From an uncultured Fretibacterium sp. (GTDB lineage Bacteria > Synergistota > Synergistia > Synergistales > Aminobacteriaceae), in the NCBI GenBank assembly GCA_947168585.1, contig CAMVMK010000004.1, forward strand, positions 1 to 64,000: 64,000 bases of DNA. Direction: 5' to 3'. A program made the position numbers and the translations under genes. The notes beneath the pieces are model-generated. The model searched no databases, was not told the origin of the DNA, and saw only the letters and a program-made list of their open reading frames with translations. Of this stretch, positions 1 to 64,000 are shown one piece after another (within the stretch, counting starts at the first letter, position 1; each line of letters begins with the position of its first letter).

Positions 1-623
1 TATTTTTATCAGTAATAGCGGCAATGCTTACGGGTATCGTAGGATTTTACACGGCGACTTCGAGACTTTTATTCGCTATGGCGCGCGACGGAATGATCCC
101 GAAATGGTTTGAAGAACTCAACGAAAACGACATGCCTATAAATGCCGGAATTTTCTGCGTCGTTATATCGCTTGCAACTTCACTGCTCGGCCGTTCGGTA
201 TTAACTTGGGTTTTCGATATGGCTTCGATAGGCGGCGCGGTCGGTTTTGCTTATACCTGCATGGCGGCCTGTAAGTACGCTATTCAGGAGAAACGCAAAG
301 ATATAGCAATTTTAGGAGCGATAGGCGCGGCATTGTCGGGGACTATGGCACTGCTTTTATTCGTTCCGATTGAGGGCTTGAATATTTCACTCAGCCAAGA
401 GTCATATATTTTATTAATTATCTGGACGACTATCGGCGTAGCTTTTCATGTTTGGGTAGGACTTGACGCTCAAAAAGATCAAAACTTAGAGGAAGTTATC
501 AGGGCTTCATTAGAACATCTTGACGTAACTCAAGAGGAAGAAACTCATCAGGAAGATTTAACGCCTATTAGAAATTTCGATATGGAATGGGACGTTAAAG
601 ACTACGGAGAGAAAAGCAGTTAG
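1..623 (+). CDS. APC-family amino acid permease, C-terminal part (5' end outside window)
   Basis: The reading frame is open from base 3 to the window edge, so the gene starts upstream and only about 206 C-terminal residues are seen. It shows several hydrophobic helices (TGIVGFYTATSRLLFAMARDG, then VFDMASIGGAVGFAYTCMAA and two more). The TSRLLFAMARDGMIPKWF stretch is typical of the amino acid/polyamine/organocation permeases, which import amino acids across the inner membrane. An acidic cytoplasmic tail of about 50 residues follows the last helix. The substrate cannot be told. The stop TAG is formed by the first bases of a heptamer repeat array. Confidence 0.85.
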   Translation, partial: FLSVIAAMLTGIVGFYTATSRLLFAMARDGMIPKWFEELNENDMPINAGIFCVVISLATSLLGRSVLTWVFDMASIGGAVGFAYTCMAACKYAIQEKRKDIAILGAIGAALSGTMALLLFVPIEGLNISLSQESYILLIIWTTIGVAFHVWVGLDAQKDQNLEEVIRASLEHLDVTQEEETHQEDLTPIRNFDMEWDVKDYGEKSS

Positions 624-677
624 GAGTGAGGAGTTAGGAGTGAGGGGTGAAAAGATTTTTTTCATTCCTCATTCCTG
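620..677. repeat. Heptamer repeat array with 18-bp hairpin
   Basis: Tandem units TAGGAGT, GAGGAGT, TAGGAGT, GAGGGGT follow the permease stop. Bases 636-653 pair with 659-676 over 18 bp with three G-T wobbles and a 5-base loop, between two convergent genes. It probably serves as a bidirectional terminator. Confidence 0.7.
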
Positions 678-678
678 C

Positions 679-1890
679 TTATTCAAACGTTTGACGGCCT
701 GCGAATAAAATGGTGTTTGTGTAATCGTCAACGATAAAATATTCAAAGGGTCTGTCGGCATGAAAAACTGCTGTAGGTTTTCTATCCATCGGCATAGCTG
801 TAGCTTTTACCATGATAATCGCGGTAGCGGCGGCGGCTTCGGTTTTTTCTTCGTCAACGTCAATGAAAGTCTGATGAATAACTGCATCGATTTTTAATTT
901 TTCATCGTCAGTCATTCCGGAAAAATCAGCGAAATCAGAGAAAGCTAATTTAACTCCGAGCGAGTCAAAAAGTTCTTTAAGTTCGTAACGTTTCTCGACC
1001 TTAAATTTCGGAAGCCATAAATCTACGTTATATTCGCGCATTGACGAAACTAAATCGTTAAAAACTTCGGCGTTAAGGTCAAAAAATTTCGCGCCTTTCG
1101 GTACTAAAGTCCCTGCGTAGCCTATGACAGCCGGCGGAAGAAAAACTATCATTGAAAATCTCGGATCTTCGTAAGGGATTTTAATAATTTGATTTCCGTC
1201 TTTTTCGGCGTAAAGAAAATCGCTGTGTTTTTTCATCATGTCGACTTCTGTAACTAAACAGCCGCCGGGATAAAATTTTTCCTTTGAAGTATTTTTTTTG
1301 TTGAATTTCGATTCCCAAGCTGAATTAAAATAAACAGCGTTCGTTAAAATCATTTGAGTCATAGGCTCAAGCTGTGCTAGTAATTCCGGAATTTTAGCGT
1401 TAGTTTTATCGCTGACCCATTTATTAATTATTTTCCGTGAATTTTCGGTGTCGTTTTTGAAGTTTAATTCTTTAGCTGTGCTGCCGTAATTCATGAGCAA
1501 AATATCTTTGTAAACATCTTTGAGCTTCAAGCCCTCGCGGAGCCAGACACGGTTAGCAGTGTTAAAAGCCTCATGCTCTTCGATTTCTTTCATGAAATTT
1601 CCGAGTTCCGAGTGAAAATCTTTGCTGAAGCCTAAAGTTTCTTCAATTTCGCGGGCTGTGTTTCCTTCAGCTCCTGCGTAAGCCATTCCAAAGGCCGAGA
1701 GGATACTGTAAGGCGAGAAAAAATATTCTCCTGAATTTGAATTTTCGCGTAAAACTTTAGCGGCGTTGAAAGCAAAATTATTAATACTTTCGTTAGCTGT
1801 CATAGCAAAAGACTCCTTAACTGAACTTAAAAATGAAAATAAAAAAATGATTATAAAAAACCAAGTTAAAATTATCCGCAAAGTTTTCAT
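679..1890 (-). CDS. Secreted serpin (serine/cysteine protease inhibitor)
   Basis: 403 residues with a Sec signal peptide (MKTLRIILTWFFIIIFLFSF, cleavage probably after ESFA). Serpin hallmarks are present: NAVYFNSAW in the breach/shutter region and the near C-terminal RPFEYFIVDD. The hinge EEKTEAAAAT (about residues 347-356) matches the small-residue consensus of inhibitory serpins, so it should trap a protease by loop insertion. By counting from the hinge P1 would be Ala or a neighbour near VKATAM, but the loop is several residues longer than in antitrypsin, so P1 is uncertain. The start has AGGAGG 10 bases upstream. It likely protects the envelope from host or its own proteases. Confidence 0.93.
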   Translation of the reverse strand: MKTLRIILTWFFIIIFLFSFLSSVKESFAMTANESINNFAFNAAKVLRENSNSGEYFFSPYSILSAFGMAYAGAEGNTAREIEETLGFSKDFHSELGNFMKEIEEHEAFNTANRVWLREGLKLKDVYKDILLMNYGSTAKELNFKNDTENSRKIINKWVSDKTNAKIPELLAQLEPMTQMILTNAVYFNSAWESKFNKKNTSKEKFYPGGCLVTEVDMMKKHSDFLYAEKDGNQIIKIPYEDPRFSMIVFLPPAVIGYAGTLVPKGAKFFDLNAEVFNDLVSSMREYNVDLWLPKFKVEKRYELKELFDSLGVKLAFSDFADFSGMTDDEKLKIDAVIHQTFIDVDEEKTEAAAATAIIMVKATAMPMDRKPTAVFHADRPFEYFIVDDYTNTILFAGRQTFE

Positions 1891-2033
1891 TAATAATTTA
1901 CCTCCTCAAAAAAATTTTTTTAGACTTAATTATTATCGCGCCTCTATGTGAAAAAAATTAGAATTATTTTAATGTATAATTTATTTATCCCGAAAATTTT
2001 ATTTAATTCATAAAAGGAGGAACGAAAATTAAA

Positions 2034-2294
2034 ATGGAACGCGAATGTATTTATAAAGATTTTTACGATGTTGACCAGCGTTACAGAGAAGAAAAAATGA
2101 AGAATTTAATCGAACGCGAACGCAATTCTATGCAGATTGAATTTTTAACGGCGGATGTTAAAGCTGCTCTTTCAGAAATGAAAGCGGAAATTAAAGCAGC
2201 GAACAATAAAATAACTCAATTTGCTTTTATAATCATGCTGTCCGTTATCGCTGTAGGAGCAGTTTTATCTGTATTAATAATTAAAACTTTATAA
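2034..2294 (+). CDS. Small coiled-coil protein with C-terminal membrane anchor
   Basis: 86 residues, family not recognised. A charged helical part (about residues 10-58, rich in E, K, R, with alternating alanines in VKAALSEMKAEIKAANNK) is followed by one hydrophobic helix (FAFIIMLSVIAVGAVLSVLII). A strong AGGAGG lies upstream of the ATG. The stop is 9 bases before the antiporter-like gene, so the two are probably cotranscribed. It resembles, on a small scale, the other tail-anchored coiled-coil proteins of this window (18099-18989 and 50809-51435). Confidence 0.7.
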   Translation: MERECIYKDFYDVDQRYREEKMKNLIERERNSMQIEFLTADVKAALSEMKAEIKAANNKITQFAFIIMLSVIAVGAVLSVLIIKTL

Positions 2295-2303
2295 AATAAG
2301 GCC

Positions 2304-3776
2304 ATGAACGAAAAATTTTTATTATTTCCGATTTTAATTCCTGCGATTGCGGCTTTAATGATACCGGCTTTGAAATTTCCTAATAAAAAATTCCGCAATA
2401 TTTTTATTGAAGCCGCTGTGATTTTTAATTCGTTAATAATTGCTCTGTTAATTATTTATCCGCCGTCCGGGACTTTGACTCTTTTCAGACTTTCCGAGCG
2501 TGCTGCATTCGCCTTAAAACTTGACGGGCTTGGAATAGTTTTTTCAGTTTTAATTGCGGTTTTATGGCCGTTGACGACTTTATATGCCTTTGAGTATATG
2601 AGCCACGAACATAGAGAAACTTCATTTTTCGGCTGGTTTGTTTCGACTTACGGAGTTGTAGCGGGAATTGCGCTTGCTTCGGATTTATTGACGCTTTATT
2701 TATTTTACGAAATTATGACGCTTACGACTTTGCCTTTAGTAATGCACGAAATGGACGGGCGCGGACGTTATGCGGGGCGGAAATATTTAATTTATTCTGT
2801 AGGCGGAGCGGCGTGTGCTTTCATAGCGTTGACTTATGCAATGTCGCAGGGCGGAGGAGAAATTTTCATGTTAGGCGGAACGCTCGGAGTCTGGCCTAAT
2901 GAGCCGGGAAATTTATATTTATGCGCTTGGTTTTTAGGATTTTTGGGCTTCGGGGTCAAGGCTGCTGTTTTTCCTTTTCACGGATGGCTCCCGAGCGCTT
3001 CAGTCGCTCCCACGCCGGTTACAGCTTTATTGCACGCTGTTGCGGTAGTTAAGGCCGGAATTTTTGCGATAATACGCTTAACGTGGTACGTTTTCGAGCC
3101 AGAATCTCTTGCAGGAACTTGGGCGCAATGGACGGCTTTTGCTCTTGTCTGCATTACTATAATTTACGGTTCATCTATGGCACTTGCAACGCAGCACTTG
3201 AAACGCAGATTTGCTTACTCGACTATAAGCCAGCTTTCATATATTTTATTAGGAGTTTTATTATTAACGCCCGAAGGACTTGCGGGGGCATTAACTCACA
3301 TGGGCGGGCACGCGGTAATGAAGATAAATTTATTTTTCTGTGCAGGAGCGATTTTATGCCAGACTAAACGCGAATATTTATTCGATATGCGCGGAATAGG
3401 GCACGGAATGCCGAAAACTTTTCTTGCGTTTTTAATTTCGGGTCTTGCTCTCTGCGGTCTTCCTCCGTCAGCAGGATTTATGGGAAAATGGCAGCTTGGA
3501 ACTGCCGGAGCGGCCTGCGCGCCCTTAGGATATATCGGGATAGCTATGCTTGCAATTTCGGCAGTATTGACGGTGCTGTATGTTTTTTCGATTTTCAGCA
3601 TTTTCATAATGCCCGGAAAAAATTTTGATTTCAAAACCGCTAACAAGGGCGTGAAAGATCCCGGTCTTCAAATGTTAATTCCGTTGGGAGTTCTTGCTGT
3701 AGGCTCATGGCTCTACGGACTTTACGCCGAACCTATGATAAATTTCTTTACGAAAATTGCTCAGGGAATTTTATAA
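2304..3776 (+). CDS. Orphan Mrp/NuoL-type proton-conducting membrane subunit (MrpD-like)
   Basis: 490 residues with about 14 hydrophobic helices. It carries the proton-antiporter (NuoL/M/N, MrpA/D) signature: LYLFYEIMTLTTLPLV with the TM5 glutamate, GFGVKAAVFPFHGWLP with the TM7 lysine, then HAVAVVKAG and HLKRRFAYSTISQLSY. It is clearly a paralogue of the gene at 52002-53492; both share the unusual LWPLTTLYAFEY/IWPLVTLYAFEY segment. It stands about 48 kb from the Mrp operon with no other complex I or Mrp gene beside it. It could supply the third antiporter-like subunit of the same complex. Substrate ion (Na+ or H+) is not known. Confidence 0.88.
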   Translation: MNEKFLLFPILIPAIAALMIPALKFPNKKFRNIFIEAAVIFNSLIIALLIIYPPSGTLTLFRLSERAAFALKLDGLGIVFSVLIAVLWPLTTLYAFEYMSHEHRETSFFGWFVSTYGVVAGIALASDLLTLYLFYEIMTLTTLPLVMHEMDGRGRYAGRKYLIYSVGGAACAFIALTYAMSQGGGEIFMLGGTLGVWPNEPGNLYLCAWFLGFLGFGVKAAVFPFHGWLPSASVAPTPVTALLHAVAVVKAGIFAIIRLTWYVFEPESLAGTWAQWTAFALVCITIIYGSSMALATQHLKRRFAYSTISQLSYILLGVLLLTPEGLAGALTHMGGHAVMKINLFFCAGAILCQTKREYLFDMRGIGHGMPKTFLAFLISGLALCGLPPSAGFMGKWQLGTAGAACAPLGYIGIAMLAISAVLTVLYVFSIFSIFIMPGKNFDFKTANKGVKDPGLQMLIPLGVLAVGSWLYGLYAEPMINFFTKIAQGIL

Positions 3777-3780
3777 AAAC

Positions 3781-3822
3781 AGTGAGGAGTTTTTTTAAGT
3801 CATAACTCCTAACTTTATTTTT
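3781..3822. terminator. Hairpin from heptamer repeat, followed by T-run
   Basis: AGTGAGGAGT (3781-3790) pairs with ACTCCTAACT (3805-3814) with one mismatch, followed by TTATTTTTT, directly after the antiporter-like gene. It fits a rho-independent terminator built from the heptamer repeat. Confidence 0.65.
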
Positions 3823-3892
3823 TAAGTGCTTTTAGTATAAAATATTATCGCAGTGCTTATTAAAAAGTAAATAATTCACGGAGGAATTAAAA

Positions 3893-4084
3893 ATGCGCGT
3901 AGTACAGACAAATATAATCAGCGATACAAGCGGGTCTGTCCGCAGGCTCGAAAGAGGCTCAGTAACGCGCCGTGTTGAAAATCAATATGTCCACGTTCAA
4001 GAGCCCGTTATGGTCGAACGTCCGAGAATTGAAGATTTTAATAACATGGTTGTAATTCACGACCAAGTCGAACAATATATTTAA
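3893..4084 (+). CDS. Small protein of unknown function
   Basis: 63 residues, not recognised. It has no signal peptide and no membrane helix and is rich in Arg, Val and Glu, probably cytosolic. GGAGG lies 8 bases before the ATG, and a possible -10 (TATAAAAT) lies around 3836. It stands alone between hairpin-forming repeats. The good ribosome site and lack of an opposing ORF support it as real; no function can be suggested. Confidence 0.6.
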   Translation: MRVVQTNIISDTSGSVRRLERGSVTRRVENQYVHVQEPVMVERPRIEDFNNMVVIHDQVEQYI

Positions 4085-4136
4085 GTTAGGAGTTTTTTCA
4101 CGCCTAACTCCTAACCCCTCACTTCTAACTCTAACT
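4085..4136. repeat. Heptamer repeat array between convergent genes
   Basis: GTTAGGAG (4085-4092) pairs perfectly with CTCCTAAC (4108-4115). Further units CCCCTCACTTCTAACTC follow, purine-rich on the strand of the phosphatase gene ending at 4140. Probably a shared terminator. Confidence 0.65.
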
Positions 4137-4139
4137 GCA

Positions 4140-5423
4140 TTAAGCAGCGTTATCTAATTCTTCTTTTTCTTCAGGGAAAATATTTTTTAATTCGTCAAAA
4201 GCATCGATTTTATTTTTGAAATGCTCTAAAAGTTTTTCTTCTTTAATCATTCCCTGCTCGTCAATTTCAAGTCCTTTGAAATATAAAGGCACTATCATCG
4301 GCGGATTTTCTAAAGATAACGGCTGAATTTTTCTCAACTGTTCTACGCTTTGATACACGAGATTAATTTTATAAAAAGCCTCTCCGGTTTTATTTTCAAA
4401 ACGTTCAAACACAACTTTTACTCCGATCGGAGTTTTAGGTTCGACGGCGTTGGGCAGAGTGTAATCTTTTACGTCAAGAGCGGCAAGAAACGTTGCGATA
4501 GTTGTATCGTGCCCGCATAAATATGAAAATTTCCTGCTGTTGTTCTTAAGTTCCGAATATATTTCTTTTAACATCGGGTTAGCTCCGTTTATAGAAAATA
4601 AAGGAGATTCGCATAAAATTTCTTCATATGAACCTAAAACGCTTCCGATTTTTTTCCAGTCATCAAAACTTAATTCATGGCCGAAAGATGCTTTTAAGTC
4701 GTCAGGCTCTTCGTAATATTGAAGCACTAAAGCGTCTGAAAGAGTAACAGCGTGCCTGATTGCTCCTGAAATTGAAAGTCCTTTCTGATATTCTAAAACT
4801 AATTTTATTTCATCGTTCAAAATATCGTTTGCATAAGGCGAATTTTTCGGAACATCTAAAATTTTAAGCATTAAATTTACAGGCTCGCGAAGTTTTTCAC
4901 GGTATACGGAAAGATTTTCACCGTAATTCTTAAAAATTTCGGATTTAAGAGCCTCCGCATATTTATCGTTGAAAAAATAAAGCTGAGCCAAAAATTTATT
5001 GTCGTACTCGTTATATTTTACATGACGTTCAATAGGGACTTGGGCGACTGGTAAGAGACCGGCTGAAAAATAACGCGCCGTTGCCTGTGTTCTTTGCAGA
5101 CCGTTAGCGTAAAAACGAACTGCTCCGGCTTCAGGAATATAATTTTCCGGAAATAATCCCTCACTCTCAAGCCTTAAACGGAAATATTGTCCCATTATCG
5201 TCTCTAATAATGCTCCGCGCCTAGAAAGTTCAGACGGACGTGAAGTCCAATTAAACCACTCGTGAGGCGTGATCTTTCCTAAAACTGAATTTTTATCCGA
5301 TATAGGCGAGCGGATATTATGACGGCTTAAAACTGTAACTTTCGTAAGTTTCAGCTGTTCTGACGCGAAAACCGGCTGCACAAGTAAAAAAAGCAGCGTA
5401 AACGTTAATATTAATTTTTTCAT
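4140..5423 (-). CDS. Secreted histidine acid phosphatase (phytase/glucose-1-phosphatase type)
   Basis: 427 residues. Signal peptide MKKLILTFTLLFLLVQPVFA, then mature SEQLKL. The catalytic motif RHxxRxP is present as SRHNIRSP near residues 34-41, and the C-terminal HD proton donor appears in LCGHDTTIA. Members hydrolyse phosphomonoesters such as phytate or sugar phosphates in the periplasm through a phosphohistidine. The exact substrate is not readable. The gene is flanked by repeat arrays on both sides, so it is probably transcribed alone. Confidence 0.9.
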   Translation of the reverse strand: MKKLILTFTLLFLLVQPVFASEQLKLTKVTVLSRHNIRSPISDKNSVLGKITPHEWFNWTSRPSELSRRGALLETIMGQYFRLRLESEGLFPENYIPEAGAVRFYANGLQRTQATARYFSAGLLPVAQVPIERHVKYNEYDNKFLAQLYFFNDKYAEALKSEIFKNYGENLSVYREKLREPVNLMLKILDVPKNSPYANDILNDEIKLVLEYQKGLSISGAIRHAVTLSDALVLQYYEEPDDLKASFGHELSFDDWKKIGSVLGSYEEILCESPLFSINGANPMLKEIYSELKNNSRKFSYLCGHDTTIATFLAALDVKDYTLPNAVEPKTPIGVKVVFERFENKTGEAFYKINLVYQSVEQLRKIQPLSLENPPMIVPLYFKGLEIDEQGMIKEEKLLEHFKNKIDAFDELKNIFPEEKEELDNAA

Positions 5424-5451
5424 TTTTTTACACTCCTTTATATTAAAAGAA

Positions 5452-5499
5452 AGTAGGAGTTAAAAAGTAGAAACTAAAAAAACTCACTCCTAACCCCCT
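5452..5499. repeat. Heptamer repeat array
   Basis: AGGAGT on the plus strand (5454-5460) faces CACTCCTAAC (about 5484-5493) with a long loop. It lies between the phosphatase promoter region and the end of the antiporter gene. Confidence 0.55.
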
Positions 5500-5505
5500 A
5501 ATCTT

Positions 5506-6792
5506 TTATCTATGTTTAATTAATGAAAATCTCGCTCTGTTGACGTGTTCAGGCTGACCTGGTTCAATTTCTCCGGCTTTCATTAAAGCGTTTCGTGTGA
5601 GCATAGGCCCGACTAATTCATAAACTAAAACACTGAATAAAACTATATTGCGGATAAGTCCGCCCATTTCAGTGCCTAAACTTTGAGAACTGACTACCAT
5701 TCCGAGAGCAACTCCGGCCTGAGGGAATAAAGTAATTCCTAAATATTTTTTAACGTTATCGGAACATTTCATAATAGAAGAACTTATTAATGCGCCGAAA
5801 TATTTTCCTGCACAGCGCGTAAGAATGTAAACAATTCCCGTTATAATTACGAAAGGATATTGAAAGACTGAAAGTTCAAGCTCCGCGCCGGATAAAACGA
5901 AAAATACTGCGTAAAGAGGTGCTGACCATTTTTCAGAACGCTGCATAATGTCCGCAGAATATTCGCTCATATTGCAGAAAATTGTTCCGAGCATCATGCA
6001 GACAAGGAGCGAAGAAAATCCTACGTGAATTTGACCGAAATTAAATTCCTGTCTTGCAAGAGCGATCGTCATCATAACAAAAGCTATAGTCATTGAAAGT
6101 CTGTTTGAATTCGAGAAAAATAATTTTTCAAGCATAGTCAAAATATATCCCATTAACGCGCCTAAAATTAACGAGCTTATAATTTCGATTAAAGGATTAA
6201 TTATTATCGAAACAAAATTAACCGCGCCGCCGATCATAGCTTGAGCAACTCCGATTGAAACTGCAAAAATTATTAAGCCTGCCGCGTCATCAAGAGCAAC
6301 GATAGGCAATAATAAATTTGTTACAGGGCCTTTAGCTTTGAATTGACGCACGACCATCAAAGTCGCCGCCGGAGCAGTAGCTGAAGCTATCGCGCCTAAA
6401 GTAATTGCAGCAGGAACGGGCAGAACCTGTCCGCCTAATTTAACGCTGAGAGCAATTAAAGCAACGTCTACAAAAATTGTCGCGGCCAATGCCTGAAAAA
6501 TTCCTATGAAAGTTGCGGCCTTTCCAAATTCTTTTAATTGAGACATTCTAAATTCGCTGCCAATGTCGAAAGCTATGAAGCCTAAAGCAACGCTTGAAAT
6601 TACGCTTACGTCAGCAAGTTCTGAAGCAAAAGAAAATCCCAAGCCGAAACGGCCTAAAACATAAGGCCCGACTAAAACTCCGGCAATTAAAAACGCAGTA
6701 ACGTCAGGAAATTTGAAGCCTAAATATTTGAAAGCGCGGGTCATCATCAGACCTGCAAACAAGGCAAAAGCGGTTTTGAGTAATAAAGCCAT
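5506..6792 (-). CDS. CPA2-family cation/proton antiporter
   Basis: 428 residues, about 12-13 hydrophobic helices, Na+/H+ exchanger (KefB/NapA-like) fold. The ion-binding double aspartate is in IVALDDAAGLIIFA. The N-terminal FKYLGFKFPDVTAFLIAGVLVGPYVLG is the usual first antiporter segment. There is no C-terminal TrkA-N or USP domain, so it is the short form. It exchanges Na+ or K+ for H+ across the inner membrane; which cation is unknown. Confidence 0.88.
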   Translation of the reverse strand: MALLLKTAFALFAGLMMTRAFKYLGFKFPDVTAFLIAGVLVGPYVLGRFGLGFSFASELADVSVISSVALGFIAFDIGSEFRMSQLKEFGKAATFIGIFQALAATIFVDVALIALSVKLGGQVLPVPAAITLGAIASATAPAATLMVVRQFKAKGPVTNLLLPIVALDDAAGLIIFAVSIGVAQAMIGGAVNFVSIIINPLIEIISSLILGALMGYILTMLEKLFFSNSNRLSMTIAFVMMTIALARQEFNFGQIHVGFSSLLVCMMLGTIFCNMSEYSADIMQRSEKWSAPLYAVFFVLSGAELELSVFQYPFVIITGIVYILTRCAGKYFGALISSSIMKCSDNVKKYLGITLFPQAGVALGMVVSSQSLGTEMGGLIRNIVLFSVLVYELVGPMLTRNALMKAGEIEPGQPEHVNRARFSLIKHR

Positions 6793-6877
6793 GTGAAAAA
6801 ATTAACATCTCTTTCTATTCTTATTATAAAAAATTCTTAAATCGTGAGATTATAGCACTTTAATTAATTATAAATTA

Positions 6878-6908
6878 TAAAAAAAATCCCTCCCGAATCA
6901 TCAGGAGG
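6878..6908 (-). terminator. Rho-independent terminator of recA
   Basis: On the minus strand CCTCCTGA (6908-6901) pairs with TCGGGAGG (6896-6889) across a 4-base loop, followed within two bases by a run of T. It ends the efp-to-recA run. Confidence 0.85.
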
Positions 6909-6932
6909 AGAATTAAAAAAAATTATAATTTT

Positions 6933-8081
6933 CTATTCTGATTCTGAGTCTGAAATTTCGAGAATTTCATCGCCGTCAAAATTTTCGCTGTTGTCATTAA
7001 TAGGCGGTTCAGCTTCAGGCACAGCGTCATCGTCAGCCATGTCTGCAGGATTGGGCAAAAATCCTATGCCTTTATTAACTTCGGCCATGATTTCTTTGAT
7101 AATTTCATCCTGAAGATTTTTATTTTCTGATAAAAATTTCGCTACAGCTTCTTTGCCCTGTCCTAAAGTTTCGCCTTTGTAAGCAAGCCACGCGCCTTTT
7201 TTATTAATTACGTTATAGTCAATGGCCATGTCTACGACAGCTACGCCCATCGGAATACCTTTGCCGTAAATTAAACTCGCGTGAGCAGTTCTGAAAGGGG
7301 GAGCAAGTTTATTTTTAACGACTTTCAAATATAACTCGTGGCCTATAGTAACATCGCTCTTCTCTAATTTTTTGCCGCGCCGAACTTCGAGTCTTATCGA
7401 AGAATAAAATTTCAAAGCCCTTCCGCCAGTTGTAGTCTCAGTAGGTCCGGGAGCGTAACCGGTCGAAATCATTGCTCGAAGCTGGTTAATAAAAACTACG
7501 ATGCAATTAGTTTTAGCGATTATTGCCGCAAGTCTTCTTAATGAATACGACATTAAACGAGCCTGAAGTCCTAATTGACTTTCGCCGATACGTCCGTCAA
7601 TTTCAGCTTGAGGTGTCAGAGCCGCAACAGAGTCGACAACAACAATATCAACCGCTCCTGTGCGAACTAATTGATCTAAAACATAGAGAGCCTGCTCGCC
7701 GCTGTCGGGCTGTGCTAAATATAAATCCTCGATATTAACACCCAAAGTCTGAGCAAGTCGCGGGTCAAGAGCGTGTTCAGCGTCTATGAATGCAGCAATG
7801 CCGCCCGCCTTTTGAGCCTCAGCAATGGCACACAGGGCTATCGTAGTTTTTCCCGAACCTTCAGGGCCGAAAATCTCAACGATTCTTCCTTTAGGATAGC
7901 CGCCGATGCCTAAGGCAACATCAAGAGGCAAAATCCCGCTCGGAATAACGTCAATATTTTTCTTGGCCTGATCTCCGAGCCTCATAATCGCGCCGTCTCC
8001 GAATTTGCTGCGAATGTCGCCGATAGCTTCTTCAAGAATCTGCTCGCGGGTCTGAGCGGCTTTTTTTACAGCTTTAGCCAG
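6933..8081 (-). CDS. recA: RecA recombinase
   Basis: RecA binds single-stranded DNA, drives homologous strand exchange and activates LexA-type cleavage. Visible motifs are Walker A GPEGSGKTT, the MAW region (FIDAEHALDP), Walker B VVVDSVAAL and loop L2 around GGRALKFY. The tail is acidic. The frame opens at a GTG at 8090, but that GTG overlaps the Shine-Dalgarno AAGGAG (8095-8090). The CTG at 8081 lies 8 bases after it and would give MAKAVKKAAQTRE, so CTG is preferred here. No ATG exists upstream before a stop. Last gene of the long operon; terminator just downstream. Confidence 0.97.
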   Translation of the reverse strand: MAKAVKKAAQTREQILEEAIGDIRSKFGDGAIMRLGDQAKKNIDVIPSGILPLDVALGIGGYPKGRIVEIFGPEGSGKTTIALCAIAEAQKAGGIAAFIDAEHALDPRLAQTLGVNIEDLYLAQPDSGEQALYVLDQLVRTGAVDIVVVDSVAALTPQAEIDGRIGESQLGLQARLMSYSLRRLAAIIAKTNCIVVFINQLRAMISTGYAPGPTETTTGGRALKFYSSIRLEVRRGKKLEKSDVTIGHELYLKVVKNKLAPPFRTAHASLIYGKGIPMGVAVVDMAIDYNVINKKGAWLAYKGETLGQGKEAVAKFLSENKNLQDEIIKEIMAEVNKGIGFLPNPADMADDDAVPEAEPPINDNSENFDGDEILEISDSESE

Positions 8082-8147
8082 AGTAATCACTCCTTTTTTA
8101 TTTTAATTTTATTTTTTGCCTGATAAGTATACAACAAGAAAAATTTT

Positions 8148-8543
8148 TTAAGATAATATGTTCATCCCTGCAGTAATATCGCGGATATGTTCGAGCTCCC
8201 AGTCGTTTTTATTTTCTTTATCTTTCATGATTATGCCGATAATATCAATGCGCCAAAAATTTTTCCATTCGATTTTATCAATAAATTCGCGTGAAGATTT
8301 TACGAGAGAGTTTAATTTTTTCGGTCCGATTGAGTCGAAAGGCGATTGAATTTTTCCGATAGTCCGGCAGCGTACTTCGATTATTACGAGTTCTTGAGGT
8401 TTTGAAATTAAATCGGCGGCAATAATATCGAGTTCGCCGTGCTGATTTTTTACGTTACGCGCTAAAACCTGCCAGCCTAAACTCAAAACATATTCGGCGG
8501 CTATGTCTTCAGCGAGTCTGCCAAGCTCTTGAGCCTTAGTCAT
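8148..8543 (-). CDS. yraN: YraN family (UPF0102) nuclease-like protein
   Basis: 131 residues. The start GRLAEDIAAEYVLSLGWQVLARN, then GELDIIA and VIIEVRCR, is the restriction-endonuclease-like core of the YraN family (E, D and ExK-like residues, here EVR). Function is unproven; the family commonly sits beside rnhB and often near recA or DNA processing genes. Its ATG is 2 bases after the stop of the YgiT-like gene. Confidence 0.9.
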   Translation of the reverse strand: MTKAQELGRLAEDIAAEYVLSLGWQVLARNVKNQHGELDIIAADLISKPQELVIIEVRCRTIGKIQSPFDSIGPKKLNSLVKSSREFIDKIEWKNFWRIDIIGIIMKDKENKNDWELEHIRDITAGMNILS

Positions 8544-8545
8544 TG

Positions 8546-8773
8546 TTAAGCGGCGTTTTTATAATCTATCACAGAAATTTCCTGCGTAAGTTTTTTTGAT
8601 AACTCAACGATATTTTCAAGTTTCTCCGCAACATCGTCCGTGAAAAATTTTTCACCGCACTGTTCGCACTCAAGGCACGGGACATTTTTAATAATAATGA
8701 TAGAATTTTTATAATTTACAACATAATTAGTTGTAGTTTCAAAATTAATTTTATTTTTGCAGAACATACACAT
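8546..8773 (-). CDS. YgiT-type zinc finger protein (MqsA N-domain-like)
   Basis: 75 residues with two CxxC pairs (CMFCK and CEQCGEKFF) around a beta core (TNYVVNYKNSIIIIKNVPC), then a helix. This is the stand-alone YgiT zinc domain usually found as antitoxin-like partner of a DUF4258-type toxin. No such toxin is next to it; the neighbour is a RelE-type toxin gene 21 bases upstream. It may be a third member of the cassette or a remnant of another module. Confidence 0.8.
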   Translation of the reverse strand: MCMFCKNKINFETTTNYVVNYKNSIIIIKNVPCLECEQCGEKFFTDDVAEKLENIVELSKKLTQEISVIDYKNAA

Positions 8774-8794
8774 AATTATTTTCGCCTCGTTTTA

Positions 8795-9058
8795 TCAAAA
8801 ATTTTTTAGAATATCATGATGTCCTACGTCAATTAAAGCAACTAAGGTATCATTTTCATAAAACCATATGACCCGAATGTCCATATTTACACTGAACTCA
8901 AAAAGTTCGTCAGTTCCTTTAATACGTTTTGTCCGCAGTGATGGATGAAAAGGGTTATTAGAAAATATTGTTAATTTTTTCTTTAATTGATTCTTTTCAT
9001 CACCAGAAAGTTTTTTATAATGTTTTTGAAAACGCTCTGAATATGTTAATTCAAGCAT
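8795..9058 (-). CDS. RelE/ParE-superfamily toxin
   Basis: 87 residues. ERFQKHYKKLSGDEKNQLKKKL followed by HPSLRTKRIKG, IRVIWFYENDTLVALIDVGHHDIL is the RelE/YafQ fold. Relatives cleave mRNA at the ribosome, or in the ParE branch poison gyrase. The ATG directly follows the stop of the AbrB-type gene (TAAATG), implying translational coupling with its antitoxin. Confidence 0.85.
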   Translation of the reverse strand: MLELTYSERFQKHYKKLSGDEKNQLKKKLTIFSNNPFHPSLRTKRIKGTDELFEFSVNMDIRVIWFYENDTLVALIDVGHHDILKNF

Positions 9059-9319
9059 TTATTCGTCCTCTAATGAATTAAATAAAGCATCAACGCTATT
9101 AAAAACCGGCTGCCTGCCCGCCTTAATATTTTCTTTTAAGTTACTGACTTCATCATTAATTTTAGAAATATAATCTTCGGGATAAACAACAACGGGTATC
9201 ATTCTAATCATTCCGTTATCTTCAAAAATTTCAAACTTATCTCCTTCTCTCAAACCCATGCTTGAAATAATAGAGGCAGGAATTTTTACCTGTGATTGAG
9301 AACCTAAAACTGAAATCAT
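9059..9319 (-). CDS. AbrB/MazE-type antitoxin
   Basis: 86 residues from the ATG at 9319, which has GAGGAG 10 bases upstream; a longer frame from TTG at 9337 overlaps that ribosome site and is less likely. The swapped-hairpin AbrB domain is plain: VLGSQSQVKIPASIISSMG then LREGDKFEIFEDNGMIRMIPV. The C-terminal half (DEVSNLKENIKAGR) should bind and neutralise the toxin encoded next. Such antitoxins usually repress their own operon. Confidence 0.82.
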   Translation of the reverse strand: MISVLGSQSQVKIPASIISSMGLREGDKFEIFEDNGMIRMIPVVVYPEDYISKINDEVSNLKENIKAGRQPVFNSVDALFNSLEDE

Positions 9320-9357
9320 TAAAACATATCTCCTCAATTTTGATAATCTTTAGATTT

Positions 9358-9642
9358 TTATTTTCCTGTGTTTTCTTTATCTAATTTATAAACCCAAGCT
9401 AAAACTCTCGCAACAACTTCATATAATTCCGCCGGAATCTCCTCGCCGAGTTCAAGCGATATTAAAGCCGAAACGAGCGCGGCATCTTCAACAATAGGAA
9501 CATCAGCTTCAACGGCACGCTCAATAATTTTACGCGCGATAAAACCCTCGCCCTTAGCTACAACAGTAGGGGCGGCCATTTTTTTATTATCATATTTGAC
9601 AGCTACAGCCTGTTCACGTTTTTTATTATCCTGTAAGGCCAT
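9358..9642 (-). CDS. FlhB C-terminal-domain-like protein (YlqH type)
   Basis: 94 residues corresponding to the cytoplasmic domain of FlhB/YscU (AVAVKYDNKKMAAPTVVAKGEGFIARKI, then IPAELYEVVARVLAWVY). It lacks the membrane part and the autocleavage NPTH motif. It matches YlqH of Bacillus, also downstream of rnhB and a FliK-like gene. Its role is unknown; it may act in substrate choice of flagellar-type export. Confidence 0.85.
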   Translation of the reverse strand: MALQDNKKREQAVAVKYDNKKMAAPTVVAKGEGFIARKIIERAVEADVPIVEDAALVSALISLELGEEIPAELYEVVARVLAWVYKLDKENTGK

Positions 9643-9652
9643 TAGTAAATTT

Positions 9653-9680
9653 TTTCACTCCTAACTCCTCACGCTTAATT
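9653..9680. repeat. Heptamer repeat
   Basis: CACTCCTAACTCCTCACGC on the plus strand, purine-rich on the strand of the gene that ends at 9692. Only one arm is present, so no hairpin and probably no termination inside the operon. Confidence 0.55.
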
Positions 9681-9691
9681 CGCATTAAAAA

Positions 9692-10801
9692 TTATACTGT
9701 AATGTCAAGAGCGCGGCCTGCAATTAATAAATTTTTTTCGCGTTCGGCGGCTTTTTGAGAAATTCCTATGAAAACTACAGGCAAATCTAAATCTTGAAGT
9801 TCTTTTCTTAAATCTCTGCGGCGGCGTTCAATTAATCTGCAAGTTTCGGGCTTTTCGGCGTTGAGAGTTAAATTACAGCTTTTACCGTCGCTCTCGACTA
9901 ATCCTCCGACTTCGCCGAGAGTTGAGCCTGTTATCCCGAAGCCGACCTGCCAATATTTCTGCCCGTCTTCTTCGGCTGAACGTCCTACATAAATTTTTGC
10001 GGTCATGTTCTGCGAAACGTCATTAAGAACCGGCCAGAACGGAGCCGCTAATAAAGCCGGATTAACTTCATTGCGCGGACTTTTCATTAAAATCGATTGA
10101 GCCTGCAAAAATTTCGCTATGTCGTCGCTGCCCTCTTTCATGTCTTTTAAGGCCTTAACGGGGTCAGAGCCTTTTGAAGTTCTTTCTTTTAATTCTTTGC
10201 GGATTTTTTCCCACATTTCTGTAGCTTCCGCGCCGTTCATTGCCGCGTATTGCGATAATAAACTCGCGTTTTCAAGCGTCATAGGGACATCACGGGCCCA
10301 AAGTTCTATAAAAGAAGAAAGTTCGCCGGGCTGTGAGCCTGATTTTCTCCAAGCGTCCCGGATCGCTCCTAAAACTTCACTCGAAAGAGGCAGGCCGCGA
10401 GCCAATAAAGCCGTAGCAAGTTCTCTATCACGCGCAGGAATTTGCGATAAAAATGAAAGTTCGCCCTGAGATAATCTTAAAACAGGAACACCGTCAGGGC
10501 CTGAAGCGTCCCAGACAGCGCGGAAATGTTCGCCGACAATCAACGAAATAGTAGCGCGGGCTTTCAATTCCTGAGGAACACCGTTTACATCAACACGAAC
10601 TAAATAAGTTCCGTCATTATTTTGCGATAACACACTGCCTTCAACGAGCATACCCGTTCTAATTCCGGCAAGTTTTGCGGCAATCTGCGAGGGCTGCTGA
10701 ATTTGAGGCTGAGTCGAAATTTGACCCTGCCGGGCGTTGGTGCTGATGTTTTGCTGCATCTGGTTATAATTTTGATCTACATTTACATTTAATGACGGCA
10801 T
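9692..10801 (-). CDS. FliK/YlqG-like protein (flagellar hook-length-control-like C-terminus)
   Basis: 369 residues. The N-terminus is Asn/Gln-rich and disordered (about residues 1-45), and the middle is helical. The C-terminal part (IYVGRSAEEDGQKYWQVGFGITG through LTLNAEKPETCRLIE) resembles the Flg_hook domain of FliK. Its position between rnhB and the FlhB-like gene equals ylqG in Bacillus. Relation to a real flagellum is unclear, as no other flagellar structural gene is here. Confidence 0.65.
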   Translation of the reverse strand: MPSLNVNVDQNYNQMQQNISTNARQGQISTQPQIQQPSQIAAKLAGIRTGMLVEGSVLSQNNDGTYLVRVDVNGVPQELKARATISLIVGEHFRAVWDASGPDGVPVLRLSQGELSFLSQIPARDRELATALLARGLPLSSEVLGAIRDAWRKSGSQPGELSSFIELWARDVPMTLENASLLSQYAAMNGAEATEMWEKIRKELKERTSKGSDPVKALKDMKEGSDDIAKFLQAQSILMKSPRNEVNPALLAAPFWPVLNDVSQNMTAKIYVGRSAEEDGQKYWQVGFGITGSTLGEVGGLVESDGKSCNLTLNAEKPETCRLIERRRRDLRKELQDLDLPVVFIGISQKAAEREKNLLIAGRALDITV

Positions 10802-10810
10802 TTTTTTACT

Positions 10811-11491
10811 TTAATCTTTCTCTAAAAATTTTTTACAGAAACTTTTTCTATGAATTTCAGTAATTCCAAATTTTTTAACGGCGTTAATATGAAATTCTGT
10901 CGGGTAACCTTTATTTCTTGCAAGATTATAAGCCGGATATTTTTCATTGTAAATTCTCATTAATCTGTCGCGCAGAACTTTAGCAACTATCGAGGCCGCT
11001 GAAACTACGGGAATTAATTTATCGGCTTTAATTAAAATCCATTGCTTAAAATTTAATTCCGGGATTCTTTGATTTCCGTCAACGACTATACAGGCAGGAG
11101 AATGATTTAATTTTTTTACTAATTTTTTCACGCAGTCCGACATTGTAAGCAGCGAGGCACGCAAGATATTTTTTTCGTCAATTAAAGCCGGAGAGCCTTG
11201 ACTGACGCGCCATAAAACGCCTAATTCTTGGATTTTTGCAAAAATTTTTTCGCGTGAATTTGCTGAAATTAATTTTGAATCTCTCAGCTTCATTGCTAAT
11301 AATTTTTCTTCCTGTTCTTGAGTCAAAACTACTGCTGCTGCTGTAACGGGCCCTGCAAGACAGCCGCGTCCTGCTTCATCAGTGCCGATTATATAACCCA
11401 AAGATTTTAATTTTTGTAAATTAATTTTAGCTTCGTCTCCGCTGCATTTTGACGGAAGAATTAAATCATTGAACAAAGTCAGCTGCTCCAT
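10811..11491 (-). CDS. rnhB: Ribonuclease HII
   Basis: Removes RNA from RNA-DNA hybrids and single ribonucleotides. Motif GTDEAGRGCLAGPV holds the first catalytic Asp-Glu pair; VVDGN and AASIVAKVLRD carry the others. The ATG at 11491 (MEQLTLFND) is preferred to a TTG at 11515. It overlaps the end of rbgA by 26 bases, so translation is likely coupled. Confidence 0.95.
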   Translation of the reverse strand: MEQLTLFNDLILPSKCSGDEAKINLQKLKSLGYIIGTDEAGRGCLAGPVTAAAVVLTQEQEEKLLAMKLRDSKLISANSREKIFAKIQELGVLWRVSQGSPALIDEKNILRASLLTMSDCVKKLVKKLNHSPACIVVDGNQRIPELNFKQWILIKADKLIPVVSAASIVAKVLRDRLMRIYNEKYPAYNLARNKGYPTEFHINAVKKFGITEIHRKSFCKKFLEKD

Positions 11492-12329
11492 CGGCGTTAT
11501 TAATATTAATATCAAAATCTACTGCGCGCTGTTCTCCCGGCATTTCGAGACATACTGCACCTAATCTTCCGGAAGAAAAAGCCTCTATAAATTTTTGTCC
11601 TGCAAGTTCTAAATTTACACGGCCTCCCGAAATTAAACAGCCGTATTTTCGTCCGATGTTTTCAAGAATTGTGCCGGACTCTAAATTTTCTGATTGAATT
11701 TCTACAGGAATTAAATTTTGCATTTCGTTAGCACACAAAAATTTTATTAAAGATAAGGCCGCGTTTTCATAGCCTCCGACAACTTCAGCTTTAGCACAGC
11801 CGAGCCACGATAAAATTAAATGAGCTCCGGCTTCGGCATGAGGATCTAAAATTCCTGGCGAATCTACAATCAACATTCCTTCGTTTTTGTACCAGCTTAC
11901 TGACTTAGTAATTCCGGGAATATTGCCGACACCTGCGTTGGCTTTGCAGATTAATGAATTTAATAACAAAGATTTTCCGACGTTAGGAATACCAACGACA
12001 GCTAATCTGACTTCACGGTGTGAGGGTTTGAATTTCAAGACAGCTTTTTTAATATTTGAAAGTCCCTCGCGTTTTCTTAAATCGGCGGCGAAAGTGTGTT
12101 TTAACGAATCCAGCCACAATTTTAATTTTTGCGTGTCGGCTAAATCTTTTCTCGATAAAACATGAATTACAGGCTTGATTTTTGCTAAATATTTTATAAG
12201 AGGCGATGAAGTTGAAGCCGGAGCTCTTGAGTCTCTGACCTCAACTATTAAATCAAGTTTTGAAACTATTTCATTTAATTTTCTTGTCCCCTTAGCCATG
12301 TGGCCGGGATACCAAACTGTACGAGGCAT
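11466..12329 (-). CDS. rbgA: Ribosome biogenesis GTPase RbgA (YlqF)
   Basis: 287 residues, circularly permuted GTPase. PGHMAKGTRKL at the N-terminus, G4-like SRKDLAD first, then G1 GIPNVGKS and G3 VDSPG, with a C-terminal helical domain. It acts in late assembly of the 50S subunit. It is followed by overlapping rnhB and lies 6 bases after lepB. Confidence 0.94.
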   Translation of the reverse strand: MPRTVWYPGHMAKGTRKLNEIVSKLDLIVEVRDSRAPASTSSPLIKYLAKIKPVIHVLSRKDLADTQKLKLWLDSLKHTFAADLRKREGLSNIKKAVLKFKPSHREVRLAVVGIPNVGKSLLLNSLICKANAGVGNIPGITKSVSWYKNEGMLIVDSPGILDPHAEAGAHLILSWLGCAKAEVVGGYENAALSLIKFLCANEMQNLIPVEIQSENLESGTILENIGRKYGCLISGGRVNLELAGQKFIEAFSSGRLGAVCLEMPGEQRAVDFDININNADGAADFVQ

Positions 12330-12335
12330 AAATTT

Positions 12336-12881
12336 TTATTTGGGTATTCCGATCCGAGTTAGCGGCCAATATCTGAAGAACACAGGCCCGCGCATATCAT
12401 CAAGCGATGCAAAGCCCCAATATCTGCTGTCCTGAGAATTTGAGCGGTTGTCGCCGAGCATGAAATATTTATTTTCAGGCACTCTAAAAGGAACTTCCGG
12501 GAAAATACTATTCGGCCTCATTGTAAAACGGTCATGATTTTTAACATAAGGCTCGTCAGTAGGCTGTCCGTTTATATAAACAACGCCGTTTTTAATATCT
12601 ACAATATCGCCGGGAATTGCAATAATTCTTTTTACAAAATCTCTGTCAGGGTCTACAGGATACTTGAAAACATAAATAGAACCCCGCGATGGCTCAAAAA
12701 ACAAATTCCAAAATTTTGCAACTAAAACCCTATCTTGTATTTCAAGAGTCGGTATCATTGAGCCGCTCGGTATCCAAAACGCCTGCACTATAAATGTCCG
12801 TATTATCATCGCTAAAACAAAAGCCCAAAATATTGTCTCTATTGTTTCGCGCCACCATGGCTTAGCTACTTCAGCCGCCAT
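12336..12881 (-). CDS. lepB: Signal peptidase I
   Basis: 181 residues with one N-terminal membrane helix (IFWAFVLAMIIRTFIVQAFW). The catalytic serine is in IPSGSMIPTL, the lysine in DRDFVKRIIAIPGD, and box E GDNRSNSQDSR is present. It cleaves Sec signal peptides, of which this window has many. Its ATG overlaps the nusB stop (TAATG). Confidence 0.96.
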   Translation of the reverse strand: MAAEVAKPWWRETIETIFWAFVLAMIIRTFIVQAFWIPSGSMIPTLEIQDRVLVAKFWNLFFEPSRGSIYVFKYPVDPDRDFVKRIIAIPGDIVDIKNGVVYINGQPTDEPYVKNHDRFTMRPNSIFPEVPFRVPENKYFMLGDNRSNSQDSRYWGFASLDDMRGPVFFRYWPLTRIGIPK

Positions 12882-13453
12882 TATTCTTCACTCCTTGCTG
12901 CGTCTGAGCTTTGATTTTTATCTGTATTATTTTTATCTTCTACTTCTATATTTTCATTTTCAAAAAATTTTTCGATGTTGTACATAACTCCGTTTATAAA
13001 TCTTGCAGAATTTTTCGTGCCGAAATCATCGGCAAGTTTTACAGCTTCTGTTATTGCTGACTTAACCGGCAAATTTTTTTCCAAAAATCCCTCAAGCAGC
13101 ATTAAACGCAAAATAGTACGGTCAATGCTCACCATTCTGTCTGGTGTCCAGCCCGTAACTACGCGGAGTAATATACCGTCAATTTCGTTTTTACGGTCTA
13201 AAACTTTGATAATTAAATCGCGGCTTCTTTGCTTAACTTCAGGTTTGTCATCTTTTGCAACGTCTTCACGATTGAAAAAATATTCAATAGACGCTTCAAA
13301 ATCCTGCGCCGGATAAATATCAAGCGAATATAAAAATTGCACTGCAAGTTCTCTCGATCTATGAATAGCCTCGAACTTGCGGCCTATAGTTTTTTTGATA
13401 ATTTTATTTTTTTTCTTTTTAGTTTTTTTAGTTTTTATGTTTTCTTCAGGCAT
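12881..13453 (-). CDS. nusB: Transcription antitermination factor NusB
   Basis: 190 residues: the NusB all-helical domain (RSRELAVQFLYSLDIYP, then DRTILRLMLLEGF, FGTKNSARFINGVMYNI) plus a lysine-rich N-terminal extension and an acidic tail. It acts with NusE at boxA in rRNA antitermination. It lies 3 bases downstream of the gene at 13457. Confidence 0.93.
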   Translation of the reverse strand: MPEENIKTKKTKKKKNKIIKKTIGRKFEAIHRSRELAVQFLYSLDIYPAQDFEASIEYFFNREDVAKDDKPEVKQRSRDLIIKVLDRKNEIDGILLRVVTGWTPDRMVSIDRTILRLMLLEGFLEKNLPVKSAITEAVKLADDFGTKNSARFINGVMYNIEKFFENENIEVEDKNNTDKNQSSDAARSEE

Positions 13454-13456
13454 TTT

Positions 13457-13897
13457 TTAAGCACTCCTGATTTTTTTAGCAAGCAATGAAAGCCCGCGTA
13501 TAGCAAACCACGCCGCCGATCCCCAAAACGCCGTCCAGAAAAATCCTTCGAGCCCCGCCGTTACTATCACAGCCGAACACGATGCAGCTGCCGCCCAAAT
13601 ATAAGGATTTTGTATAACTTGCATAAATCCGCGCTCAGGGGCAGCCCAAACTATTGAAGCTGTCATTCCCGCAGGATCAAGGACTTCGCTCAAATGCTGC
13701 TCGACTTTTTCTTTAACTTCCGCCGAAATATCTTCGTCTGAAATCACGACAGTTAAATCAGCCTGGCTCTCTGACGGCTTGAGGGTTATGCTGTAAAGTC
13801 TGAAACTCGTTCTCAAGACATAATTAACAAAATCAAAAAGTCCCTCGTAAGATATTTTTATAAATCCGCAAGGCGTGTTTTTCCATAAAAAATACAT
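13457..13897 (-). CDS. Membrane protein of unknown function between asp23 and nusB
   Basis: 146 residues. A soluble N-terminal part (about 1-90) with alternating beta/alpha character precedes two hydrophobic helices (PYIWAAAASCSAVIVTAGL and FFWTAFWGSAAWFAIRGL). Family not recognised. Its ATG overlaps the stop of the Asp23 gene. By position it could be the envelope partner of the Asp23 protein, like AmaP in Gram-positives, but no sequence similarity to AmaP is claimed. Confidence 0.75.
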   Translation of the reverse strand: MYFLWKNTPCGFIKISYEGLFDFVNYVLRTSFRLYSITLKPSESQADLTVVISDEDISAEVKEKVEQHLSEVLDPAGMTASIVWAAPERGFMQVIQNPYIWAAAASCSAVIVTAGLEGFFWTAFWGSAAWFAIRGLSLLAKKIRSA

Positions 13898-14334
13898 CAG
13901 TCGGCCTCTTCGTTGTAATTAGGTGAAAAAATTTCGTCAGGCTCTAAATCAATTTTAATATCTCCGTCGCTGCCGTTGGTATAAATTCCCTGAACGTTGA
14001 CATTGACGGCTCTGACCTCGTAGCCTGTGTAGCGTTCTAAATTATCTTTTATTTTTTCCTGAACGTCCCAAGCAATATCCGGGATTCTTTGGCCGTAGCG
14101 GACGAGAATATAAACGTCAATCGAAATCACGCCCTGATTATGATCTACATCGGCGCGAATACCTCCGCTGCGTCTGGTCAAAGCAAATTTCGAGGCAAGT
14201 TTAGCGGCTGTTTTAATATTTGCTATGCCTTGAATAGTTTTTTTGGCAAGCTCAATAATAACATCTTCAGAGACGTGAATGACTCCGCCCGCGCCCGGCT
14301 GATTTTTTTCAGAACTTTTATTTTCGTCTGGCAT
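13897..14334 (-). CDS. Asp23/Gls24 family envelope stress protein
   Basis: 145 residues. The core GVIHVSEDVIIELAKKTIQGI, then ISIDVYILVRYGQRIPDIAWDVQEKIKDNLE and VRAVNVNVQGI, is the Asp23 (DUF322) domain. It is flanked by an N-terminal disordered stretch and an acidic tail. Family members associate with the cytoplasmic face of the membrane. It lies between efp and the unknown membrane gene, as in many clostridia and synergistetes. Confidence 0.88.
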   Translation of the reverse strand: MPDENKSSEKNQPGAGGVIHVSEDVIIELAKKTIQGIANIKTAAKLASKFALTRRSGGIRADVDHNQGVISIDVYILVRYGQRIPDIAWDVQEKIKDNLERYTGYEVRAVNVNVQGIYTNGSDGDIKIDLEPDEIFSPNYNEEAD

Positions 14335-14345
14335 TTTGTTTTCAA

Positions 14346-14393
14346 TTAAGAATTAGGAATTAGGAAATTCTCACCCCTAACTCCTCACTGTAA
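14346..14393. repeat. Heptamer repeat with hairpin potential
   Basis: AATTAGGAATTAGGAAATTC faces CCCCTAACTCCTCACTG. The arms AGGAATTAGG and CCTAACTCCT pair partly. Located directly after the efp stop. Confidence 0.6.
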
Positions 14394-14966
14394 TTATTTC
14401 TTTGCTCTTTCGAGATAAGCGCCCGTGCGTGTGTCGACAACGATTTCTTCGCCGGGTTCAATGAAAACAGGAACAGTTACAACGAGACCCGTTTCGAGTG
14501 TTGCAGGTTTTCCGCCTCCTGTTACTGTGTCGCCTTTGAAAGCCGGAGGAGTGTCGACAACTTTCATAGTAACGCTCTTGGGGAGTTCAATTCCCATAAC
14601 TTTACCCTCGAAATATTCAAGCTGGATTTCAATATCGTCAACTAAATATTTAGCGGCCTCGCCTAAAACCTGCGGAGAAAGTCTCATCTCTTCATAAGTA
14701 GCTAAGTCCATGAAAACATAATCTTCGCCGTCTCTGTAAGAATATTGGGCGGGTTTATCTTCGTAAATTATGCGCTCAAATTTTTCGCCGGGCTTGAAAG
14801 AATTTTCGACGATTGAGCCTGTTTCAACATTGCGGAGTTTTGTACGGACGACCGCGCCGCCTCTGCCCATTTTGTGATGATCATATTCAACAATTTCCCA
14901 AATTCCGTCCTGCCAGCGGAATTTTAAGCCTACATAGAAGCTCGTTGTGTCGGCTACCTGTGCCAT
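14394..14966 (-). CDS. efp: Translation elongation factor P
   Basis: 190 residues, three beta-barrel domains. It rescues ribosomes stalled at polyproline. The loop that reaches the peptidyl-transferase centre reads HHKMGRGGA, with Arg35 at the tip where lysine is found in E. coli, and Met where Pro is usual. An Arg tip is known from EarP-rhamnosylated EF-P, but no earP is here, and unmodified forms exist. Good AGGAGG 10 bases upstream; first gene of the long operon. Confidence 0.97.
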   Translation of the reverse strand: MAQVADTTSFYVGLKFRWQDGIWEIVEYDHHKMGRGGAVVRTKLRNVETGSIVENSFKPGEKFERIIYEDKPAQYSYRDGEDYVFMDLATYEEMRLSPQVLGEAAKYLVDDIEIQLEYFEGKVMGIELPKSVTMKVVDTPPAFKGDTVTGGGKPATLETGLVVTVPVFIEPGEEIVVDTRTGAYLERAKK

Positions 14967-15113
14967 AAAAAATTTACCTCCTAAAAAATTTCTCTGTTAA
15001 ATTTCAAAAAATTATTATATAACACGTTGAAAATTTTTAGACGCTTAGAGTAAAACAAAAAAATTTTTTTATCATCTCCGCGAGACTTTGCGGCGGCGAA
15101 TAAAAATTAAAAA

Positions 15114-15140
15114 TTTTGAGTGGAAAAATGAGTGGAAAAA
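15114..15140 (+). repeat. 27-nt repeat, inverted copy at 60271-60297
   Basis: Contains TGAGTGGAAAAATGAGTGG, itself two tandem units. The identical 27 bases occur on the minus strand at 60271-60297. It lies in the efp-uvrA intergenic region. Confidence 0.7.
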
Positions 15141-15230
15141 TAAAATTTTTTTCTGGAAAGTTAAGCGCGTGAAAATTATTTCGTGTATGATTATAACATT
15201 AAAAAATTATTTATGAAGAAGGGAATAAAA

Positions 15231-18062
15231 TTGAACGAAAAAATTTCTATAAAAGGCGCACGAGAACATAATTTGAAGAATGTCAGCATTGATATTCCGC
15301 GCGAAAAATTAATCGTAATCACAGGCCCGTCAGGTTCGGGAAAATCTTCGCTCGCTTTCGATACTCTTTACGCTGAAGGCCAAAGACGTTACGTTGAAAG
15401 TCTTTCAGCTTACGCGAGGCAGTTTTTAGGAGTGCAAAAAAAGCCTGATGTTGATGAAATTTCAGGTCTTTCTCCGGCAATTTCAATAGAACAAAAAGGA
15501 ACGGGACATAATCCGCGCTCGACTGTCGGAACTGTTACGGAAATTTACGACTATTTTAGATTATTGTACGGAAGAATAGGGATACCTCATTGTCCTAAGT
15601 GCGGAAAACCTGTACAGCGGCATTCGATTGATGAAATTTTAGATTATATTTTGAAGCACGAAAAAGATTTGAAAGTCGAGATTTTTTCTCCGTTAGTAAA
15701 AAATAAAAAAGGCGAGTTCAAAAATTTATTCAATCAGACACGCGAAAAAGGTTACACAAGAGCCCGTGTTGACGGAACTGTTTACTATCTTGAAGAAGAA
15801 ATTTCTTTAGACAAAAATAAAAAACACAACATTGAAATTTTAGTTGACCGTCTAAAAATTTCGAGCGACAAACGAAGCCGTTTAGCTGAAAGTGTCGAGG
15901 CATCTTTGAAACTTTCCGGCGGTTATGTCTTAATAAAATCCGAAAAAAATCAAGAATATACAATGACGGAAAATTATTCATGCCCGGACTGCGAAATTGG
16001 TATGCCCGAAATTGAGCCTCGATTATTTTCATTTAATAATCCTGTCGGAGCATGTCCTGACTGTGGAGGTCTCGGAAGCCATGAACATTTTTCGCGCGAA
16101 CTTGCTATAGATCCTGAGCGTTCTGTTTTAGACGGTGCTATAATCCCTTGGAAAAACAAACCTCATGTTATAGAGAAATTAAAACTTTTTGCCCAAAAAC
16201 ACAAATGGGATTTAACAAAACCTTACAAAAAATTAAGCAAAGAAATTCAAGATTTTATTTGGAACGGCAGCGGCGATGAGAAAGTCCCGATGATTTTCGA
16301 TGAGAAAGGCATAGCGCGCCCTTACATGGGACGTTATGAGGGTGTTGTAGGCTGGCTGGAGGAAAAATTAAAATGGTTTGCCGACAATGAAAGTGTCGCT
16401 GAAGAAGTCGCTCAATACCGCGAAGAAGATATTTGCAAAACTTGCGGCGGTCTGCGTCTCCGTCAAGAGGCTTTGAACGTAAAAGTTTCAGGTTACGGCA
16501 TAGGCGAATTATTAGAAATGCCCGTTGAAGTCTTAGTTGAAGTCGTAAAAAATTTTGAACTTACTAAAAATGAACACGCAATTATTGACCAAGTTTTGAA
16601 CGAAATTATAAAACGTCTTGAATTTTTAGTTGATGTCGGAGTCGGTTATCTTTCGTTATTGAGACGCGCTGATACTTTATCCGGCGGCGAAAGTCAAAGA
16701 ATTAGACTTGCTACACAAATCGGCTCAAATTTAAGCGGAGTTTTATATGTTTTGGACGAACCTACTATCGGACTTCATTCGCGGGACACAGAAAAATTAA
16801 TACGTTCATTAAAATCTATAAAAAATTTAGGCAACACAGTCGTTGTTGTAGAACATGACCGCGATACAATGCAGGCTGCCGATGCTTTAATCGAACTCGG
16901 CCCGGAAGCAGGCGAAAAAGGCGGAGAGATTTTATATTCGGGCTCTTACGCAAAAGTTTTGAAGTCGGACGGGAAAACAGGAAAATATTTACGCGGCGAA
17001 GAAACCGGAATTGTTCGCAAAAAAACAAGGCGCAAACCCTCAGGCTGGGTAAAAGTCAAAGGCGCGGAACACCATAATTTGAAAAACATTGACGTAAAAA
17101 TCCCCGTCGGAGTTTTCTCATGTATCAGCGGCGTTTCAGGCTCAGGCAAGAGCAGTTTTCTTTATGATGTTTTATACAAAGGCATGAGGAGAATTTTGGA
17201 TAACGATTTTCGTGAACGTCCGGGAAAATTCGCAAGCATTGAGGGCACAGAATTTTTTGATAATATCGTTCTCGTTGACCAAAGTCCGATCGGAAGAACT
17301 CCGCGCTCAAATCCTGCGACTTATACGGGAGTTTTTTCGTTAATCCGCGAATTTTTTGCGTCATTGCCCGAAGCTAAAATCAGAGGCTACACTGCCGGGC
17401 GTTTCAGCTTCAACGTAAAAGGCGGACGCTGCGAGGCTTGCGGCGGTGCAGGAAGCGTTAAGACTTCAATGTTATTTTTGCCGGATATTTATTCGGACTG
17501 CGAAATCTGCAAAGGAACGCGCTACAACCACGAAACTCTCGAAGTTAAATTCAAAGATAAAAATATTGCTGATGTTTTAGCAATGACTGTCGATGAAGCC
17601 ATGAATTTTTTTGCTGACATTCCTAAAATTGCAAATAAATTAAAAGTAATTCAGGACGCAGGGCTCGGCTATATTCAGCTCGGGCAGTCAGCTTTGACTC
17701 TTTCGGGCGGCGAGGCTCAACGCGTGAAACTTTCTAAGGAACTTTCAAAAAAGTTCGGAGGCCGTACTCTTTATCTTCTTGACGAACCTACGACGGGACT
17801 TTTTTACACGGACGTAAAAAAATTATTGGAGATTGTTCACAGAATTATCGATAATAATAAAAGCACCGTGATTTTTATCGAACATAATCTTGATGTTTTG
17901 ATGTCGGCTGATTATATAATTGATCTTGGCCCTGAAGGCGGCGAGGCAGGCGGTCAGCTTGTAGCTTCAGGAACTCCCGAAGAGTTAATTAAAAAATCGA
18001 AAGGCTACACGGCAAAATTTTTGAAAGATTATTCAAAATCCTGTAACATGATTTATATTTAA
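15231..18062 (+). CDS. uvrA: Excinuclease ABC subunit A
   Basis: 943 residues from TTG at 15231, which has AAGAAGGG 7 bases upstream and gives [18 protein letters not shown], the usual UvrA start; a GTG at 15183 in the same frame lacks a ribosome site. Two ABC ATPase modules (Walker [10 protein letters not shown] and GVSGSGKSS; signatures [12 protein letters not shown] and [12 protein letters not shown]) and zinc-binding CxxC pairs ([31 protein letters not shown]). Damage recognition in nucleotide excision repair. Divergent from efp. Confidence 0.96.
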
Positions 18063-18098
18063 TTTTAATTTTTAGAAATTTAGAAAGGAGAAAATATT

Positions 18099-18989
18099 AT
18101 GAGCGATACGAATTTAGCAGAAGAAATTTACAGCCAGCGTGATTTATTTGACGAACTTGGAGAACAAAATCAAAGCATTAATGAGAAAAATTCGGCAGGC
18201 ATTCGCAGCGGAATTAAATTGTTAGCCGTAACTTTGAACGCAAGAATGGACGTTCTTAACTCTAAAGTTGACAACGTTGATACAAAACTTGACTCAAGAA
18301 TGGACGTTCTTGAAGCAAAAATTGATAAGGTTGATGCTAAAGTTGATAACCTTGACTCTAAGCTGAACTCGAAAATTGACGGCGTTGAAAATAAACTCGA
18401 AACGAAAATTGATAACCTTGAGGATAAACTCGAAGCAAAAATTGACAACTCTGAAGCCAAGTTTGACGCTAAAATCGACAAACTTGAGACCAAGCTAACC
18501 GCAAAAATTGACGGTGTTGACGCAAAAGTTGATAAACTTGACGCTAAAGTCGACAATCTCGATGTGTCTTTGAACACGAAAATTGACAACGTTGAAGCTA
18601 AACTCGAAGCAAAAATCGACGGCGTTGAAAGTAATTTGAACGTCAAAATTGATAATGTTGACGCTAAAGTTGATAAACTTGAAGCTAAAGTTGACAAGCT
18701 CGAAACGAAAGTTGACGGCGTTGAAGCTAAAGTTGACAAACTTGAAGCAAAAGTTGACGGAGTTGAGGCCAAACTCGAAGCAAAAGTTGACGGAGTTGAG
18801 GCCAAACTCGAAGCAAAAATCGACGGCGTTGGACAAGAATTCAGCACGGCCATTGAAGGATTGCTTGACCGTTTCGATGATATGAGAGACTATCAAAATA
18901 AATGGTTTACGGTTTTCGGAATTTTATTCACGGCAACAGCAATTATTGCGCCTGTAGCTGTGGCTGTAGTTCAGCATTTTCTTAAATAA
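18099..18989 (+). CDS. Tail-anchored coiled-coil repeat protein
   Basis: 296 residues. After about 40 residues comes an almost unbroken coiled coil (about 45-250) of 7- and 11-residue units such as AKVDKLE and DGVEAKLEAKV, ending in DRFDDMRDYQNKW and one C-terminal hydrophobic helix (VFGILFTATAIIAPVAVAVV). It should be a rod on a membrane anchor. The family is unknown (DUF1640-like in style). AGGAG upstream; 37 bases after uvrA. Function not inferred; the paralogue-like gene at 50809-51435 has the same architecture plus a signal peptide. Confidence 0.8.
   Translation: MSDTNLAEEIYSQRDLFDELGEQNQSINEKNSAGIRSGIKLLAVTLNARMDVLNSKVDNVDTKLDSRMDVLEAKIDKVDAKVDNLDSKLNSKIDGVENKLETKIDNLEDKLEAKIDNSEAKFDAKIDKLETKLTAKIDGVDAKVDKLDAKVDNLDVSLNTKIDNVEAKLEAKIDGVESNLNVKIDNVDAKVDKLEAKVDKLETKVDGVEAKVDKLEAKVDGVEAKLEAKVDGVEAKLEAKIDGVGQEFSTAIEGLLDRFDDMRDYQNKWFTVFGILFTATAIIAPVAVAVVQHFLK
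18747..18812 (+). repeat. Perfect 33-bp tandem duplication inside the coiled-coil gene
   Basis: Bases 18747-18779 are repeated exactly at 18780-18812, encoding two identical 11-residue units beginning AKVDGVEAKLE. It is a recent slippage or unequal exchange event, since even third codon positions match. Confidence 0.9.
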
Positions 18990-19006
18990 ATTGGAGGAAA
19001 ATTTTT

Positions 19007-19429
19007 ATGGAACTTAAAAGATGCAGGCTTTGCGGCAACGTCTACAGAGCGAATGACTCAGATACTTTTAGAATTTGCAGGGCTTGTAAACATCGGCTTG
19101 ACGACATTTACGGACGTGTTCATGAATATTTGCGCGACAATGAAGACGAAGATTTTGATATTTATAAACTCGGCGAGGCTATGGACATTGATACGGCTGA
19201 TGTTCAAGCACTCGTTGATTTAGGCTATCTTGAACGCGACTTGAGAACTTACGGCGGACGCGGAAAAACTGACCGTGAAAAACTTGCGGCTGAATTTAAC
19301 GATGAGTTAGCTAAAATGAAAAAAGCCCCTGTAACTTACGGCGGTGAAAGATATGCACGCAGCAATAAACCTAAAGATGAAAACGAACGCCGTTATGTTT
19401 TTGATACTCAAAAATCTTTACGAAAATAA
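19007..19429 (+). CDS. YvyF-like flagellar-operon-type zinc-ribbon protein
   Basis: 140 residues. The N-terminal zinc ribbon CRLCGNVYRANDSDTFRICRACKHR (CxxC twice) is followed by a helical domain (DIYGRVHEYLRDNEDEDFDIYKLGEAMDI). The DIDTADVQALVDLGYLE part looks like a winged-helix segment. It resembles the TIGR03826/YvyF family found in flagellar operons. The tail is charged. GGAGG upstream; cotranscribed with pilD 17 bases on. Role uncertain. Confidence 0.6.
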   Translation: MELKRCRLCGNVYRANDSDTFRICRACKHRLDDIYGRVHEYLRDNEDEDFDIYKLGEAMDIDTADVQALVDLGYLERDLRTYGGRGKTDREKLAAEFNDELAKMKKAPVTYGGERYARSNKPKDENERRYVFDTQKSLRK

Positions 19430-19446
19430 AATAATAAAATAAAAAT

Positions 19447-20253
19447 ATGAACATTAATTTTATAAATTTTATAATTGCCGGAATTTTAGGCGCGTGTTTA
19501 GGCTCATTCTTAAACGTTGCGGCTCACCGCAGCGTCATTAATAAAGCATGGTGGGGCACTGAACGCTCAATATGCGAATCTTGCGGGCATGTTCTTGGAT
19601 TTTGGGAATTAATCCCGATTTTTTCATGGCTATTTCAATTCGGAAAATGCAAAAACTGCGGTGCAAAAATTTCTGTGCGTTATTTATTAGTAGAAATAAT
19701 CTGCGCTTCAATGGCCGTGATGATTTTTTATAAATATAAAATTTCTTGGGCTTGCTTATTATTCGGCATAGGGGCTTGCGGGCTTGTCTTAAATTCCTTG
19801 ACGGATTTTGAATCGGGCGATGTCTTTGATATTTTTGCAGTTGCTCCTGGCGTGGCGGGCTTATTAATAAGAATTATAGGCGGCTGGCCTGCGGTTTTAG
19901 ACGGCATTGAGGGAGCTGCTGCAGGCTGGGGAGTTTTCGCTCTTATAATTTTTCTTTCACGCGGAGGAATGGGCTGGGGCGATGCTTCATTCATGGGCGG
20001 TATCGGCGCGGTCTTAGGCTTAAAATTTACTTTAGCGTCTCTTTATGTCGGAATTTTATTCGGCGGTTTTTTCGCAATAATTATGATTTTAATCGGCAAA
20101 TTCAAATGGGGACGGCATGACACTATGCCTCTTGTGCCGTTTTTATCTATTGGCTGCTTTATCGTAATGATTTCCGGTGAAGAAATTTTTTCATGGCTCG
20201 CAGCAAAATTTAATTTTATTTCTGAAATTTTTACGCTGTCTTGGCCGTTTTAA
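19447..20253 (+). CDS. pilD: Type IV prepilin peptidase (A24 family)
   Basis: 268 residues, about 7-8 membrane helices. The cytoplasmic loop has the CESCGH...CKNCGA cysteine pairs. The two catalytic aspartates are in NSLTDFESGDVFD and GMGWGDASFMGGIG. It cleaves the leader of type IV prepilins and methylates the new N-terminus. A fitting substrate lies in this window at 50147-50812. Confidence 0.92.
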   Translation: MNINFINFIIAGILGACLGSFLNVAAHRSVINKAWWGTERSICESCGHVLGFWELIPIFSWLFQFGKCKNCGAKISVRYLLVEIICASMAVMIFYKYKISWACLLFGIGACGLVLNSLTDFESGDVFDIFAVAPGVAGLLIRIIGGWPAVLDGIEGAAAGWGVFALIIFLSRGGMGWGDASFMGGIGAVLGLKFTLASLYVGILFGGFFAIIMILIGKFKWGRHDTMPLVPFLSIGCFIVMISGEEIFSWLAAKFNFISEIFTLSWPF

Positions 20254-20263
20254 TTTTTAATGA

Positions 20264-20294
20264 TTGATTGAAAAATTAAAATTTGTGATATAAT
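20264..20294 (+). promoter_or_regulatory. Probable tRNA-Gln promoter
   Basis: Perfect -10 TATAAT at 20289-20294, 16 bases before the tRNA. Upstream TTGATT (20264) or TTGAAA (20268) could be the -35, with spacers of 19 or 15 bases, both off optimum. It probably also drives glmU-prs. Confidence 0.6.
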
Positions 20295-20309
20295 TTCCCC
20301 GTTTTGCGT

Positions 20310-20383
20310 TGGGATGTCGTCCAATGGCAGGACGCCGGACTTTGGATCCTGTAATGATGGTTCGAATCCATCCATCCCAGCCA
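20310..20383 (+). tRNA. tRNA-Gln (anticodon TTG)
   Basis: 74 bases with encoded CCA. Acceptor stem TGGGATG/CATCCCA, D stem GTCC/GGAC, anticodon loop CTTTGGA with TTG, T arm GATGG TTCGAAT CCATC, discriminator G. The anticodon stem CCGGA/TCCTG has one mismatch (C opposite T at the second pair). Confidence 0.95.
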
Positions 20384-20409
20384 TTAAACTTTTGGAGGCG
20401 ATTAAAGTA

Positions 20410-21816
20410 ATCACGAATAATAACCTTTGTGTTCTCGTAATGGCGGCCGGTAAAGGCACAAGAATGAGAAGCACGACCCCTAAAGTTTTACAGCCAATTC
20501 TTGACCGTTCTATTATTGACTACGTTTTAAGAAGCGTTTTTGAAGCAGGTATTAAACCCGAAAATGTAGGTGTTTTAGTAGGCTCAGGAGGCGAACTCGT
20601 AGAGCAGCACTTACGCGAAAATTTTCCAAGTGAATTAAATATTTTATGGCAGCATGAACAATTAGGTACAGGCCACGCAGTTAAATCAGCGCGTGAATTT
20701 TGGACTAATTATGATAATTTAATCGTGCTTAACGGCGATTTGCCTTTAATAAAACCGGAAAGTCTTAAAAATTTCATTAACGAATCCGGCGGCAATGACT
20801 GCACCGTAATTTCTTTCAATGCTAAACATGCGAAACAGTACGGACGTATTTTAAGAGAAGAAAATAAAATTAAAATCGTTGAGTTCAAAGATGCAACGCC
20901 CGAACAAAGAAAAATTCATGAGGTCAACGCGGGCTGTTACGCTTTCAAAGTTAAATCGCTTGAAGAAGTTATAGATTTAATTAAAAACGACAACGCTCAA
21001 AAAGAATATTATCTCCCTGATGCTTTATATTTAATGAATGAAAAAAATATGCAGACGGGAGCTTTTATTTTCCCTGAAGAAGAAATGCAGGGCATTAATA
21101 ATCAATCAGAACTTGCTCAGGCTTCGCGGGTAATGCGAAAAAGAATTTCAGAAAAATGGCTCGAAATAGGAGTGCGTATGCCCGTGCCTGAAAGCGTTTA
21201 TATAAGTCCCGACGCTAAATTATCGCAGGGCGTTGTTATAATGCCTAACGTTCAAATTTGGGGAGAAAGCGAAATCGGCGAAAATTCTTATATCGGTTCA
21301 GGCTCAATCTTAACTAACGTAAAAATAGGCTCGAACGTCAAAATAATTGCTTATGCAGTCATCGAAAACAGCGAACTTAAAGATAATTCTAAGGCCGGAC
21401 CGTTTTGCTATATACGCGACGGCTCTTGTCTCGAAGAAAAATCTTTTGCAGGAAAATTCGTTGAGCTTAAAAATTCAAAGATCGGCGAAAATTCAAAAGT
21501 TCCTCATCTTTCTTACATGGGCGATGCAACTTTAGGCCATGACGTTAATATCGGCGCAGGAAGCATAACCTGCAATTATGACGGCGTTCATAAAAATAAA
21601 ACTTTTATCGGCAATAATTGTTTTGTAGGCTCTAATACAATGTTCGTTGCACCTGTTGAACTTTCTGACGGTGCTGCGACGGCTGCCGGTTCTGTTATAA
21701 CTCAGGCTGTCCCGGAAAATGCTTTAGGCGTAGGACGGGCGCGCCAGACTAATATCAAGGACTGGTCAATACTTCATAATCATCTTATAAAACCACAACC
21801 GAAAGGGGAAAATTAA
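20410..21816 (+). CDS. glmU: Bifunctional UDP-GlcNAc pyrophosphorylase / GlcN-1-P acetyltransferase
   Basis: Makes UDP-GlcNAc for peptidoglycan and LPS. The nucleotidyltransferase domain starts at LCVLVMAAGKGTRMRS; the C-terminal half is a left-handed beta helix with hexapeptide repeats (IGAGSITCNYDG, IGNNCFVGSNT). The start is a puzzle: the frame runs back into the tRNA, and after the ribosome site TTGGAGG (20392-20398) no ATG, GTG or TTG precedes the essential first strand. ATC at 20410 (11 bases after GGAGG) is the nearest near-cognate codon and is used here provisionally. The stop is 2 bases from prs. Confidence 0.95.
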   Translation: MTNNNLCVLVMAAGKGTRMRSTTPKVLQPILDRSIIDYVLRSVFEAGIKPENVGVLVGSGGELVEQHLRENFPSELNILWQHEQLGTGHAVKSAREFWTNYDNLIVLNGDLPLIKPESLKNFINESGGNDCTVISFNAKHAKQYGRILREENKIKIVEFKDATPEQRKIHEVNAGCYAFKVKSLEEVIDLIKNDNAQKEYYLPDALYLMNEKNMQTGAFIFPEEEMQGINNQSELAQASRVMRKRISEKWLEIGVRMPVPESVYISPDAKLSQGVVIMPNVQIWGESEIGENSYIGSGSILTNVKIGSNVKIIAYAVIENSELKDNSKAGPFCYIRDGSCLEEKSFAGKFVELKNSKIGENSKVPHLSYMGDATLGHDVNIGAGSITCNYDGVHKNKTFIGNNCFVGSNTMFVAPVELSDGAATAAGSVITQAVPENALGVGRARQTNIKDWSILHNHLIKPQPKGEN

Positions 21817-21818
21817 TC

Positions 21819-22787
21819 TTGTCAAGAGGAAACGGCCTTAAAATTTTTTCGGGCACAGCGTACCCGGATTTTGCTCAGCGTATATGCAAAGAACTTAATG
21901 TTCCGTTGTCTGATGTAAAACACTACAAATTTTCCGACGGCGAACTCGGCGTGTCCCTCAATGAAAGCGTAAGGGGGGCGGACGTTTATATAGTTCAGCC
22001 GACTTGCGATCCGACTAACGATAATTTAATGCAGCTTTTAATTATGGCGGACGCGGCCAAAAGAGACTCCGCTCACTACGTCAACGCCGTAATTCCGTAT
22101 TTCGGTTACGCAAGACAAGACCGCAAGGCCAAGCCCCGCGAGCCGATCACAGCAAAACTTGTCGCTAATATTCTTGCTCACGGCGGAAGAATTGACAGAG
22201 TTATAACTGCTGACCTTCACGCCGGACAAATTCAAGGATTTTTCGATATTCCTGTAGATCATTTAACGGGAATGGTTTTGCTTGCAAATTATTTCAAAGA
22301 AATTTTAGCTGACGAATTAAAGCGCGGTGAAGTTGTCGTTGTTTCGCCCGATGTCGGAGGAGTTGCGAGAGCGCGAAAATTTGCCGTTATGCTCGATGTT
22401 GATATAGCTATTGTCGATAAAAGACGCTCATACGATGTCGCAAACGTTTCTGAAGTTATGGACATAGTCGGAAATGTTAAAGGACGTACGGCTATTTTAG
22501 TTGATGATATTATCGACACAGCTGGGACTATCTGCCACGCCGCTCACGGACTTGTTGAGAGAGGCTGCTCGAGAGTTTTTGCCTGCGCTACTCATGCGGT
22601 TTTGTCAGGGCCTGCAATGGAAAGAATTAATAAATCCGAAATTGAAAAGCTCGTTTTCTCTGATACTATTCCTCTTTCTGAAGAGAAAAAAACGGACAGA
22701 ATTTTACAGTTGTCAATCGCGCCGCTTTTTGCCGAAGCTATAAGGAGAGTTCACGAAGAGCGGCCTATAAGCGATATGTTTGATTAA
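21819..22787 (+). CDS. prs: Ribose-phosphate pyrophosphokinase
   Basis: 322 residues. Makes PRPP from ribose 5-phosphate and ATP for purine, pyrimidine, His and Trp synthesis. Motifs: IPYFGYARQDRK, TADLHAGQIQGFFDIPVDHL, VVSPDVGGVARAR and the PRPP loop AILVDDIIDTAGT. TTG start, with AAGGGG about 10 bases upstream. Its link with glmU is common in Firmicutes and Synergistota. Confidence 0.97.
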   Translation: MSRGNGLKIFSGTAYPDFAQRICKELNVPLSDVKHYKFSDGELGVSLNESVRGADVYIVQPTCDPTNDNLMQLLIMADAAKRDSAHYVNAVIPYFGYARQDRKAKPREPITAKLVANILAHGGRIDRVITADLHAGQIQGFFDIPVDHLTGMVLLANYFKEILADELKRGEVVVVSPDVGGVARARKFAVMLDVDIAIVDKRRSYDVANVSEVMDIVGNVKGRTAILVDDIIDTAGTICHAAHGLVERGCSRVFACATHAVLSGPAMERINKSEIEKLVFSDTIPLSEEKKTDRILQLSIAPLFAEAIRRVHEERPISDMFD

Positions 22788-22811
22788 GTTTTTAATTTTT
22801 TAATTTTTTAA

Positions 22812-22866
22812 TTTAGAAATTAGGAGTTAGGAATTAGGAATGATTTTTCCTGCTTCCTAACTATTT
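22812..22866. terminator. Heptamer-derived hairpin between prs and plsY
   Basis: GTTAGGAATTAGGAA (22826-22840) pairs with 22847-22861 with two mismatches and a 6-base loop. A T-run follows at 22864. The genes on both sides converge on it. Confidence 0.7.
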
Positions 22867-22869
22867 TTT

Positions 22870-23502
22870 TTAACGTTTGAATTTATTTTCCGTGCCTTTG
22901 AACATTCTCACGATATTTTCACGGTGAGCAAAAATTACAAGCAAAGCTAACCCTGCCGCCAGCCCCGTGAACATTGCAGGAGCGTCAAGCATTGCAAAAA
23001 ACGCCGCCGCCGCAACGAGTGAAAGCATTGAAGCTAACGAAACATAGCGCGTTGTGTAACGGATTACGTACCAGACAGCACCGCAGAGCAAAATCACTGC
23101 GAAAGATTTATAAGGCCAAATAAAAAATAAAATTCCGTAACTCGTAGCAACTCCCTTGCCGCCTTTGAATTTTAACCAGACCGGAAAAATATGTCCTAAA
23201 ACTACTGCAAAGGCCGACACTGCCATTATTAACTGCTGATCTTCAGCCGGAGCTATGTGAGCCGCAAGCAGTAAAGCAAAAGCTCCCTTCAACATATCTA
23301 CAGCCGCCGTAAACCATGACCATACAGGCCCCATAGCACGCCCGACGTTAGTTGCTCCCATTGCTCCCGAGCCGATTGTGCGGATGTCTAAGCCGTCGCG
23401 TTTACCGTTTTCATCCTTGTGAAATAATTTCGTAACTACATAGCCCGTAGGAAGCGAGCCGATTAAATAAGATACTATTATCCATAAAATTATATCCCGC
23501 AT
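22870..23502 (-). CDS. plsY: Glycerol-3-phosphate acyltransferase PlsY
   Basis: 210 residues, start at 23502 with AGGAGG 10 bases upstream (a longer frame to 23631 lies inside the upstream gene). Five or so membrane helices; SYLIGSLPTGYVV, the conserved GSGAMGATNVGR, and GHIFPVWLKFKGGKGVATSYG are the three PlsY motifs. It transfers acyl from acyl-phosphate to glycerol 3-phosphate, the first step of phospholipid synthesis. Probably cotranscribed with the RelA/SpoT-like gene. Confidence 0.96.
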   Translation of the reverse strand: MRDIILWIIVSYLIGSLPTGYVVTKLFHKDENGKRDGLDIRTIGSGAMGATNVGRAMGPVWSWFTAAVDMLKGAFALLLAAHIAPAEDQQLIMAVSAFAVVLGHIFPVWLKFKGGKGVATSYGILFFIWPYKSFAVILLCGAVWYVIRYTTRYVSLASMLSLVAAAAFFAMLDAPAMFTGLAAGLALLVIFAHRENIVRMFKGTENKFKR

Positions 23503-23546
23503 TTTTAATTTTCCTCCTGAAAAATTCTGAAAAATTTTTTGATTAA

Positions 23547-24632
23547 TTAATCGAAGCCGCGAATTCTGTCTGAGCCTTTTTTGAGCGCGCCGCCCGGTAA
23601 AGTTTCTTCTTTGTCTTTGAGGTCTTCCCACTTGAAATTAAGAACGAGCAGGAATAACGCTGAAAAAGGATCCATCCGCCATTTTGTATTTTTGTCGAAA
23701 GTATCATGAATTGAACGGAGCTGACGTAAACCTTTGTCGCCTTCTTCCATTTCGGCAAGAAATTTTTTGACTTCTGAAATTGTGTTGATGTTAGCTGCCC
23801 GCAAAATTTTGCAGAGATAAGCGAAACTCTCTCGAAGATAATCAGCTTCAGGCTTAAACTCCGGGAAACCTGCTTCAAGAGTTAAAGCGTTCCAGCGTCC
23901 GAGCAGCAGCGAATCGCCACGGAATAAATTATAGAGTTCTTCGTCTGTGAAAAGTTTTTCGGCTTCAATAGCTGTAGAATTTTCCTGTTGTAATCCCGGC
24001 TGTTTCGGCGGAATTAATAGAGCTTCGTCTTTAATTTCGTTGCGGAGTGATAAAAATCCCTGATCAGCTTTCTCAAGCAGTGCCGCTAAAAGTACGAGTT
24101 CACGGGTCAATTTTTTCTCGCTGACTGTTCCGACTGTCTGATTAACTTTCGGGAAAATCGTAGCCCAAGCCTCTTGAAGCATCGTGCGGATTTCGAGCCT
24201 GAAAGTTAAATCTTTATATTTTGCCCATTCTCTAAGACGTGCACGCGAGTTTGACAGCGACAAAATATAAACTACAGCAGGATAGCCGAATCTATAAGGG
24301 TCTTCGAGGCCGCTTGAAGGTACGGAACGGGAGTCATCAATTTCAAATTCAGCTTTCACTACTTCTTCAATTCTTAAAACGTCTTCGGGGAAACGCAATA
24401 AAATTCTAACTGTTACAAGGTCAACGCCGCCTAATTCTTCTTCTTCAAGTTCGGAAATAGAACGCAACAATTCAGCCGGTTTTTCTGCCCAGCCGTCTAT
24501 AGCGTAAAACTCAACTCCTTCAAGTTCGACTAAATCTTGAATTAGATTTCTAATTCTTGTCGCGTATTCTTCGTAGAGTTTGAGGCTTTCTACATATTTA
24601 ATTCCAATTTCGTCAATTCTGCGCTTGTTCAT
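23547..24632 (-). CDS. RelA/SpoT-domain protein, catalytic motifs degenerate
   Basis: About 361 residues (ATG 24632; a TTG at 24638 is also possible). Residues about 40-190 look like a RelA/SpoT synthetase domain: GGVDLVTVRILLRFPED, the DPYRFGYPAVVYIL strand and LTFRLEIRTMLQEAWATI. In active synthetases the middle motif is GYRSLH; here it reads GYPAVV, without the His. The C-terminal half (about 220-360) is helical and unrecognised. No HD hydrolase, TGS or ACT domain. It may be a divergent small alarmone synthetase or an inactive relative. Confidence 0.7.
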   Translation of the reverse strand: MNKRRIDEIGIKYVESLKLYEEYATRIRNLIQDLVELEGVEFYAIDGWAEKPAELLRSISELEEEELGGVDLVTVRILLRFPEDVLRIEEVVKAEFEIDDSRSVPSSGLEDPYRFGYPAVVYILSLSNSRARLREWAKYKDLTFRLEIRTMLQEAWATIFPKVNQTVGTVSEKKLTRELVLLAALLEKADQGFLSLRNEIKDEALLIPPKQPGLQQENSTAIEAEKLFTDEELYNLFRGDSLLLGRWNALTLEAGFPEFKPEADYLRESFAYLCKILRAANINTISEVKKFLAEMEEGDKGLRQLRSIHDTFDKNTKWRMDPFSALFLLVLNFKWEDLKDKEETLPGGALKKGSDRIRGFD

Positions 24633-24776
24633 GAGCAAATTTTATCACACAAACGCTTAAATTTTTATGACAATGAACTTAGAAAATTTTTTACGCGCTT
24701 AAAATTTTTTTGTGATTTCTATTTTGAATTTTATATCTGAAAAAAATCACGAATACTAAAAAATTTTATTATTTTT

Positions 24777-24799
24777 GTTGTGGCAAATGTTGTGGCAAA
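24777..24799 (+). repeat. Tandem GTTGTGGCAAA element
   Basis: Two direct copies of TGTTGTGGCAAA-type sequence in the 278-base intergenic region before galM. The design (two tandem TGG-A-rich units, then A/T tract) resembles the 27-nt element at 15114 and 60271 but the bases differ. Confidence 0.45.
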
Positions 24800-24910
24800 A
24801 ATATTTTTCTTAAACTTTGAAGAATTTCTTGGAAATTTTTTTTATTTTATCATAAATTTATCGACTATAATTAATTAAAATTTTATGAAAATTTTTCAGG
24901 AGGTATTTTC

Positions 24911-25951
24911 ATGACGAAAATTGAAAAAAGTTTATTCGGCACAACACCCGACGGACAGCGTGTCTATAATTACACGTTCATCGATGAAAAAGGACAAAGC
25001 GTCGTTATGAGCGAATATGCCTGCGCTATCGTTGCGATTAACGTTTTGGGCAAAGACGGAAAAATTTACGATGTCGCCTTGGGCTACGATACTCTCGAAG
25101 AATATCTCAGCGACACCCGAAACTTCGGCGCAACAATCGGACGTTATGCCAACAGAATTGCAAACGGAAAATTCACACTCAACGGAGTAACTTACAACTT
25201 ACCGCGCAACAACGGCAAAAATACTCTTCACGGCGGTTTCAAAGGTTTCGGCAAAAAAGTTTTCTCGTCCGAATTAAAAGATAACTGCGTAATTTTTTCG
25301 CTCGAAAGTCCTGATTTAGATGAAGGTTTTCCGGGAAATTTCAAGTTAAGCGTCAAAGTTTCGTTCGTTGACGGTGCTTTGAGAATGGCTTACGAATATA
25401 TCTGCGACAAAGATACTCCTGCAAGCATTACTAACCACAACTATTTTAATCTCAACGGACACGGGCGCGGAAGCATACTAAATCACAGCTTGAAAATTAA
25501 CGCTGAAAAATATTGCCGCGCTGATGAAGGACTTTTGGCTCTTGCTCCTGCTGTAAATGTTGAAGGGACTTCGTTTGATTTCACAGGCGAACGGAAAATT
25601 ATTTACAAAATGTTTGAATACTCGCCGGAAATTATTCAGGCAAGAGGCGGCTTCGATCACTGCTACGAAATTAAAGACGTTAAGAGACCTGCTGCTGTTG
25701 CTGTCGGAGATATTACAGGCATTAAACTTGAAGTATCGTCAGATATGCCGGCACTGCAATTTTATTCAGGAAATTCAATCGGCCATTGTCGCGGCAAAAA
25801 CGGAGCTTTTTACAACGATCACGAGGGTTTTGCTCTTGAAAGCCAGCAGTTTCCGAACGCTGTCAACGAGCCTCAATTCCTGAGCCCGGTAATAAAAGCA
25901 GGCGAGTTACACCACGCCTTTATAGAATATAAATTAGGAGTTAAAAATTAA
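24911..25951 (+). CDS. galM: Aldose 1-epimerase (mutarotase)
   Basis: 346 residues. Interconverts alpha and beta anomers of free sugars such as galactose, glucose or arabinose. Catalytic His in ITNHNYFNLNGHG and Glu in HEGFALESQQFPN; RYANRIANGKF and NTLHGGFKGF are family motifs. No signal peptide, so cytosolic. AGGAGG 7 bases before the ATG. It faces the arabinose operon and probably prepares the sugar for the isomerase. Its last codons and stop merge with a heptamer repeat. Confidence 0.93.
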   Translation: MTKIEKSLFGTTPDGQRVYNYTFIDEKGQSVVMSEYACAIVAINVLGKDGKIYDVALGYDTLEEYLSDTRNFGATIGRYANRIANGKFTLNGVTYNLPRNNGKNTLHGGFKGFGKKVFSSELKDNCVIFSLESPDLDEGFPGNFKLSVKVSFVDGALRMAYEYICDKDTPASITNHNYFNLNGHGRGSILNHSLKINAEKYCRADEGLLALAPAVNVEGTSFDFTGERKIIYKMFEYSPEIIQARGGFDHCYEIKDVKRPAAVAVGDITGIKLEVSSDMPALQFYSGNSIGHCRGKNGAFYNDHEGFALESQQFPNAVNEPQFLSPVIKAGELHHAFIEYKLGVKN

Positions 25952-25988
25952 GATAATTCCTAATTTCTAACTCCTCATTCCTAATTAA
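25935..25988. repeat. Heptamer repeat between galM and araD
   Basis: AATTAGGAGTTA at the end of galM faces TAATTTCTAACTCCTCATTCCTAATT. The arms pair, so a shared terminator for the convergent genes is likely. Confidence 0.6.
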
Positions 25989-26683
25989 TTTCCTTGCCCG
26001 TAATAAGCATTGGGGCCGTGTTTTCGCAAATAATGTTTGTCCAAAACATACTGCGGAGCTTCGGCGGCTTTAGGGTCAATAGTAATTGTATACATTGCCA
26101 TTTTAGCCATCTCTTCGAGAACTACAGCGTGATAGACGGCTTTTGCGGCATCTTTTCCCCATGTAAAAGGCCCGTGGCAGCGGCAAATAACGCCCGGAAC
26201 CGCGAGAGGGTCTAAATTTCTTTCTTTGAAAGTTTCAACGATAACTTTGCCCGTGTTGAGTTCATAATCGCCGTCAACTTCTTCTTTGGTCAAATTCCTT
26301 GTGCATGGTACAGAACCGTAAAAATAATCAGCGTGTGTAGTTCCGTAGCATGGAATATCGCGCCCGGCCTGAGCCCAGCCTACAGCGTGAGAACTGTGTG
26401 TGTGAACAATTCCGCCGACAGTCGGGAAAGATTTGTATAACTCAACGTGAGTTTTTGTATCTGAAGACGGGTTCATTTTGCCTTCAACGATTTTATTATC
26501 GAAGTCAACTATAACTAAATCTTCCGGCTTAAGTTCGTCATATTCAACGCCTGAGGGTTTAATTACAATAAGTCCCTTATCCCTGTCAACGCCTGAAACA
26601 TTGCCCCAAGTGTATACAACAAGGCCGCGTTTGGGCAAGTCCATATTAGCTTCATAAACTGCATCGCGTAAGTCTTTCAGCAT
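25985..26683 (-). CDS. araD: L-ribulose-5-phosphate 4-epimerase
   Basis: 232 residues, class II aldolase fold. Converts L-ribulose 5-phosphate to D-xylulose 5-phosphate. [10 protein letters not shown] and [11 protein letters not shown] bind phosphate; zinc ligands are in [12 protein letters not shown] and the late HG of [10 protein letters not shown]. Last gene of the arabinose operon, 9 bases after araA, with its own AGGAG. Confidence 0.96.
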
Positions 26684-26692
26684 GTTTATCTC

Positions 26693-28168
26693 CTATTTTA
26701 ATTTCCAAATTAAATCAGACAATAACAAATCATGTTCGAGGCTCTCTGTCGTTGTATCTTTGCTGATATGCACAAATTCAATATCCATGATACGAGACCA
26801 GTCGCGCATTTGTTCAGCGTCAACATCGTAAGAAAGCACAGTGTGATGAGCTCCGCCCGCCAAAATCCAACATTCAAGACCTGTTTTTAAGTCAGGCATA
26901 GCGCGCCACATTACACGGGCAACAGGCAAATTAGGCATCGGCATAATCGGCTTGACACATTCAATATCTTGGCAGATTAAACGCAGTCTGCCGCCCATGT
27001 CAATTAAGCTAACTACTACAGCTTTACCCTCATGACCTTCAAATACCAATCTTGCAGGAGGCTCTTTGCCGCCTATACCCAACGGGTGGACTTCAATTCT
27101 TGGTTTTGCAGCAGCAACTGACGGACATACTTCAAGCATATGTGCGCCAAGACTGTATTCAAAGCCCGGCACAAGGTGATAAGTGTAGTCTTCCATGAAA
27201 GCACTTCCGCCCTTTTGTCCTTCGGTCATGAATTTAATAATTGCAGTCATACCGGCAACTTTCCAATCACCTTCAGCACCGTAGCCGTAGCCTGACGCTA
27301 ATAAATGCTGGCTTGCAAGGCCGGGTAACTGTTTCATGCCGTATAAGTCTTGGAAAGTGTTTGAGAAAGCACAGCAGCCCTCGCGGTCAAACATTTTCTT
27401 CATTGCAATTTCTTCGCGTGCTTGGTATCTTACAGTTTCAATATCGTCAGTTGCAAAATCATAAAGATTTTTGTATTCGTTCATGAGCGCATCAATTTCC
27501 GCGTCAGTAACTGCGTTCATAACGTCAACGAGAGAACCTACAGGCCATGTATTTACCTGCCAGCCGAGTTTAGTTTGAACTTCAACCTTGTCGCCTTCAG
27601 TAACTGCAACTTCTCTCATGTTGTCGCCAAATCTCATAATTTTAAGAGACTTTGAAAACTCTGCACCGGCGGCGGCTCTCATCCAACGTCCTAAACGTTC
27701 CTGAACGTCTTTATCCTGCCAAAATCCTGCGATAATTTTTCTCGGGCTTCGTAATCTTGCACCAATGAAGCCGTGCTCTCTATCGCCGTGAGCAGCCTGG
27801 TTTAAGTTCATGAAGTCCATATCAATTTCTTCGTTTGGTATTTCGCGGTTGTATTGTGTGGCAAAATGACACCAAGCCTTTTGTAAATTTGCAAGGCCGT
27901 TTATCCACATTTTAGAGGGGCTGAACGTATGGCACCACGTAATTATTCCGGCGCATTTAGTGTCGTGGTTAGCGTCGCGGATAACGTCAGTGATTTCGGT
28001 GTTGGTTTTCGCTGTAACTTTGTAGACAATTTTGCAGGGAAGAACGCCCGAAGCGTTGAGTTTATCGGTCATTTCCTGAGCGCGTTTTGCAACAGTTTCA
28101 AGAACTTCCGGCCCGTAAAGATATTGGCTTCCTACAACGAACCAAAATTCGTAATCTTTAATACTCAT
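26693..28168 (-). CDS. araA: L-arabinose isomerase
   Basis: 491 residues, full length for the family. Converts L-arabinose to L-ribulose in the cytosol, using Mn2+. FWFVVGSQYLYGPE at the start, WCHTFSPSKMWI, GYGAEGDWKVAGM and the metal-binding His in HLVPGFEYSLGAHMLEV are characteristic. Between tal and araD in the operon. Confidence 0.97.
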   Translation of the reverse strand: MSIKDYEFWFVVGSQYLYGPEVLETVAKRAQEMTDKLNASGVLPCKIVYKVTAKTNTEITDVIRDANHDTKCAGIITWCHTFSPSKMWINGLANLQKAWCHFATQYNREIPNEEIDMDFMNLNQAAHGDREHGFIGARLRSPRKIIAGFWQDKDVQERLGRWMRAAAGAEFSKSLKIMRFGDNMREVAVTEGDKVEVQTKLGWQVNTWPVGSLVDVMNAVTDAEIDALMNEYKNLYDFATDDIETVRYQAREEIAMKKMFDREGCCAFSNTFQDLYGMKQLPGLASQHLLASGYGYGAEGDWKVAGMTAIIKFMTEGQKGGSAFMEDYTYHLVPGFEYSLGAHMLEVCPSVAAAKPRIEVHPLGIGGKEPPARLVFEGHEGKAVVVSLIDMGGRLRLICQDIECVKPIMPMPNLPVARVMWRAMPDLKTGLECWILAGGAHHTVLSYDVDAEQMRDWSRIMDIEFVHISKDTTTESLEHDLLLSDLIWKLK

Positions 28169-28185
28169 TTTGTATTTTTAGCTCC

Positions 28186-29211
28186 TTATTTCGCTTTGTT
28201 CTCGATCGCTGACATTAAAGACTCAAACGCTTTATTGAACGATGTTAAACCGTCTTCAAGAAGTTTCGAGCATACAGCATTAATATCAATTCCAAGTGCA
28301 GCGAGCTTCTTTAAGTCTTCATTTGCGCCGTCAAGATTTCTTTCGAGGGTTTTAGCTGCTTTTCCGTGATTTACAAACGCTTCAAGAGTTACAGGCGGTA
28401 CAGTGTTGACTGTATCAGCACCGATTAAGTCTTCAACGTATTTAACGTCTGAATACGATTTATTTTTCGTTCCTGTGCTTGCCCATAAAGGACGCTGGAT
28501 TAATTTCTCGTTTGCAAAGAGTTTTTTGAACTCCTGATAAATTAATTTAATCCCGTCTACAGCTATTTTTCCGCAAAGAGAAGCGTCTTTATCTGCGAGC
28601 AGTTTATCTACTGCAGTATCAACACGGCTAACGAAAACAGAAGCAACAGAAGCCGCTTTGCCGCCGCGTTTAGTGCCCTCAATGTAGGCTTTTGCAACGT
28701 TAATATACTGTTCTTTTGAGAAAATTAACGTTGAATTTACATTGACGTTGCCTGCAATACATTCAGTCAATGCCGAAATTCCTTCGGGCGTAGCAGGGAT
28801 TTTAATCATTACGTTCGGGCGGTTTAATAAAGCAAATAATCTTTTTGCTTCAGATATAGTAGTATCCATATCTGACGCTAATAACGGATTGACTTCAAGA
28901 CTTACATAACCGTCCTTGCCGTTTGTTTTATCGTAAACAGGGCGCATAATATCAGCAGCAGCACCGACTTCCTGAAGAGTGAGAACTTCATAAATTTCAG
29001 CTGACGTTTTACCGGCCTTTGCGAGCGATTTAATTTCTTCGTCATAGTCCGAAGTTTTTGCGATTGCGTTTTCAAAAATTGACGGGTTAGTTGTAACTCC
29101 CGTAACTCCTAAATCTATCCATTCTTGAAGTCCGCCTGCGATCATTGCTTTGTTGATGTAGTCAAGCCAAATGCTTTGACCAAGTCCAAAAGTTTCGTGT
29201 ATTGATGTCAT
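28186..29211 (-). CDS. tal: Transaldolase
   Basis: 341 residues, the longer transaldolase type. It moves dihydroxyacetone units between sedoheptulose 7-phosphate and glyceraldehyde 3-phosphate. GVTGVTTNPSIFE at the N-terminus, the Schiff-base lysine in NVMIKIPATPEG, NVNSTLIFS and ASVASVFVSRVD are diagnostic. With tkt it completes the non-oxidative pentose phosphate route for arabinose carbon. Confidence 0.95.
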   Translation of the reverse strand: MTSIHETFGLGQSIWLDYINKAMIAGGLQEWIDLGVTGVTTNPSIFENAIAKTSDYDEEIKSLAKAGKTSAEIYEVLTLQEVGAAADIMRPVYDKTNGKDGYVSLEVNPLLASDMDTTISEAKRLFALLNRPNVMIKIPATPEGISALTECIAGNVNVNSTLIFSKEQYINVAKAYIEGTKRGGKAASVASVFVSRVDTAVDKLLADKDASLCGKIAVDGIKLIYQEFKKLFANEKLIQRPLWASTGTKNKSYSDVKYVEDLIGADTVNTVPPVTLEAFVNHGKAAKTLERNLDGANEDLKKLAALGIDINAVCSKLLEDGLTSFNKAFESLMSAIENKAK

Positions 29212-29223
29212 TTTAGTTTTTAC

Positions 29224-30807
29224 CTACCATTTCATTGAGTTAATTGCTGCTTTTTCGATTTCAAGCCCTGCAACATAACGCTGTGTGAAAATCTCAAAGC
29301 CTTTCACTTCGTCAGGGTCGGGGCTTACAGCTTCTCCGGCCAAATTTTTGAAGATACATTTATCCAAATAATCTTCAAGTTTTCCGTCTTTTTTGCCGTC
29401 TGCAAGATAAGCCGCAAGCAAAGCAATTCCCCACGCTCCGCCCTCTGAAGCCGTTGACATTACAGTAACTGGTGAATTTACAGCCGCCGCTAAGAATTTC
29501 TGCATTACCAAAGGAGTTTTGAAAAGTCCGCCGTGTCCCGTGATACGGTCTAACTTCACGCCCTCATCTTTGAGCAGAATATCCATTCCCAATTTCACCG
29601 CGCCTAATGATGTGTACAAATTTGTACGCATGAAATTAGCGAGATTGAATTTGCTGTCTGGAGTTCTTGCAAATAAAGGTCTGCCCTCATTGATAAATGT
29701 AACATTTTCGCCGGAATAATACCCGTAAGCTAAAAGCCCTCCGCAGTCTTTATCGCCGCTTAAAGCATTAGTGTAAAGTTTGCTGAATAATTCGCCGGTA
29801 TCAGCTTTTATGCCCATTAGCGAGCAAAATTCGCTGAAAATATTTACCCAAGCATTTAAGTCGCTTGTTCCGTTATTTGCGTGGGACATTGCGCAAGGAA
29901 AGCCGGACGGTGTCGTAACCATATCAATTTCGCGGTGAAGTTTGGATAATTTTTTCTCCAATACAATCATAGCGAACATGCTCGTGCCTGCTGAAAGATT
30001 ACCCGTTCTTGGAGCTACTGCATTTGTTGCAACCATGCCCGTACCTGCATCGCCTTCAGGAGGACAAAGAGGTATTCCTGCTTTCAAATTTCCGCTTTCG
30101 TCAAGGAATTTAGCTCCGTCAACGGTTAATCTTCCTGCGTCCTGACCCGCAACTAAAACTTTCGGGAAAACTTCACGGAGTTTCAAAGGCTTGATTAAAG
30201 CGTTAAACTTTTCCTCCATAACTGCGTCATAATCTAATTTTTCGGAGTCAATCGGGAACATTCCTGCAGCGTCTCCGATACCAATAACTTTTTCGCCCGT
30301 TAATCTGTAATGGACATAAGCAGCAAGAGTGAAGACTGACGCTATATTTTTAATGTGCTCTTCTTTATCCAAAATTCTTTGATACAAATGAGCGCATGAC
30401 CAGCGTAACGGGATATTAAACTGAAATACATCAGTGAGTTCGTCAGCGGCCTTTGTTGTGTTAGTATTTCGCCACGTCTGGAAAATTGCAATCTGCTTAT
30501 CGTCTTTATCGAGAGCAATATAGCCGTGCATCATTGCACTGATACCAATCGCCCCGAATTTTGAAGGAGTTACTCCGAATTTTTTTTCAATATCTTTGCG
30601 GAGATTTGAGTAGCAGTCTTTAAGACCTTTTTCAACGTCCTCAAGAGAATATGTCCAAACGCCGTTTACTAATTTATTTTCCCAGTCATGAATGCCGGAA
30701 GCTAAAACATTGCCGTCATAATCGGTTAAAACGCCTTTAATTCTTGTTGAGCCGAACTCAATCCCGAGCGCAGTTTTGCCCTCTAAAATTAAATTTTTTG
30801 CGTCCAT
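29224..30807 (-). CDS. araB: FGGY-family kinase, probable L-ribulokinase
   Basis: 527 residues. The ATP-binding start ALGIEFGSTRIKGVLTD, then AIGISAMMHGYIALD and the late GGLFKTPLVMQKFLAAAVNSPV mark a FGGY sugar kinase. It would phosphorylate L-ribulose between AraA and AraD. The assignment as ribulokinase rests mainly on the operon; by sequence alone xylulokinase-like activity is possible. It is cotranscribed with tkt (3 bases apart). Confidence 0.85.
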   Translation of the reverse strand: MDAKNLILEGKTALGIEFGSTRIKGVLTDYDGNVLASGIHDWENKLVNGVWTYSLEDVEKGLKDCYSNLRKDIEKKFGVTPSKFGAIGISAMMHGYIALDKDDKQIAIFQTWRNTNTTKAADELTDVFQFNIPLRWSCAHLYQRILDKEEHIKNIASVFTLAAYVHYRLTGEKVIGIGDAAGMFPIDSEKLDYDAVMEEKFNALIKPLKLREVFPKVLVAGQDAGRLTVDGAKFLDESGNLKAGIPLCPPEGDAGTGMVATNAVAPRTGNLSAGTSMFAMIVLEKKLSKLHREIDMVTTPSGFPCAMSHANNGTSDLNAWVNIFSEFCSLMGIKADTGELFSKLYTNALSGDKDCGGLLAYGYYSGENVTFINEGRPLFARTPDSKFNLANFMRTNLYTSLGAVKLGMDILLKDEGVKLDRITGHGGLFKTPLVMQKFLAAAVNSPVTVMSTASEGGAWGIALLAAYLADGKKDGKLEDYLDKCIFKNLAGEAVSPDPDEVKGFEIFTQRYVAGLEIEKAAINSMKW

Positions 30808-30810
30808 GAT

Positions 30811-32730
30811 TTAGCCTTTCAAAAATTCCTGAGCTACCTGTTCCGCTGAAATTCCCATTTCAACGCGGACTTGATCCGAAGTTCCTGAAGCACCGTAACG
30901 GGTAACGCCGAGAGTTTTGAAATTAGGAAGTAAAATTCCGTTCTTAGCCGCTTCAAGAGCCATAATCGCGCCCATTCCAGTATTAACATTATGGTCTTCG
31001 AGTGTGATAACACGATTGGTTTTAACGGCCTCTTTAATTGCGTTCATATCCGGCTCTAACGGGCAGGAAACAGCATAAACAGAGACTTTTTTATTGTTAT
31101 CGCGCTCTAAAATTTCTGCGGCATTAAGAGCAATCTGCGCTGTATATCCGAGTGCAAAAATAGCACCGTCATTGCCTTCGCGTAATTTATCAGCCTTGCC
31201 GTACTCAAATTTATAATCTCCTGTGTAGTATTTGAGGCCGTCAATCTTACTGCGTCCTACAGCCATGCAAATATCTCCGGGAGTTTTTAACATCCAGCGA
31301 GTAGCCCTGTCTGTCTGGTTAGGGTCAACAGGTACAACTAACTTCCAGTTAAACATGTTGCGCATTAATCCAACGTAGTCTATGCACTGGTGAGTTTTTC
31401 CGTCCTCGCCGACATCAAGTCCAACGTGAGTTAATACTGTTTTATTTCCGGCGTGGTTAATGTCGTTCAATCTCTGCTGATTGTAGACTTCATCAATGCC
31501 GAAGACCCCGAACTCTGCCCAAAGTGCAACAACTCCTGCAGTGCTTGCTGCTCCCGAAGCTGTTGCTACAGAATGTTCTTGAATACCGCACTGAATGAAA
31601 TTATCCGGGCATTCGTCTCTAAATTTCCCGGTCATTACTGACGGAATTAAATCGCAATCGAATACTAAAATCGGAGTTTTTCCGGGAACTTTGTAATTTA
31701 ATTTGCCGACATCAGCAAGAGCCTTTCCGAATGCTCCGCGATTATCAGAAACTTTTTTGCCTTCGTAATCAAACGGCGTTCCTGTATCAATATTAGGAGC
31801 GGGCGGGAAATCAATTTTTCTTCCTTTATAAACGGGCGGATTTTTGCGGCGTTCGAGAGCTTTATCAAGAGTATCAGGGCTTTCACCTAAATTTTTAACA
31901 ATTTCGCCGTAAGCGTCAACAGGGACAGCCTTTCCGTGATAATCCGGCTTGCCCTCCATTATTCCGCCGTCTTTGCCCATAACAGTGTGGCATAAAAGGA
32001 CAGTAGGCTTGCCGTTTTTGCCTGCATTTTTGAGAGCGTCATAAAGCTGTACGAAATCATTTCCGTCAACGTCTACAGCCTCCCAGCCGTCAGCCTCCCA
32101 TAATTCTTTAATGTTGCAGGGCATTATTTTTTTGCGTTCGCCTGAAAGCTGAATATCGTTGTAGTCTATTAAAGCGGTTACGCCCGTGAGATTTTCTTTG
32201 ACGGCCATTCTACGAGCCTCAGCGATTTGTCCTTTTGTCTGACCGCCGTCGCCCATTAAAACATAAACGCGGCCTTTATGATTATTAGCCCTTTGAGCGA
32301 GAGCAAAGCCGACTCCTGCTGAAAGTCCCTGACCTAAATTTCCTGAGCCCCAGTCAATTCCTGGAACTTCGCGGGTTATATGACCCTGAAATGCGCTGTA
32401 GCAGTTTCTGAAATGTGCCATAGCTTCTTCACGGTCGATAAATCCCCATTCGGATAAAGCCGCGTAAACTCCTGCGGAAGTATGGCCGTGAGAGACGATA
32501 ACGTAATCGCGGTTAATTTCGCTGCAGTTTTCGGGAGTTAAATCAGCAACTCCGTAGACAGTCAAGAACATTTCCATGCTTGAAAAAGCTCCGGCGGGGT
32601 GTCCGCTCTTGGCCGCGTTGACCATCGTTAAAGCCGCGACTCTTGCACGTTTGGCCGCTGCTTTGAGAGCGTCAAGATTATCGCCGGTTAATTTATCCAC
32701 AATGAATTTATTAATCTTAGGTAAAGACAT
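30811..32730 (-). CDS. tkt: Transketolase
   Basis: 639 residues, single chain with thiamine-diphosphate, pyrimidine and C-terminal domains. ThDP motif GDGGQTKGQIAEARRMA region with DYNDIQLSG; catalytic His residues in SGHPAGAFSSMEM and VSHGHTSAGVY. First gene of the arabinose operon; the leader at 32731-32830 must hold the promoter, but no clear box or operator was found there. Confidence 0.95.
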   Translation of the reverse strand: MSLPKINKFIVDKLTGDNLDALKAAAKRARVAALTMVNAAKSGHPAGAFSSMEMFLTVYGVADLTPENCSEINRDYVIVSHGHTSAGVYAALSEWGFIDREEAMAHFRNCYSAFQGHITREVPGIDWGSGNLGQGLSAGVGFALAQRANNHKGRVYVLMGDGGQTKGQIAEARRMAVKENLTGVTALIDYNDIQLSGERKKIMPCNIKELWEADGWEAVDVDGNDFVQLYDALKNAGKNGKPTVLLCHTVMGKDGGIMEGKPDYHGKAVPVDAYGEIVKNLGESPDTLDKALERRKNPPVYKGRKIDFPPAPNIDTGTPFDYEGKKVSDNRGAFGKALADVGKLNYKVPGKTPILVFDCDLIPSVMTGKFRDECPDNFIQCGIQEHSVATASGAASTAGVVALWAEFGVFGIDEVYNQQRLNDINHAGNKTVLTHVGLDVGEDGKTHQCIDYVGLMRNMFNWKLVVPVDPNQTDRATRWMLKTPGDICMAVGRSKIDGLKYYTGDYKFEYGKADKLREGNDGAIFALGYTAQIALNAAEILERDNNKKVSVYAVSCPLEPDMNAIKEAVKTNRVITLEDHNVNTGMGAIMALEAAKNGILLPNFKTLGVTRYGASGTSDQVRVEMGISAEQVAQEFLKG

Positions 32731-32831
32731 AAATATTTCACCTGAATTTTTTTAGAATTTTAATGCTTGTTTTTGAGATGAAATAATTTTAACACATAAA
32801 AGTTTTAGACGTTAGGGGGATTTTTAACGGC

Positions 32832-32862
32832 TTGACCGATAGTTACAACCTGTTGTTATACT
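32832..32862 (+). promoter_or_regulatory. MerR-type promoter/operator A (19-bp spacer)
   Basis: -35 TTGACC (32832-32837), 19-bp spacer, -10 TATACT (32857-32862). The over-long spacer is the hallmark of MerR-activated promoters. The spacer holds the dyad ACAAC-CT-GTTGT. 23 of the 31 bases match promoter B at 35318-35348, including TTGACCGATAGT. It drives the secreted hydrolase and the decarboxylase-like gene. Confidence 0.8.
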
Positions 32863-32895
32863 CCGTTCAAATTTTTAATTCATGGAGGTTTTATC

Positions 32896-33990
32896 ATGAG
32901 AATCACAATATTCGCTATGATAATGATGTTTGTACTTTTTGGAACTGCTTTTGCTGACATGAAGCCCGTTAAAAGTTTTGAAGAAAGAAAGGCGACCCCT
33001 TTTAATGGAAATCCTTTCGGCTTTGTCTACGGCGGTGCTCTGACTGAAAATGTTAAAGGCAAAGTCAACGTTCACCCGATTACTTATGAACTTAACGGAA
33101 TTAAAATTGCTGCGAATGTTTATACTCCTGCTGATTATGACGCTTCAAAAAAATATCCTGCTGTTACAGTTGCCCACCCTAACGGAGGAGTTAAAGAGCA
33201 GGTTGCAGGACTTTTTGCCCAAAAACTTGCGGAACTCGGATATATCACAGTTGCTGCTGACGCTGCTTATCAGGGTGAGAGCGGCGGAGAACCGAGACAT
33301 ACAGATATTCCGTTCTTTAGGACAGAAGATATTCACGGCATGGTAGATTTATTGACGATTTATCCCGGCGTTGATAAAGAAAAAATCGGTATGCTGGGAA
33401 TTTGCGGCGGAGGCGGTTACACTTTGAACGCTGCTAAATCTGAAAAGCGAGTCAAAGCTGTTGCAACTTTGAGCATGTTTAATTCAGGCCGTGTCCGCCG
33501 TGAAGGTTACATGAGCACTCAGATTAAAGACGTTCAGGAAAGATTAAAGCAGGCAAATGACGCAAGAAACGCAATAATTGAGAAAGACAACGTCATAGCG
33601 GCAGGCGGAACTTTAGATCTTGATCAGCTTACGGACGAATATATTTCTTCAATTAAAAATGACCTGTATCGCGAAGGACTTTTATATTACGGCAAAACTC
33701 ACAGACACCCGAACTCTACGTTTGAATATACTCAGGCAAGTTTGATTGAATTAATGGCTTGGGACGCTACGGACAATATTAAATTAATCAATGTTCCGCT
33801 GTTAATGATGGCAGGAAATATCGCAGATTCTCTTTATATGTCCGAAGACGCTATTGAGAAAGCAACAGGAACTAACGACAAAGAATTATTTTTAATTCCA
33901 GGAGCAATGCACATTCAGACTTATTGGAAGCCGGAATTTGTCGAGCAGGAAGTTAGTAAACTCAAGGAATTTTTCGGAAGGACGCTTTAA
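32896..33990 (+). CDS. Secreted alpha/beta hydrolase (dienelactone-hydrolase/YcjY-like)
   Basis: 364 residues with signal peptide MRITIFAMIMMFVLFGTAFA. Alpha/beta hydrolase core: VTVAHPNGGVKEQ, the nucleophile elbow GICGGGGY and the C-terminal His in IPGAMHIQTY. The nucleophile position holds Cys rather than Ser, as in dienelactone hydrolase and some YcjY relatives. Substrate unknown; an ester in the periplasm is likely. GGAGG upstream. Controlled by promoter A. Confidence 0.82.
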   Translation: MRITIFAMIMMFVLFGTAFADMKPVKSFEERKATPFNGNPFGFVYGGALTENVKGKVNVHPITYELNGIKIAANVYTPADYDASKKYPAVTVAHPNGGVKEQVAGLFAQKLAELGYITVAADAAYQGESGGEPRHTDIPFFRTEDIHGMVDLLTIYPGVDKEKIGMLGICGGGGYTLNAAKSEKRVKAVATLSMFNSGRVRREGYMSTQIKDVQERLKQANDARNAIIEKDNVIAAGGTLDLDQLTDEYISSIKNDLYREGLLYYGKTHRHPNSTFEYTQASLIELMAWDATDNIKLINVPLLMMAGNIADSLYMSEDAIEKATGTNDKELFLIPGAMHIQTYWKPEFVEQEVSKLKEFFGRTL

Positions 33991-33994
33991 TTCA

Positions 33995-34831
33995 ATGAGA
34001 GGAATTTTAATTTTAAGTTTGAGTTTTATTTTTCTAGCGCTTCCGGCATTTGCAAGCACTCTTGACGGTTATGACAGAGCGAAAGTTGCTGATGAAAATT
34101 ATGCGAAGATGCACGGAAATAAAATTTTTGACTCGGCGAAAGATGATCCGGAATTATTCGCAGTTATGAAAAAATATATTTACGGTGATTTATCAAAGCA
34201 GATAAAATTAACTGACACGGAACGTCAATTAATTACAATCGTAGTGCTGACGAGTAATCAAAATTATAAATTTTTGAAACGTGCCGTTGAAGGCTCGCTT
34301 GCTCTGAACGTCAAGCCTATTGAAATTCGTGAAGCATTGTATCATGTTGCACCTTATATCGGATTTCCGAAAGTTTTTGAGGCTCTTGATGTCGCAAATG
34401 AAGTTTTCGAGGATAATGGGATTAAACTTCCGCTTGAAAATCAAGCCACAACGACTGACGCGGATAGATTTGAAAAAGGTTTAGAATTTCAAGTCAATGC
34501 GTACGGCGAAAGAATTAATAAAATGAGGGAAGCGACCCCCGATTATCAGAAACATTTACAAGATAATCTTTCAGCTTTTTGTTTCGGAGATACTTACACT
34601 CGCGGAACTCTGAACTATAAAATGCGCGAAATGCTTACAATGGCTGTAATTGGGACGCTTGGAACGGCAGAAGCTCAATATAAATCGCACGTAATCGGAA
34701 CTCTTGACGCAGGCGCAACAAATGAAGAAGTTATAGGCGTAATTACGACAATGAATCCTTATATCGGATTTCCGCGAACATTAAACGCTTTGAGAATTGC
34801 AAATGAAGTTTTCAACGAACGCAAAAAATAA
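33995..34831 (+). CDS. Secreted tandem carboxymuconolactone-decarboxylase-family protein
   Basis: 278 residues from ATG 33995 with signal peptide MRGILILSLSFIFLALPAFA. Two CMD domains: about 50-130 (TDTERQLITIVVLTSN, PIEIREALYHVAPYIGFPKVFEAL) and about 170-270 (REMLTMAVIGTLG, VIGTLDAGATNEEVIGVITTMNPYIGFPRTLNAL). No AhpD-type CxxC. Known relatives decarboxylate aromatic lactones, but secreted tandem forms are not well characterised. It starts 4 bases after the hydrolase. Confidence 0.85.
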   Translation: MRGILILSLSFIFLALPAFASTLDGYDRAKVADENYAKMHGNKIFDSAKDDPELFAVMKKYIYGDLSKQIKLTDTERQLITIVVLTSNQNYKFLKRAVEGSLALNVKPIEIREALYHVAPYIGFPKVFEALDVANEVFEDNGIKLPLENQATTTDADRFEKGLEFQVNAYGERINKMREATPDYQKHLQDNLSAFCFGDTYTRGTLNYKMREMLTMAVIGTLGTAEAQYKSHVIGTLDAGATNEEVIGVITTMNPYIGFPRTLNALRIANEVFNERKK

Positions 34832-34850
34832 TCTCAAATTTTTTTAGAAT

Positions 34851-34886
34851 AGCCTCTGAATTTATCAGGGGCTGTGTTGTTATTTT
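34851..34886. terminator. Hairpin terminator between CMD gene and merR
   Basis: AGCCTCTGA (34851-34859) pairs with TCAGGGGCT (34865-34873), 9 bp, 5-base loop. T-rich sequence follows on the plus strand, ending in TATTTTT (34881-34887). Sits between convergent genes. Confidence 0.7.
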
Positions 34887-35293
34887 TAACTTTGGCATGA
34901 ACACGGAATTAAATTGCTGAAATATTCTCGCTCACCTGAGAGAACTTCATCGTAAAATTCCTGTTTTTTGTCTATATATTCAATTGAAGCATTTAAGGCC
35001 GCAATATTTTTTTGAAGCTGTAATTTTTTTTGCGCTAAAATTTTTTTTCTCTCTGGAATCGTTGACTCTCCTTCAAGACATAAATTAGTGTATTCTTTCA
35101 TTTCCTGAAGGCTCATTCCGCAATTTTTAAGACAGGTTAAACTTTTAATCCACGCAATATCGCGGTCGTCAAAAATTCTTCTATTAATATTGTCGCGCTT
35201 AACGTTCGGAATTAATCCCTCATTGCAGTAAAATTTTAATCCCTGATAAGTCATTCCCGTTTCTTTACATGCCTGCATCATTGTATAAATCAT
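34886..35293 (-). CDS. MerR-family transcriptional regulator
   Basis: 135 residues. Winged HTH at the N-terminus (MMQACKETGMTYQGLKFYCNEGLIP, then RRIFDDRDIAWIKSLTCLKNCGMSLQEMKEYTNL) and a C-terminal coiled coil. It belongs to the small AdhR/YyaN type that answers aldehydes or electrophiles and usually lacks metal ligands, but here the tail ends PCSCQS with two close Cys. It is divergent from the cupin operon and its own promoter overlaps promoter B, so autoregulation is likely. Confidence 0.88.
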   Translation of the reverse strand: MIYTMMQACKETGMTYQGLKFYCNEGLIPNVKRDNINRRIFDDRDIAWIKSLTCLKNCGMSLQEMKEYTNLCLEGESTIPERKKILAQKKLQLQKNIAALNASIEYIDKKQEFYDEVLSGEREYFSNLIPCSCQS

Positions 35294-35317
35294 AAAAAAT
35301 TCTCCTTAAAAATACGC

Positions 35318-35356
35318 TTGACCGATAGTATAAACCGATTGTTACTATTACGTCAA
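35318..35356. promoter_or_regulatory. MerR-type promoter/operator B with overlapping merR promoter
   Basis: Plus strand: -35 TTGACC (35318-35323), 19-bp spacer, -10 TACTAT (35343-35348) for the cupin operon. The arms ATAGTA (35325-35330) and TACTAT (35343-35348) form a 24-bp dyad. Minus strand: -35 TTGACG (35356-35351), 18-bp spacer, -10 TATACT (35332-35327) for merR. Both promoters share the operator. Confidence 0.8.
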
Positions 35357-35380
35357 AATTTTTCAGGAGGTTATATTTTT

Positions 35381-35860
35381 ATGATTAAAAAATTTCTGTC
35401 ATTATTATTAATCCTGTCGTTTTCGGCGGGAACAGCTTATGCCGAAGCAATACCGGATTATTTGAGCAAGATTATTCCCGTCGGAACGCCCAACACTATT
35501 GCCGGAGAACATTTCACGGGAAAAAGTTTTCTTGCTCCTCTTTCGCTTGAGCAGGTCGGAATTTTCAACGTAACTTTTGAACCCGGAAGCTATAACGAAT
35601 GGCATATTCACCACGCTTCAAAAGGCGGCGGACAAATTTTAATCGCAATTTCGGGACGCGGCTGGTATCAGGAAGAAGGCAAAGAAGCTCAGGAATTAAA
35701 GCCCGGTGATGTTGTAAATATTCCTGCAAACGTCAAACACTGGCACGGTGCTGCAAAAGATTCATGGTTTCAACATATAGCCCTCGAAGTACCAGGCGAA
35801 GAAACTAAAACAACGTGGCACGGATTTTTACCCGCTGAAGAATACGAAAAATTAAAATAG
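35381..35860 (+). CDS. Secreted cupin-domain protein
   Basis: 159 residues from ATG 35381 (AGGAGG 10 bases upstream; the frame continues upstream only through the promoter). Signal peptide MIKKFLSLLLILSFSAGTAYA. Single cupin barrel: NEWHIHHASKGGGQILIAISG with metal His residues, and PGDVVNIPANVKHWHGAA. Cytosolic relatives are often encoded with carboxymuconolactone decarboxylase-like proteins. First gene of a five-gene run. Confidence 0.86.
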   Translation: MIKKFLSLLLILSFSAGTAYAEAIPDYLSKIIPVGTPNTIAGEHFTGKSFLAPLSLEQVGIFNVTFEPGSYNEWHIHHASKGGGQILIAISGRGWYQEEGKEAQELKPGDVVNIPANVKHWHGAAKDSWFQHIALEVPGEETKTTWHGFLPAEEYEKLK

Positions 35861-35871
35861 GAGGTATTTTA

Positions 35872-36912
35872 ATGAAAAATTTTTTAGCGTTAATAATTTG
35901 TTTATTGAGCGTTCCGGCATTTGCAAGTGAGCCGTTAATAATTCGAGAGCAGGGAATTTTTTCAGCAGGCGGAGCAGTAACAGAACCGCTTCCGGGCGAA
36001 TTTAATGTTTCAGAAAATTGGCAGGATTTTTCACGCGCAGGAAATACGGCGCATGTTGACCACGCGAATGTTTTTTATCAAATTCCTGACGGCGAAAATA
36101 AAACTCCGATAGTTTATCTTCACGGTTATGGGCAGACCAGAACAGGCTGGCAGTCTACCCCCGACAGGCGCGAAGGCTGGAGCGATATTTTTCTCAGAAA
36201 AGGCCGGGCAGCATTTCTTGTTGACCAGCCCAGACGCGGCGCAGCAGGTTCAACAGTTAAAATCGTAAACGGCGACATGGATACTCGTGCAAACGGGACA
36301 GAATTTAATCCCGGCGACCAAGCATGGTACACTCATTTTAGAATTGGACGCGGAACTCCTAACCGTTATGAAGGAAGCCAATTCCCCGCCGGAGAAGCAG
36401 CATTAAATCAATTTTTGCGCCAAATGACCCCTAATACTGGAAATTATGACGTTGTGATTTTAGGCTCGGCCTTGAGCGCAGTTTTATCCGAAGTTCGTTC
36501 AATGACAGGCAAGAAAGCAATTTATTTAACTCATTCACAGGGCGGTCGTGTAGGCTGGCAGACAGATACAGAAAATATCGCGGCAATCGTAGCCATTGAA
36601 CCGGGATTTGCTCCGGAAGTGGGCAGTGAAAACTATAAAAAATTTGTAGCTGCGAAAATTCCGATGATTTTTTATTTCGGCGATTATATCGAAAACGGCC
36701 CCGAAGATATTAAGAGCACAGCATTCTGGAAAAGTGTTTTAGACCAGTGCCGCGATTTTGCTGAACATTACAACAAAGACGGCGGAGATGCGACTGTCAT
36801 ATATCTTCCTGATGAAAAAATAACGGGAAACAGTCATTTTATGTTTCAGGAATTAAATAATAAAGAAATTGCCGACCATATAGAAAAATGGCTTGAATCA
36901 AAAGGATTATAA
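35872..36912 (+). CDS. Secreted alpha/beta hydrolase (esterase)
   Basis: 346 residues, signal peptide MKNFLALIICLLSVPAFA. IVYLHGYGQTRTGWQSTPD near the oxyanion hole, nucleophile elbow THSQGG (Ser), acid and His late (GNSHFMFQELNN). The DQPRRGAAGS segment is typical of a secreted esterase group with this fold. Substrate unknown. It follows the cupin gene by 11 bases with AGGAGG. Confidence 0.82.
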   Translation: MKNFLALIICLLSVPAFASEPLIIREQGIFSAGGAVTEPLPGEFNVSENWQDFSRAGNTAHVDHANVFYQIPDGENKTPIVYLHGYGQTRTGWQSTPDRREGWSDIFLRKGRAAFLVDQPRRGAAGSTVKIVNGDMDTRANGTEFNPGDQAWYTHFRIGRGTPNRYEGSQFPAGEAALNQFLRQMTPNTGNYDVVILGSALSAVLSEVRSMTGKKAIYLTHSQGGRVGWQTDTENIAAIVAIEPGFAPEVGSENYKKFVAAKIPMIFYFGDYIENGPEDIKSTAFWKSVLDQCRDFAEHYNKDGGDATVIYLPDEKITGNSHFMFQELNNKEIADHIEKWLESKGL

Positions 36913-36916
36913 AATA

Positions 36917-38533
36917 ATGAGACGAAAAATTTTTGCATTTGCTTTTATTTTTGCGTTAGTTTTAAGCGGAACGGCCTTTGCAGAAATAATTTCAGGGCCG
37001 GGCATTGCAGTCGTTGAAGTTGAAGGCGGAAAAATTCAAGGTTATATCCATGATGAGATTTTCACTTATCACGGAGTTCCTTACGCTGAATCGGAAATTT
37101 TCATGCCTCCTGCGAAATTAAAATCGTGGGACGGTGTAAAACTCGCTTTGAATTACGGTCCTATGCCCCCTCAGGATATTACACCCGAAGGCGATATGTT
37201 TCCGTTTCATTATTATTGGCCTTTATGGGAGGGCAGAAATTACGCGCAGAGCAACAACTGTCAAAATCTCAATATCTGGACTCCCGGCCTCGATAATAAA
37301 CAGCGTCCCGTAATGATATGGCTTCACGGAGGCGGTTTTGAGGCCGGAAATTCTGCGGCTGAGAACGTATACGATGGGGAAAATCTTTCACGAAAGGGCG
37401 ATGTTGTAGTCGTAAGCATTAATCACAGGCTTAATGTTCTTGGTTTTCTTGATTTGTCAGCTTACGGCGAAGAATATAAATATTCCGGAAATCTTGGAAT
37501 GTTGGATATAATCGCGGCTCTCGAATGGATTCGAGATAATATCGCAAAATTCGGGGGCGACCCTAAAAATATAACTTTGTTCGGACAGTCGGGAGGCGGC
37601 GCAAAAATTCTTGCATTAATGGGAATGCCTAAAGCTGCAGGACTTTTTCACAAAGGAATTGAACAGAGCGGAGCTGTTGACTTAATGGGAATAACTTTTC
37701 CTGAACAAAAAGCAACGCGGCGTGTAGCTGAACTTACGCTGAAAAATTTAGGAATTTCTCCAAAAGAAATTAACAAAATTCGTGATGTTCCATTTGAAAA
37801 ACTTTTGACTGCCGGAAATGCCGCAATGAAGAAAGCTATTGAAGAGGGCGAAAAAATTTATTCGTGGTCGCCTGTTAAAGACGGTGATTTACTTCCTAAA
37901 GATATAGGCACGGACGGATTTATGGAGCACGTAAAAAATATTCCGATGATTATCGGCTCAACTCTCAACGAATGGGAGACAGTTCCTTTGCTCGTGAACA
38001 TGGATAAAAAACAGAGCGATAACAAAAATTTCTGGGACGACGAAAAAATTGACGCAATGCTGAAGCAAAAATACGGCGATAAAGCAGACGCGGTAGTATC
38101 AGAATTTTTGAAGGCTTATCCTAACAAAAAGAAAGCTGATGCACTTTACGTTGAAGTTTGGATAAGAGAAGGCGCACTCAGGATTCTTAACGCTAAGGCG
38201 GTACAGAACGGCGCACCTGTTTATTCATATATTTTCACTTGGGAGACTCCTGTAATGGGCGGTTATGCAATGGCTTATCACTGCTCGGAATTGCCGTTTG
38301 TTTTCAATAATATTGCTTTGAGTGAAAAGATTACAGGCGGCGGAGATAAGACGCAGGCTCTAGCTGATAAAATGAGTCAGGCATGGATTGCTTTTGCCCG
38401 AACTGGTAATCCCGGCTGGGAAGCCTACACGAAAGATAACGGTGCAACAATGATTTTTGATGATGAACCTTCAATAACTTATAAGCACGACGAAGAATTA
38501 TTGAAGTTGTTAATGTTCAGTGATAATCATTAA
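36917..38533 (+). CDS. Secreted type B carboxylesterase
   Basis: 538 residues from ATG 36917. Signal peptide [53 protein letters not shown], oxyanion hole HGGGFEAGN, nucleophile elbow FGQSGGGAK, and His in [10 protein letters not shown] define the para-nitrobenzyl esterase/cholinesterase family. It hydrolyses carboxylic esters in the periplasm or outside. The start is 4 bases after the previous stop. Confidence 0.93.
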
Positions 38534-38552
38534 AAAGGAGAGAATAATATTT

Positions 38553-39209
38553 ATGCGAAACGGAATAATACCTGATCCAAATAGAATTTACCCTATAAAT
38601 GGCGTAAAAACTCTCACATATGTAAAACCTACTTTGAAGAATCCTAATATCATTGTAGGAGATTTCACGTATTTTGGAGATGTTGATTTTGAAAAGCACG
38701 TTACACATCATTATAGTTTTAACGGCGATAAATTAATAATAGGGAAATTTTGCCAAATTGCCGCAGGTATCGAATTTGTTATGAATGGTGCTAATCATCA
38801 AATGAATGCTGTAACAACATTTCCATTTTATATTTTTGAAGGTTGGGATCAGGCAGTGCCGCCTAAATCAGAAATGCCGTTGAAAGGCGATACAATAATC
38901 GGAAATGATGTCTGGATATGTCAGAATGTAACAATACTACCTGGAGTTCACATTAACGACGGGGCTATTATTGGATTAAACAGTGTCGTTGCATCTGATA
39001 TTCCGCCTTATACGATTGCAGCCGGCAATCCTGCAAAAGAAATAAAAAAAAGATTTGATGATGAACTTATTTTACTTATGCTTAAATTACGATGGTGGGA
39101 TTTGAGCATAAATGAAATTAACGATTTAATTCCCATTTTGACATGCAGCGATCTTAATAAGGTTAAAAATTTTATTACGAACATGTTAAAGGAGCAAAAT
39201 AAATTATGA
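38553..39209 (+). CDS. CatB/Vat-type xenobiotic acyltransferase
   Basis: 218 residues from ATG 38553 with AAGGAG upstream. Left-handed beta helix: [42 protein letters not shown] (His catalytic), [17 protein letters not shown]. Matches streptogramin/chloramphenicol O-acetyltransferases and their many non-resistance relatives. The only cytosolic enzyme of the run. A drug-resistance role cannot be claimed; acetylation of a small hydroxylated compound is expected. Confidence 0.88.
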
Positions 39210-40138
39210 AAAATTTTTCCATTATTTGTTTGCTTTTATTTTTTCTTTTTATTAATTTGAAAGAAGCAAAAGCTGTAATTCAAAATAAAGTTAATGAAAA
39301 CACAAAAATTTCTAACGTAATTAATAATCCATTATTCGGCGATTACGGCAGATTAATTTTTCCGTTAAATTCGAGTTATTACAGCGGCGATACTTTAGGA
39401 AATTTAAGCCTCACATGGTACAGCAATATAAAACCTGCGAGAACTGTCGAGATTATAAATTATATGTTATCACAGGTTCAACAAGGCAACAAAATTTTTT
39501 ACAGGATATATCCTGTAAATGACGCGCGCTCGCAAAAGACCGGATTATTTTTCTTCAAAGGAAATAAAAATTCAAAATTTGCAATCTGCAACGCCGGCGG
39601 AGGCTTTGTTTATGTAGGAGCAATGCACGACAGCTTCCCTCATGCTTTGGAATTATCAAAGAAAGGTTATAACGCATTTGCATTAATTTATCGTCCCGGC
39701 TCTGATACAGCTTGCGAAGATTTAGCCCGTGCAATAGCTTTCATTCATGAAAACGCTTCAGAATTTGAAGTTGATACAAAAAATTATTCACTTTGGGGAG
39801 GCTCTGCAGGTGCGAGAATGGCGGCATGGCTTGGAACTTACGGAACAGAATACTTCGGTGAAAAAGTTTATCCCCGTCCTTCAGCTGTAATAATGCAATA
39901 TACGGGGTTATCAGAAGTTACGGGCAGCGAGCCTGCAACCTATAACTGTGTCGGAACAAATGACGGCATAGCTTCATATCAAACAATGCAAAACAGGATT
40001 AATAAAATCAAAGCCAACGGAACAGACGCAGAAATTGAAATTTTCGATGGACTATCTCACGGCTTCGGACTCGGCGAAGGAACGATTGCTGAAGGCTGGC
40101 TTGATAGAGCAGTAAATTTTTGGGAAAAAAATAATTAG
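39206..40138 (+). CDS. Secreted acetyl-esterase-like alpha/beta hydrolase
   Basis: 310 residues, signal peptide [23 protein letters not shown]. Core: [13 protein letters not shown] (oxyanion), nucleophile [11 protein letters not shown], His in FDGLSHGFG. Resembles BD-FAE/acetyl-xylan-type esterases. ATG overlaps the previous stop (ATGA). Last gene of the run; the stop TAG begins a heptamer repeat. Confidence 0.85.
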
Positions 40139-40165
40139 GAATGAGAAGTTAAACTCCTAACTCCT
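40135..40165. repeat. Heptamer repeat with short hairpin
   Basis: TTAGGAATGAGAAGTTA faces ACTCCTAACTCCTA, between the converging esterase and folD genes. Confidence 0.6.
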
Positions 40166-41002
40166 ACTTGCCGCCTCTATAACATGTTTAGCAAGCACAG
40201 CCGTAGTTACGGATCCGACACCTGCAGGGACAGGCGTAATAGCTTTGACGATAGGCTCAGCCTGTTCAAAATCGACATCACCGCAAAGTTTATTATTTTC
40301 GTCAAGATTAATTCCTACATCAACGATAATTTGACCTTGAGAAATAAAATTTTTATCGACAAATTTAGCTTTACCGATAGCCGCGGCGATAATATCAGAA
40401 TTTCTGCAGATTTTTTCGAGTTCCTGCGTTTTAGAGTGGCACATAGTAACGGTAGCGTTAAGAGATTGAAGCATCATTGATAAAGGCTTGCCTATAACAA
40501 GACTGCGCCCGATAACGGCGATATTTTTTCCTGAAATTTCAATGCCGTAAAAATTTATTAATTCAACGCAGGCTTCAGCAGTGCAAGGAGCGTAACCCTC
40601 TCCGTGTCCTATAAAAACTTTTGCAAGAGAGCCCGAAGTCATACAGTCGACATCTTTGGACGGCGATAAAATTTCACAGGCTTTTTCTTCTGTTTTTTTG
40701 TCCTGCAGCGGACGCAGCATTAAACAGCCGTGAATAGAATTATCGTTATTAATTTCGCGGATTACATCTAAAATTTTTTCCCCCGTAGAATTTTCAGGCA
40801 AAATAAATTTTTTGACGTTAATTCCGATTTTTTCACACCGTTTCATTGCTCCGGTCTCGTAAGAAATATCGCCGGGATTTTCGCCTACTCTTAAAATAGC
40901 AAGCGTCGGGATAATATTTTTTGATTTTAATTTTTCAGCACGCGAGATTAATTTTTCAGTTAATGCCGCCGCAACAGGAGCACCTTTCAAAATTTCAGCC
41001 AT
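40157..41002 (-). CDS. folD: FolD methylene-tetrahydrofolate dehydrogenase, cyclohydrolase residues altered
   Basis: 281 residues. NAD(P) domain IAVIGRSLVIGKPLSMML and C-terminal ITPVPAGVGSVTTAVL are classical. In the substrate site the line GENPGDISYETGAMKRCEKIGI-type segment keeps Tyr48, but the catalytic Lys (K54 in E. coli) aligns with Ala52; the QLPLP motif reads LRPLQ. The aspartate of KDVD is kept. By the known roles of these residues it should keep dehydrogenase but lose cyclohydrolase activity. The fchA gene 2 bases upstream supplies that step. Confidence 0.93.
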   Translation of the reverse strand: MAEILKGAPVAAALTEKLISRAEKLKSKNIIPTLAILRVGENPGDISYETGAMKRCEKIGINVKKFILPENSTGEKILDVIREINNDNSIHGCLMLRPLQDKKTEEKACEILSPSKDVDCMTSGSLAKVFIGHGEGYAPCTAEACVELINFYGIEISGKNIAVIGRSLVIGKPLSMMLQSLNATVTMCHSKTQELEKICRNSDIIAAAIGKAKFVDKNFISQGQIIVDVGINLDENNKLCGDVDFEQAEPIVKAITPVPAGVGSVTTAVLAKHVIEAASRS

Positions 41003-41004
41003 AA

Positions 41005-41628
41005 TTATTTCCCCCTAACGATTTTAGTAACTTTATAAGCAACTTCAGAAGCCCTCGAAGAATATTCATTCAAAATTTTATCCGTTTGAGTTTCGATTTT
41101 TAAGGCTTCGTCTCTATCTTTTAATAATAAAGTGTTCACGAAGACATTTAACGCCGCGCTTTCCATAGCCGCCCTGCACAGCAAAGCACCGCACCCGACA
41201 TCGGAAATTAATAATTTGCTGCCTTTCTCTAACATTTCTTCGAGTAAAATTATAATTTCGGCGCAGTTTTCAATCATTTTCAAAGGAGCTTGACATGCGT
41301 TTAACAAAGCCTTTTCTAAAATTTCATCGCGTTCGGGATTTTCTTTAGCGATAGAATAAGCTTGCGAGAGAGGCTCAAAAGCTCTTGCGTCTTCGTCAAC
41401 GAGTTCGAGCAGATTTAATCTTAATTTTTCAGCTTTTTCTAAAATAATTTTTATATCGTCTTCAACGTCAGCATATTTTTTTTTGCCGAGCGTAAAATTT
41501 CCGGCCATTGAACATAAAGCTGCACTTAAAGCCCCGGCAACAGCAGCCGCTCCGCCTCCGCCCGGTACAGGAACTTTCGAGGCAAGAAGCCCTGCAAAAT
41601 TTTCACAGCTTTCCTGAATTAATTTCAA
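41005..41628 (-). CDS. fchA: Methenyl-tetrahydrofolate cyclohydrolase / formiminotransferase-cyclodeaminase family
   Basis: 207 residues, all-helical. PVPGGGGAAAVAGALSAALCSM is the family signature. It opens methenyl-THF to formyl-THF, or deaminates formimino-THF from histidine or glycine breakdown. Forms a two-gene unit with folD (stop 2 bases before the folD ATG), a pairing seen in acetogens and amino-acid fermenters. Confidence 0.92.
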   Translation of the reverse strand: MKLIQESCENFAGLLASKVPVPGGGGAAAVAGALSAALCSMAGNFTLGKKKYADVEDDIKIILEKAEKLRLNLLELVDEDARAFEPLSQAYSIAKENPERDEILEKALLNACQAPLKMIENCAEIIILLEEMLEKGSKLLISDVGCGALLCRAAMESAALNVFVNTLLLKDRDEALKIETQTDKILNEYSSRASEVAYKVTKIVRGK

Positions 41629-41713
41629 AATTTATTCCTCCTCGAATTTAATAAAATTTATTATAAAATATTCGCTGTTTTCTAAAATTATAAACGAAAG
41701 AGATTTTTAAAAA

Positions 41714-43090
41714 ATGAACTTTAGAACAGAACACGACACTATGGGCGAGGTTAAAGTCCCTGCAGAAAAATATTGGGGGGCTCAGACCCAAAGAAGTTAC
41801 GAAAATTTTAATATCGGTCGCGGAATTGAAACTATGCCCGCTGAAATTATTAACGCTTTTGGAATTTTGAAGAAAGCTGCCGCCCGTGCAAATAATTTTC
41901 TTAAGCCCGAAAAAATGACCGGCGAAAAACTTTCTTTAATTGAGCAGGCCTGCGACGAAATTATTTCAGGAAAATTAAATGAGCATTTTCCGCTTGTAGT
42001 TTGGCAAACTGGCTCAGGAACTCAATCTAATATGAACGCTAATGAGGTCGTAGCTAATCGCGGCAACGAAATTGCAGCTAAAAAAATTCTTCACCCTAAC
42101 GATGATATTAATATGTCGCAGTCTTCTAACGATACATTTCCGACGGCAATGCACATTTCGGCGGTCTTAGCATTGAAGAAGAAATTAATTCCTGCGGCCT
42201 TAAATTTAATCGAAACTTTCAAAATTTTAGAAGAAAAAAATAAAAATATCGTCAAGAGCGGCCGTACTCATTTGCAAGACGCTGTGCCTATAAGTTTTTC
42301 TCAAGAGATTAGCGGCTGGCGGAGTTCTCTTGAACGCGATGTTGAATTAATAAATTTATCTTTAACGCCTTTGCATGAGCTTGCTCTCGGCGGGACGGCT
42401 GTAGGAACGGGATTAAACGCTCCTGAAAATTTTGCGGAAAAAGCAGCTGAAGAAATTTCAAAATTGACGGGCGAAAATTTTGTTAGTGCTAAAAATAAAT
42501 TTCATGCTTTAACTTCAAAAGACGAGATAATTTTTTCACACGGAGCAGTTAAAGCACTCGCCGCCGACATGATGAAAATAGCTAACGATGTCCGGTGGCT
42601 TTCATCAGGGCCGAGATGCGGACTTGGAGAAATTTTTATACCTGAGAACGAGCCCGGAAGTTCGATAATGCCGGGCAAAGTAAATCCTACTCAATGCGAG
42701 CAGGTTACAATGGTAGCTGTGCAGATTATGGGCAACGATGCCGCTGTAAGTTTTGCAGCAAGTCAGGGAAATTTTGAGTTAAATGTTTTCATGCCGGTTA
42801 TAGCTTATAATTTTTTGCAGTCTGTGAGATTGTTGTCGGATTCTATAAATTCTTTCAACAAAAATTGCGCGTGCGGAATTATAGCTAACGCCGAAAAAAT
42901 GAAAAATAATCTTTATAACTCTTTAATGCTTGCAACGGCGTTAAATCCTTATATAGGTTATGAAAATGCCGCAAAAACTGTAAAATTAGCTTTCAAAGAA
43001 AATTTATCGCTGAAAGAAGCCTGCGTAAAATTAGGTTTTTTAACCTCTGAACGTTTCGATGAGGTCTTTCACCCCGAAAAAATGATATAA
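41714..43090 (+). CDS. fumC: Fumarate hydratase class II
   Basis: 458 residues. Interconverts fumarate and malate. GSSIMPGKVNPTQCE is the signature loop with the catalytic Ser; SGRTHLQDAVPI and MNANEVVANR are further conserved blocks. Oxygen-stable form without Fe-S. The ribosome site (AAAGAGA) is weak. Confidence 0.95.
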   Translation: MNFRTEHDTMGEVKVPAEKYWGAQTQRSYENFNIGRGIETMPAEIINAFGILKKAAARANNFLKPEKMTGEKLSLIEQACDEIISGKLNEHFPLVVWQTGSGTQSNMNANEVVANRGNEIAAKKILHPNDDINMSQSSNDTFPTAMHISAVLALKKKLIPAALNLIETFKILEEKNKNIVKSGRTHLQDAVPISFSQEISGWRSSLERDVELINLSLTPLHELALGGTAVGTGLNAPENFAEKAAEEISKLTGENFVSAKNKFHALTSKDEIIFSHGAVKALAADMMKIANDVRWLSSGPRCGLGEIFIPENEPGSSIMPGKVNPTQCEQVTMVAVQIMGNDAAVSFAASQGNFELNVFMPVIAYNFLQSVRLLSDSINSFNKNCACGIIANAEKMKNNLYNSLMLATALNPYIGYENAAKTVKLAFKENLSLKEACVKLGFLTSERFDEVFHPEKMI

Positions 43091-43258
43091 TAAACATGAA
43101 AAAATTCCACACAAAATTTCAATGAGAAAAAATAAATTTTATTACTACTTTTATGACTACAAAACTCGCGGTTTTAATTTGTTGTTGTCGAAGTTTACGC
43201 GCACGCTCTAAGAAAATTTTTGAATGAAATTTTGAGCCGTTATCGTGTGAAAAAATTT

Positions 43259-43300
43259 TTTCACTTTCTGCTTCCTAACTTCTATTTCCTAATTGTTTTT
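43259..43300. repeat. Degenerate heptamer repeat upstream of purL
   Basis: TTTCACTTTCTGCTTCCTAACTTC-type units, pyrimidine-rich on the plus strand, in the 258-base region between fumC and purL. Nothing else (no recognisable riboswitch) was seen in this region. Confidence 0.5.
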
Positions 43301-43348
43301 AATGGTATTATCTTATGGCAATTTTTTATTAAGGAGCAAAATTTTTTT

Positions 43349-46300
43349 ATGCAAATATTTAGAATTTATACCGAACGTAAAGACCGCGAAAATTTCGAGG
43401 TTCTTTCACTGCTTGACGAAATTAAAAATATTCCCGGCAATGAAAATATTTCGGGCGTAAGAATATTAAACCGCTATGACGTTGAAGGACTTAATAATAA
43501 AATGTTCGAGACGTGCAAACATGAAATATTCGCAGAACCTTTCACTGATAATATTTTAGATACTCTTCCTAATGATTTTGAAACAGGAGAAATTTTAGCT
43601 GTAGAGTTTTTGCCCGGCCAATACGACCAGAGAGCAGACGCGGCTGAAAGGTGTGCAATGCTGCTTTTAGGATTTAGACCTGTAATTAAAACTGCAAAAA
43701 TTTATATTTTTTATGGTGATCTTAAAAATTTCAGTGCTGTCAAAAAATTCTTAATTAACCCCGTCGAAGCAAGAGAAGCACAACTAAGCGAATATAAATC
43801 CCTCGAAATTGATTATCCCGCCCCAAGCGATGTTAAAAAAATTCCGCTGAATAAATTAACCGAATTAAAAAATTTAGCGATGAGCCGCGAGGATTTAGAA
43901 TGCTGCCGAAAATATTTTGAAGCTGAGGGCCGCGACCCGACCGAAACTGAAATTAAAGTTTTAGATACTTACTGGTCAGACCATTGCAGACACACAACTT
44001 TTTTAACTCAAATTGAAGCCGCAGAAATCCAAGATTTGAAAGTCCTCGAAGTTTACGAAAATTATTTATCAATCCGCAAAGAATTGCACCGTGATAATAA
44101 ACCCGTAACTTTAATGGACATTGCTACAATCGGCGCGAAATATCTTAAATCAAAAGGCAAACTCCCTGATTTAGTTGAAAGTGAAGAAAATAACGCCTGT
44201 ACTGTAAAAATTAATGTTGATGTTGACGGTAAAAATGAAGATTGGCTTTTACTCTTCAAAAATGAAACTCATAACCACCCGACTGAAATAGAGCCTTTTG
44301 GAGGCGCGGCAACCTGTATCGGCGGAGCTATCAGAGATCCTTTATCGGGGCGCGCTTATGTTTATCAGGCTATGAGAATTACTGGTGCTGCAAGTCCTTT
44401 TGAGCCTACAATGCCGGGTAAATTATCTCAACGTGCAATTATCACAAAGGCTGCTGCAGGTTACAGTTCATACGGAAATCAAATCGGACTTCCTACGGGA
44501 TTAGTTGACGAAATTTATCACGAGGGCTACAAAGCTAAAAGGCTCGAAGTCGGCGCGGTTATTGCAGCTGCTCCTGAAAAAAATGTTATAAGAGAAAGGC
44601 CAAGCAGCGGCGATTTAGTTTTGTTATTAGGCGGCAGGACAGGCAGGGACGGAATAGGCGGTGCAACAGGCTCTTCAGTGTCGCATAATTCGAGCTTTAT
44701 AGAAACTCGCGGAGCAGAAGTTCAAAAAGGCAACGCTCCTGAAGAAAGAAAGCTGCAGAGATTATTTAGAAATCCTGAATTTACGAAACTAATTAAACGC
44801 TGTAACGATTTCGGGGCAGGCGGTGTCAGTGTTGCTGTCGGTGAACTTGCTGACGGGCTTGAAATTAATCTTGACGCTGTGCCTTTGAAATATTCCGGCC
44901 TTGACGGTACTGAAATAGCCGTTAGCGAATCTCAAGAAAGAATGGCCGTAGTTGTTGCTGAAAAAGATGCTGAAAAAGTTAAAAATTTAGCATTAAGCGA
45001 GGACGTTCAAGCAACGGTAATAGCGCGCGTAAATAATTCAGGCCGTATGAAAATGACTTGGCGCGGCAAAGAAATAGTTAATCTTTCACGCGAATTTATA
45101 AACAGCAACGGAGCAGCGAGAAAAATCAATGTTAAAGTCAATAATTTTCACTCCTCACCCCTCACCCCTCACTCCTCACTTTTAACTGACTTAAATATCT
45201 GTTCTCATCGCGGACTTGCTGAAAGATTTGACTCGACAGTCGGAGCTCACAGTGTTTTAATGCCTTTCGGAGGGAAATTCCAAAAAACTCCGGCTCAAGC
45301 TATGGCCGCTAAAATTCCTGTAGGAAATCACGAGACTGACACATGCTCTGTAATGTCATGGGGCTTTGACCCTTTTATATCAGAAAAATCGACTTTTAAC
45401 GGTGCTTATTTAGCTGTTCTTGAATCTCTCTGCAAAATTATCGCAGCGGGAGCAGACTTAAAAAAATGCTGGCTGACTTTTCAGGAATATTTCGGGAAGC
45501 CCGGCGATAATCCTGAGCGTTGGGGGCTTCCTTTCGGAGCATTGTTAGGGGCTTTGAAAGCTCAGTTAGATTTTGAAGTTGCTGCTATAGGCGGTAAAGA
45601 CTCAATGAGCGGTTCTTTCACTGATATTGACGGTAAAAATTTAGATGTTCCGCCTACTTTAATATCTTTTGCTGCTGCTGTAACAGACGTGAAAAAAATT
45701 CTCTCGCCCGAATTTAAGCGTGCAAATTCAAAAGTTTATATTCTTGAACCCGAATATGACGGGCGCGGACTTCCTGAAAAATCTTCAATGCTGAAAAATT
45801 TTGCTTTAATCGAGGAATTAAATTCGCAGGGAAAAATTTTATCGTGTTATGTTCCTACATTCGGCGGAGTCAAGGCCGCAGTTTTCAAAATGTGTTTAGG
45901 AAATAATTTAGGCTTTGAATTTGCAGATAAAAATTTTGATGATAAACGCGGAAAATTCATAATCGAAGCTGATGAAGAATTAAATCTTAAAGTTTTAGGC
46001 CGTGTTCTTGAAACTCCTGAAATAATTTTAGACAGCGAGAAAATTAACTTGGCCGATGCTGAAAAAATTTATAATTCACCGTTTGAAAAAATTTTCCCGA
46101 CTGAAGTTAAAACTTCTGCAAAAATCCCTGAAATTAAATTCAGCGGAAATAAAAGTTTTTCAAACCCTCACCCCTCATCTCTAACCCCTAAGTTTTTAAT
46201 TCCTGTTTTCACTGGTACGAATTGCGAATATGAAACAGCTAAGGCAATTTCAAAGGCCGGAGGAAATGCAAAAATTTTTGTCGTGAGGACTTTAACGCCG

Positions 46301-46987
46301 GATTTAATGAAAATTTCAGCGGAAGAATTTGCAAATGAGTTAAAATCTTCGCAGGCTCTTGTTTTGCCCGGAGGATTTTCAAACGGCGATGAACCTGACG
46401 GCTCAGGAAAATTTATAGCGATTTTCTTACGAAGTCCCGTAGTGCGCGCTGCCCTCGAAGATTTAATCGACAAACGCGGCGGACTTGTCGCAGGAATTTG
46501 CAACGGTTTTCAAGCTCTCGTTAAGACGGGTCTGTTGCCTTACGGAAAAATCTGCGAACCTGACGAACTCAAAACTACTTTAACTTTTAATAAAATCGGC
46601 CGTCATCAATCAAAAATCATTTTATCGCGCGTCATTAATAATTCTTCAGCGTGGCTTAGAAAAACAAAAATCGGCGAAATTTATTCAATTCCTATTTCAC
46701 ACGGTGAGGGGAGATTTTCATGTTCGCCGGAAATTTTTGAAAGTTTAATGAGCAGCGGCCAAATAGCCGGACAATATGTAAATCACTCGGGCGAGCCTTC
46801 AATGGAGACGCAGTATAATCCTTCAGGTTCATTCGGTGCTGTCGAGTGCTTGACTTCGCCTGACGGAAGAATTTTAGGCCGAATGGGACATGTTGAAAGG
46901 GTCGGACGGGATTTATATAAAAATGTTCCGGGAAATTACGATATGAAATTTTTTGAATCAGCAATAAATTTTTTGAAAAACAGTTAA
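43349..46987 (+). CDS. purL: Phosphoribosylformylglycinamidine synthase, fused synthetase and glutaminase
   Basis: 1212 residues from ATG 43349 with AAGGAG upstream (12 bases); the frame extends to 43220 without support. Step four of purine synthesis. Synthetase half: DTYWSDHCRHTTF, NETHNHPTEIEPFGGAATCIGG, DFGAGGVSVAVGE. Glutaminase half: VLPGGFSNGD, nucleophile Cys1051 in AGICNGFQ, HGEGRF. It is the single-chain clostridial type, so no purQ is needed. Two short stretches (residues about 600-611 and 939-948) are encoded by heptamer repeats and lie in linkers. Confidence 0.95.
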   Translation: MQIFRIYTERKDRENFEVLSLLDEIKNIPGNENISGVRILNRYDVEGLNNKMFETCKHEIFAEPFTDNILDTLPNDFETGEILAVEFLPGQYDQRADAAERCAMLLLGFRPVIKTAKIYIFYGDLKNFSAVKKFLINPVEAREAQLSEYKSLEIDYPAPSDVKKIPLNKLTELKNLAMSREDLECCRKYFEAEGRDPTETEIKVLDTYWSDHCRHTTFLTQIEAAEIQDLKVLEVYENYLSIRKELHRDNKPVTLMDIATIGAKYLKSKGKLPDLVESEENNACTVKINVDVDGKNEDWLLLFKNETHNHPTEIEPFGGAATCIGGAIRDPLSGRAYVYQAMRITGAASPFEPTMPGKLSQRAIITKAAAGYSSYGNQIGLPTGLVDEIYHEGYKAKRLEVGAVIAAAPEKNVIRERPSSGDLVLLLGGRTGRDGIGGATGSSVSHNSSFIETRGAEVQKGNAPEERKLQRLFRNPEFTKLIKRCNDFGAGGVSVAVGELADGLEINLDAVPLKYSGLDGTEIAVSESQERMAVVVAEKDAEKVKNLALSEDVQATVIARVNNSGRMKMTWRGKEIVNLSREFINSNGAARKINVKVNNFHSSPLTPHSSLLTDLNICSHRGLAERFDSTVGAHSVLMPFGGKFQKTPAQAMAAKIPVGNHETDTCSVMSWGFDPFISEKSTFNGAYLAVLESLCKIIAAGADLKKCWLTFQEYFGKPGDNPERWGLPFGALLGALKAQLDFEVAAIGGKDSMSGSFTDIDGKNLDVPPTLISFAAAVTDVKKILSPEFKRANSKVYILEPEYDGRGLPEKSSMLKNFALIEELNSQGKILSCYVPTFGGVKAAVFKMCLGNNLGFEFADKNFDDKRGKFIIEADEELNLKVLGRVLETPEIILDSEKINLADAEKIYNSPFEKIFPTEVKTSAKIPEIKFSGNKSFSNPHPSSLTPKFLIPVFTGTNCEYETAKAISKAGGNAKIFVVRTLTPDLMKISAEEFANELKSSQALVLPGGFSNGDEPDGSGKFIAIFLRSPVVRAALEDLIDKRGGLVAGICNGFQALVKTGLLPYGKICEPDELKTTLTFNKIGRHQSKIILSRVINNSSAWLRKTKIGEIYSIPISHGEGRFSCSPEIFESLMSSGQIAGQYVNHSGEPSMETQYNPSGSFGAVECLTSPDGRILGRMGHVERVGRDLYKNVPGNYDMKFFESAINFLKNS
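45148..45180. repeat. Heptamer repeat inside purL (site 1)
   Basis: Four 7-base units CTCCTCA/CCCCTCA are read in frame as HSSPLTPHSS between the two synthetase repeats, just before DLNICSHRGL. Same sequence family as the intergenic arrays. Confidence 0.85.
46165..46190. repeat. Heptamer repeat inside purL (site 2)
   Basis: CCCTCACCCCTCATCTCTAA is read in frame as NPHPSSLTP in the linker just before the glutaminase domain (FLIPVFTGTNCEY). Confidence 0.8.
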
Positions 46988-47050
46988 GAGTTAGGAATGA
47001 AAAAGATTTTTTGTCTTTTCAGTTCCTACTTCCTACTTCCTAATTCCTAC
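46988..47050. terminator. Heptamer-derived hairpin after purL
   Basis: AGGAATGAAAAAGA (about 46993-47006) pairs with TCTTTTCAGTTCCT (about 47014-47027) with few mismatches; further TTCCTAC units follow. Probable terminator. Confidence 0.6.
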
Positions 47051-47079
47051 TTAAAATAAAATTAGAGGAGTGTTAAATT

Positions 47080-50000
47080 TTGGATAGTAAAAGTCTTGAA
47101 CCTTATATAGGTAAAAATATTGAATTATGGTTAATGCCGGACGGACGAAGAACTATAACCGGCGTTTTAGTAAAATGCGAGGAGCAGCACATAGTCTTAA
47201 GTAACGGCAGTATGTTAGGTTATCCTCTTATATTAGGTTTCCAGCCCGCCGCAGGGGCAGCAGAAATTGTTATCGAACAGCCCGCGCCCGCTCCAGAGCC
47301 GATAATAGAAGAGAAAAAATCCGCCGTTATAAAATTTCAAGCTGATCTCGAAAAAATTTTTGATAAGCTGAAAGAAACTTTAGAGACTTTCACACTTAAC
47401 GCCGATTATGTCAGAAAATTCCGGCCTAAGGGTCAGAATAAAATTCAAAGTGTAATTGAAAGTATCCTAACTAAATATCAATACGCAGTCAAAACTCACG
47501 AAGATAGACCCTACTCAATGCGAATGAGAGAACTTGTCGAAAATGCTTATCATCTATGGAAAAATAATAAAACGAGCATGGCCGCAAGCGAAATTTATGC
47601 TTTTACTCTTTATCTTACGGGCGAAAGTGAAAAGAGCGTGAAACTTTACATGAGAATTCACGATTTTCACGGGGCTTTTATGGCAGCGTCTTCAGCAGCA
47701 TCGAAAATTTTATCAGCAGCCTGTATTGCTGTCAGTGAGGATTTAACACCGGCAAAATTCGCAGCATTTTTGAAGTTAGAGCCTCCGCAGTTAGCTTCGA
47801 TTTTAATTTGGATTTTAGACAACGTTATAAAAGACAACAAAGAAGCCGAATTTAATAACGCCGCTGCTCTTGCCTGCAAAATTTTAGGTTTTAACGACTG
47901 GGCGGACAGTGAAATTTTATTTAACAATGAAAATAAAAAAGCTCTCCGTGATTGGCTTTCAACACGTCCTACTGACGATAAAATTATTGCAGACGCTCTG
48001 AAAATTTTAAGCAAAGACAGTTTATTAACTCAAGAAGAAACTGTTCAGAAAGTCGATTGGACAACGCAGAGATTTGAGGGAGATTTTGATTTCTTTAATC
48101 CTAACCGCGATAAATTATACGGATTTATAAAATGTCCGGTCTTAAAAAAATACGGCGTAACTTTGAGCAATGAAAATTCTATTTTCGTTCATTTTAATCA
48201 AATTCAAGACAGACAGCTCCGTCAAAAATTATTACTCGGGAAAAAAATGCACCCGGACTTGCGCGTAACTTTCAAATTAGGCAGCAATAATTACGGCCCT
48301 GCGGCTTCTGAAGTCCGCGAGAAAAGCGATATTGATACCGTATTAAAAATTAATATGCAGTCGGCACTTGCTGAAGAGGGGAAAATAGATTTTTACCGCC
48401 GTCATGACGCAATTCCTTTCGGGAAAATCCGTGCTAAAAGCGGAGAAGTTTTTACGTTTAACGAGTTAAATATCTCTGACCCTTTATTGATGGTATTTCT
48501 TGAATATTCGCCGTCAGCTGAGGGCTTGCCTGTAAGATTTACGCGTTCGTCTCTTGATAACGAGAAAGTTCAAATTCATAAAGTCGAGGCCGCTGAACCT
48601 TTCCCCGATGATAAAATTAAAGCGTGGCAGGAGGGCGGATTAATCGAAAAAGCCCGCGAGAAAATGAATTTGGCCGTTGCTGAAAAAGATTTTGAATTAA
48701 AATTTGACGAAGAAGAATTTGATCCCGAAGTTGAAGAACTTTTAGAGCGCGATTATTTCCCTTTAGCACCGTATGTTCCGGGCGAAAATAAGCAGCAGAA
48801 TTTTTCAGCTCCCGAGAAAAAATTTCAGCCTCATAATAATAAAAATGGCGTTGAAACTTTCAACGAACTTCCGAAATTTTTGCAGGATAAAATTTTGAGC
48901 GCAACTATCGCGGGAAAATGCAACACTGAATTTTTAGGCGACAGCTTTTACAGGCGCGGACATTACCGTGAAGTCAAAGCAAATTATTTGCAGTTAATCA
49001 GCCGTTTCAACAGCGATGACGCAAGTTTATCGAACGCTGAGAGAGCCGAGAGATATTTTTTGATAGCGCGTTACGTTTATAATTTTTTCTCGCTTGCGGA
49101 CGAGACGGACATTAAATTATATTCAGCTGCCGACGAAGACAATATTAGAATTATGGCTTATAAAGGTCTTGAGTATATGATTTATGACCAATTCGACTTG
49201 GCCAAGAAAAATGATGAACATTACGACACGGCGCGGCGTTATTGTTTGATTAGAATTGCGGACGAAATTCAGACGGCGCGGCGTATTGATAACGAAAATA
49301 CTTGGTTTAAGATTTATATTTATTCTTATTTTGTGAACGGCCTGCACTATCATTCTAAATCGGGAAAATATTCGCCTCAGGATATTTCGCTGACGGGCAG
49401 CAGTCTTCTTGAATGTAACGATTTTGCGAAATTTTTTGACGGACTTTTGGCACTTGCTTACGTTACAGAGCCTTCAATGCTTTACCCGACTTTGCGCTCA
49501 TTAATTTATAATCCCGAATACTCGGCCTTTATGATTGAAAAGTTAGGAATAAGCTACAAAGACGGCGACGGAATGACGGAACTTCAGGCAGCTTTTCAGG
49601 CTTCCGTTGATGAGTATGCAAAACGCAAAGATATTTTTGAGCTTGACCCTGAAGTAAAACTTTCGCCGGAGATTTTTAGAATTTTGAGCGTTCAGTCGGC
49701 ATTAATACGCTTAATGAAAAAAGAATTAACGCATATTTTGAGGACTCCGCTTGAAAATCTTGACGCGGCATTGAAACGCGCGACACCGATTTTAGACACT
49801 GAAGAATATAAAAATTCTCTTGAGAAGACGCGCCGGAAATACAATCCTGAAGCGGGGCTTTTGGATATTCTGCCGATTAATGTTTTAGGGAAAATCATGG
49901 GACAATATTGGGGACATTTTGCGCCTTATTTTGATAACAAACCGTTTTTGACTTATTGGAAAGAACGTTTTGATAAATTGCAGTGGGTAAGAAATCCTGT

Positions 50001-50091
50001 TGTTCATGCACACCCTGAATATTTGAAGAAAGAAGACATCGAGGAAGTTCAAGCGATTTGCGGCGAATTGACAGATTGTCTTTCAAAGTAG
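47080..50091 (+). CDS. Large RNA-binding-type protein: Sm-like, cold-shock-like and C-terminal HEPN domains
   Basis: 1003 residues, TTG start with AGAGGAG 9 bases upstream. Not a recognised family. About 5-52: Sm-like barrel (GKNIELWLMPDGRRTITGVL). About 110-310: helical. About 345-400: cold-shock-like barrel (KLYGFIKCPVL, SIFVHFNQI). About 437-490: a second barrel of the same kind (IPFGKIRAKSGEVFTFNEL). About 610-880: helical solenoid. About 890-1000: helices ending with WVRNPVVHAHPEYL, where Arg971-Asn972-x3-His976 matches the HEPN ribonuclease motif. No signal peptide, so cytosolic. Monocistronic between two hairpins. Proposed: an RNA-binding protein with RNase activity; housekeeping or defence role undecided. 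Confidence 0.7.
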   Translation: MDSKSLEPYIGKNIELWLMPDGRRTITGVLVKCEEQHIVLSNGSMLGYPLILGFQPAAGAAEIVIEQPAPAPEPIIEEKKSAVIKFQADLEKIFDKLKETLETFTLNADYVRKFRPKGQNKIQSVIESILTKYQYAVKTHEDRPYSMRMRELVENAYHLWKNNKTSMAASEIYAFTLYLTGESEKSVKLYMRIHDFHGAFMAASSAASKILSAACIAVSEDLTPAKFAAFLKLEPPQLASILIWILDNVIKDNKEAEFNNAAALACKILGFNDWADSEILFNNENKKALRDWLSTRPTDDKIIADALKILSKDSLLTQEETVQKVDWTTQRFEGDFDFFNPNRDKLYGFIKCPVLKKYGVTLSNENSIFVHFNQIQDRQLRQKLLLGKKMHPDLRVTFKLGSNNYGPAASEVREKSDIDTVLKINMQSALAEEGKIDFYRRHDAIPFGKIRAKSGEVFTFNELNISDPLLMVFLEYSPSAEGLPVRFTRSSLDNEKVQIHKVEAAEPFPDDKIKAWQEGGLIEKAREKMNLAVAEKDFELKFDEEEFDPEVEELLERDYFPLAPYVPGENKQQNFSAPEKKFQPHNNKNGVETFNELPKFLQDKILSATIAGKCNTEFLGDSFYRRGHYREVKANYLQLISRFNSDDASLSNAERAERYFLIARYVYNFFSLADETDIKLYSAADEDNIRIMAYKGLEYMIYDQFDLAKKNDEHYDTARRYCLIRIADEIQTARRIDNENTWFKIYIYSYFVNGLHYHSKSGKYSPQDISLTGSSLLECNDFAKFFDGLLALAYVTEPSMLYPTLRSLIYNPEYSAFMIEKLGISYKDGDGMTELQAAFQASVDEYAKRKDIFELDPEVKLSPEIFRILSVQSALIRLMKKELTHILRTPLENLDAALKRATPILDTEEYKNSLEKTRRKYNPEAGLLDILPINVLGKIMGQYWGHFAPYFDNKPFLTYWKERFDKLQWVRNPVVHAHPEYLKKEDIEEVQAICGELTDCLSK

Positions 50092-50146
50092 TTAGGAGTT
50101 AGGAATGAGGAGTTAGCCTGCTGTTTGGTCAGGTTGCTCCTTATTT
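50091..50146. terminator. Heptamer-linked terminator hairpin
   Basis: After TAGGAGT units, AGGAGTTAGCCTG (50108-50120) pairs with CAGGTTGCTCCT (50130-50141) with one bulge and one mismatch, followed by TATTTTTATTTTTG. Terminates the HEPN gene; the prepilin gene converges on it. Confidence 0.75.
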
Positions 50147-50812
50147 TTATTTTTGTTTCGCTAAATCAATTATCGGCATATAAACATATTCTGAATCTTT
50201 TTTATAAAAATCCGTTTGATTTTTGTAGAGTTCAAATTCTTCGGCTCGTTCGGCGATTTTTTGTTTAAGTTTTTTTACGAGGGCGTTTTCTGTTTCAAAG
50301 CGATAAACTACGTACCATTTATTATAACCTCCACCCAAATTTCTCGAAGCATCAACCAAAGCGTAGCCGCCTTGTATTGCCCCTGAACCTCGATCTGTAT
50401 CTTCATTTACAGATGGTATAATTCTTACATCTTCTGGAGGATACGCAGTTTTGATATATTTCATAACGGTATCGCGGCCATGCTCTTTATCGCTTTTTTT
50501 GCGCATAACATTTTGAATACACTGCTCGGCTTTCCCCTTCAAAAAATATTCATCATTAAGAGTTGAATAAGGATACGTAACCATATAGTTAAATTTTCCT
50601 GTACGGTCAATATAATCGCCGTAATCTGCAATCCATTCGAGAGCCGCAGATTTTAATATTCTCATGTTGTTAATGATGTTATTAGCTTCAGCCGAGATAA
50701 TACTCTCATCGCCGGAGATCATGATAGTGCCTGCCAAAATTACAACTACAACAATGACTAATAATAATTCGATGAGCGTGAAACCTTTGCGTGAAAATTT
50801 TTCTTTTTTCAT
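50147..50812 (-). CDS. Type IV prepilin-like protein
   Basis: 221 residues. Leader MKKEKFSRKG, cleavage before FTLIELLLVIVVVVILAG (Glu5 present), then a long globular head. Processed by the PilD at 19447. No disulfide pair is evident; the head is rich in Tyr and Asp. Could be a minor pilin or pseudopilin; the rest of a pilus assembly system is not in the window. It overlaps the upstream gene by ATGA. Confidence 0.88.
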   Translation of the reverse strand: MKKEKFSRKGFTLIELLLVIVVVVILAGTIMISGDESIISAEANNIINNMRILKSAALEWIADYGDYIDRTGKFNYMVTYPYSTLNDEYFLKGKAEQCIQNVMRKKSDKEHGRDTVMKYIKTAYPPEDVRIIPSVNEDTDRGSGAIQGGYALVDASRNLGGGYNKWYVVYRFETENALVKKLKQKIAERAEEFELYKNQTDFYKKDSEYVYMPIIDLAKQK

Positions 50813-51435
50813 TTTGAAACCGCCAATGCTTGTTGAATTTCAAATCTTATTAAATCTCTTAATTTTTCTAAATCTACTGCAGGCTGAGGTGTTGAAGTCA
50901 TAAATTTTAATTTGCTGAAAATCTTTTTTAACCACGGCGCAAGACTCGGAACTACGGCAAGCAAGGTTGCTAAAATTCCCAAAATCGTAAGTATCCAATA
51001 AATCATTGTTTCAACGTTATTGACTTTGACTTCTAATTTAGCTGTCTGCATTTCGAGAGCATGAATATCATTCTTTAATTCTGCTTTAACACCTTGAATC
51101 TCCTCATGAAGTCCAGATTTAACGCTCTGAATTTCCTCGTGAAGTTCAGCTTTTACGCTCTGTATCTCTTCGTGAAGTTCTGTTTTAACAGCTTGAATTT
51201 CTTCATGAAGTTCTACCCTAACAGCTTGAATTTTATTATTTAATCTTGCTTCCATTTCCTGCATTTCACGGCGCAGCTGTTCATTGCCGAGTTTTATTTC
51301 GGTCATAAAAGCGTCCATTTTCGCTTCAAAAACATCGCGGCGCAAATAAATTTCATTATCTTTTGAGACTTCAGCAAACGCAATAGACGAAAAAATCAAG
51401 AGAAAAAACCAAGCTGCGTAAAATTTTTTATACAT
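50809..51435 (-). CDS. Signal-peptide coiled-coil repeat protein with membrane anchor
   Basis: 208 residues. Signal peptide MYKKFYAAWFFLLIFSSIAFA, coiled coil (about 25-140) with five near-identical 11-residue units of the type VKAELHEEIQS, a hydrophobic helix (IYWILTILGILATLLAVVPSLA), then a soluble tail. It may hold the coil in the periplasm. Overlaps the prepilin start, so both are made together. Function unknown. Confidence 0.8.
   Translation of the reverse strand: MYKKFYAAWFFLLIFSSIAFAEVSKDNEIYLRRDVFEAKMDAFMTEIKLGNEQLRREMQEMEARLNNKIQAVRVELHEEIQAVKTELHEEIQSVKAELHEEIQSVKSGLHEEIQGVKAELKNDIHALEMQTAKLEVKVNNVETMIYWILTILGILATLLAVVPSLAPWLKKIFSKLKFMTSTPQPAVDLEKLRDLIRFEIQQALAVSK
51076..51243 (-). 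repeat. Five 33-bp tandem repeats in the coiled-coil gene
   Basis: Units encode V(K/R)xELHEEIQ(A/S/G) and differ by a few bases each. Period 33 bp equals one hendecad. Confidence 0.85.
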
Positions 51436-51483
51436 TCATAAACACCTTGCCTTTCATTAAAATTTTCTTTTAATTATATCAGG

Positions 51484-51903
51484 CTAAATTTTTATTAAAT
51501 TTATTGTTTTTTCGTCTCGTCCGCCGCCGAAAAATTTTTCAAGAACTTTATGAAAGACTGAATTTTTTTCCGAAATATAAGCGAATAAAGTCATTGAAGA
51601 TTTTAATTTCATTGCGTCAATGTTGCCGTTCATGACTTTTATGGGATCATTTTCAGGAAGATTTAATAATGCTTCTGTGATCTCTATTAATCTCTTGCCG
51701 AGTACGGGGTGAGCGAGATAATTTTTAGCTTCGTCAAGATTTTCAATGCCGTAAAATTTCGCGTTATAGCTGTAACCTAAGTCTTTAAGCTGCGGAAAAA
51801 TATACCAGATCCAATGGCTTTGTTTTTGACCGGCTTTAATTTCTCTCAGAGCAATTTTATAGTCTCTTCCCTGAGCGCGCGTAAATCTTTCTAAATCAGA
51901 CAT
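51484..51903 (-). CDS. DUF1810 family protein
   Basis: 139 residues. DLERFTRAQGRDYKIALREIKAGQKQSHWIWYIFPQL and LAHPVLGKRLIEITEALL are the family's conserved blocks. Cytosolic; the biochemical role is unknown. Complete for the family, standing alone. Confidence 0.9.
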   Translation of the reverse strand: MSDLERFTRAQGRDYKIALREIKAGQKQSHWIWYIFPQLKDLGYSYNAKFYGIENLDEAKNYLAHPVLGKRLIEITEALLNLPENDPIKVMNGNIDAMKLKSSMTLFAYISEKNSVFHKVLEKFFGGGRDEKTINLIKI

Positions 51904-52001
51904 AAATTTTTCACGTTCCTTCCTTAAAAATTGTTATTTTGATTTAAGATTTTAGCATAAAAAATCTCTCCCCTCCAAACTTTAATATTCGGGAGCAATT
52001 T

Positions 52002-53492
52002 TTACAGCAATGAGGAAACTATTTTTGCATTAATAAAATTAATTAAAAATCCTGCAAAAAGTCCCGTCAAAACCGCACCGGCGCTCAATAATAAAAGCGG
52101 AATTTTCATGTTCCAAGATAATTTTATCTTAAATACACGCGAGTAATTAAAATCATCGCCAGGGAAAAAAGCGTCCGTAACGATCGGCAGCAAATATCCT
52201 GCTGTTAAAAGCGCGCTTATCATTAAAACAATTATTCCGATTATGCCTAAATTCCCTAAATTTAACGCGCCCGAAGCCATATACCATTTAGCAGTGAAGC
52301 CGCCTGTTATAGGCAAACCTATTAAAGACAAGGACGCAAGAGCAAAACACGTCATTGTAATCGGTAATTCTTTACCAACTCCGCGAAGCTGATCAGCATA
52401 ATGGTAATTAGCCCCCTCAAGAGTAAAGTAAATTACAACGCCTGCACTAAGGAATAGACAGCTTTTAGCCATAGCATGAGCAGCAATTTGCATAACAGCA
52501 CCGTTAATGCCGTCAGGATTTAATAACATCATTGCAAATACAACATAAGAAACTTGACTGACTGATGACCATGCAATACGCCGTTTCAAGTGTTTTTCGA
52601 TGTAAGCCATCATTGACCCCGTGAAAATTGTTAATAGTGCCATTGATAAAATTGCGGTCTGTACCCAAGTTCCGCGAAGAAAATCAGCTCCGGCTACATA
52701 ATAAATAACTCGAAACATAGCTATAATTCCGGCTTTAGTAATTAATCCCGATAAAACCGCGCTCGCAGGTGTCGGCGCAACAGGGTGGGCAGTCGGGAGC
52801 CAGGCGTGTAACGGAACAAGTCCGGCCTTAGCCCCGAAGCCTAAAAGAGTTAAGAAAGTTACAATTAAAATCATACCTTCAGATTTTTCGTTGGTAATTC
52901 GAGCCATATCCAAAACTCCGCCCGGCGTGAAATCCATTGATACACCGTAAACTTGGAAAAAGAAAAAGCCTCCGAGTGCCAACGCAGCACCAGTTAATGA
53001 GTATAGTAAATATGAAACAGTAGCGCGTATAGCCTCACGCTGCTGAGAGTGCATTACAAGCGGTAAAGTCATAAAAGTCATTAACTCATAAAATAAATAA
53101 AGCGTCAGCAAATTTCCAGCACATGCAACCCCAATTAATATACCAAAAGTAGAGAGAAAGAAAGCATAAAATCTGTCTACAGGCGGTCTCCGTCTTAGAT
53201 ATTCAAAAGCATACAGCGTAACAAGCGGCCATATAAACGCAACAAGGCACGAAAAAGCCCGTGCAGGGTAATCAAGTCGGAATGCTATTGAAAGATTTTC
53301 ACTAATCCGCCACAGCGTTATTAATTCTTCACTGGTCATGAAAGCCGCGAAATAAGTAATTATCGAAGTTGCGAACGTCATAACGCCGACATAAATATGA
53401 CGGTCTTCAAAAATTGGACGCGAAAATAACGCAAATCCCGTTACAATCGGAAATAAAATCGGCATCAAAGTCATTATAGTGTTGCTTGTCAT
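52002..53492 (-). CDS. Mrp antiporter, second MrpD-like proton-channel subunit
   Basis: 496 residues, about 14 helices. NuoL/M-type motifs LYLFYELMTFMTLPLVMH, GFGAKAGLVPLHAWLPTAHP, and HLKRRIAWSSVSQVSYV. Closest in this window to the orphan at 2304-3776. As the operon lacks a full MrpA, this subunit may take the place of its N-terminal channel. Overlaps the preceding gene by 4 bases; last gene of the operon. Confidence 0.9.
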   Translation of the reverse strand: MTSNTIMTLMPILFPIVTGFALFSRPIFEDRHIYVGVMTFATSIITYFAAFMTSEELITLWRISENLSIAFRLDYPARAFSCLVAFIWPLVTLYAFEYLRRRPPVDRFYAFFLSTFGILIGVACAGNLLTLYLFYELMTFMTLPLVMHSQQREAIRATVSYLLYSLTGAALALGGFFFFQVYGVSMDFTPGGVLDMARITNEKSEGMILIVTFLTLLGFGAKAGLVPLHAWLPTAHPVAPTPASAVLSGLITKAGIIAMFRVIYYVAGADFLRGTWVQTAILSMALLTIFTGSMMAYIEKHLKRRIAWSSVSQVSYVVFAMMLLNPDGINGAVMQIAAHAMAKSCLFLSAGVVIYFTLEGANYHYADQLRGVGKELPITMTCFALASLSLIGLPITGGFTAKWYMASGALNLGNLGIIGIIVLMISALLTAGYLLPIVTDAFFPGDDFNYSRVFKIKLSWNMKIPLLLLSAGAVLTGLFAGFLINFINAKIVSSLL

Positions 53493-54991
53493 AAAACGTT
53501 CACACCTCTCGTTATAAGTCTTAACAGCGGCATACAGAATAAACCCAAATAAAAATTCAATGCTAAAAATACAAACATAGAAATTTTGTATAAAAGTGTC
53601 GGCTGTTCATGAGTTTCTAAGACAGCATCTTTATTTTTCGTCAAAATTACTATAACAGCCGGAACATAATACAAAGCATTTAACACTGAACTTGCTGCAA
53701 GTGCCGCGAGTGCCCAAACTATAAAAGGATTATCGAATGAAGCGAGAGTTAAACTCAATTTTGAAGCAAATCCCGCAAAGGCCGGTATTCCCATCATCGA
53801 ACACGCTCCGGCTATTAATCCAAGACCTGCCCACCTATTTATATAAAATGTACCCATTAAAGCATGAAGATTTTTTTTGTGTCCTGCGGCTGTGCTTAAC
53901 CCTCCGGCGGCAGTAAACAACATAGGTTTAACGCAGGCATGAACTATAATATGCAGACACGCGGCGGCAATTCCTGCAGCTGTATTTAAGCCTATACCTA
54001 AAAATATATAGCCGACTTGAGCAACAGAAGACCATGCTATCATTCGTTTTATGTTGCTTTGTTTTAAGGCGTGTATTGAGCCCATTATCATTGCAATGAT
54101 ACCCAAAATAAAAATTACTGTATCCATTCGCAAAAAATGAATGACATCAAGACCGAAAACTCGATAATAAATCTTGATTAACGCAAAGATGTGTCCTTTT
54201 AATACTAATCCGGATAAAATTGCACTCGAAGCATTTGTTGAAGTCCCATGAGCGTCAGGAAGCCATGAAGCAAAAGGATAAAGCGCGCTTTTTATACCAA
54301 GTCCGACGGTAATTAATGCCAATGAAACTGTCAAAGGCATTGTATATTCTTTAGTTATCATCAAGACTTTTATAGCACCGTGCATATTTTGCATTAATAA
54401 ATGTCCTGTTAAATCGTAGAGCAGACATATAGCAATCATCACTAATCCCGACCCTACGAGGCTCATTATTAAATATCTTAAAGCCGCTCGGACTGTTGAC
54501 GCTCCTTCTTTTACTACAACAATAGCACAAGCAGCTATTGTATTAATTTCGATAAAAACGTAAGCTGTAAATAAATCATTGGTATAAGTCAATGCCAAAA
54601 GCGAAGCAGTTAATAAATTCACTAAAACACAGAAAATCTGCCGTCTTGCGGGCGAAATATCTTCAGCAGTTGACGAAAAATTGCCGGTTAATGATAAAAA
54701 CATAGCCGCGCAAAAGAAAAAAGATAAAACAGCTTCAAGCGGTCCGGCTCTTAATTCATTGCCCCAAGGAGCGGGAAAATGTCCCATTGGAAAATTAAAA
54801 GTTAAACTTTGTCCCGAATTAGTAAGAGAGTATAAAAGATAAAGAGATAAAATAGCTGTAAAACCTATAACACAGCACGAAAATTTTTCCGGGAGTCTTT
54901 TTTTAAGCGGCAGTAAAGGCGTTATAAAAGCTGTAATCATTAACACAAAAATGCTGATGAAAGGAATATTAAATGCAAGTAAATTAATCAC
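53489..54991 (-). CDS. mrpD: Mrp Na+/H+ antiporter subunit D
   Basis: 500 residues, about 14 helices. AYVFIEINTIAACAIVVVKE carries the TM5 Glu, GLGIKSALYPFASWLPDAHG the TM7 Lys, and NIKRMIAWSSVAQVGYIFLG is typical. Proton-pumping subunit of the Mrp complex in the inner membrane. Overlaps mrpC by 8 bases. Confidence 0.92.
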   Translation of the reverse strand: MINLLAFNIPFISIFVLMITAFITPLLPLKKRLPEKFSCCVIGFTAILSLYLLYSLTNSGQSLTFNFPMGHFPAPWGNELRAGPLEAVLSFFFCAAMFLSLTGNFSSTAEDISPARRQIFCVLVNLLTASLLALTYTNDLFTAYVFIEINTIAACAIVVVKEGASTVRAALRYLIMSLVGSGLVMIAICLLYDLTGHLLMQNMHGAIKVLMITKEYTMPLTVSLALITVGLGIKSALYPFASWLPDAHGTSTNASSAILSGLVLKGHIFALIKIYYRVFGLDVIHFLRMDTVIFILGIIAMIMGSIHALKQSNIKRMIAWSSVAQVGYIFLGIGLNTAAGIAAACLHIIVHACVKPMLFTAAGGLSTAAGHKKNLHALMGTFYINRWAGLGLIAGACSMMGIPAFAGFASKLSLTLASFDNPFIVWALAALAASSVLNALYYVPAVIVILTKNKDAVLETHEQPTLLYKISMFVFLALNFYLGLFCMPLLRLITRGVNVL

Positions 54992-55421
54992 CTAAAACGT
55001 CCTCCTCAGCTTGTTCTATTCGTGTTTCGAGTTCGACCTGTTCTTCTGTCATTTTTAGTAAAGCCTCATCAATATTCAGAGTTCCGTAGTTCTCGTAAAG
55101 TTTCAAAGCTAAAGACAAAGAGAACGCAGTAACGCTGACACTGACTACAATTCCAGTTAATACTAAACCGGCCGGAACAGGATTAACATACAATGCTGAA
55201 GACGTGAGCCAGCCTCCCGCGCCGTCTTCTATTAAGATTGGAGCCTCCCGCCCTGCAACATAACCTTTTGCGGCTAAAAATAGGTAAACAGCTGTATCCA
55301 TGATATTAAGACCGATGATTTTTTTTATTAAATTACGCTGTAATAACAAATTGGTCATGCCGATACCAAATAAAATTACAGCAACGGCCTCATAATGATT
55401 CAAAAATAATTTGCTGAGCAT
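54984..55421 (-). CDS. mrpC: Mrp antiporter subunit C
   Basis: 145 residues, NuoK-like with three helices (AVAVILFGIGMTNLLLQ, LNIMDTAVYLFLAA, AGLVLTGIVVSVSVTAFSLSLAL). DPLPQALVLTAIVI of the family reads NPVPAGLVLTGIVV. An extra acidic coiled tail of about 35 residues follows (EEQVELETRIEQAEED). Confidence 0.9.
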   Translation of the reverse strand: MLSKLFLNHYEAVAVILFGIGMTNLLLQRNLIKKIIGLNIMDTAVYLFLAAKGYVAGREAPILIEDGAGGWLTSSALYVNPVPAGLVLTGIVVSVSVTAFSLSLALKLYENYGTLNIDEALLKMTEEQVELETRIEQAEEDVLGD

Positions 55422-56378
55422 TTACAAATCTCCTTTATTAAAAAGCGAGTAAAAAGTGTAAAGAGTTCCGGCTACAATCAAGCCTACGCAAATATTCAGC
55501 GGCAGAATTAAACCTGCACTCAAAATATTTCCGACTGTGCCTTTTGGTATTATTGAATGAAATAAATTCGCCCCGGTGAAGAAAGAATAACCTTTAGACA
55601 AAGCGTAAATCATCAAGGCAGTCGAACTTAAAATTACAAAAGTTCTTTCATTAAAAAATTGGTGAACTCTCTGCGATCCGTAAGCATTAGCCGCTAAAAT
55701 AAGAGCAGTACTCAAGATAGCACCGCCGGAAAAACCTCCGCCAGGAGTTAAATGTCCGTTAATTACAACAACACAGCCAAGCATTAAAATAGCTGGTATA
55801 GAAAATGAAGCTATACCGCGCAAAATAGGTTCGTCATTGAGATTATGAGCAGGAATTTTTAATTTCGGCTGATGAGTTTTAATTCTATTACGTCGCGATT
55901 TTCCGAGCATCATTAAAACACTGCATGCAGCTGTGAACAAAACTGAACTCTCTCCGAAAGTATCAAAGGCTCTATAATCCAAAATTAAACCTGCAACGAT
56001 ATTCTGCGCTCCTGTTTCGTGCCCTCCATGTTCGACATAACGGCGTATAACCTCGTTGTTAGCCGGATTTCTTTCATGGCCGAACGGCGGAAGTTCAGCG
56101 ACAGTTGCAAGCAAAAGACAAACTATAACGACACAAGTTAAAATGCTCAAAGCGGAATATAAAATCGAAAATATATGCAGTCCGTGAATTTCAAGCCATT
56201 GATTATAACGTTCTTTTAGTGTAGCTTCATGAAAACGCGAATATTTATCGTTAGGTCTTTGACTGAAAGGCAAGTCCGGCGGCGGTTCTACTGGGATAAC
56301 TTCATTTTCAGGTCTCGGCCCGTTGCCTAAAACCCAATTAAAAAATTTTTTCCAAATTAGTTTTAATTCTTTGTTCAA
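55422..56378 (-). CDS. mrpB: Mrp antiporter subunit B fused to an MbhE-like (MrpA C-terminal) part
   Basis: 318 residues, TTG start. About 65-175: MbhE/MrpA C-terminal type (GAQNIVAGLILDYRAFDTFGESSVLF). About 190-318: MnhB domain (GHLTPGGGFSGGAI). A soluble, proline-rich N-terminus of about 60 residues precedes them. The fusion marks the split-MrpA type seen in Mbh/Mrp systems of anaerobes. Confidence 0.88.
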   Translation of the reverse strand: MNKELKLIWKKFFNWVLGNGPRPENEVIPVEPPPDLPFSQRPNDKYSRFHEATLKERYNQWLEIHGLHIFSILYSALSILTCVVIVCLLLATVAELPPFGHERNPANNEVIRRYVEHGGHETGAQNIVAGLILDYRAFDTFGESSVLFTAACSVLMMLGKSRRNRIKTHQPKLKIPAHNLNDEPILRGIASFSIPAILMLGCVVVINGHLTPGGGFSGGAILSTALILAANAYGSQRVHQFFNERTFVILSSTALMIYALSKGYSFFTGANLFHSIIPKGTVGNILSAGLILPLNICVGLIVAGTLYTFYSLFNKGDL

Positions 56379-56405
56379 AGTTATAAACTCCCTTCGTGAA
56401 AAATT

Positions 56406-56486
56406 TTACAAAGCCTCTTCAATATTTTTTGATTGTTGTAGGTGATGAATTAAATAATCAGAATTTCCAAGTGTACTAAAAATCAT
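56406..56486 (-). CDS. Possible 26-residue small ORF
   Basis: ATG overlaps the stop of the zinc-ribbon gene (ATGA) and reads MIFSTLGNSDYLIHHLQQSK then six more residues. No separate ribosome site; translation would need coupling. It fills most of the only gap in this part of the operon. It could equally be chance. Confidence 0.3.
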   Translation of the reverse strand: MIFSTLGNSDYLIHHLQQSKNIEEAL

Positions 56487-56725
56487 TCTGTTTTATCCTC
56501 TACTCCCAGCCTGCCTCGTCCGAAAAATCTCATATTACCGCAATTTTTACACTCAACTGCAATAATCGGAAACGTCGATATTCCTGGTGTGTCGCTATTT
56601 TGTTGAGCCAAAGCCGCAAAATTATTCAGGAGTACCCAATCAGTTTTTCCGCAGCATTCGCATTCTTCGCGTACACCTTTCTCTTTGAATAATTGTGAAA
56701 CTGTATTAGCATATATTGTTTTCAT
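56483..56725 (-). CDS. Small zinc-ribbon protein inside the Mrp operon
   Basis: 80 residues with CECCGKTDW and CKNCGNMRFFG pairs, typical of a zinc ribbon. Family not recognised. Not normally part of Mrp; GGAG upstream. Cytosolic. Confidence 0.65.
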   Translation of the reverse strand: MKTIYANTVSQLFKEKGVREECECCGKTDWVLLNNFAALAQQNSDTPGISTFPIIAVECKNCGNMRFFGRGRLGVEDKTE

Positions 56726-56746
56726 TAAAAAACTCCTTTCAAGTTT

Positions 56747-57271
56747 TCATTTTTCGCCGAGTTCTTGAAGCCAGTTTTGAGCTTCTATATTGCCCTGCAA
56801 AGCGGCTTTATAAATCCATTTATTAGCTTCAGCATAATCTTTTTTAACTCCCTCGCCTCTTCCGTACATACAGCCTAAATTAAATTGAGACTGTGAATGA
56901 CCTTGTTCAGCGGCTTTTTTATACCATTTGAAAGCCTCTTTGTAATTTTGTTCTACGCCCTTGCCCTCGTAGTATTTGTTAGCTAAATTAAATTGGGCTT
57001 TGGCGTTGCCTTGTATTGCAGATTTAAGATACCATTCAGCGGCCTGCTGATATAATTCTTCTTTGTAATAAATAAGTCCCGCGATATATTGAGCGTCAGA
57101 ATTTCCATTTTCTGCGGCTTCTAAAACATCTTGAAGACTTATATCTTTTTTAATATTAGTATTAAAAGGGGCTTGTTTTTTCTGAGAAAAAACTTTTACA
57201 TAAAGCCCCCAGCTGATTGCAAATACTATTAACGTGCAAAATAAACACGCTAATAATTTTTTTATTACCAT
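56747..57271 (-). CDS. Sel1-repeat protein with N-terminal membrane anchor
   Basis: 174 residues. N-terminal helix LLACLFCTLIVFAISWGLYV without a clear cleavage site, then about three Sel1 repeats (NAKAQFNLANKYYEGKGVEQNYKEA, HSQSQFNLGCMYGRGEGV). Sel1 solenoids mediate protein contacts. Start overlaps the previous gene by 7 bases (ATGGTAA). Confidence 0.88.
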   Translation of the reverse strand: MVIKKLLACLFCTLIVFAISWGLYVKVFSQKKQAPFNTNIKKDISLQDVLEAAENGNSDAQYIAGLIYYKEELYQQAAEWYLKSAIQGNAKAQFNLANKYYEGKGVEQNYKEAFKWYKKAAEQGHSQSQFNLGCMYGRGEGVKKDYAEANKWIYKAALQGNIEAQNWLQELGEK

Positions 57272-57852
57272 TTCTCGCCCATCTGAATAAGAGCGTCCTG
57301 TGCGCCTGCATGGCCTTGTTTAGCGGCCTTACGAAACCATTCAATGCCTAATTGTTCATTTTCTTCAACGCCCTCGCCTTTGTAATACAAAACTCCTAAA
57401 TTATATTGCGACTGCGCATGACCCTGCTCAGCGGCTTTGCTCCACCATTTTAGAGCTTCTGAAGGATTTTTTTCAACACCTTCGCCGGTTGCGTATGAAA
57501 TTCCTAAATTGTATTGAGCGTCAGCAAGTCCGTTTTTAGCAGCCTTAGTGTACCATTTTATGGCCTCATCGTAATTTTTCTCGACACCCCAGCCGTTTTC
57601 GTAGGCGATTGCTAAATTATACTGAGCATCGTCGTGGCCTTTTTCAGCTGCTTTGCGCCACAATTCAGCGGCCTTTTTGTAATCTTTCTTGACTTCTTCG
57701 CCTTTGAAGTATTTACCGCCCAACAAGAACATTGCATTAATATCGCCTTTTTCGGCTTTTTCCTGCAAATCCTTGAAACGTTCTGTAGCGGAAGCAGTAC
57801 CCGCAACAAACAAAACAACAACACAAACAACAAACGCTAAAAACTTTTTCAT
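57265..57852 (-). CDS. Secreted Sel1-repeat protein
   Basis: 195 residues, signal peptide MKKFLAFVVCVVVLFVAGTASA, then four to five Sel1 repeats (DAQYNLAIAYENGWGVEKNYDEAIKWYTKAA and similar). Periplasmic solenoid. AGGAGG upstream. It and the next gene separate MbhD from the MbhE/MrpB gene, which are neighbours in most such operons. Confidence 0.9.
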   Translation of the reverse strand: MKKFLAFVVCVVVLFVAGTASATERFKDLQEKAEKGDINAMFLLGGKYFKGEEVKKDYKKAAELWRKAAEKGHDDAQYNLAIAYENGWGVEKNYDEAIKWYTKAAKNGLADAQYNLGISYATGEGVEKNPSEALKWWSKAAEQGHAQSQYNLGVLYYKGEGVEENEQLGIEWFRKAAKQGHAGAQDALIQMGEKW

Positions 57853-57885
57853 AAAAAACTACCTCCTAAAAATTAAATTTATAAT

Positions 57886-58164
57886 TTAAGAATTATTTTT
57901 TATTCCTAATTCCTCATTGCTTTTCTCGTGGCCAATCTGCCCGATTTTTCGCAGTGCAAGAAAAAATAACACGCTTGTAACTCCTGCTCCGACTGCCGCC
58001 TCCGTTATCGCTAAATCCGGCGAACGCAGCAATACCCATATAACCGCCATAACAAGGCTATAACTCATAAAAATTATTACGGAATTAAGCAAATTTTTTG
58101 AAATCGAAACAGCTATAGCGCACACGATCAAAAAAATTAATAAAAGCCACTCAATTACTATCAT
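57886..58164 (-). CDS. MbhD-like subunit (DUF4040, MrpA middle part)
   Basis: 92 residues, three helices; LLRSPDLAITEAAVGAGVTSVLFFLAL is the MbhD signature. It equals the segment of MrpA between channel and C-terminal parts. The last residues and stop (about 57886-57915) are encoded by a heptamer repeat (NEELGIKNNS). Confidence 0.9.
   Translation of the reverse strand: MIVIEWLLLIFLIVCAIAVSISKNLLNSVIIFMSYSLVMAVIWVLLRSPDLAITEAAVGAGVTSVLFFLALRKIGQIGHEKSNEELGIKNNS
57893..57922. repeat. Heptamer repeat forming the 3' end of the MbhD gene
   Basis: TTATTCCTAATTCCTCATTGC; purine-rich on the coding strand, read as the C-terminus of MbhD. Confidence 0.55.
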
Positions 58165-58498
58165 TTTTAATTTCGTCTCCCTGCGTTAAATCTACATAAT
58201 CGCAAATTAAATTCAAATCCGGGTTCGTCATGACTTCTGCCCGCGCTATTAAATGACTTGCTACAGGATTGCAGAGCCACAAAAAAACTATAACTAAAAA
58301 TAATTTCAATGAAAAAACTGTAAGCCCCGAAATTATTATTAATCCCGTCAAAACTAACAAAGCCGCCGCAGTGTCGCACTTTGAAGCAACGTGAACGCGG
58401 TTTAACATCGTCGAAAATCTGAAAATCCCTACGACCGAAATTCCAAGCGTGAACAGTCCCGCCGCTATAAAAAGTCCGGCAATTATTATTCTAATCAT
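58151..58498 (-). CDS. mrpG: Mrp antiporter subunit G
   Basis: 115 residues, three helices. GIFRFSTMLNRVHVASKCDTAAALLVL matches the MnhG motif. Overlaps MbhD by 14 bases and abuts mrpF. Confidence 0.92.
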   Translation of the reverse strand: MIRIIIAGLFIAAGLFTLGISVVGIFRFSTMLNRVHVASKCDTAAALLVLTGLIIISGLTVFSLKLFLVIVFLWLCNPVASHLIARAEVMTNPDLNLICDYVDLTQGDEIKNDSN

Positions 58499-58792
58499 TT
58501 ATTCTTCGTCCTCTTCTTTTCTTTCAATTACTGAACGCCCAAGCACAACTATCGAGAGAAAACTTATAATAGCGTAAATCAAACATATATCCGCTAAATA
58601 ATCTTCGCCGACTACCACAGCCAAAACCGAAATTAATAAAATTATCTGCGTTCCTGTCATGCTCGCAGCAATTATTCTATCTGAAAAACGGGGTCCGAGA
58701 GCCGCCCTCATTAGACATATAAAAACCGTTACCGATAAAAATATCCCTGCTCCGGTAAGAATAAAATTTTGAATAAAATTTACATCAGGCAT
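58499..58792 (-). CDS. mrpF: Mrp antiporter subunit F
   Basis: 97 residues, three helices. RAALGPRFSDRIIAASMTGTQIILLISVLAV is the MnhF signature. Acidic C-terminus. Overlaps mrpE by 8 bases. Confidence 0.92.
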   Translation of the reverse strand: MPDVNFIQNFILTGAGIFLSVTVFICLMRAALGPRFSDRIIAASMTGTQIILLISVLAVVVGEDYLADICLIYAIISFLSIVVLGRSVIERKEEDEE

Positions 58793-59261
58793 TTATTCTT
58801 CTCTCCATTCTCTTTAATAATCTTTCAAATAAAGAGCCCTGCAGACCCTCTGCTATATCTCTGTTCAAAGCGTGAACTAAAAATTCATTATCTTTAAGTT
58901 CTACCGTTATCGTTCCAGGCGTTAAAGTTATCGAATTTGCAAGAGCAACGCGAGCCGCGTGAGTTTTTAATTTCGATTTGAATTTCACAAGGCACGGCTC
59001 AACAGAAATTTTCGGAGCTAAAACTAATTTAGTTATCGCTAAATTAGCTTTGAATATTTCAATGAGAAGAACTATCACGTAAATTAAAACTTCCGGCAAA
59101 ATTTTCAAAAATTTAATTAAATCTGTCCATGTAAAATTAATCTTCAAAAATTTTTTCACGAAAGCGTCAAGCAGCAGCGAAATTAAAATTCCAGCCGCTA
59201 AAATTTCAAACGTAACTCTGCCGTTAAATATTATCCATAAAGAAAAATAAATTAAAATCAC
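58785..59261 (-). CDS. mrpE: Mrp antiporter subunit E
   Basis: 158 residues, GTG start with AGGAGG 7 bases upstream. Two N-terminal helices, then the soluble MnhE domain (RVALANSITLTPGTITVEL, FLVHALNRD). First gene of the operon; promoter region 59262-59389 also faces the ACT gene. Confidence 0.92.
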   Translation of the reverse strand: MILIYFSLWIIFNGRVTFEILAAGILISLLLDAFVKKFLKINFTWTDLIKFLKILPEVLIYVIVLLIEIFKANLAITKLVLAPKISVEPCLVKFKSKLKTHAARVALANSITLTPGTITVELKDNEFLVHALNRDIAEGLQGSLFERLLKRMERRINA

Positions 59262-59389
59262 CCGCCGGCCTCCTGTATAATTTGAAAAAAATTTTGGAAT
59301 TTGAAAGAAAATTTTGATTTTAATTTTAGCACAGCAAGTTATAAAATTGACTTTGCTTAAAAAAAATTTATAAGGAGAGAAAAAATTTT

Positions 59390-59842
59390 ATGAGCAAAAT
59401 AACTTTCAATGATAAATGCGTTCACGTTGTCTTTTTGGGACTGCCTAACGTTCCGGGAATTGCGGCGGAAATTTTCAACGAATTATCGAAGCGTTCCGTA
59501 AATGTCAGCATGGTAATTCAAAATACTATGCGCGGCGGACGTTCAGACCTTTCTTTTCTTATTAATAAAGACAGGCTCGACGAAATGATTTCCGTATGCC
59601 GTGAAATTTCTGAAAAAGTCGGAGGTCAGGGAGTTTCATTCGCAACCGAAGTCGCGGCTATAACAGTCAGTTTTGAAAGTCAATCGTCAGCAGAAACTCT
59701 CGCAAAAATTTTCGCGGCTCTTGCTTCAGTCGGAGCAAATATCGAAATTATTAATTCAACTTCAGACAGCGCGATCTGCATAGTCAGCATCACGAAAGCC
59801 CGTGAAGGACTTGAAGCCCTCGAAAAAGTTTTCGGGGTATAA
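59390..59842 (+). CDS. Stand-alone tandem ACT-domain protein
   Basis: 150 residues, two ACT domains like the regulatory end of aspartate kinase (GLPNVPGIAAEIFNELSKRSVNVSMVIQNT and SSAETLAKIFAALASVGANIEII). No catalytic domain. Probably an amino-acid-binding regulator; partner unknown. It has its own AAGGAGAG; divergent from the Mrp operon. Confidence 0.86.
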   Translation: MSKITFNDKCVHVVFLGLPNVPGIAAEIFNELSKRSVNVSMVIQNTMRGGRSDLSFLINKDRLDEMISVCREISEKVGGQGVSFATEVAAITVSFESQSSAETLAKIFAALASVGANIEIINSTSDSAICIVSITKAREGLEALEKVFGV

Positions 59843-59897
59843 TTTTAGAAATTAAAAATGCGATACGTGCTAAAATGTCTAATTTGGAGGTGTAAAA

Positions 59898-60215
59898 ATG
59901 AAGAAAAATATTTCGGAAGTACCGTCCATTGATGAACAGGAAATAGCATTAATTGTGGCCGAAGCCAATAGAATCGGTGTTAGAGCTGCTGCAGAAAAAC
60001 ACGGACTGACATGGCAGCGCGTAGCTGCTTGGAAAAAAACAGCTCAAGAGAACTCATTAAGTAAAATCATAATTCAATCGCCGCTCGGAGGAGAAATCTC
60101 AGCCGAAGAAATTTTAGTCAAGACTGGTGATGCAGATAAAATTTATGTCCGTCCTGACGAAAATAAAGCCTATTGGGTCAAGGGCAAACAAAGCGGCTCG
60201 ATTGATTTATGGTAA
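59898..60215 (+). CDS. DUF6465 family protein with HTH-like N-terminus
   Basis: 105 residues. About 10-50 resembles a small HTH (IALIVAEANRIGVRAAAEKHGLTWQRVAAWKK), the rest is the DUF6465 end (DKIYVRPDENKAYWVKGKQSGSIDLW). GGAGG 8 bases before ATG. A strong terminator follows. Function unknown. Confidence 0.75.
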   Translation: MKKNISEVPSIDEQEIALIVAEANRIGVRAAAEKHGLTWQRVAAWKKTAQENSLSKIIIQSPLGGEISAEEILVKTGDADKIYVRPDENKAYWVKGKQSGSIDLW

Positions 60216-60239
60216 AAACTAATTATGCTATAATAATTT

Positions 60240-60275
60240 AATCAGTTTCTTGCAGAGCAGGAGACTGATTTTTTT
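60240..60275 (+). terminator. Rho-independent terminator of the DUF6465 gene
   Basis: 14-bp stem 60240-60253 with 60257-60270 (two G-T wobbles), loop AGA, then a T-run. Confidence 0.92.
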
Positions 60276-60297
60276 CCACTCATTTTTCCACTCAAAA
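60271..60297 (-). repeat. 27-nt repeat, inverted copy of 15114-15140
   Basis: On the minus strand it reads the same 27 bases, including TGAGTGGAAAAATGAGTGG, as at 15114-15140. Lies between the terminators of two convergent genes; its first bases overlap the T-run. Confidence 0.7.
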
Positions 60298-60342
60298 ATC
60301 TTTAATTTAATTCGTCATCATCAAAGTTCATCGATACAGCTT

Positions 60343-60389
60343 CAAAAAAATTTCGTCCCGGTTTTTATTTTTTAGTCCGAGACGAAATT
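60343..60389 (-). terminator. Rho-independent terminator of the protease gene
   Basis: AATTTCGTCTCGG-type arm (60389-60377, minus strand) pairs with 60361-60349 with one mismatch, followed by seven T on the minus strand. Confidence 0.8.
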
Positions 60390-60419
60390 AATTTAATTTA
60401 CTTTGAAAAATTTTAATTT

Positions 60420-63400
60420 TTATTTCGTGTCATTTTTAACGGCTATTACAGGCTCGTAAGTATCTCCTGCGTTAAGCCAAACTGAAATTATAATTTTATG
60501 TTCAGTTGTAGTCTTTGTAATTTCGCGGCCGTCAGTGTCGAAAAATTCTGCGATTTCGTCATCAGAGTTTTTCTCGCGGTTCTTTACGAAAGCAAACCAC
60601 GCTAATTCTTTTCCGGCTTCGATTTCAGGCTCAAGGTCAACTTCAAAGTCGTACATGTCGCTTTCTGTTACAGTAATTTCAGGCAGGACAGCCGCGACTG
60701 TATAGCCCTCTAAGTCTTGAAGTTCTTTGCTTCCGAGTGATTTAATGCTTCGAAGGCCGCCAAAATTCACAACGCCCGAGTCTTTCGGAGTTTCTTGAGG
60801 CTCTGTCTCTTGAGTTTCCTGAGAAATTTCGTCGCTCGTGTTTTCAGCTTCTTCAGAATTTTCTTGAGTCTCTCCAAGAACTTTAGGGGCTTCGCTTACG
60901 TCCGTATCTTTCTTGGCATAAAGAATTATAGTCTTGGTAACTTTACCGTCAGCATTAGCCGCCGTAATTTTAAGATTTACTTTTCCGGCCTTTGCGGGCG
61001 CAGTTCCTGTAATTGTTGCGCTGTAATTATCGTTTTGAGTCAAAGTAAAGCCGCTGACTTTATTCATTGATAAAGTTATTTTTGGCGATCCCTCGACTGT
61101 AACATTAATTTCAGCCGAACTTCCGAGAGATTTCGTTAAACTCGCGGGCGTTGAAGACGTGAACGAAGGTTTATCGCCTTTTGCCGTGAAAGTTAATTTT
61201 TTCGTTACAGTACCTGCAACATTATCTGCGGTTATGTAAATCGGAAGATTTTTTATAGACTGATTAGGCGTGCCTGTGATTGCAGCTGTGCCTTCGGAGC
61301 TTGTTGAAGTAAATGAGAGTCCGATGTCAGATAAATCATTAATCCCGAATTTAGTTTTATCGGTGTCTTTTATCTCATATGAAAATTCTATCGGGAGCGT
61401 TCCTTTAGCTGAAATTTTTGAGCCGGTATATTCTTCATCGACTTCAGCTTTTGCGAGCGAGGCTGTTAATTTCGGCGCAACACCTTTGACTACTAGAGAT
61501 AAAGTTTTCTCTTCGCTGTCTCCTGCCTCGTTTGATGCCGTTATTGAAAGAGTATAAGTATCTGCTTCGGTCGGCGTTCCTGAAATAGTCAGCTGAGTTC
61601 CGGTCGTGTTAGGAGCTGCTGTCAAAGTTTCCGGAAGTCCGCTGATATTCCAAGTTATAGGTGTTGTGCCTTTAGCGGCAAGTCTTACGGTGTATTTTTT
61701 ATCTGTAACGCCGTTTGAAAGTTTTGTTGTAGTTATCTCCGGGATTTGATAGACAATAAGCGGAACTTTTATTGAGGCCTGACTCCTGTCGTTTTTGGCT
61801 TTTATAGTCATGTTGAATTTTCCGGCCTTTGTAGGTTTCCCTGAAAGAACGCCGGACGAGCTTAAACTCAATCCCTTAGGCAGACTGGAAGCTGACCAAG
61901 TTACAGGCTCAGTGCCTTCTGAAAGCGTGAAAATATATCCCTCGTAATTTTGATTTAACACAGCCATCGGTAATTCTGAAGGCGTATTAATGACGGGAGC
62001 TTTAGCTTTGATTTTTAATTTTACTTTTTTAGTTATGGTAACGTTATTAAGTTCCGTGTAAATATTTGAGGCCGTTACAGTTATAGTGAAATTTCCTGCC
62101 ACTGCCGGAGTTCCTGAAATTTCTCCGTCTTCGTTCATGCTTAGACCATTGGGAAGGCCGTTAGCTGAAAGAGTTATAGGTGCAGTGCCGGAAGTTTTTA
62201 TATTCGCTGAATATTCTTCGCCTATTTCGCCGTCTTTTAATTTTGATGTTGAGATTGTCGGTTTAGTCGGCTTTGAATTAATTGTAAAATATACGGCCTT
62301 TTCAACTTCCCATGAAGTTCCGGCAGCCTTGAAAGTTACGCTTGTAGAAGTTTTTGCTGTAGGTTTGCCTGTTATTGCGCCGGTCGATGTATTGAGAGTA
62401 AGACCTTTGGGCAATTTCCCGCTTGTGATTGTCCATGACGCTGCATTACCGGCAGAAAGTTCAAGATTTTCGCTGAAAGTACAGCCTACATAACCTGTTA
62501 GTTCACTCGTTAAAATTTCAGGCTGTTCTATAATGCTTATCGTAAATTCTTTAGTGTCAGAGCCGTAAGAATTTGCCGCAGTTATAGAGAAAGTATAATC
62601 GCCCTCAACTGTCGGAGTTCCCGATAAAGTTCCAGGACTCGAGAAGTTAAGTCCAGGAGGTATAGTGCCGCTTGTCGAACTCCAGCTTATTGACCTTGCT
62701 CCTGAAGCTGACATTTTTTGACTGTAAGCAACTCCTATAAGTCCGTCCGGCAGATAAGTCGTCGTGATTTTCGGGGGAGTATTTGAAGCAGTAACTGTGA
62801 ACGCTTTAATGCAAAAATTGCAGTCCGATCTCGCTGACCAAGATGAGCCGTTTGACGAAGAAAAACTTCCTTTTTCAATCACGGCATTATCTGAATAACC
62901 GCTTGTCTTCATTTCAACCGGAAATTTAGATGTTCCTGTGAATTTTATAACAACGGAAAAATAACCGCCCTCCGTCAGAGTAACAGGCGTATCAAGCGTT
63001 ACAGTGTGATAACCTGCAAATGCTTCCGTGCCTGTAGTAGTTGAAACAGAAGAGCCGTTAATAGGATTAGACGAGGGCATCGAAGACATTCCCGTATAAA
63101 TATTAATTTCGTAACCGACATTATTATCCGGCGTATAAAAACCGACTTCGGTTAAAATTTCGTTACGTTCGGATTTGAAAACGTTCGCCGCGTAAGGAAC
63201 GGACGAATTTCCGCACCAGCCTAAAGCGTCATAATAATAGGCTTTCATATCATCGTCAGCTTTTTCGACAATGAAGGCTGTACCGTCAGTTAAATCCTGC
63301 TCATAGGACATCCAGAAATAGCCTTCATCTCCCCAGCTTGTTCCCCATGAATTTTTTATCAGCCATGCTCCGTCTGATGAAGGTTTTGTCTTAAAATTAT

Positions 63401-64000
63401 CTTTAGAATAATTATCGTCCCAGCCGACTATTAAAATAGCGTGTCCCCGAGTCTCATCGTTTACTTTTGAATAGAAAGAATATCCCCCGTCTTTATCAGT
63501 TGTATATGCGCTATCATTATTGTAATAACTTCCCGCGACACCGCCTACCTGCATAATTCTACGTTTGATAATATTACGGTTTGAGGAACTGGCGTTGATT
63601 TCATAGTCGTCATTTGAGAAACTTAAATAATAAACATCGCGGAGCCTTAAAACCCGTGTATAAGAGTCCGGCGTTGAAGCTGAAGGTGCTGTGCTATATG
63701 GAACTTCACTATCAAGTACAGGGCCGTCAAGTCTGCTGTAAAGTGCTGTAGGATAAAAAGAATGACCGCCTTGAAGCACGCCGCTTAATGTCGTTGCAGT
63801 AATATTTTTGAAAGCCTTAGATTTGTCGGAATTTTTGAACGTAAACCAGGCTAAGTGCATTTCTGAAAGATCTATATCTGAGCCTAAACCCTGCATTAAA
63901 TAATTTGATTCCATCGCTCCGATAGACGCAAATGCCCAGCAAGTCCCGTAAGGATTTTGATTTTTTACGCTCGTAACGTAACTCTTGCCGTCTACGTTTC
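60420..64000 (-). CDS. Large papain-family (C1) protease with lectin-like and Ig-like repeats (5' end outside window)
   Basis: The frame runs through the window edge. The active-site segment VKNQNPYGTCWAFASIGAM (Gln, Cys; Cys codon 63941-63939), His in ETRGHAILIVGWDD and Asn in LIKNSWGTSWGDEGYFW make a complete catalytic set. Next a lectin-like domain (NVFKSERNEILTEVGFYTP) and about eight putative Ig repeats of the He_PIG kind (GLSMNEDGEISGTPAVAGNFTI), a Glu-rich linker and a C-terminal beta domain. Likely a secreted surface protease; signal peptide is outside the window. Terminator downstream. Confidence 0.92.
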   Translation of the reverse strand, partial: NVDGKSYVTSVKNQNPYGTCWAFASIGAMESNYLMQGLGSDIDLSEMHLAWFTFKNSDKSKAFKNITATTLSGVLQGGHSFYPTALYSRLDGPVLDSEVPYSTAPSASTPDSYTRVLRLRDVYYLSFSNDDYEINASSSNRNIIKRRIMQVGGVAGSYYNNDSAYTTDKDGGYSFYSKVNDETRGHAILIVGWDDNYSKDNFKTKPSSDGAWLIKNSWGTSWGDEGYFWMSYEQDLTDGTAFIVEKADDDMKAYYYDALGWCGNSSVPYAANVFKSERNEILTEVGFYTPDNNVGYEINIYTGMSSMPSSNPINGSSVSTTTGTEAFAGYHTVTLDTPVTLTEGGYFSVVIKFTGTSKFPVEMKTSGYSDNAVIEKGSFSSSNGSSWSARSDCNFCIKAFTVTASNTPPKITTTYLPDGLIGVAYSQKMSASGARSISWSSTSGTIPPGLNFSSPGTLSGTPTVEGDYTFSITAANSYGSDTKEFTISIIEQPEILTSELTGYVGCTFSENLELSAGNAASWTITSGKLPKGLTLNTSTGAITGKPTAKTSTSVTFKAAGTSWEVEKAVYFTINSKPTKPTISTSKLKDGEIGEEYSANIKTSGTAPITLSANGLPNGLSMNEDGEISGTPAVAGNFTITVTASNIYTELNNVTITKKVKLKIKAKAPVINTPSELPMAVLNQNYEGYIFTLSEGTEPVTWSASSLPKGLSLSSSGVLSGKPTKAGKFNMTIKAKNDRSQASIKVPLIVYQIPEITTTKLSNGVTDKKYTVRLAAKGTTPITWNISGLPETLTAAPNTTGTQLTISGTPTEADTYTLSITASNEAGDSEEKTLSLVVKGVAPKLTASLAKAEVDEEYTGSKISAKGTLPIEFSYEIKDTDKTKFGINDLSDIGLSFTSTSSEGTAAITGTPNQSIKNLPIYITADNVAGTVTKKLTFTAKGDKPSFTSSTPASLTKSLGSSAEINVTVEGSPKITLSMNKVSGFTLTQNDNYSATITGTAPAKAGKVNLKITAANADGKVTKTIILYAKKDTDVSEAPKVLGETQENSEEAENTSDEISQETQETEPQETPKDSGVVNFGGLRSIKSLGSKELQDLEGYTVAAVLPEITVTESDMYDFEVDLEPEIEAGKELAWFAFVKNREKNSDDEIAEFFDTDGREITKTTTEHKIIISVWLNAGDTYEPVIAVKNDTK

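Follow-up and report, generated by a model that had tools for sequence, protein, structure and literature searches.

A gene behind purL in rumen Synergistaceae encodes a protein with Sm-like and cold-shock barrels and, very probably, a Swt1-like HEPN domain

The reading frame at 47080..50091 of the window (the whole 64-kb stretch of DNA that was analysed; coordinates are on the forward strand unless stated) raises the question of what its product, a protein of 1003 residues for which a search of NCBIfam gave no matches, would do for its host. An earlier note on this DNA had called the frame and proposed that it encodes an RNA-sensing or RNA-processing nuclease, a stand-alone and candidate undescribed system with a terminator of its own. 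The frame proved to be real. It opens at a TTG codon, is preceded by a good Shine-Dalgarno sequence (AGAGGAG, 47064..47070) 9 nt upstream of that start and is under strong purifying selection between close relatives, with a dN/dS of about 0.05 (for G020 compared with G007, dN was 0.013 and dS 0.261, and dN in the HEPN part was zero). There was one match to the gene in its own genome. A terminator-like hairpin with a T-rich tail (50109..50155; fold z -4.6) was found behind it, in agreement with the note; a simple terminator scan did not list this hairpin, probably because of a bulge.

Analyses of the C-terminal domain (residues 861-1003, 49660..50088) indicated that it is very probably a Swt1-like HEPN domain, as judged from sequence comparison. 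Most members (17/24, best E 9.9e-5) matched the Pfam family HEPN_Swt1, with the matches listed for the family lying under the curated Pfam cut-off wherever a score was given; the best listed family score, 22.4 bits for the relative in G027, fell short of the PF18731 HEPN cut-off of 27.5 bits. When the domain was compared by hhalign with the Swt1-HEPN domains of other Synergistota, RNPVVH aligned in register with their RN..AH at a score of 26.3 (E 0.001), which was reached by none of 200 column shuffles (maximum 20.3), and slices of the remaining protein scored 8-14. The hhalign probability was only 22%, and we therefore regard the evidence for a HEPN domain as good, not final. In addition, the PADLOC candidate model PDC-M34B gave a weak match to residues 910-993 (E 2e-4). 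Searching the PDB by sequence, with either the HEPN profile or the HEPN domain of L053, returned nothing relevant. An AlphaFold model of the HEPN part was all-helical with a pLDDT of 53, and Foldseek on this low-confidence model gave no HEPN match; the modelling left the fold unsettled because close sequences alone went in.

The earlier note had placed RNPVVH at Arg971 to His976 and had suggested that conservation of these two residues be checked. The motif, of the form Rx4H, lies there (49990..50007), and both residues were invariant in all 27 aligned homologues, whose identity to the window protein extends down to 29%. The position after Arg971 was always N or D in these rows, and an acidic residue in HEPN helix 1, Glu882 (49723..49725), was nearly or fully invariant. 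According to Anantharaman et al. (PMC3710099), the HEPN arginine is typically followed by N, D or H, and an acidic residue upstream probably augments the active site. The conservation of R971, H976 and E882, together with the N or D after the arginine, matches what has been published on active HEPN RNases (PMC3710099) and supports the assignment of an RNase. Could RNPVVH have arisen by chance in some helical domain other than HEPN? We consider this very improbable; the failure of Foldseek to find HEPN with the low-confidence model and the low hhalign probability speak for it, but the in-register profile match beat all shuffles, HEPN profile matches were found in many members and the Rx4H motif is invariant. 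It is quite unlikely, too, that the protein is an RNA-binding scaffold without catalytic activity, in which the HEPN domain simply binds RNA or dimerises. Some HEPN domains are non-catalytic (PMC3710099), and short paralogues with barrels and without HEPN exist; however, non-catalytic HEPN families are recognised by loss of the Rx4H motif (PMC3710099), whereas here the complete motif is invariant.

The N-terminal part was claimed to be an Sm-like barrel, and this was borne out. Five strands were predicted in residues 1-58 (47080..47253), and PF17384, the RimP C-terminal SH3 family, was matched in the relative L075 at 30.6 bits, above the cut-off of 26.3. In Foldseek the modelled residues matched Hfq structures with prob 1.00 and TMt values of about 0.6-0.75; the rmsd was mostly 1.7-2.2 A for an alignment of about 58 residues. 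The E-values of these matches were only about 0.5, which we attribute to the query having been the whole 1003-residue, largely low-confidence model. Residues 1-58 have the five-stranded bent barrel of Hfq or the RimP C-terminal domain, a likeness that concerns one domain of a large protein.

Two cold-shock-like barrels had also been proposed, and the first is clear. Residues 330-415 (48067..48324) carry an RNP1-like KLYGFI and an RNP2-like SIFVHF, both at conserved positions. PF00313 matched this domain of the window protein below its cut-off (E 1e-4) and was above the cut-off in the paralogue L049, so that PF00313, RNP1 and RNP2 were all found; the profile of the domain matched CspB and CspE structures at E 0.05-0.1. 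The second barrel (residues 425-505, 48352..48594) is degenerate, has a low-confidence strand pattern and gave no family match of its own, yet its G-K and F-N columns are conserved within the family.

Between these parts lie an array of predicted alpha-helices (residues 85-320, 47332..48039; pLDDT about 69-86 at residues 221-300) and a helical middle domain (residues 590-845, 48847..49614), which is highly conserved, is absent from the G027 variant (L074) and had no known relative among the families searched. The full-length AlphaFold model, built from nine rows, had a pLDDT of 47.7 and was of use only in the Sm barrel and in a portion of the helical array.

We consider it rather probable that the gene encodes a chromosomally fixed RNA-binding HEPN endoribonuclease with a role in an RNA-level stress response or innate immunity. 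The domains assigned in the earlier note and the conservation of its Rx4H motif held up, and an RNase that binds RNA and cuts it through HEPN is the best reading. This assignment draws on what was observed of the reading frame, its conservation, the domain profiles, the locus and the selection, from which we infer the following mode of action. The Sm-like barrel and the two cold-shock barrels would hold RNA, and the helical arrays would form a scaffold and probably also a switch. The Swt1-like HEPN domain, probably as a dimer, would then cut RNA without metal through Arg971 and His976 and leave 2',3'-cyclic phosphates. The gene is probably transcribed with purL or just behind it. We counted in favour of the endoribonuclease the STAND/AAA modules that lie between the RNA-binding and HEPN parts in a relative from G022, and against it the sub-cut-off HEPN matches, the poor model (pLDDT 53) and the lack of an adjacent antitoxin or defence gene.

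Relatives of the family were identified with a full-protein profile in 31 of the 43 genomes of the host genus, rumen Synergistaceae, and in none of 145 other Synergistota genomes (62 genera); HEPN-bearing forms were present in 29 genomes of the genus. A scan of GTDB genome contigs, sensitive to close relatives only, found Synergistales/Synergistaceae MAGs from ruminants alone, and the nearest named records of the window protein were likewise Synergistaceae/Synergistales MAGs from the ruminant gut. Searches of IMG/VR, phages and plasmids gave no family relatives. On the purL tree the presence of the gene required five changes, three of them forced by well-supported branches. The gene tree had six of the nine strong purL splits in common with the purL tree, and the distances of the two genes were correlated at 0.53, compared with at most 0.29 over 2000 permutations. 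Together, the tree agreement, the distance correlation and the presence changes indicated that the gene has mainly stayed at this site through inheritance, with losses and a degree of exchange. Purely vertical inheritance was rejected as too strong, as the two trees conflict at the other splits (e.g., G006).

The gene does not stand alone as the earlier note had it, since it adjoins purL. In the window purL occupies 43355..46987 and the gap is 92 bp; wherever the upstream side was readable elsewhere, the gene was behind purL on the same strand at a gap of 11-61 bp. The sole exception was G018, in which purL is on another contig. One locus (L067) had a nominal 38-bp overlap with purL because its first start codon was picked mechanically. 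This adjacency raises the alternative of a housekeeping factor for RNA processing or mRNA decay that would be tied to the purine state by co-transcription with purL. Its position directly behind purL, at mostly short gaps, and the low dN/dS are consistent with such a factor, which we nevertheless judge to be somewhat unlikely: the gene was unmatched in 12 of the genus's 43 genomes and in all other genera of the phylum that were searched, and a hairpin separates purL and the gene in the window.

Where the gene is lacking, the site is either empty, as in G024, in which a convergent ArsP-type permease gene lies about 40 bp after purL, and likewise in G039, or occupied by different genes, among them LicD- and glycosyltransferase-like ones. 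We rejected the idea that the site is a mobile defence hotspot, as the fillers that could be named belong to the DUF4422/GT-D-like, LicD, methyltransferase and HlyD types rather than to defence, and the filler genes had no PADLOC model matches. A comparison of the gene's neighbours with PADLOC gave no clear defence model, and no antitoxin or defence gene adjoins it; in the window it is flanked by purL and a prepilin-like gene. Beside the latter, a coiled-coil repeat protein with EEIQSVKAELH repeats is encoded at 50809-51435 on the reverse strand, and its weak PADLOC matches look like coiled-coil noise. In G033 (L052) the site directly after the end of purL yielded no more than one Sm-domain frame, of about 215 aa.

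The variant at the same site in G022 (L073:6914-13449) consists of two reading frames of 1683 aa and 523 aa that overlap at 11878-11965, and represents either one broken gene or a coupled pair. In the longer frame the Sm, helical, cold-shock and middle parts precede an AAA_16/STAND-type NTPase; the shorter encodes another AAA NTPase together with the HEPN domain, whose motif reads RNPVAH. Anantharaman et al. (PMC3710099) described Swt1-like HEPN domains with STAND, TPR or S1 modules, and HEPN-STAND proteins with cold-shock OB-folds, in conflict systems, and together with the STAND variant this points to a conflict role. The protein could then be an innate-immunity (abortive-infection) effector, which is one of the two roles allowed by the endoribonuclease reading. 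On detecting RNA from a phage, or a transcript that has stalled, the barrels would set the HEPN domain to cut cellular RNA. We regard this as a possible, if doubtful, explanation. The patchy presence within the genus and the weak match to PDC-M34B fit it as well. However, the family has no relative in phages, plasmids or IMG/VR, no clear defence gene was found among its neighbours or the site fillers, and both its constant location next to purL and the strength of the purifying selection point to a resident function in the cell.

Other departures from the window form were the 722- and 447-aa forms in G018 and, in G041 (L038/L076), a gene that is interrupted near residue 928, giving pieces of 936 and 71 aa, through an assembly error or a mutation. 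In addition, at least nine genomes carry paralogues of 310-500 aa elsewhere in the genome (L046:8129-9325, L047, L048, L049, L050, L051, L054-L057 and L077), which consist of an Sm barrel, a variable charged linker and two cold-shock barrels, with no HEPN domain. The paralogue at L046 lies 92 bp behind a gene that resembles, by eye, a DNA adenine methyltransferase.

It is tempting, although unlikely on present evidence, to see in the window protein a one-protein RNA-sensing nuclease that works without an NTPase or guide. Its Sm and cold-shock barrels would directly recognise foreign or aberrant RNA and release the HEPN RNase. The protein would then be a pared-down or ancestral version of STAND-HEPN immunity, retained at a single position in the chromosome after purL, and the HEPN-less paralogues would be possible antagonists. 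If the inferences hold, RNA recognition by Sm and cold-shock folds would be coupled directly to a HEPN nuclease in a single polypeptide. The forms met at this one site (a protein lacking an NTPase, carrying one, or lacking the middle domain, and no gene at all) make up a natural series that bears on how RNA-targeting proteins gain and lose regulatory modules.

The combination of Sm, cold-shock and HEPN domains is nameless in the databases searched, and every part is of a known kind. An open-literature search with incomplete coverage found no HEPN with Sm-like RNA-binding toxins. The closest parallels are the Swt1-like HEPN proteins Npun_F6454, MED222_16016 and Desac_1927, with STAND-ATPase, TPR or S1 modules (PMC3710099), which share with the window protein an Rx4H HEPN domain, an OB-fold RNA-binding module and helical repeats. 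By their descriptions they differ from it, as the window protein has no NTPase, an N-terminal Sm barrel, two cold-shock barrels and a C-terminal HEPN domain; their NTPase modules are paralleled in the G022 relative, the only place where a P-loop was present, the window protein having no P-loop family match. The Bacillus cereus HEPN-STAND protein gi 229028907 (PMC3710099) likewise joins HEPN and cold-shock-like OB-folds in one protein, with HEPN N-terminal, the cold-shock fold C-terminal and a STAND module, whereas the window protein has the two the other way round and lacks the NTPase. CoCoNuT type IV restriction (PMC11090510) brings cold-shock-like OB-folds and HEPN RNases into one system, but it is multi-gene, with a McrB-type GTPase and coiled coils, and no such family was found in the window protein. 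Among known defence systems, PADLOC gave only the weak similarity to PDC-M34B at residues 910-993, a model of 192 positions set against a protein of 1003 aa, and no defence-island context was found. The suggestion of an undescribed stand-alone system is thereby weakened, as the gene has a fixed neighbour in purL and no defence genes adjacent to it. The joining of HEPN to OB-fold, TPR and STAND modules has already been described (PMC3710099), and what is new is therefore the presence of an Sm barrel, the inverted domain order, the lack of an NTPase and the linkage to purL.

The window also contains a repeat, AGGAGTTAGGAATGAG, with nine matches of up to two mismatches in the 64 kb compared with 0.01 expected. 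Two copies, at 46986-47001 and 50094-50109, flank the gene and join the predicted hairpins, and seven more lie elsewhere in the window. Within PurL (43220-46987), stretches such as HSSPLTPHSSLLT resemble, by eye, translated copies of AGGAGTTAGGAATGAG inside the coding sequence.
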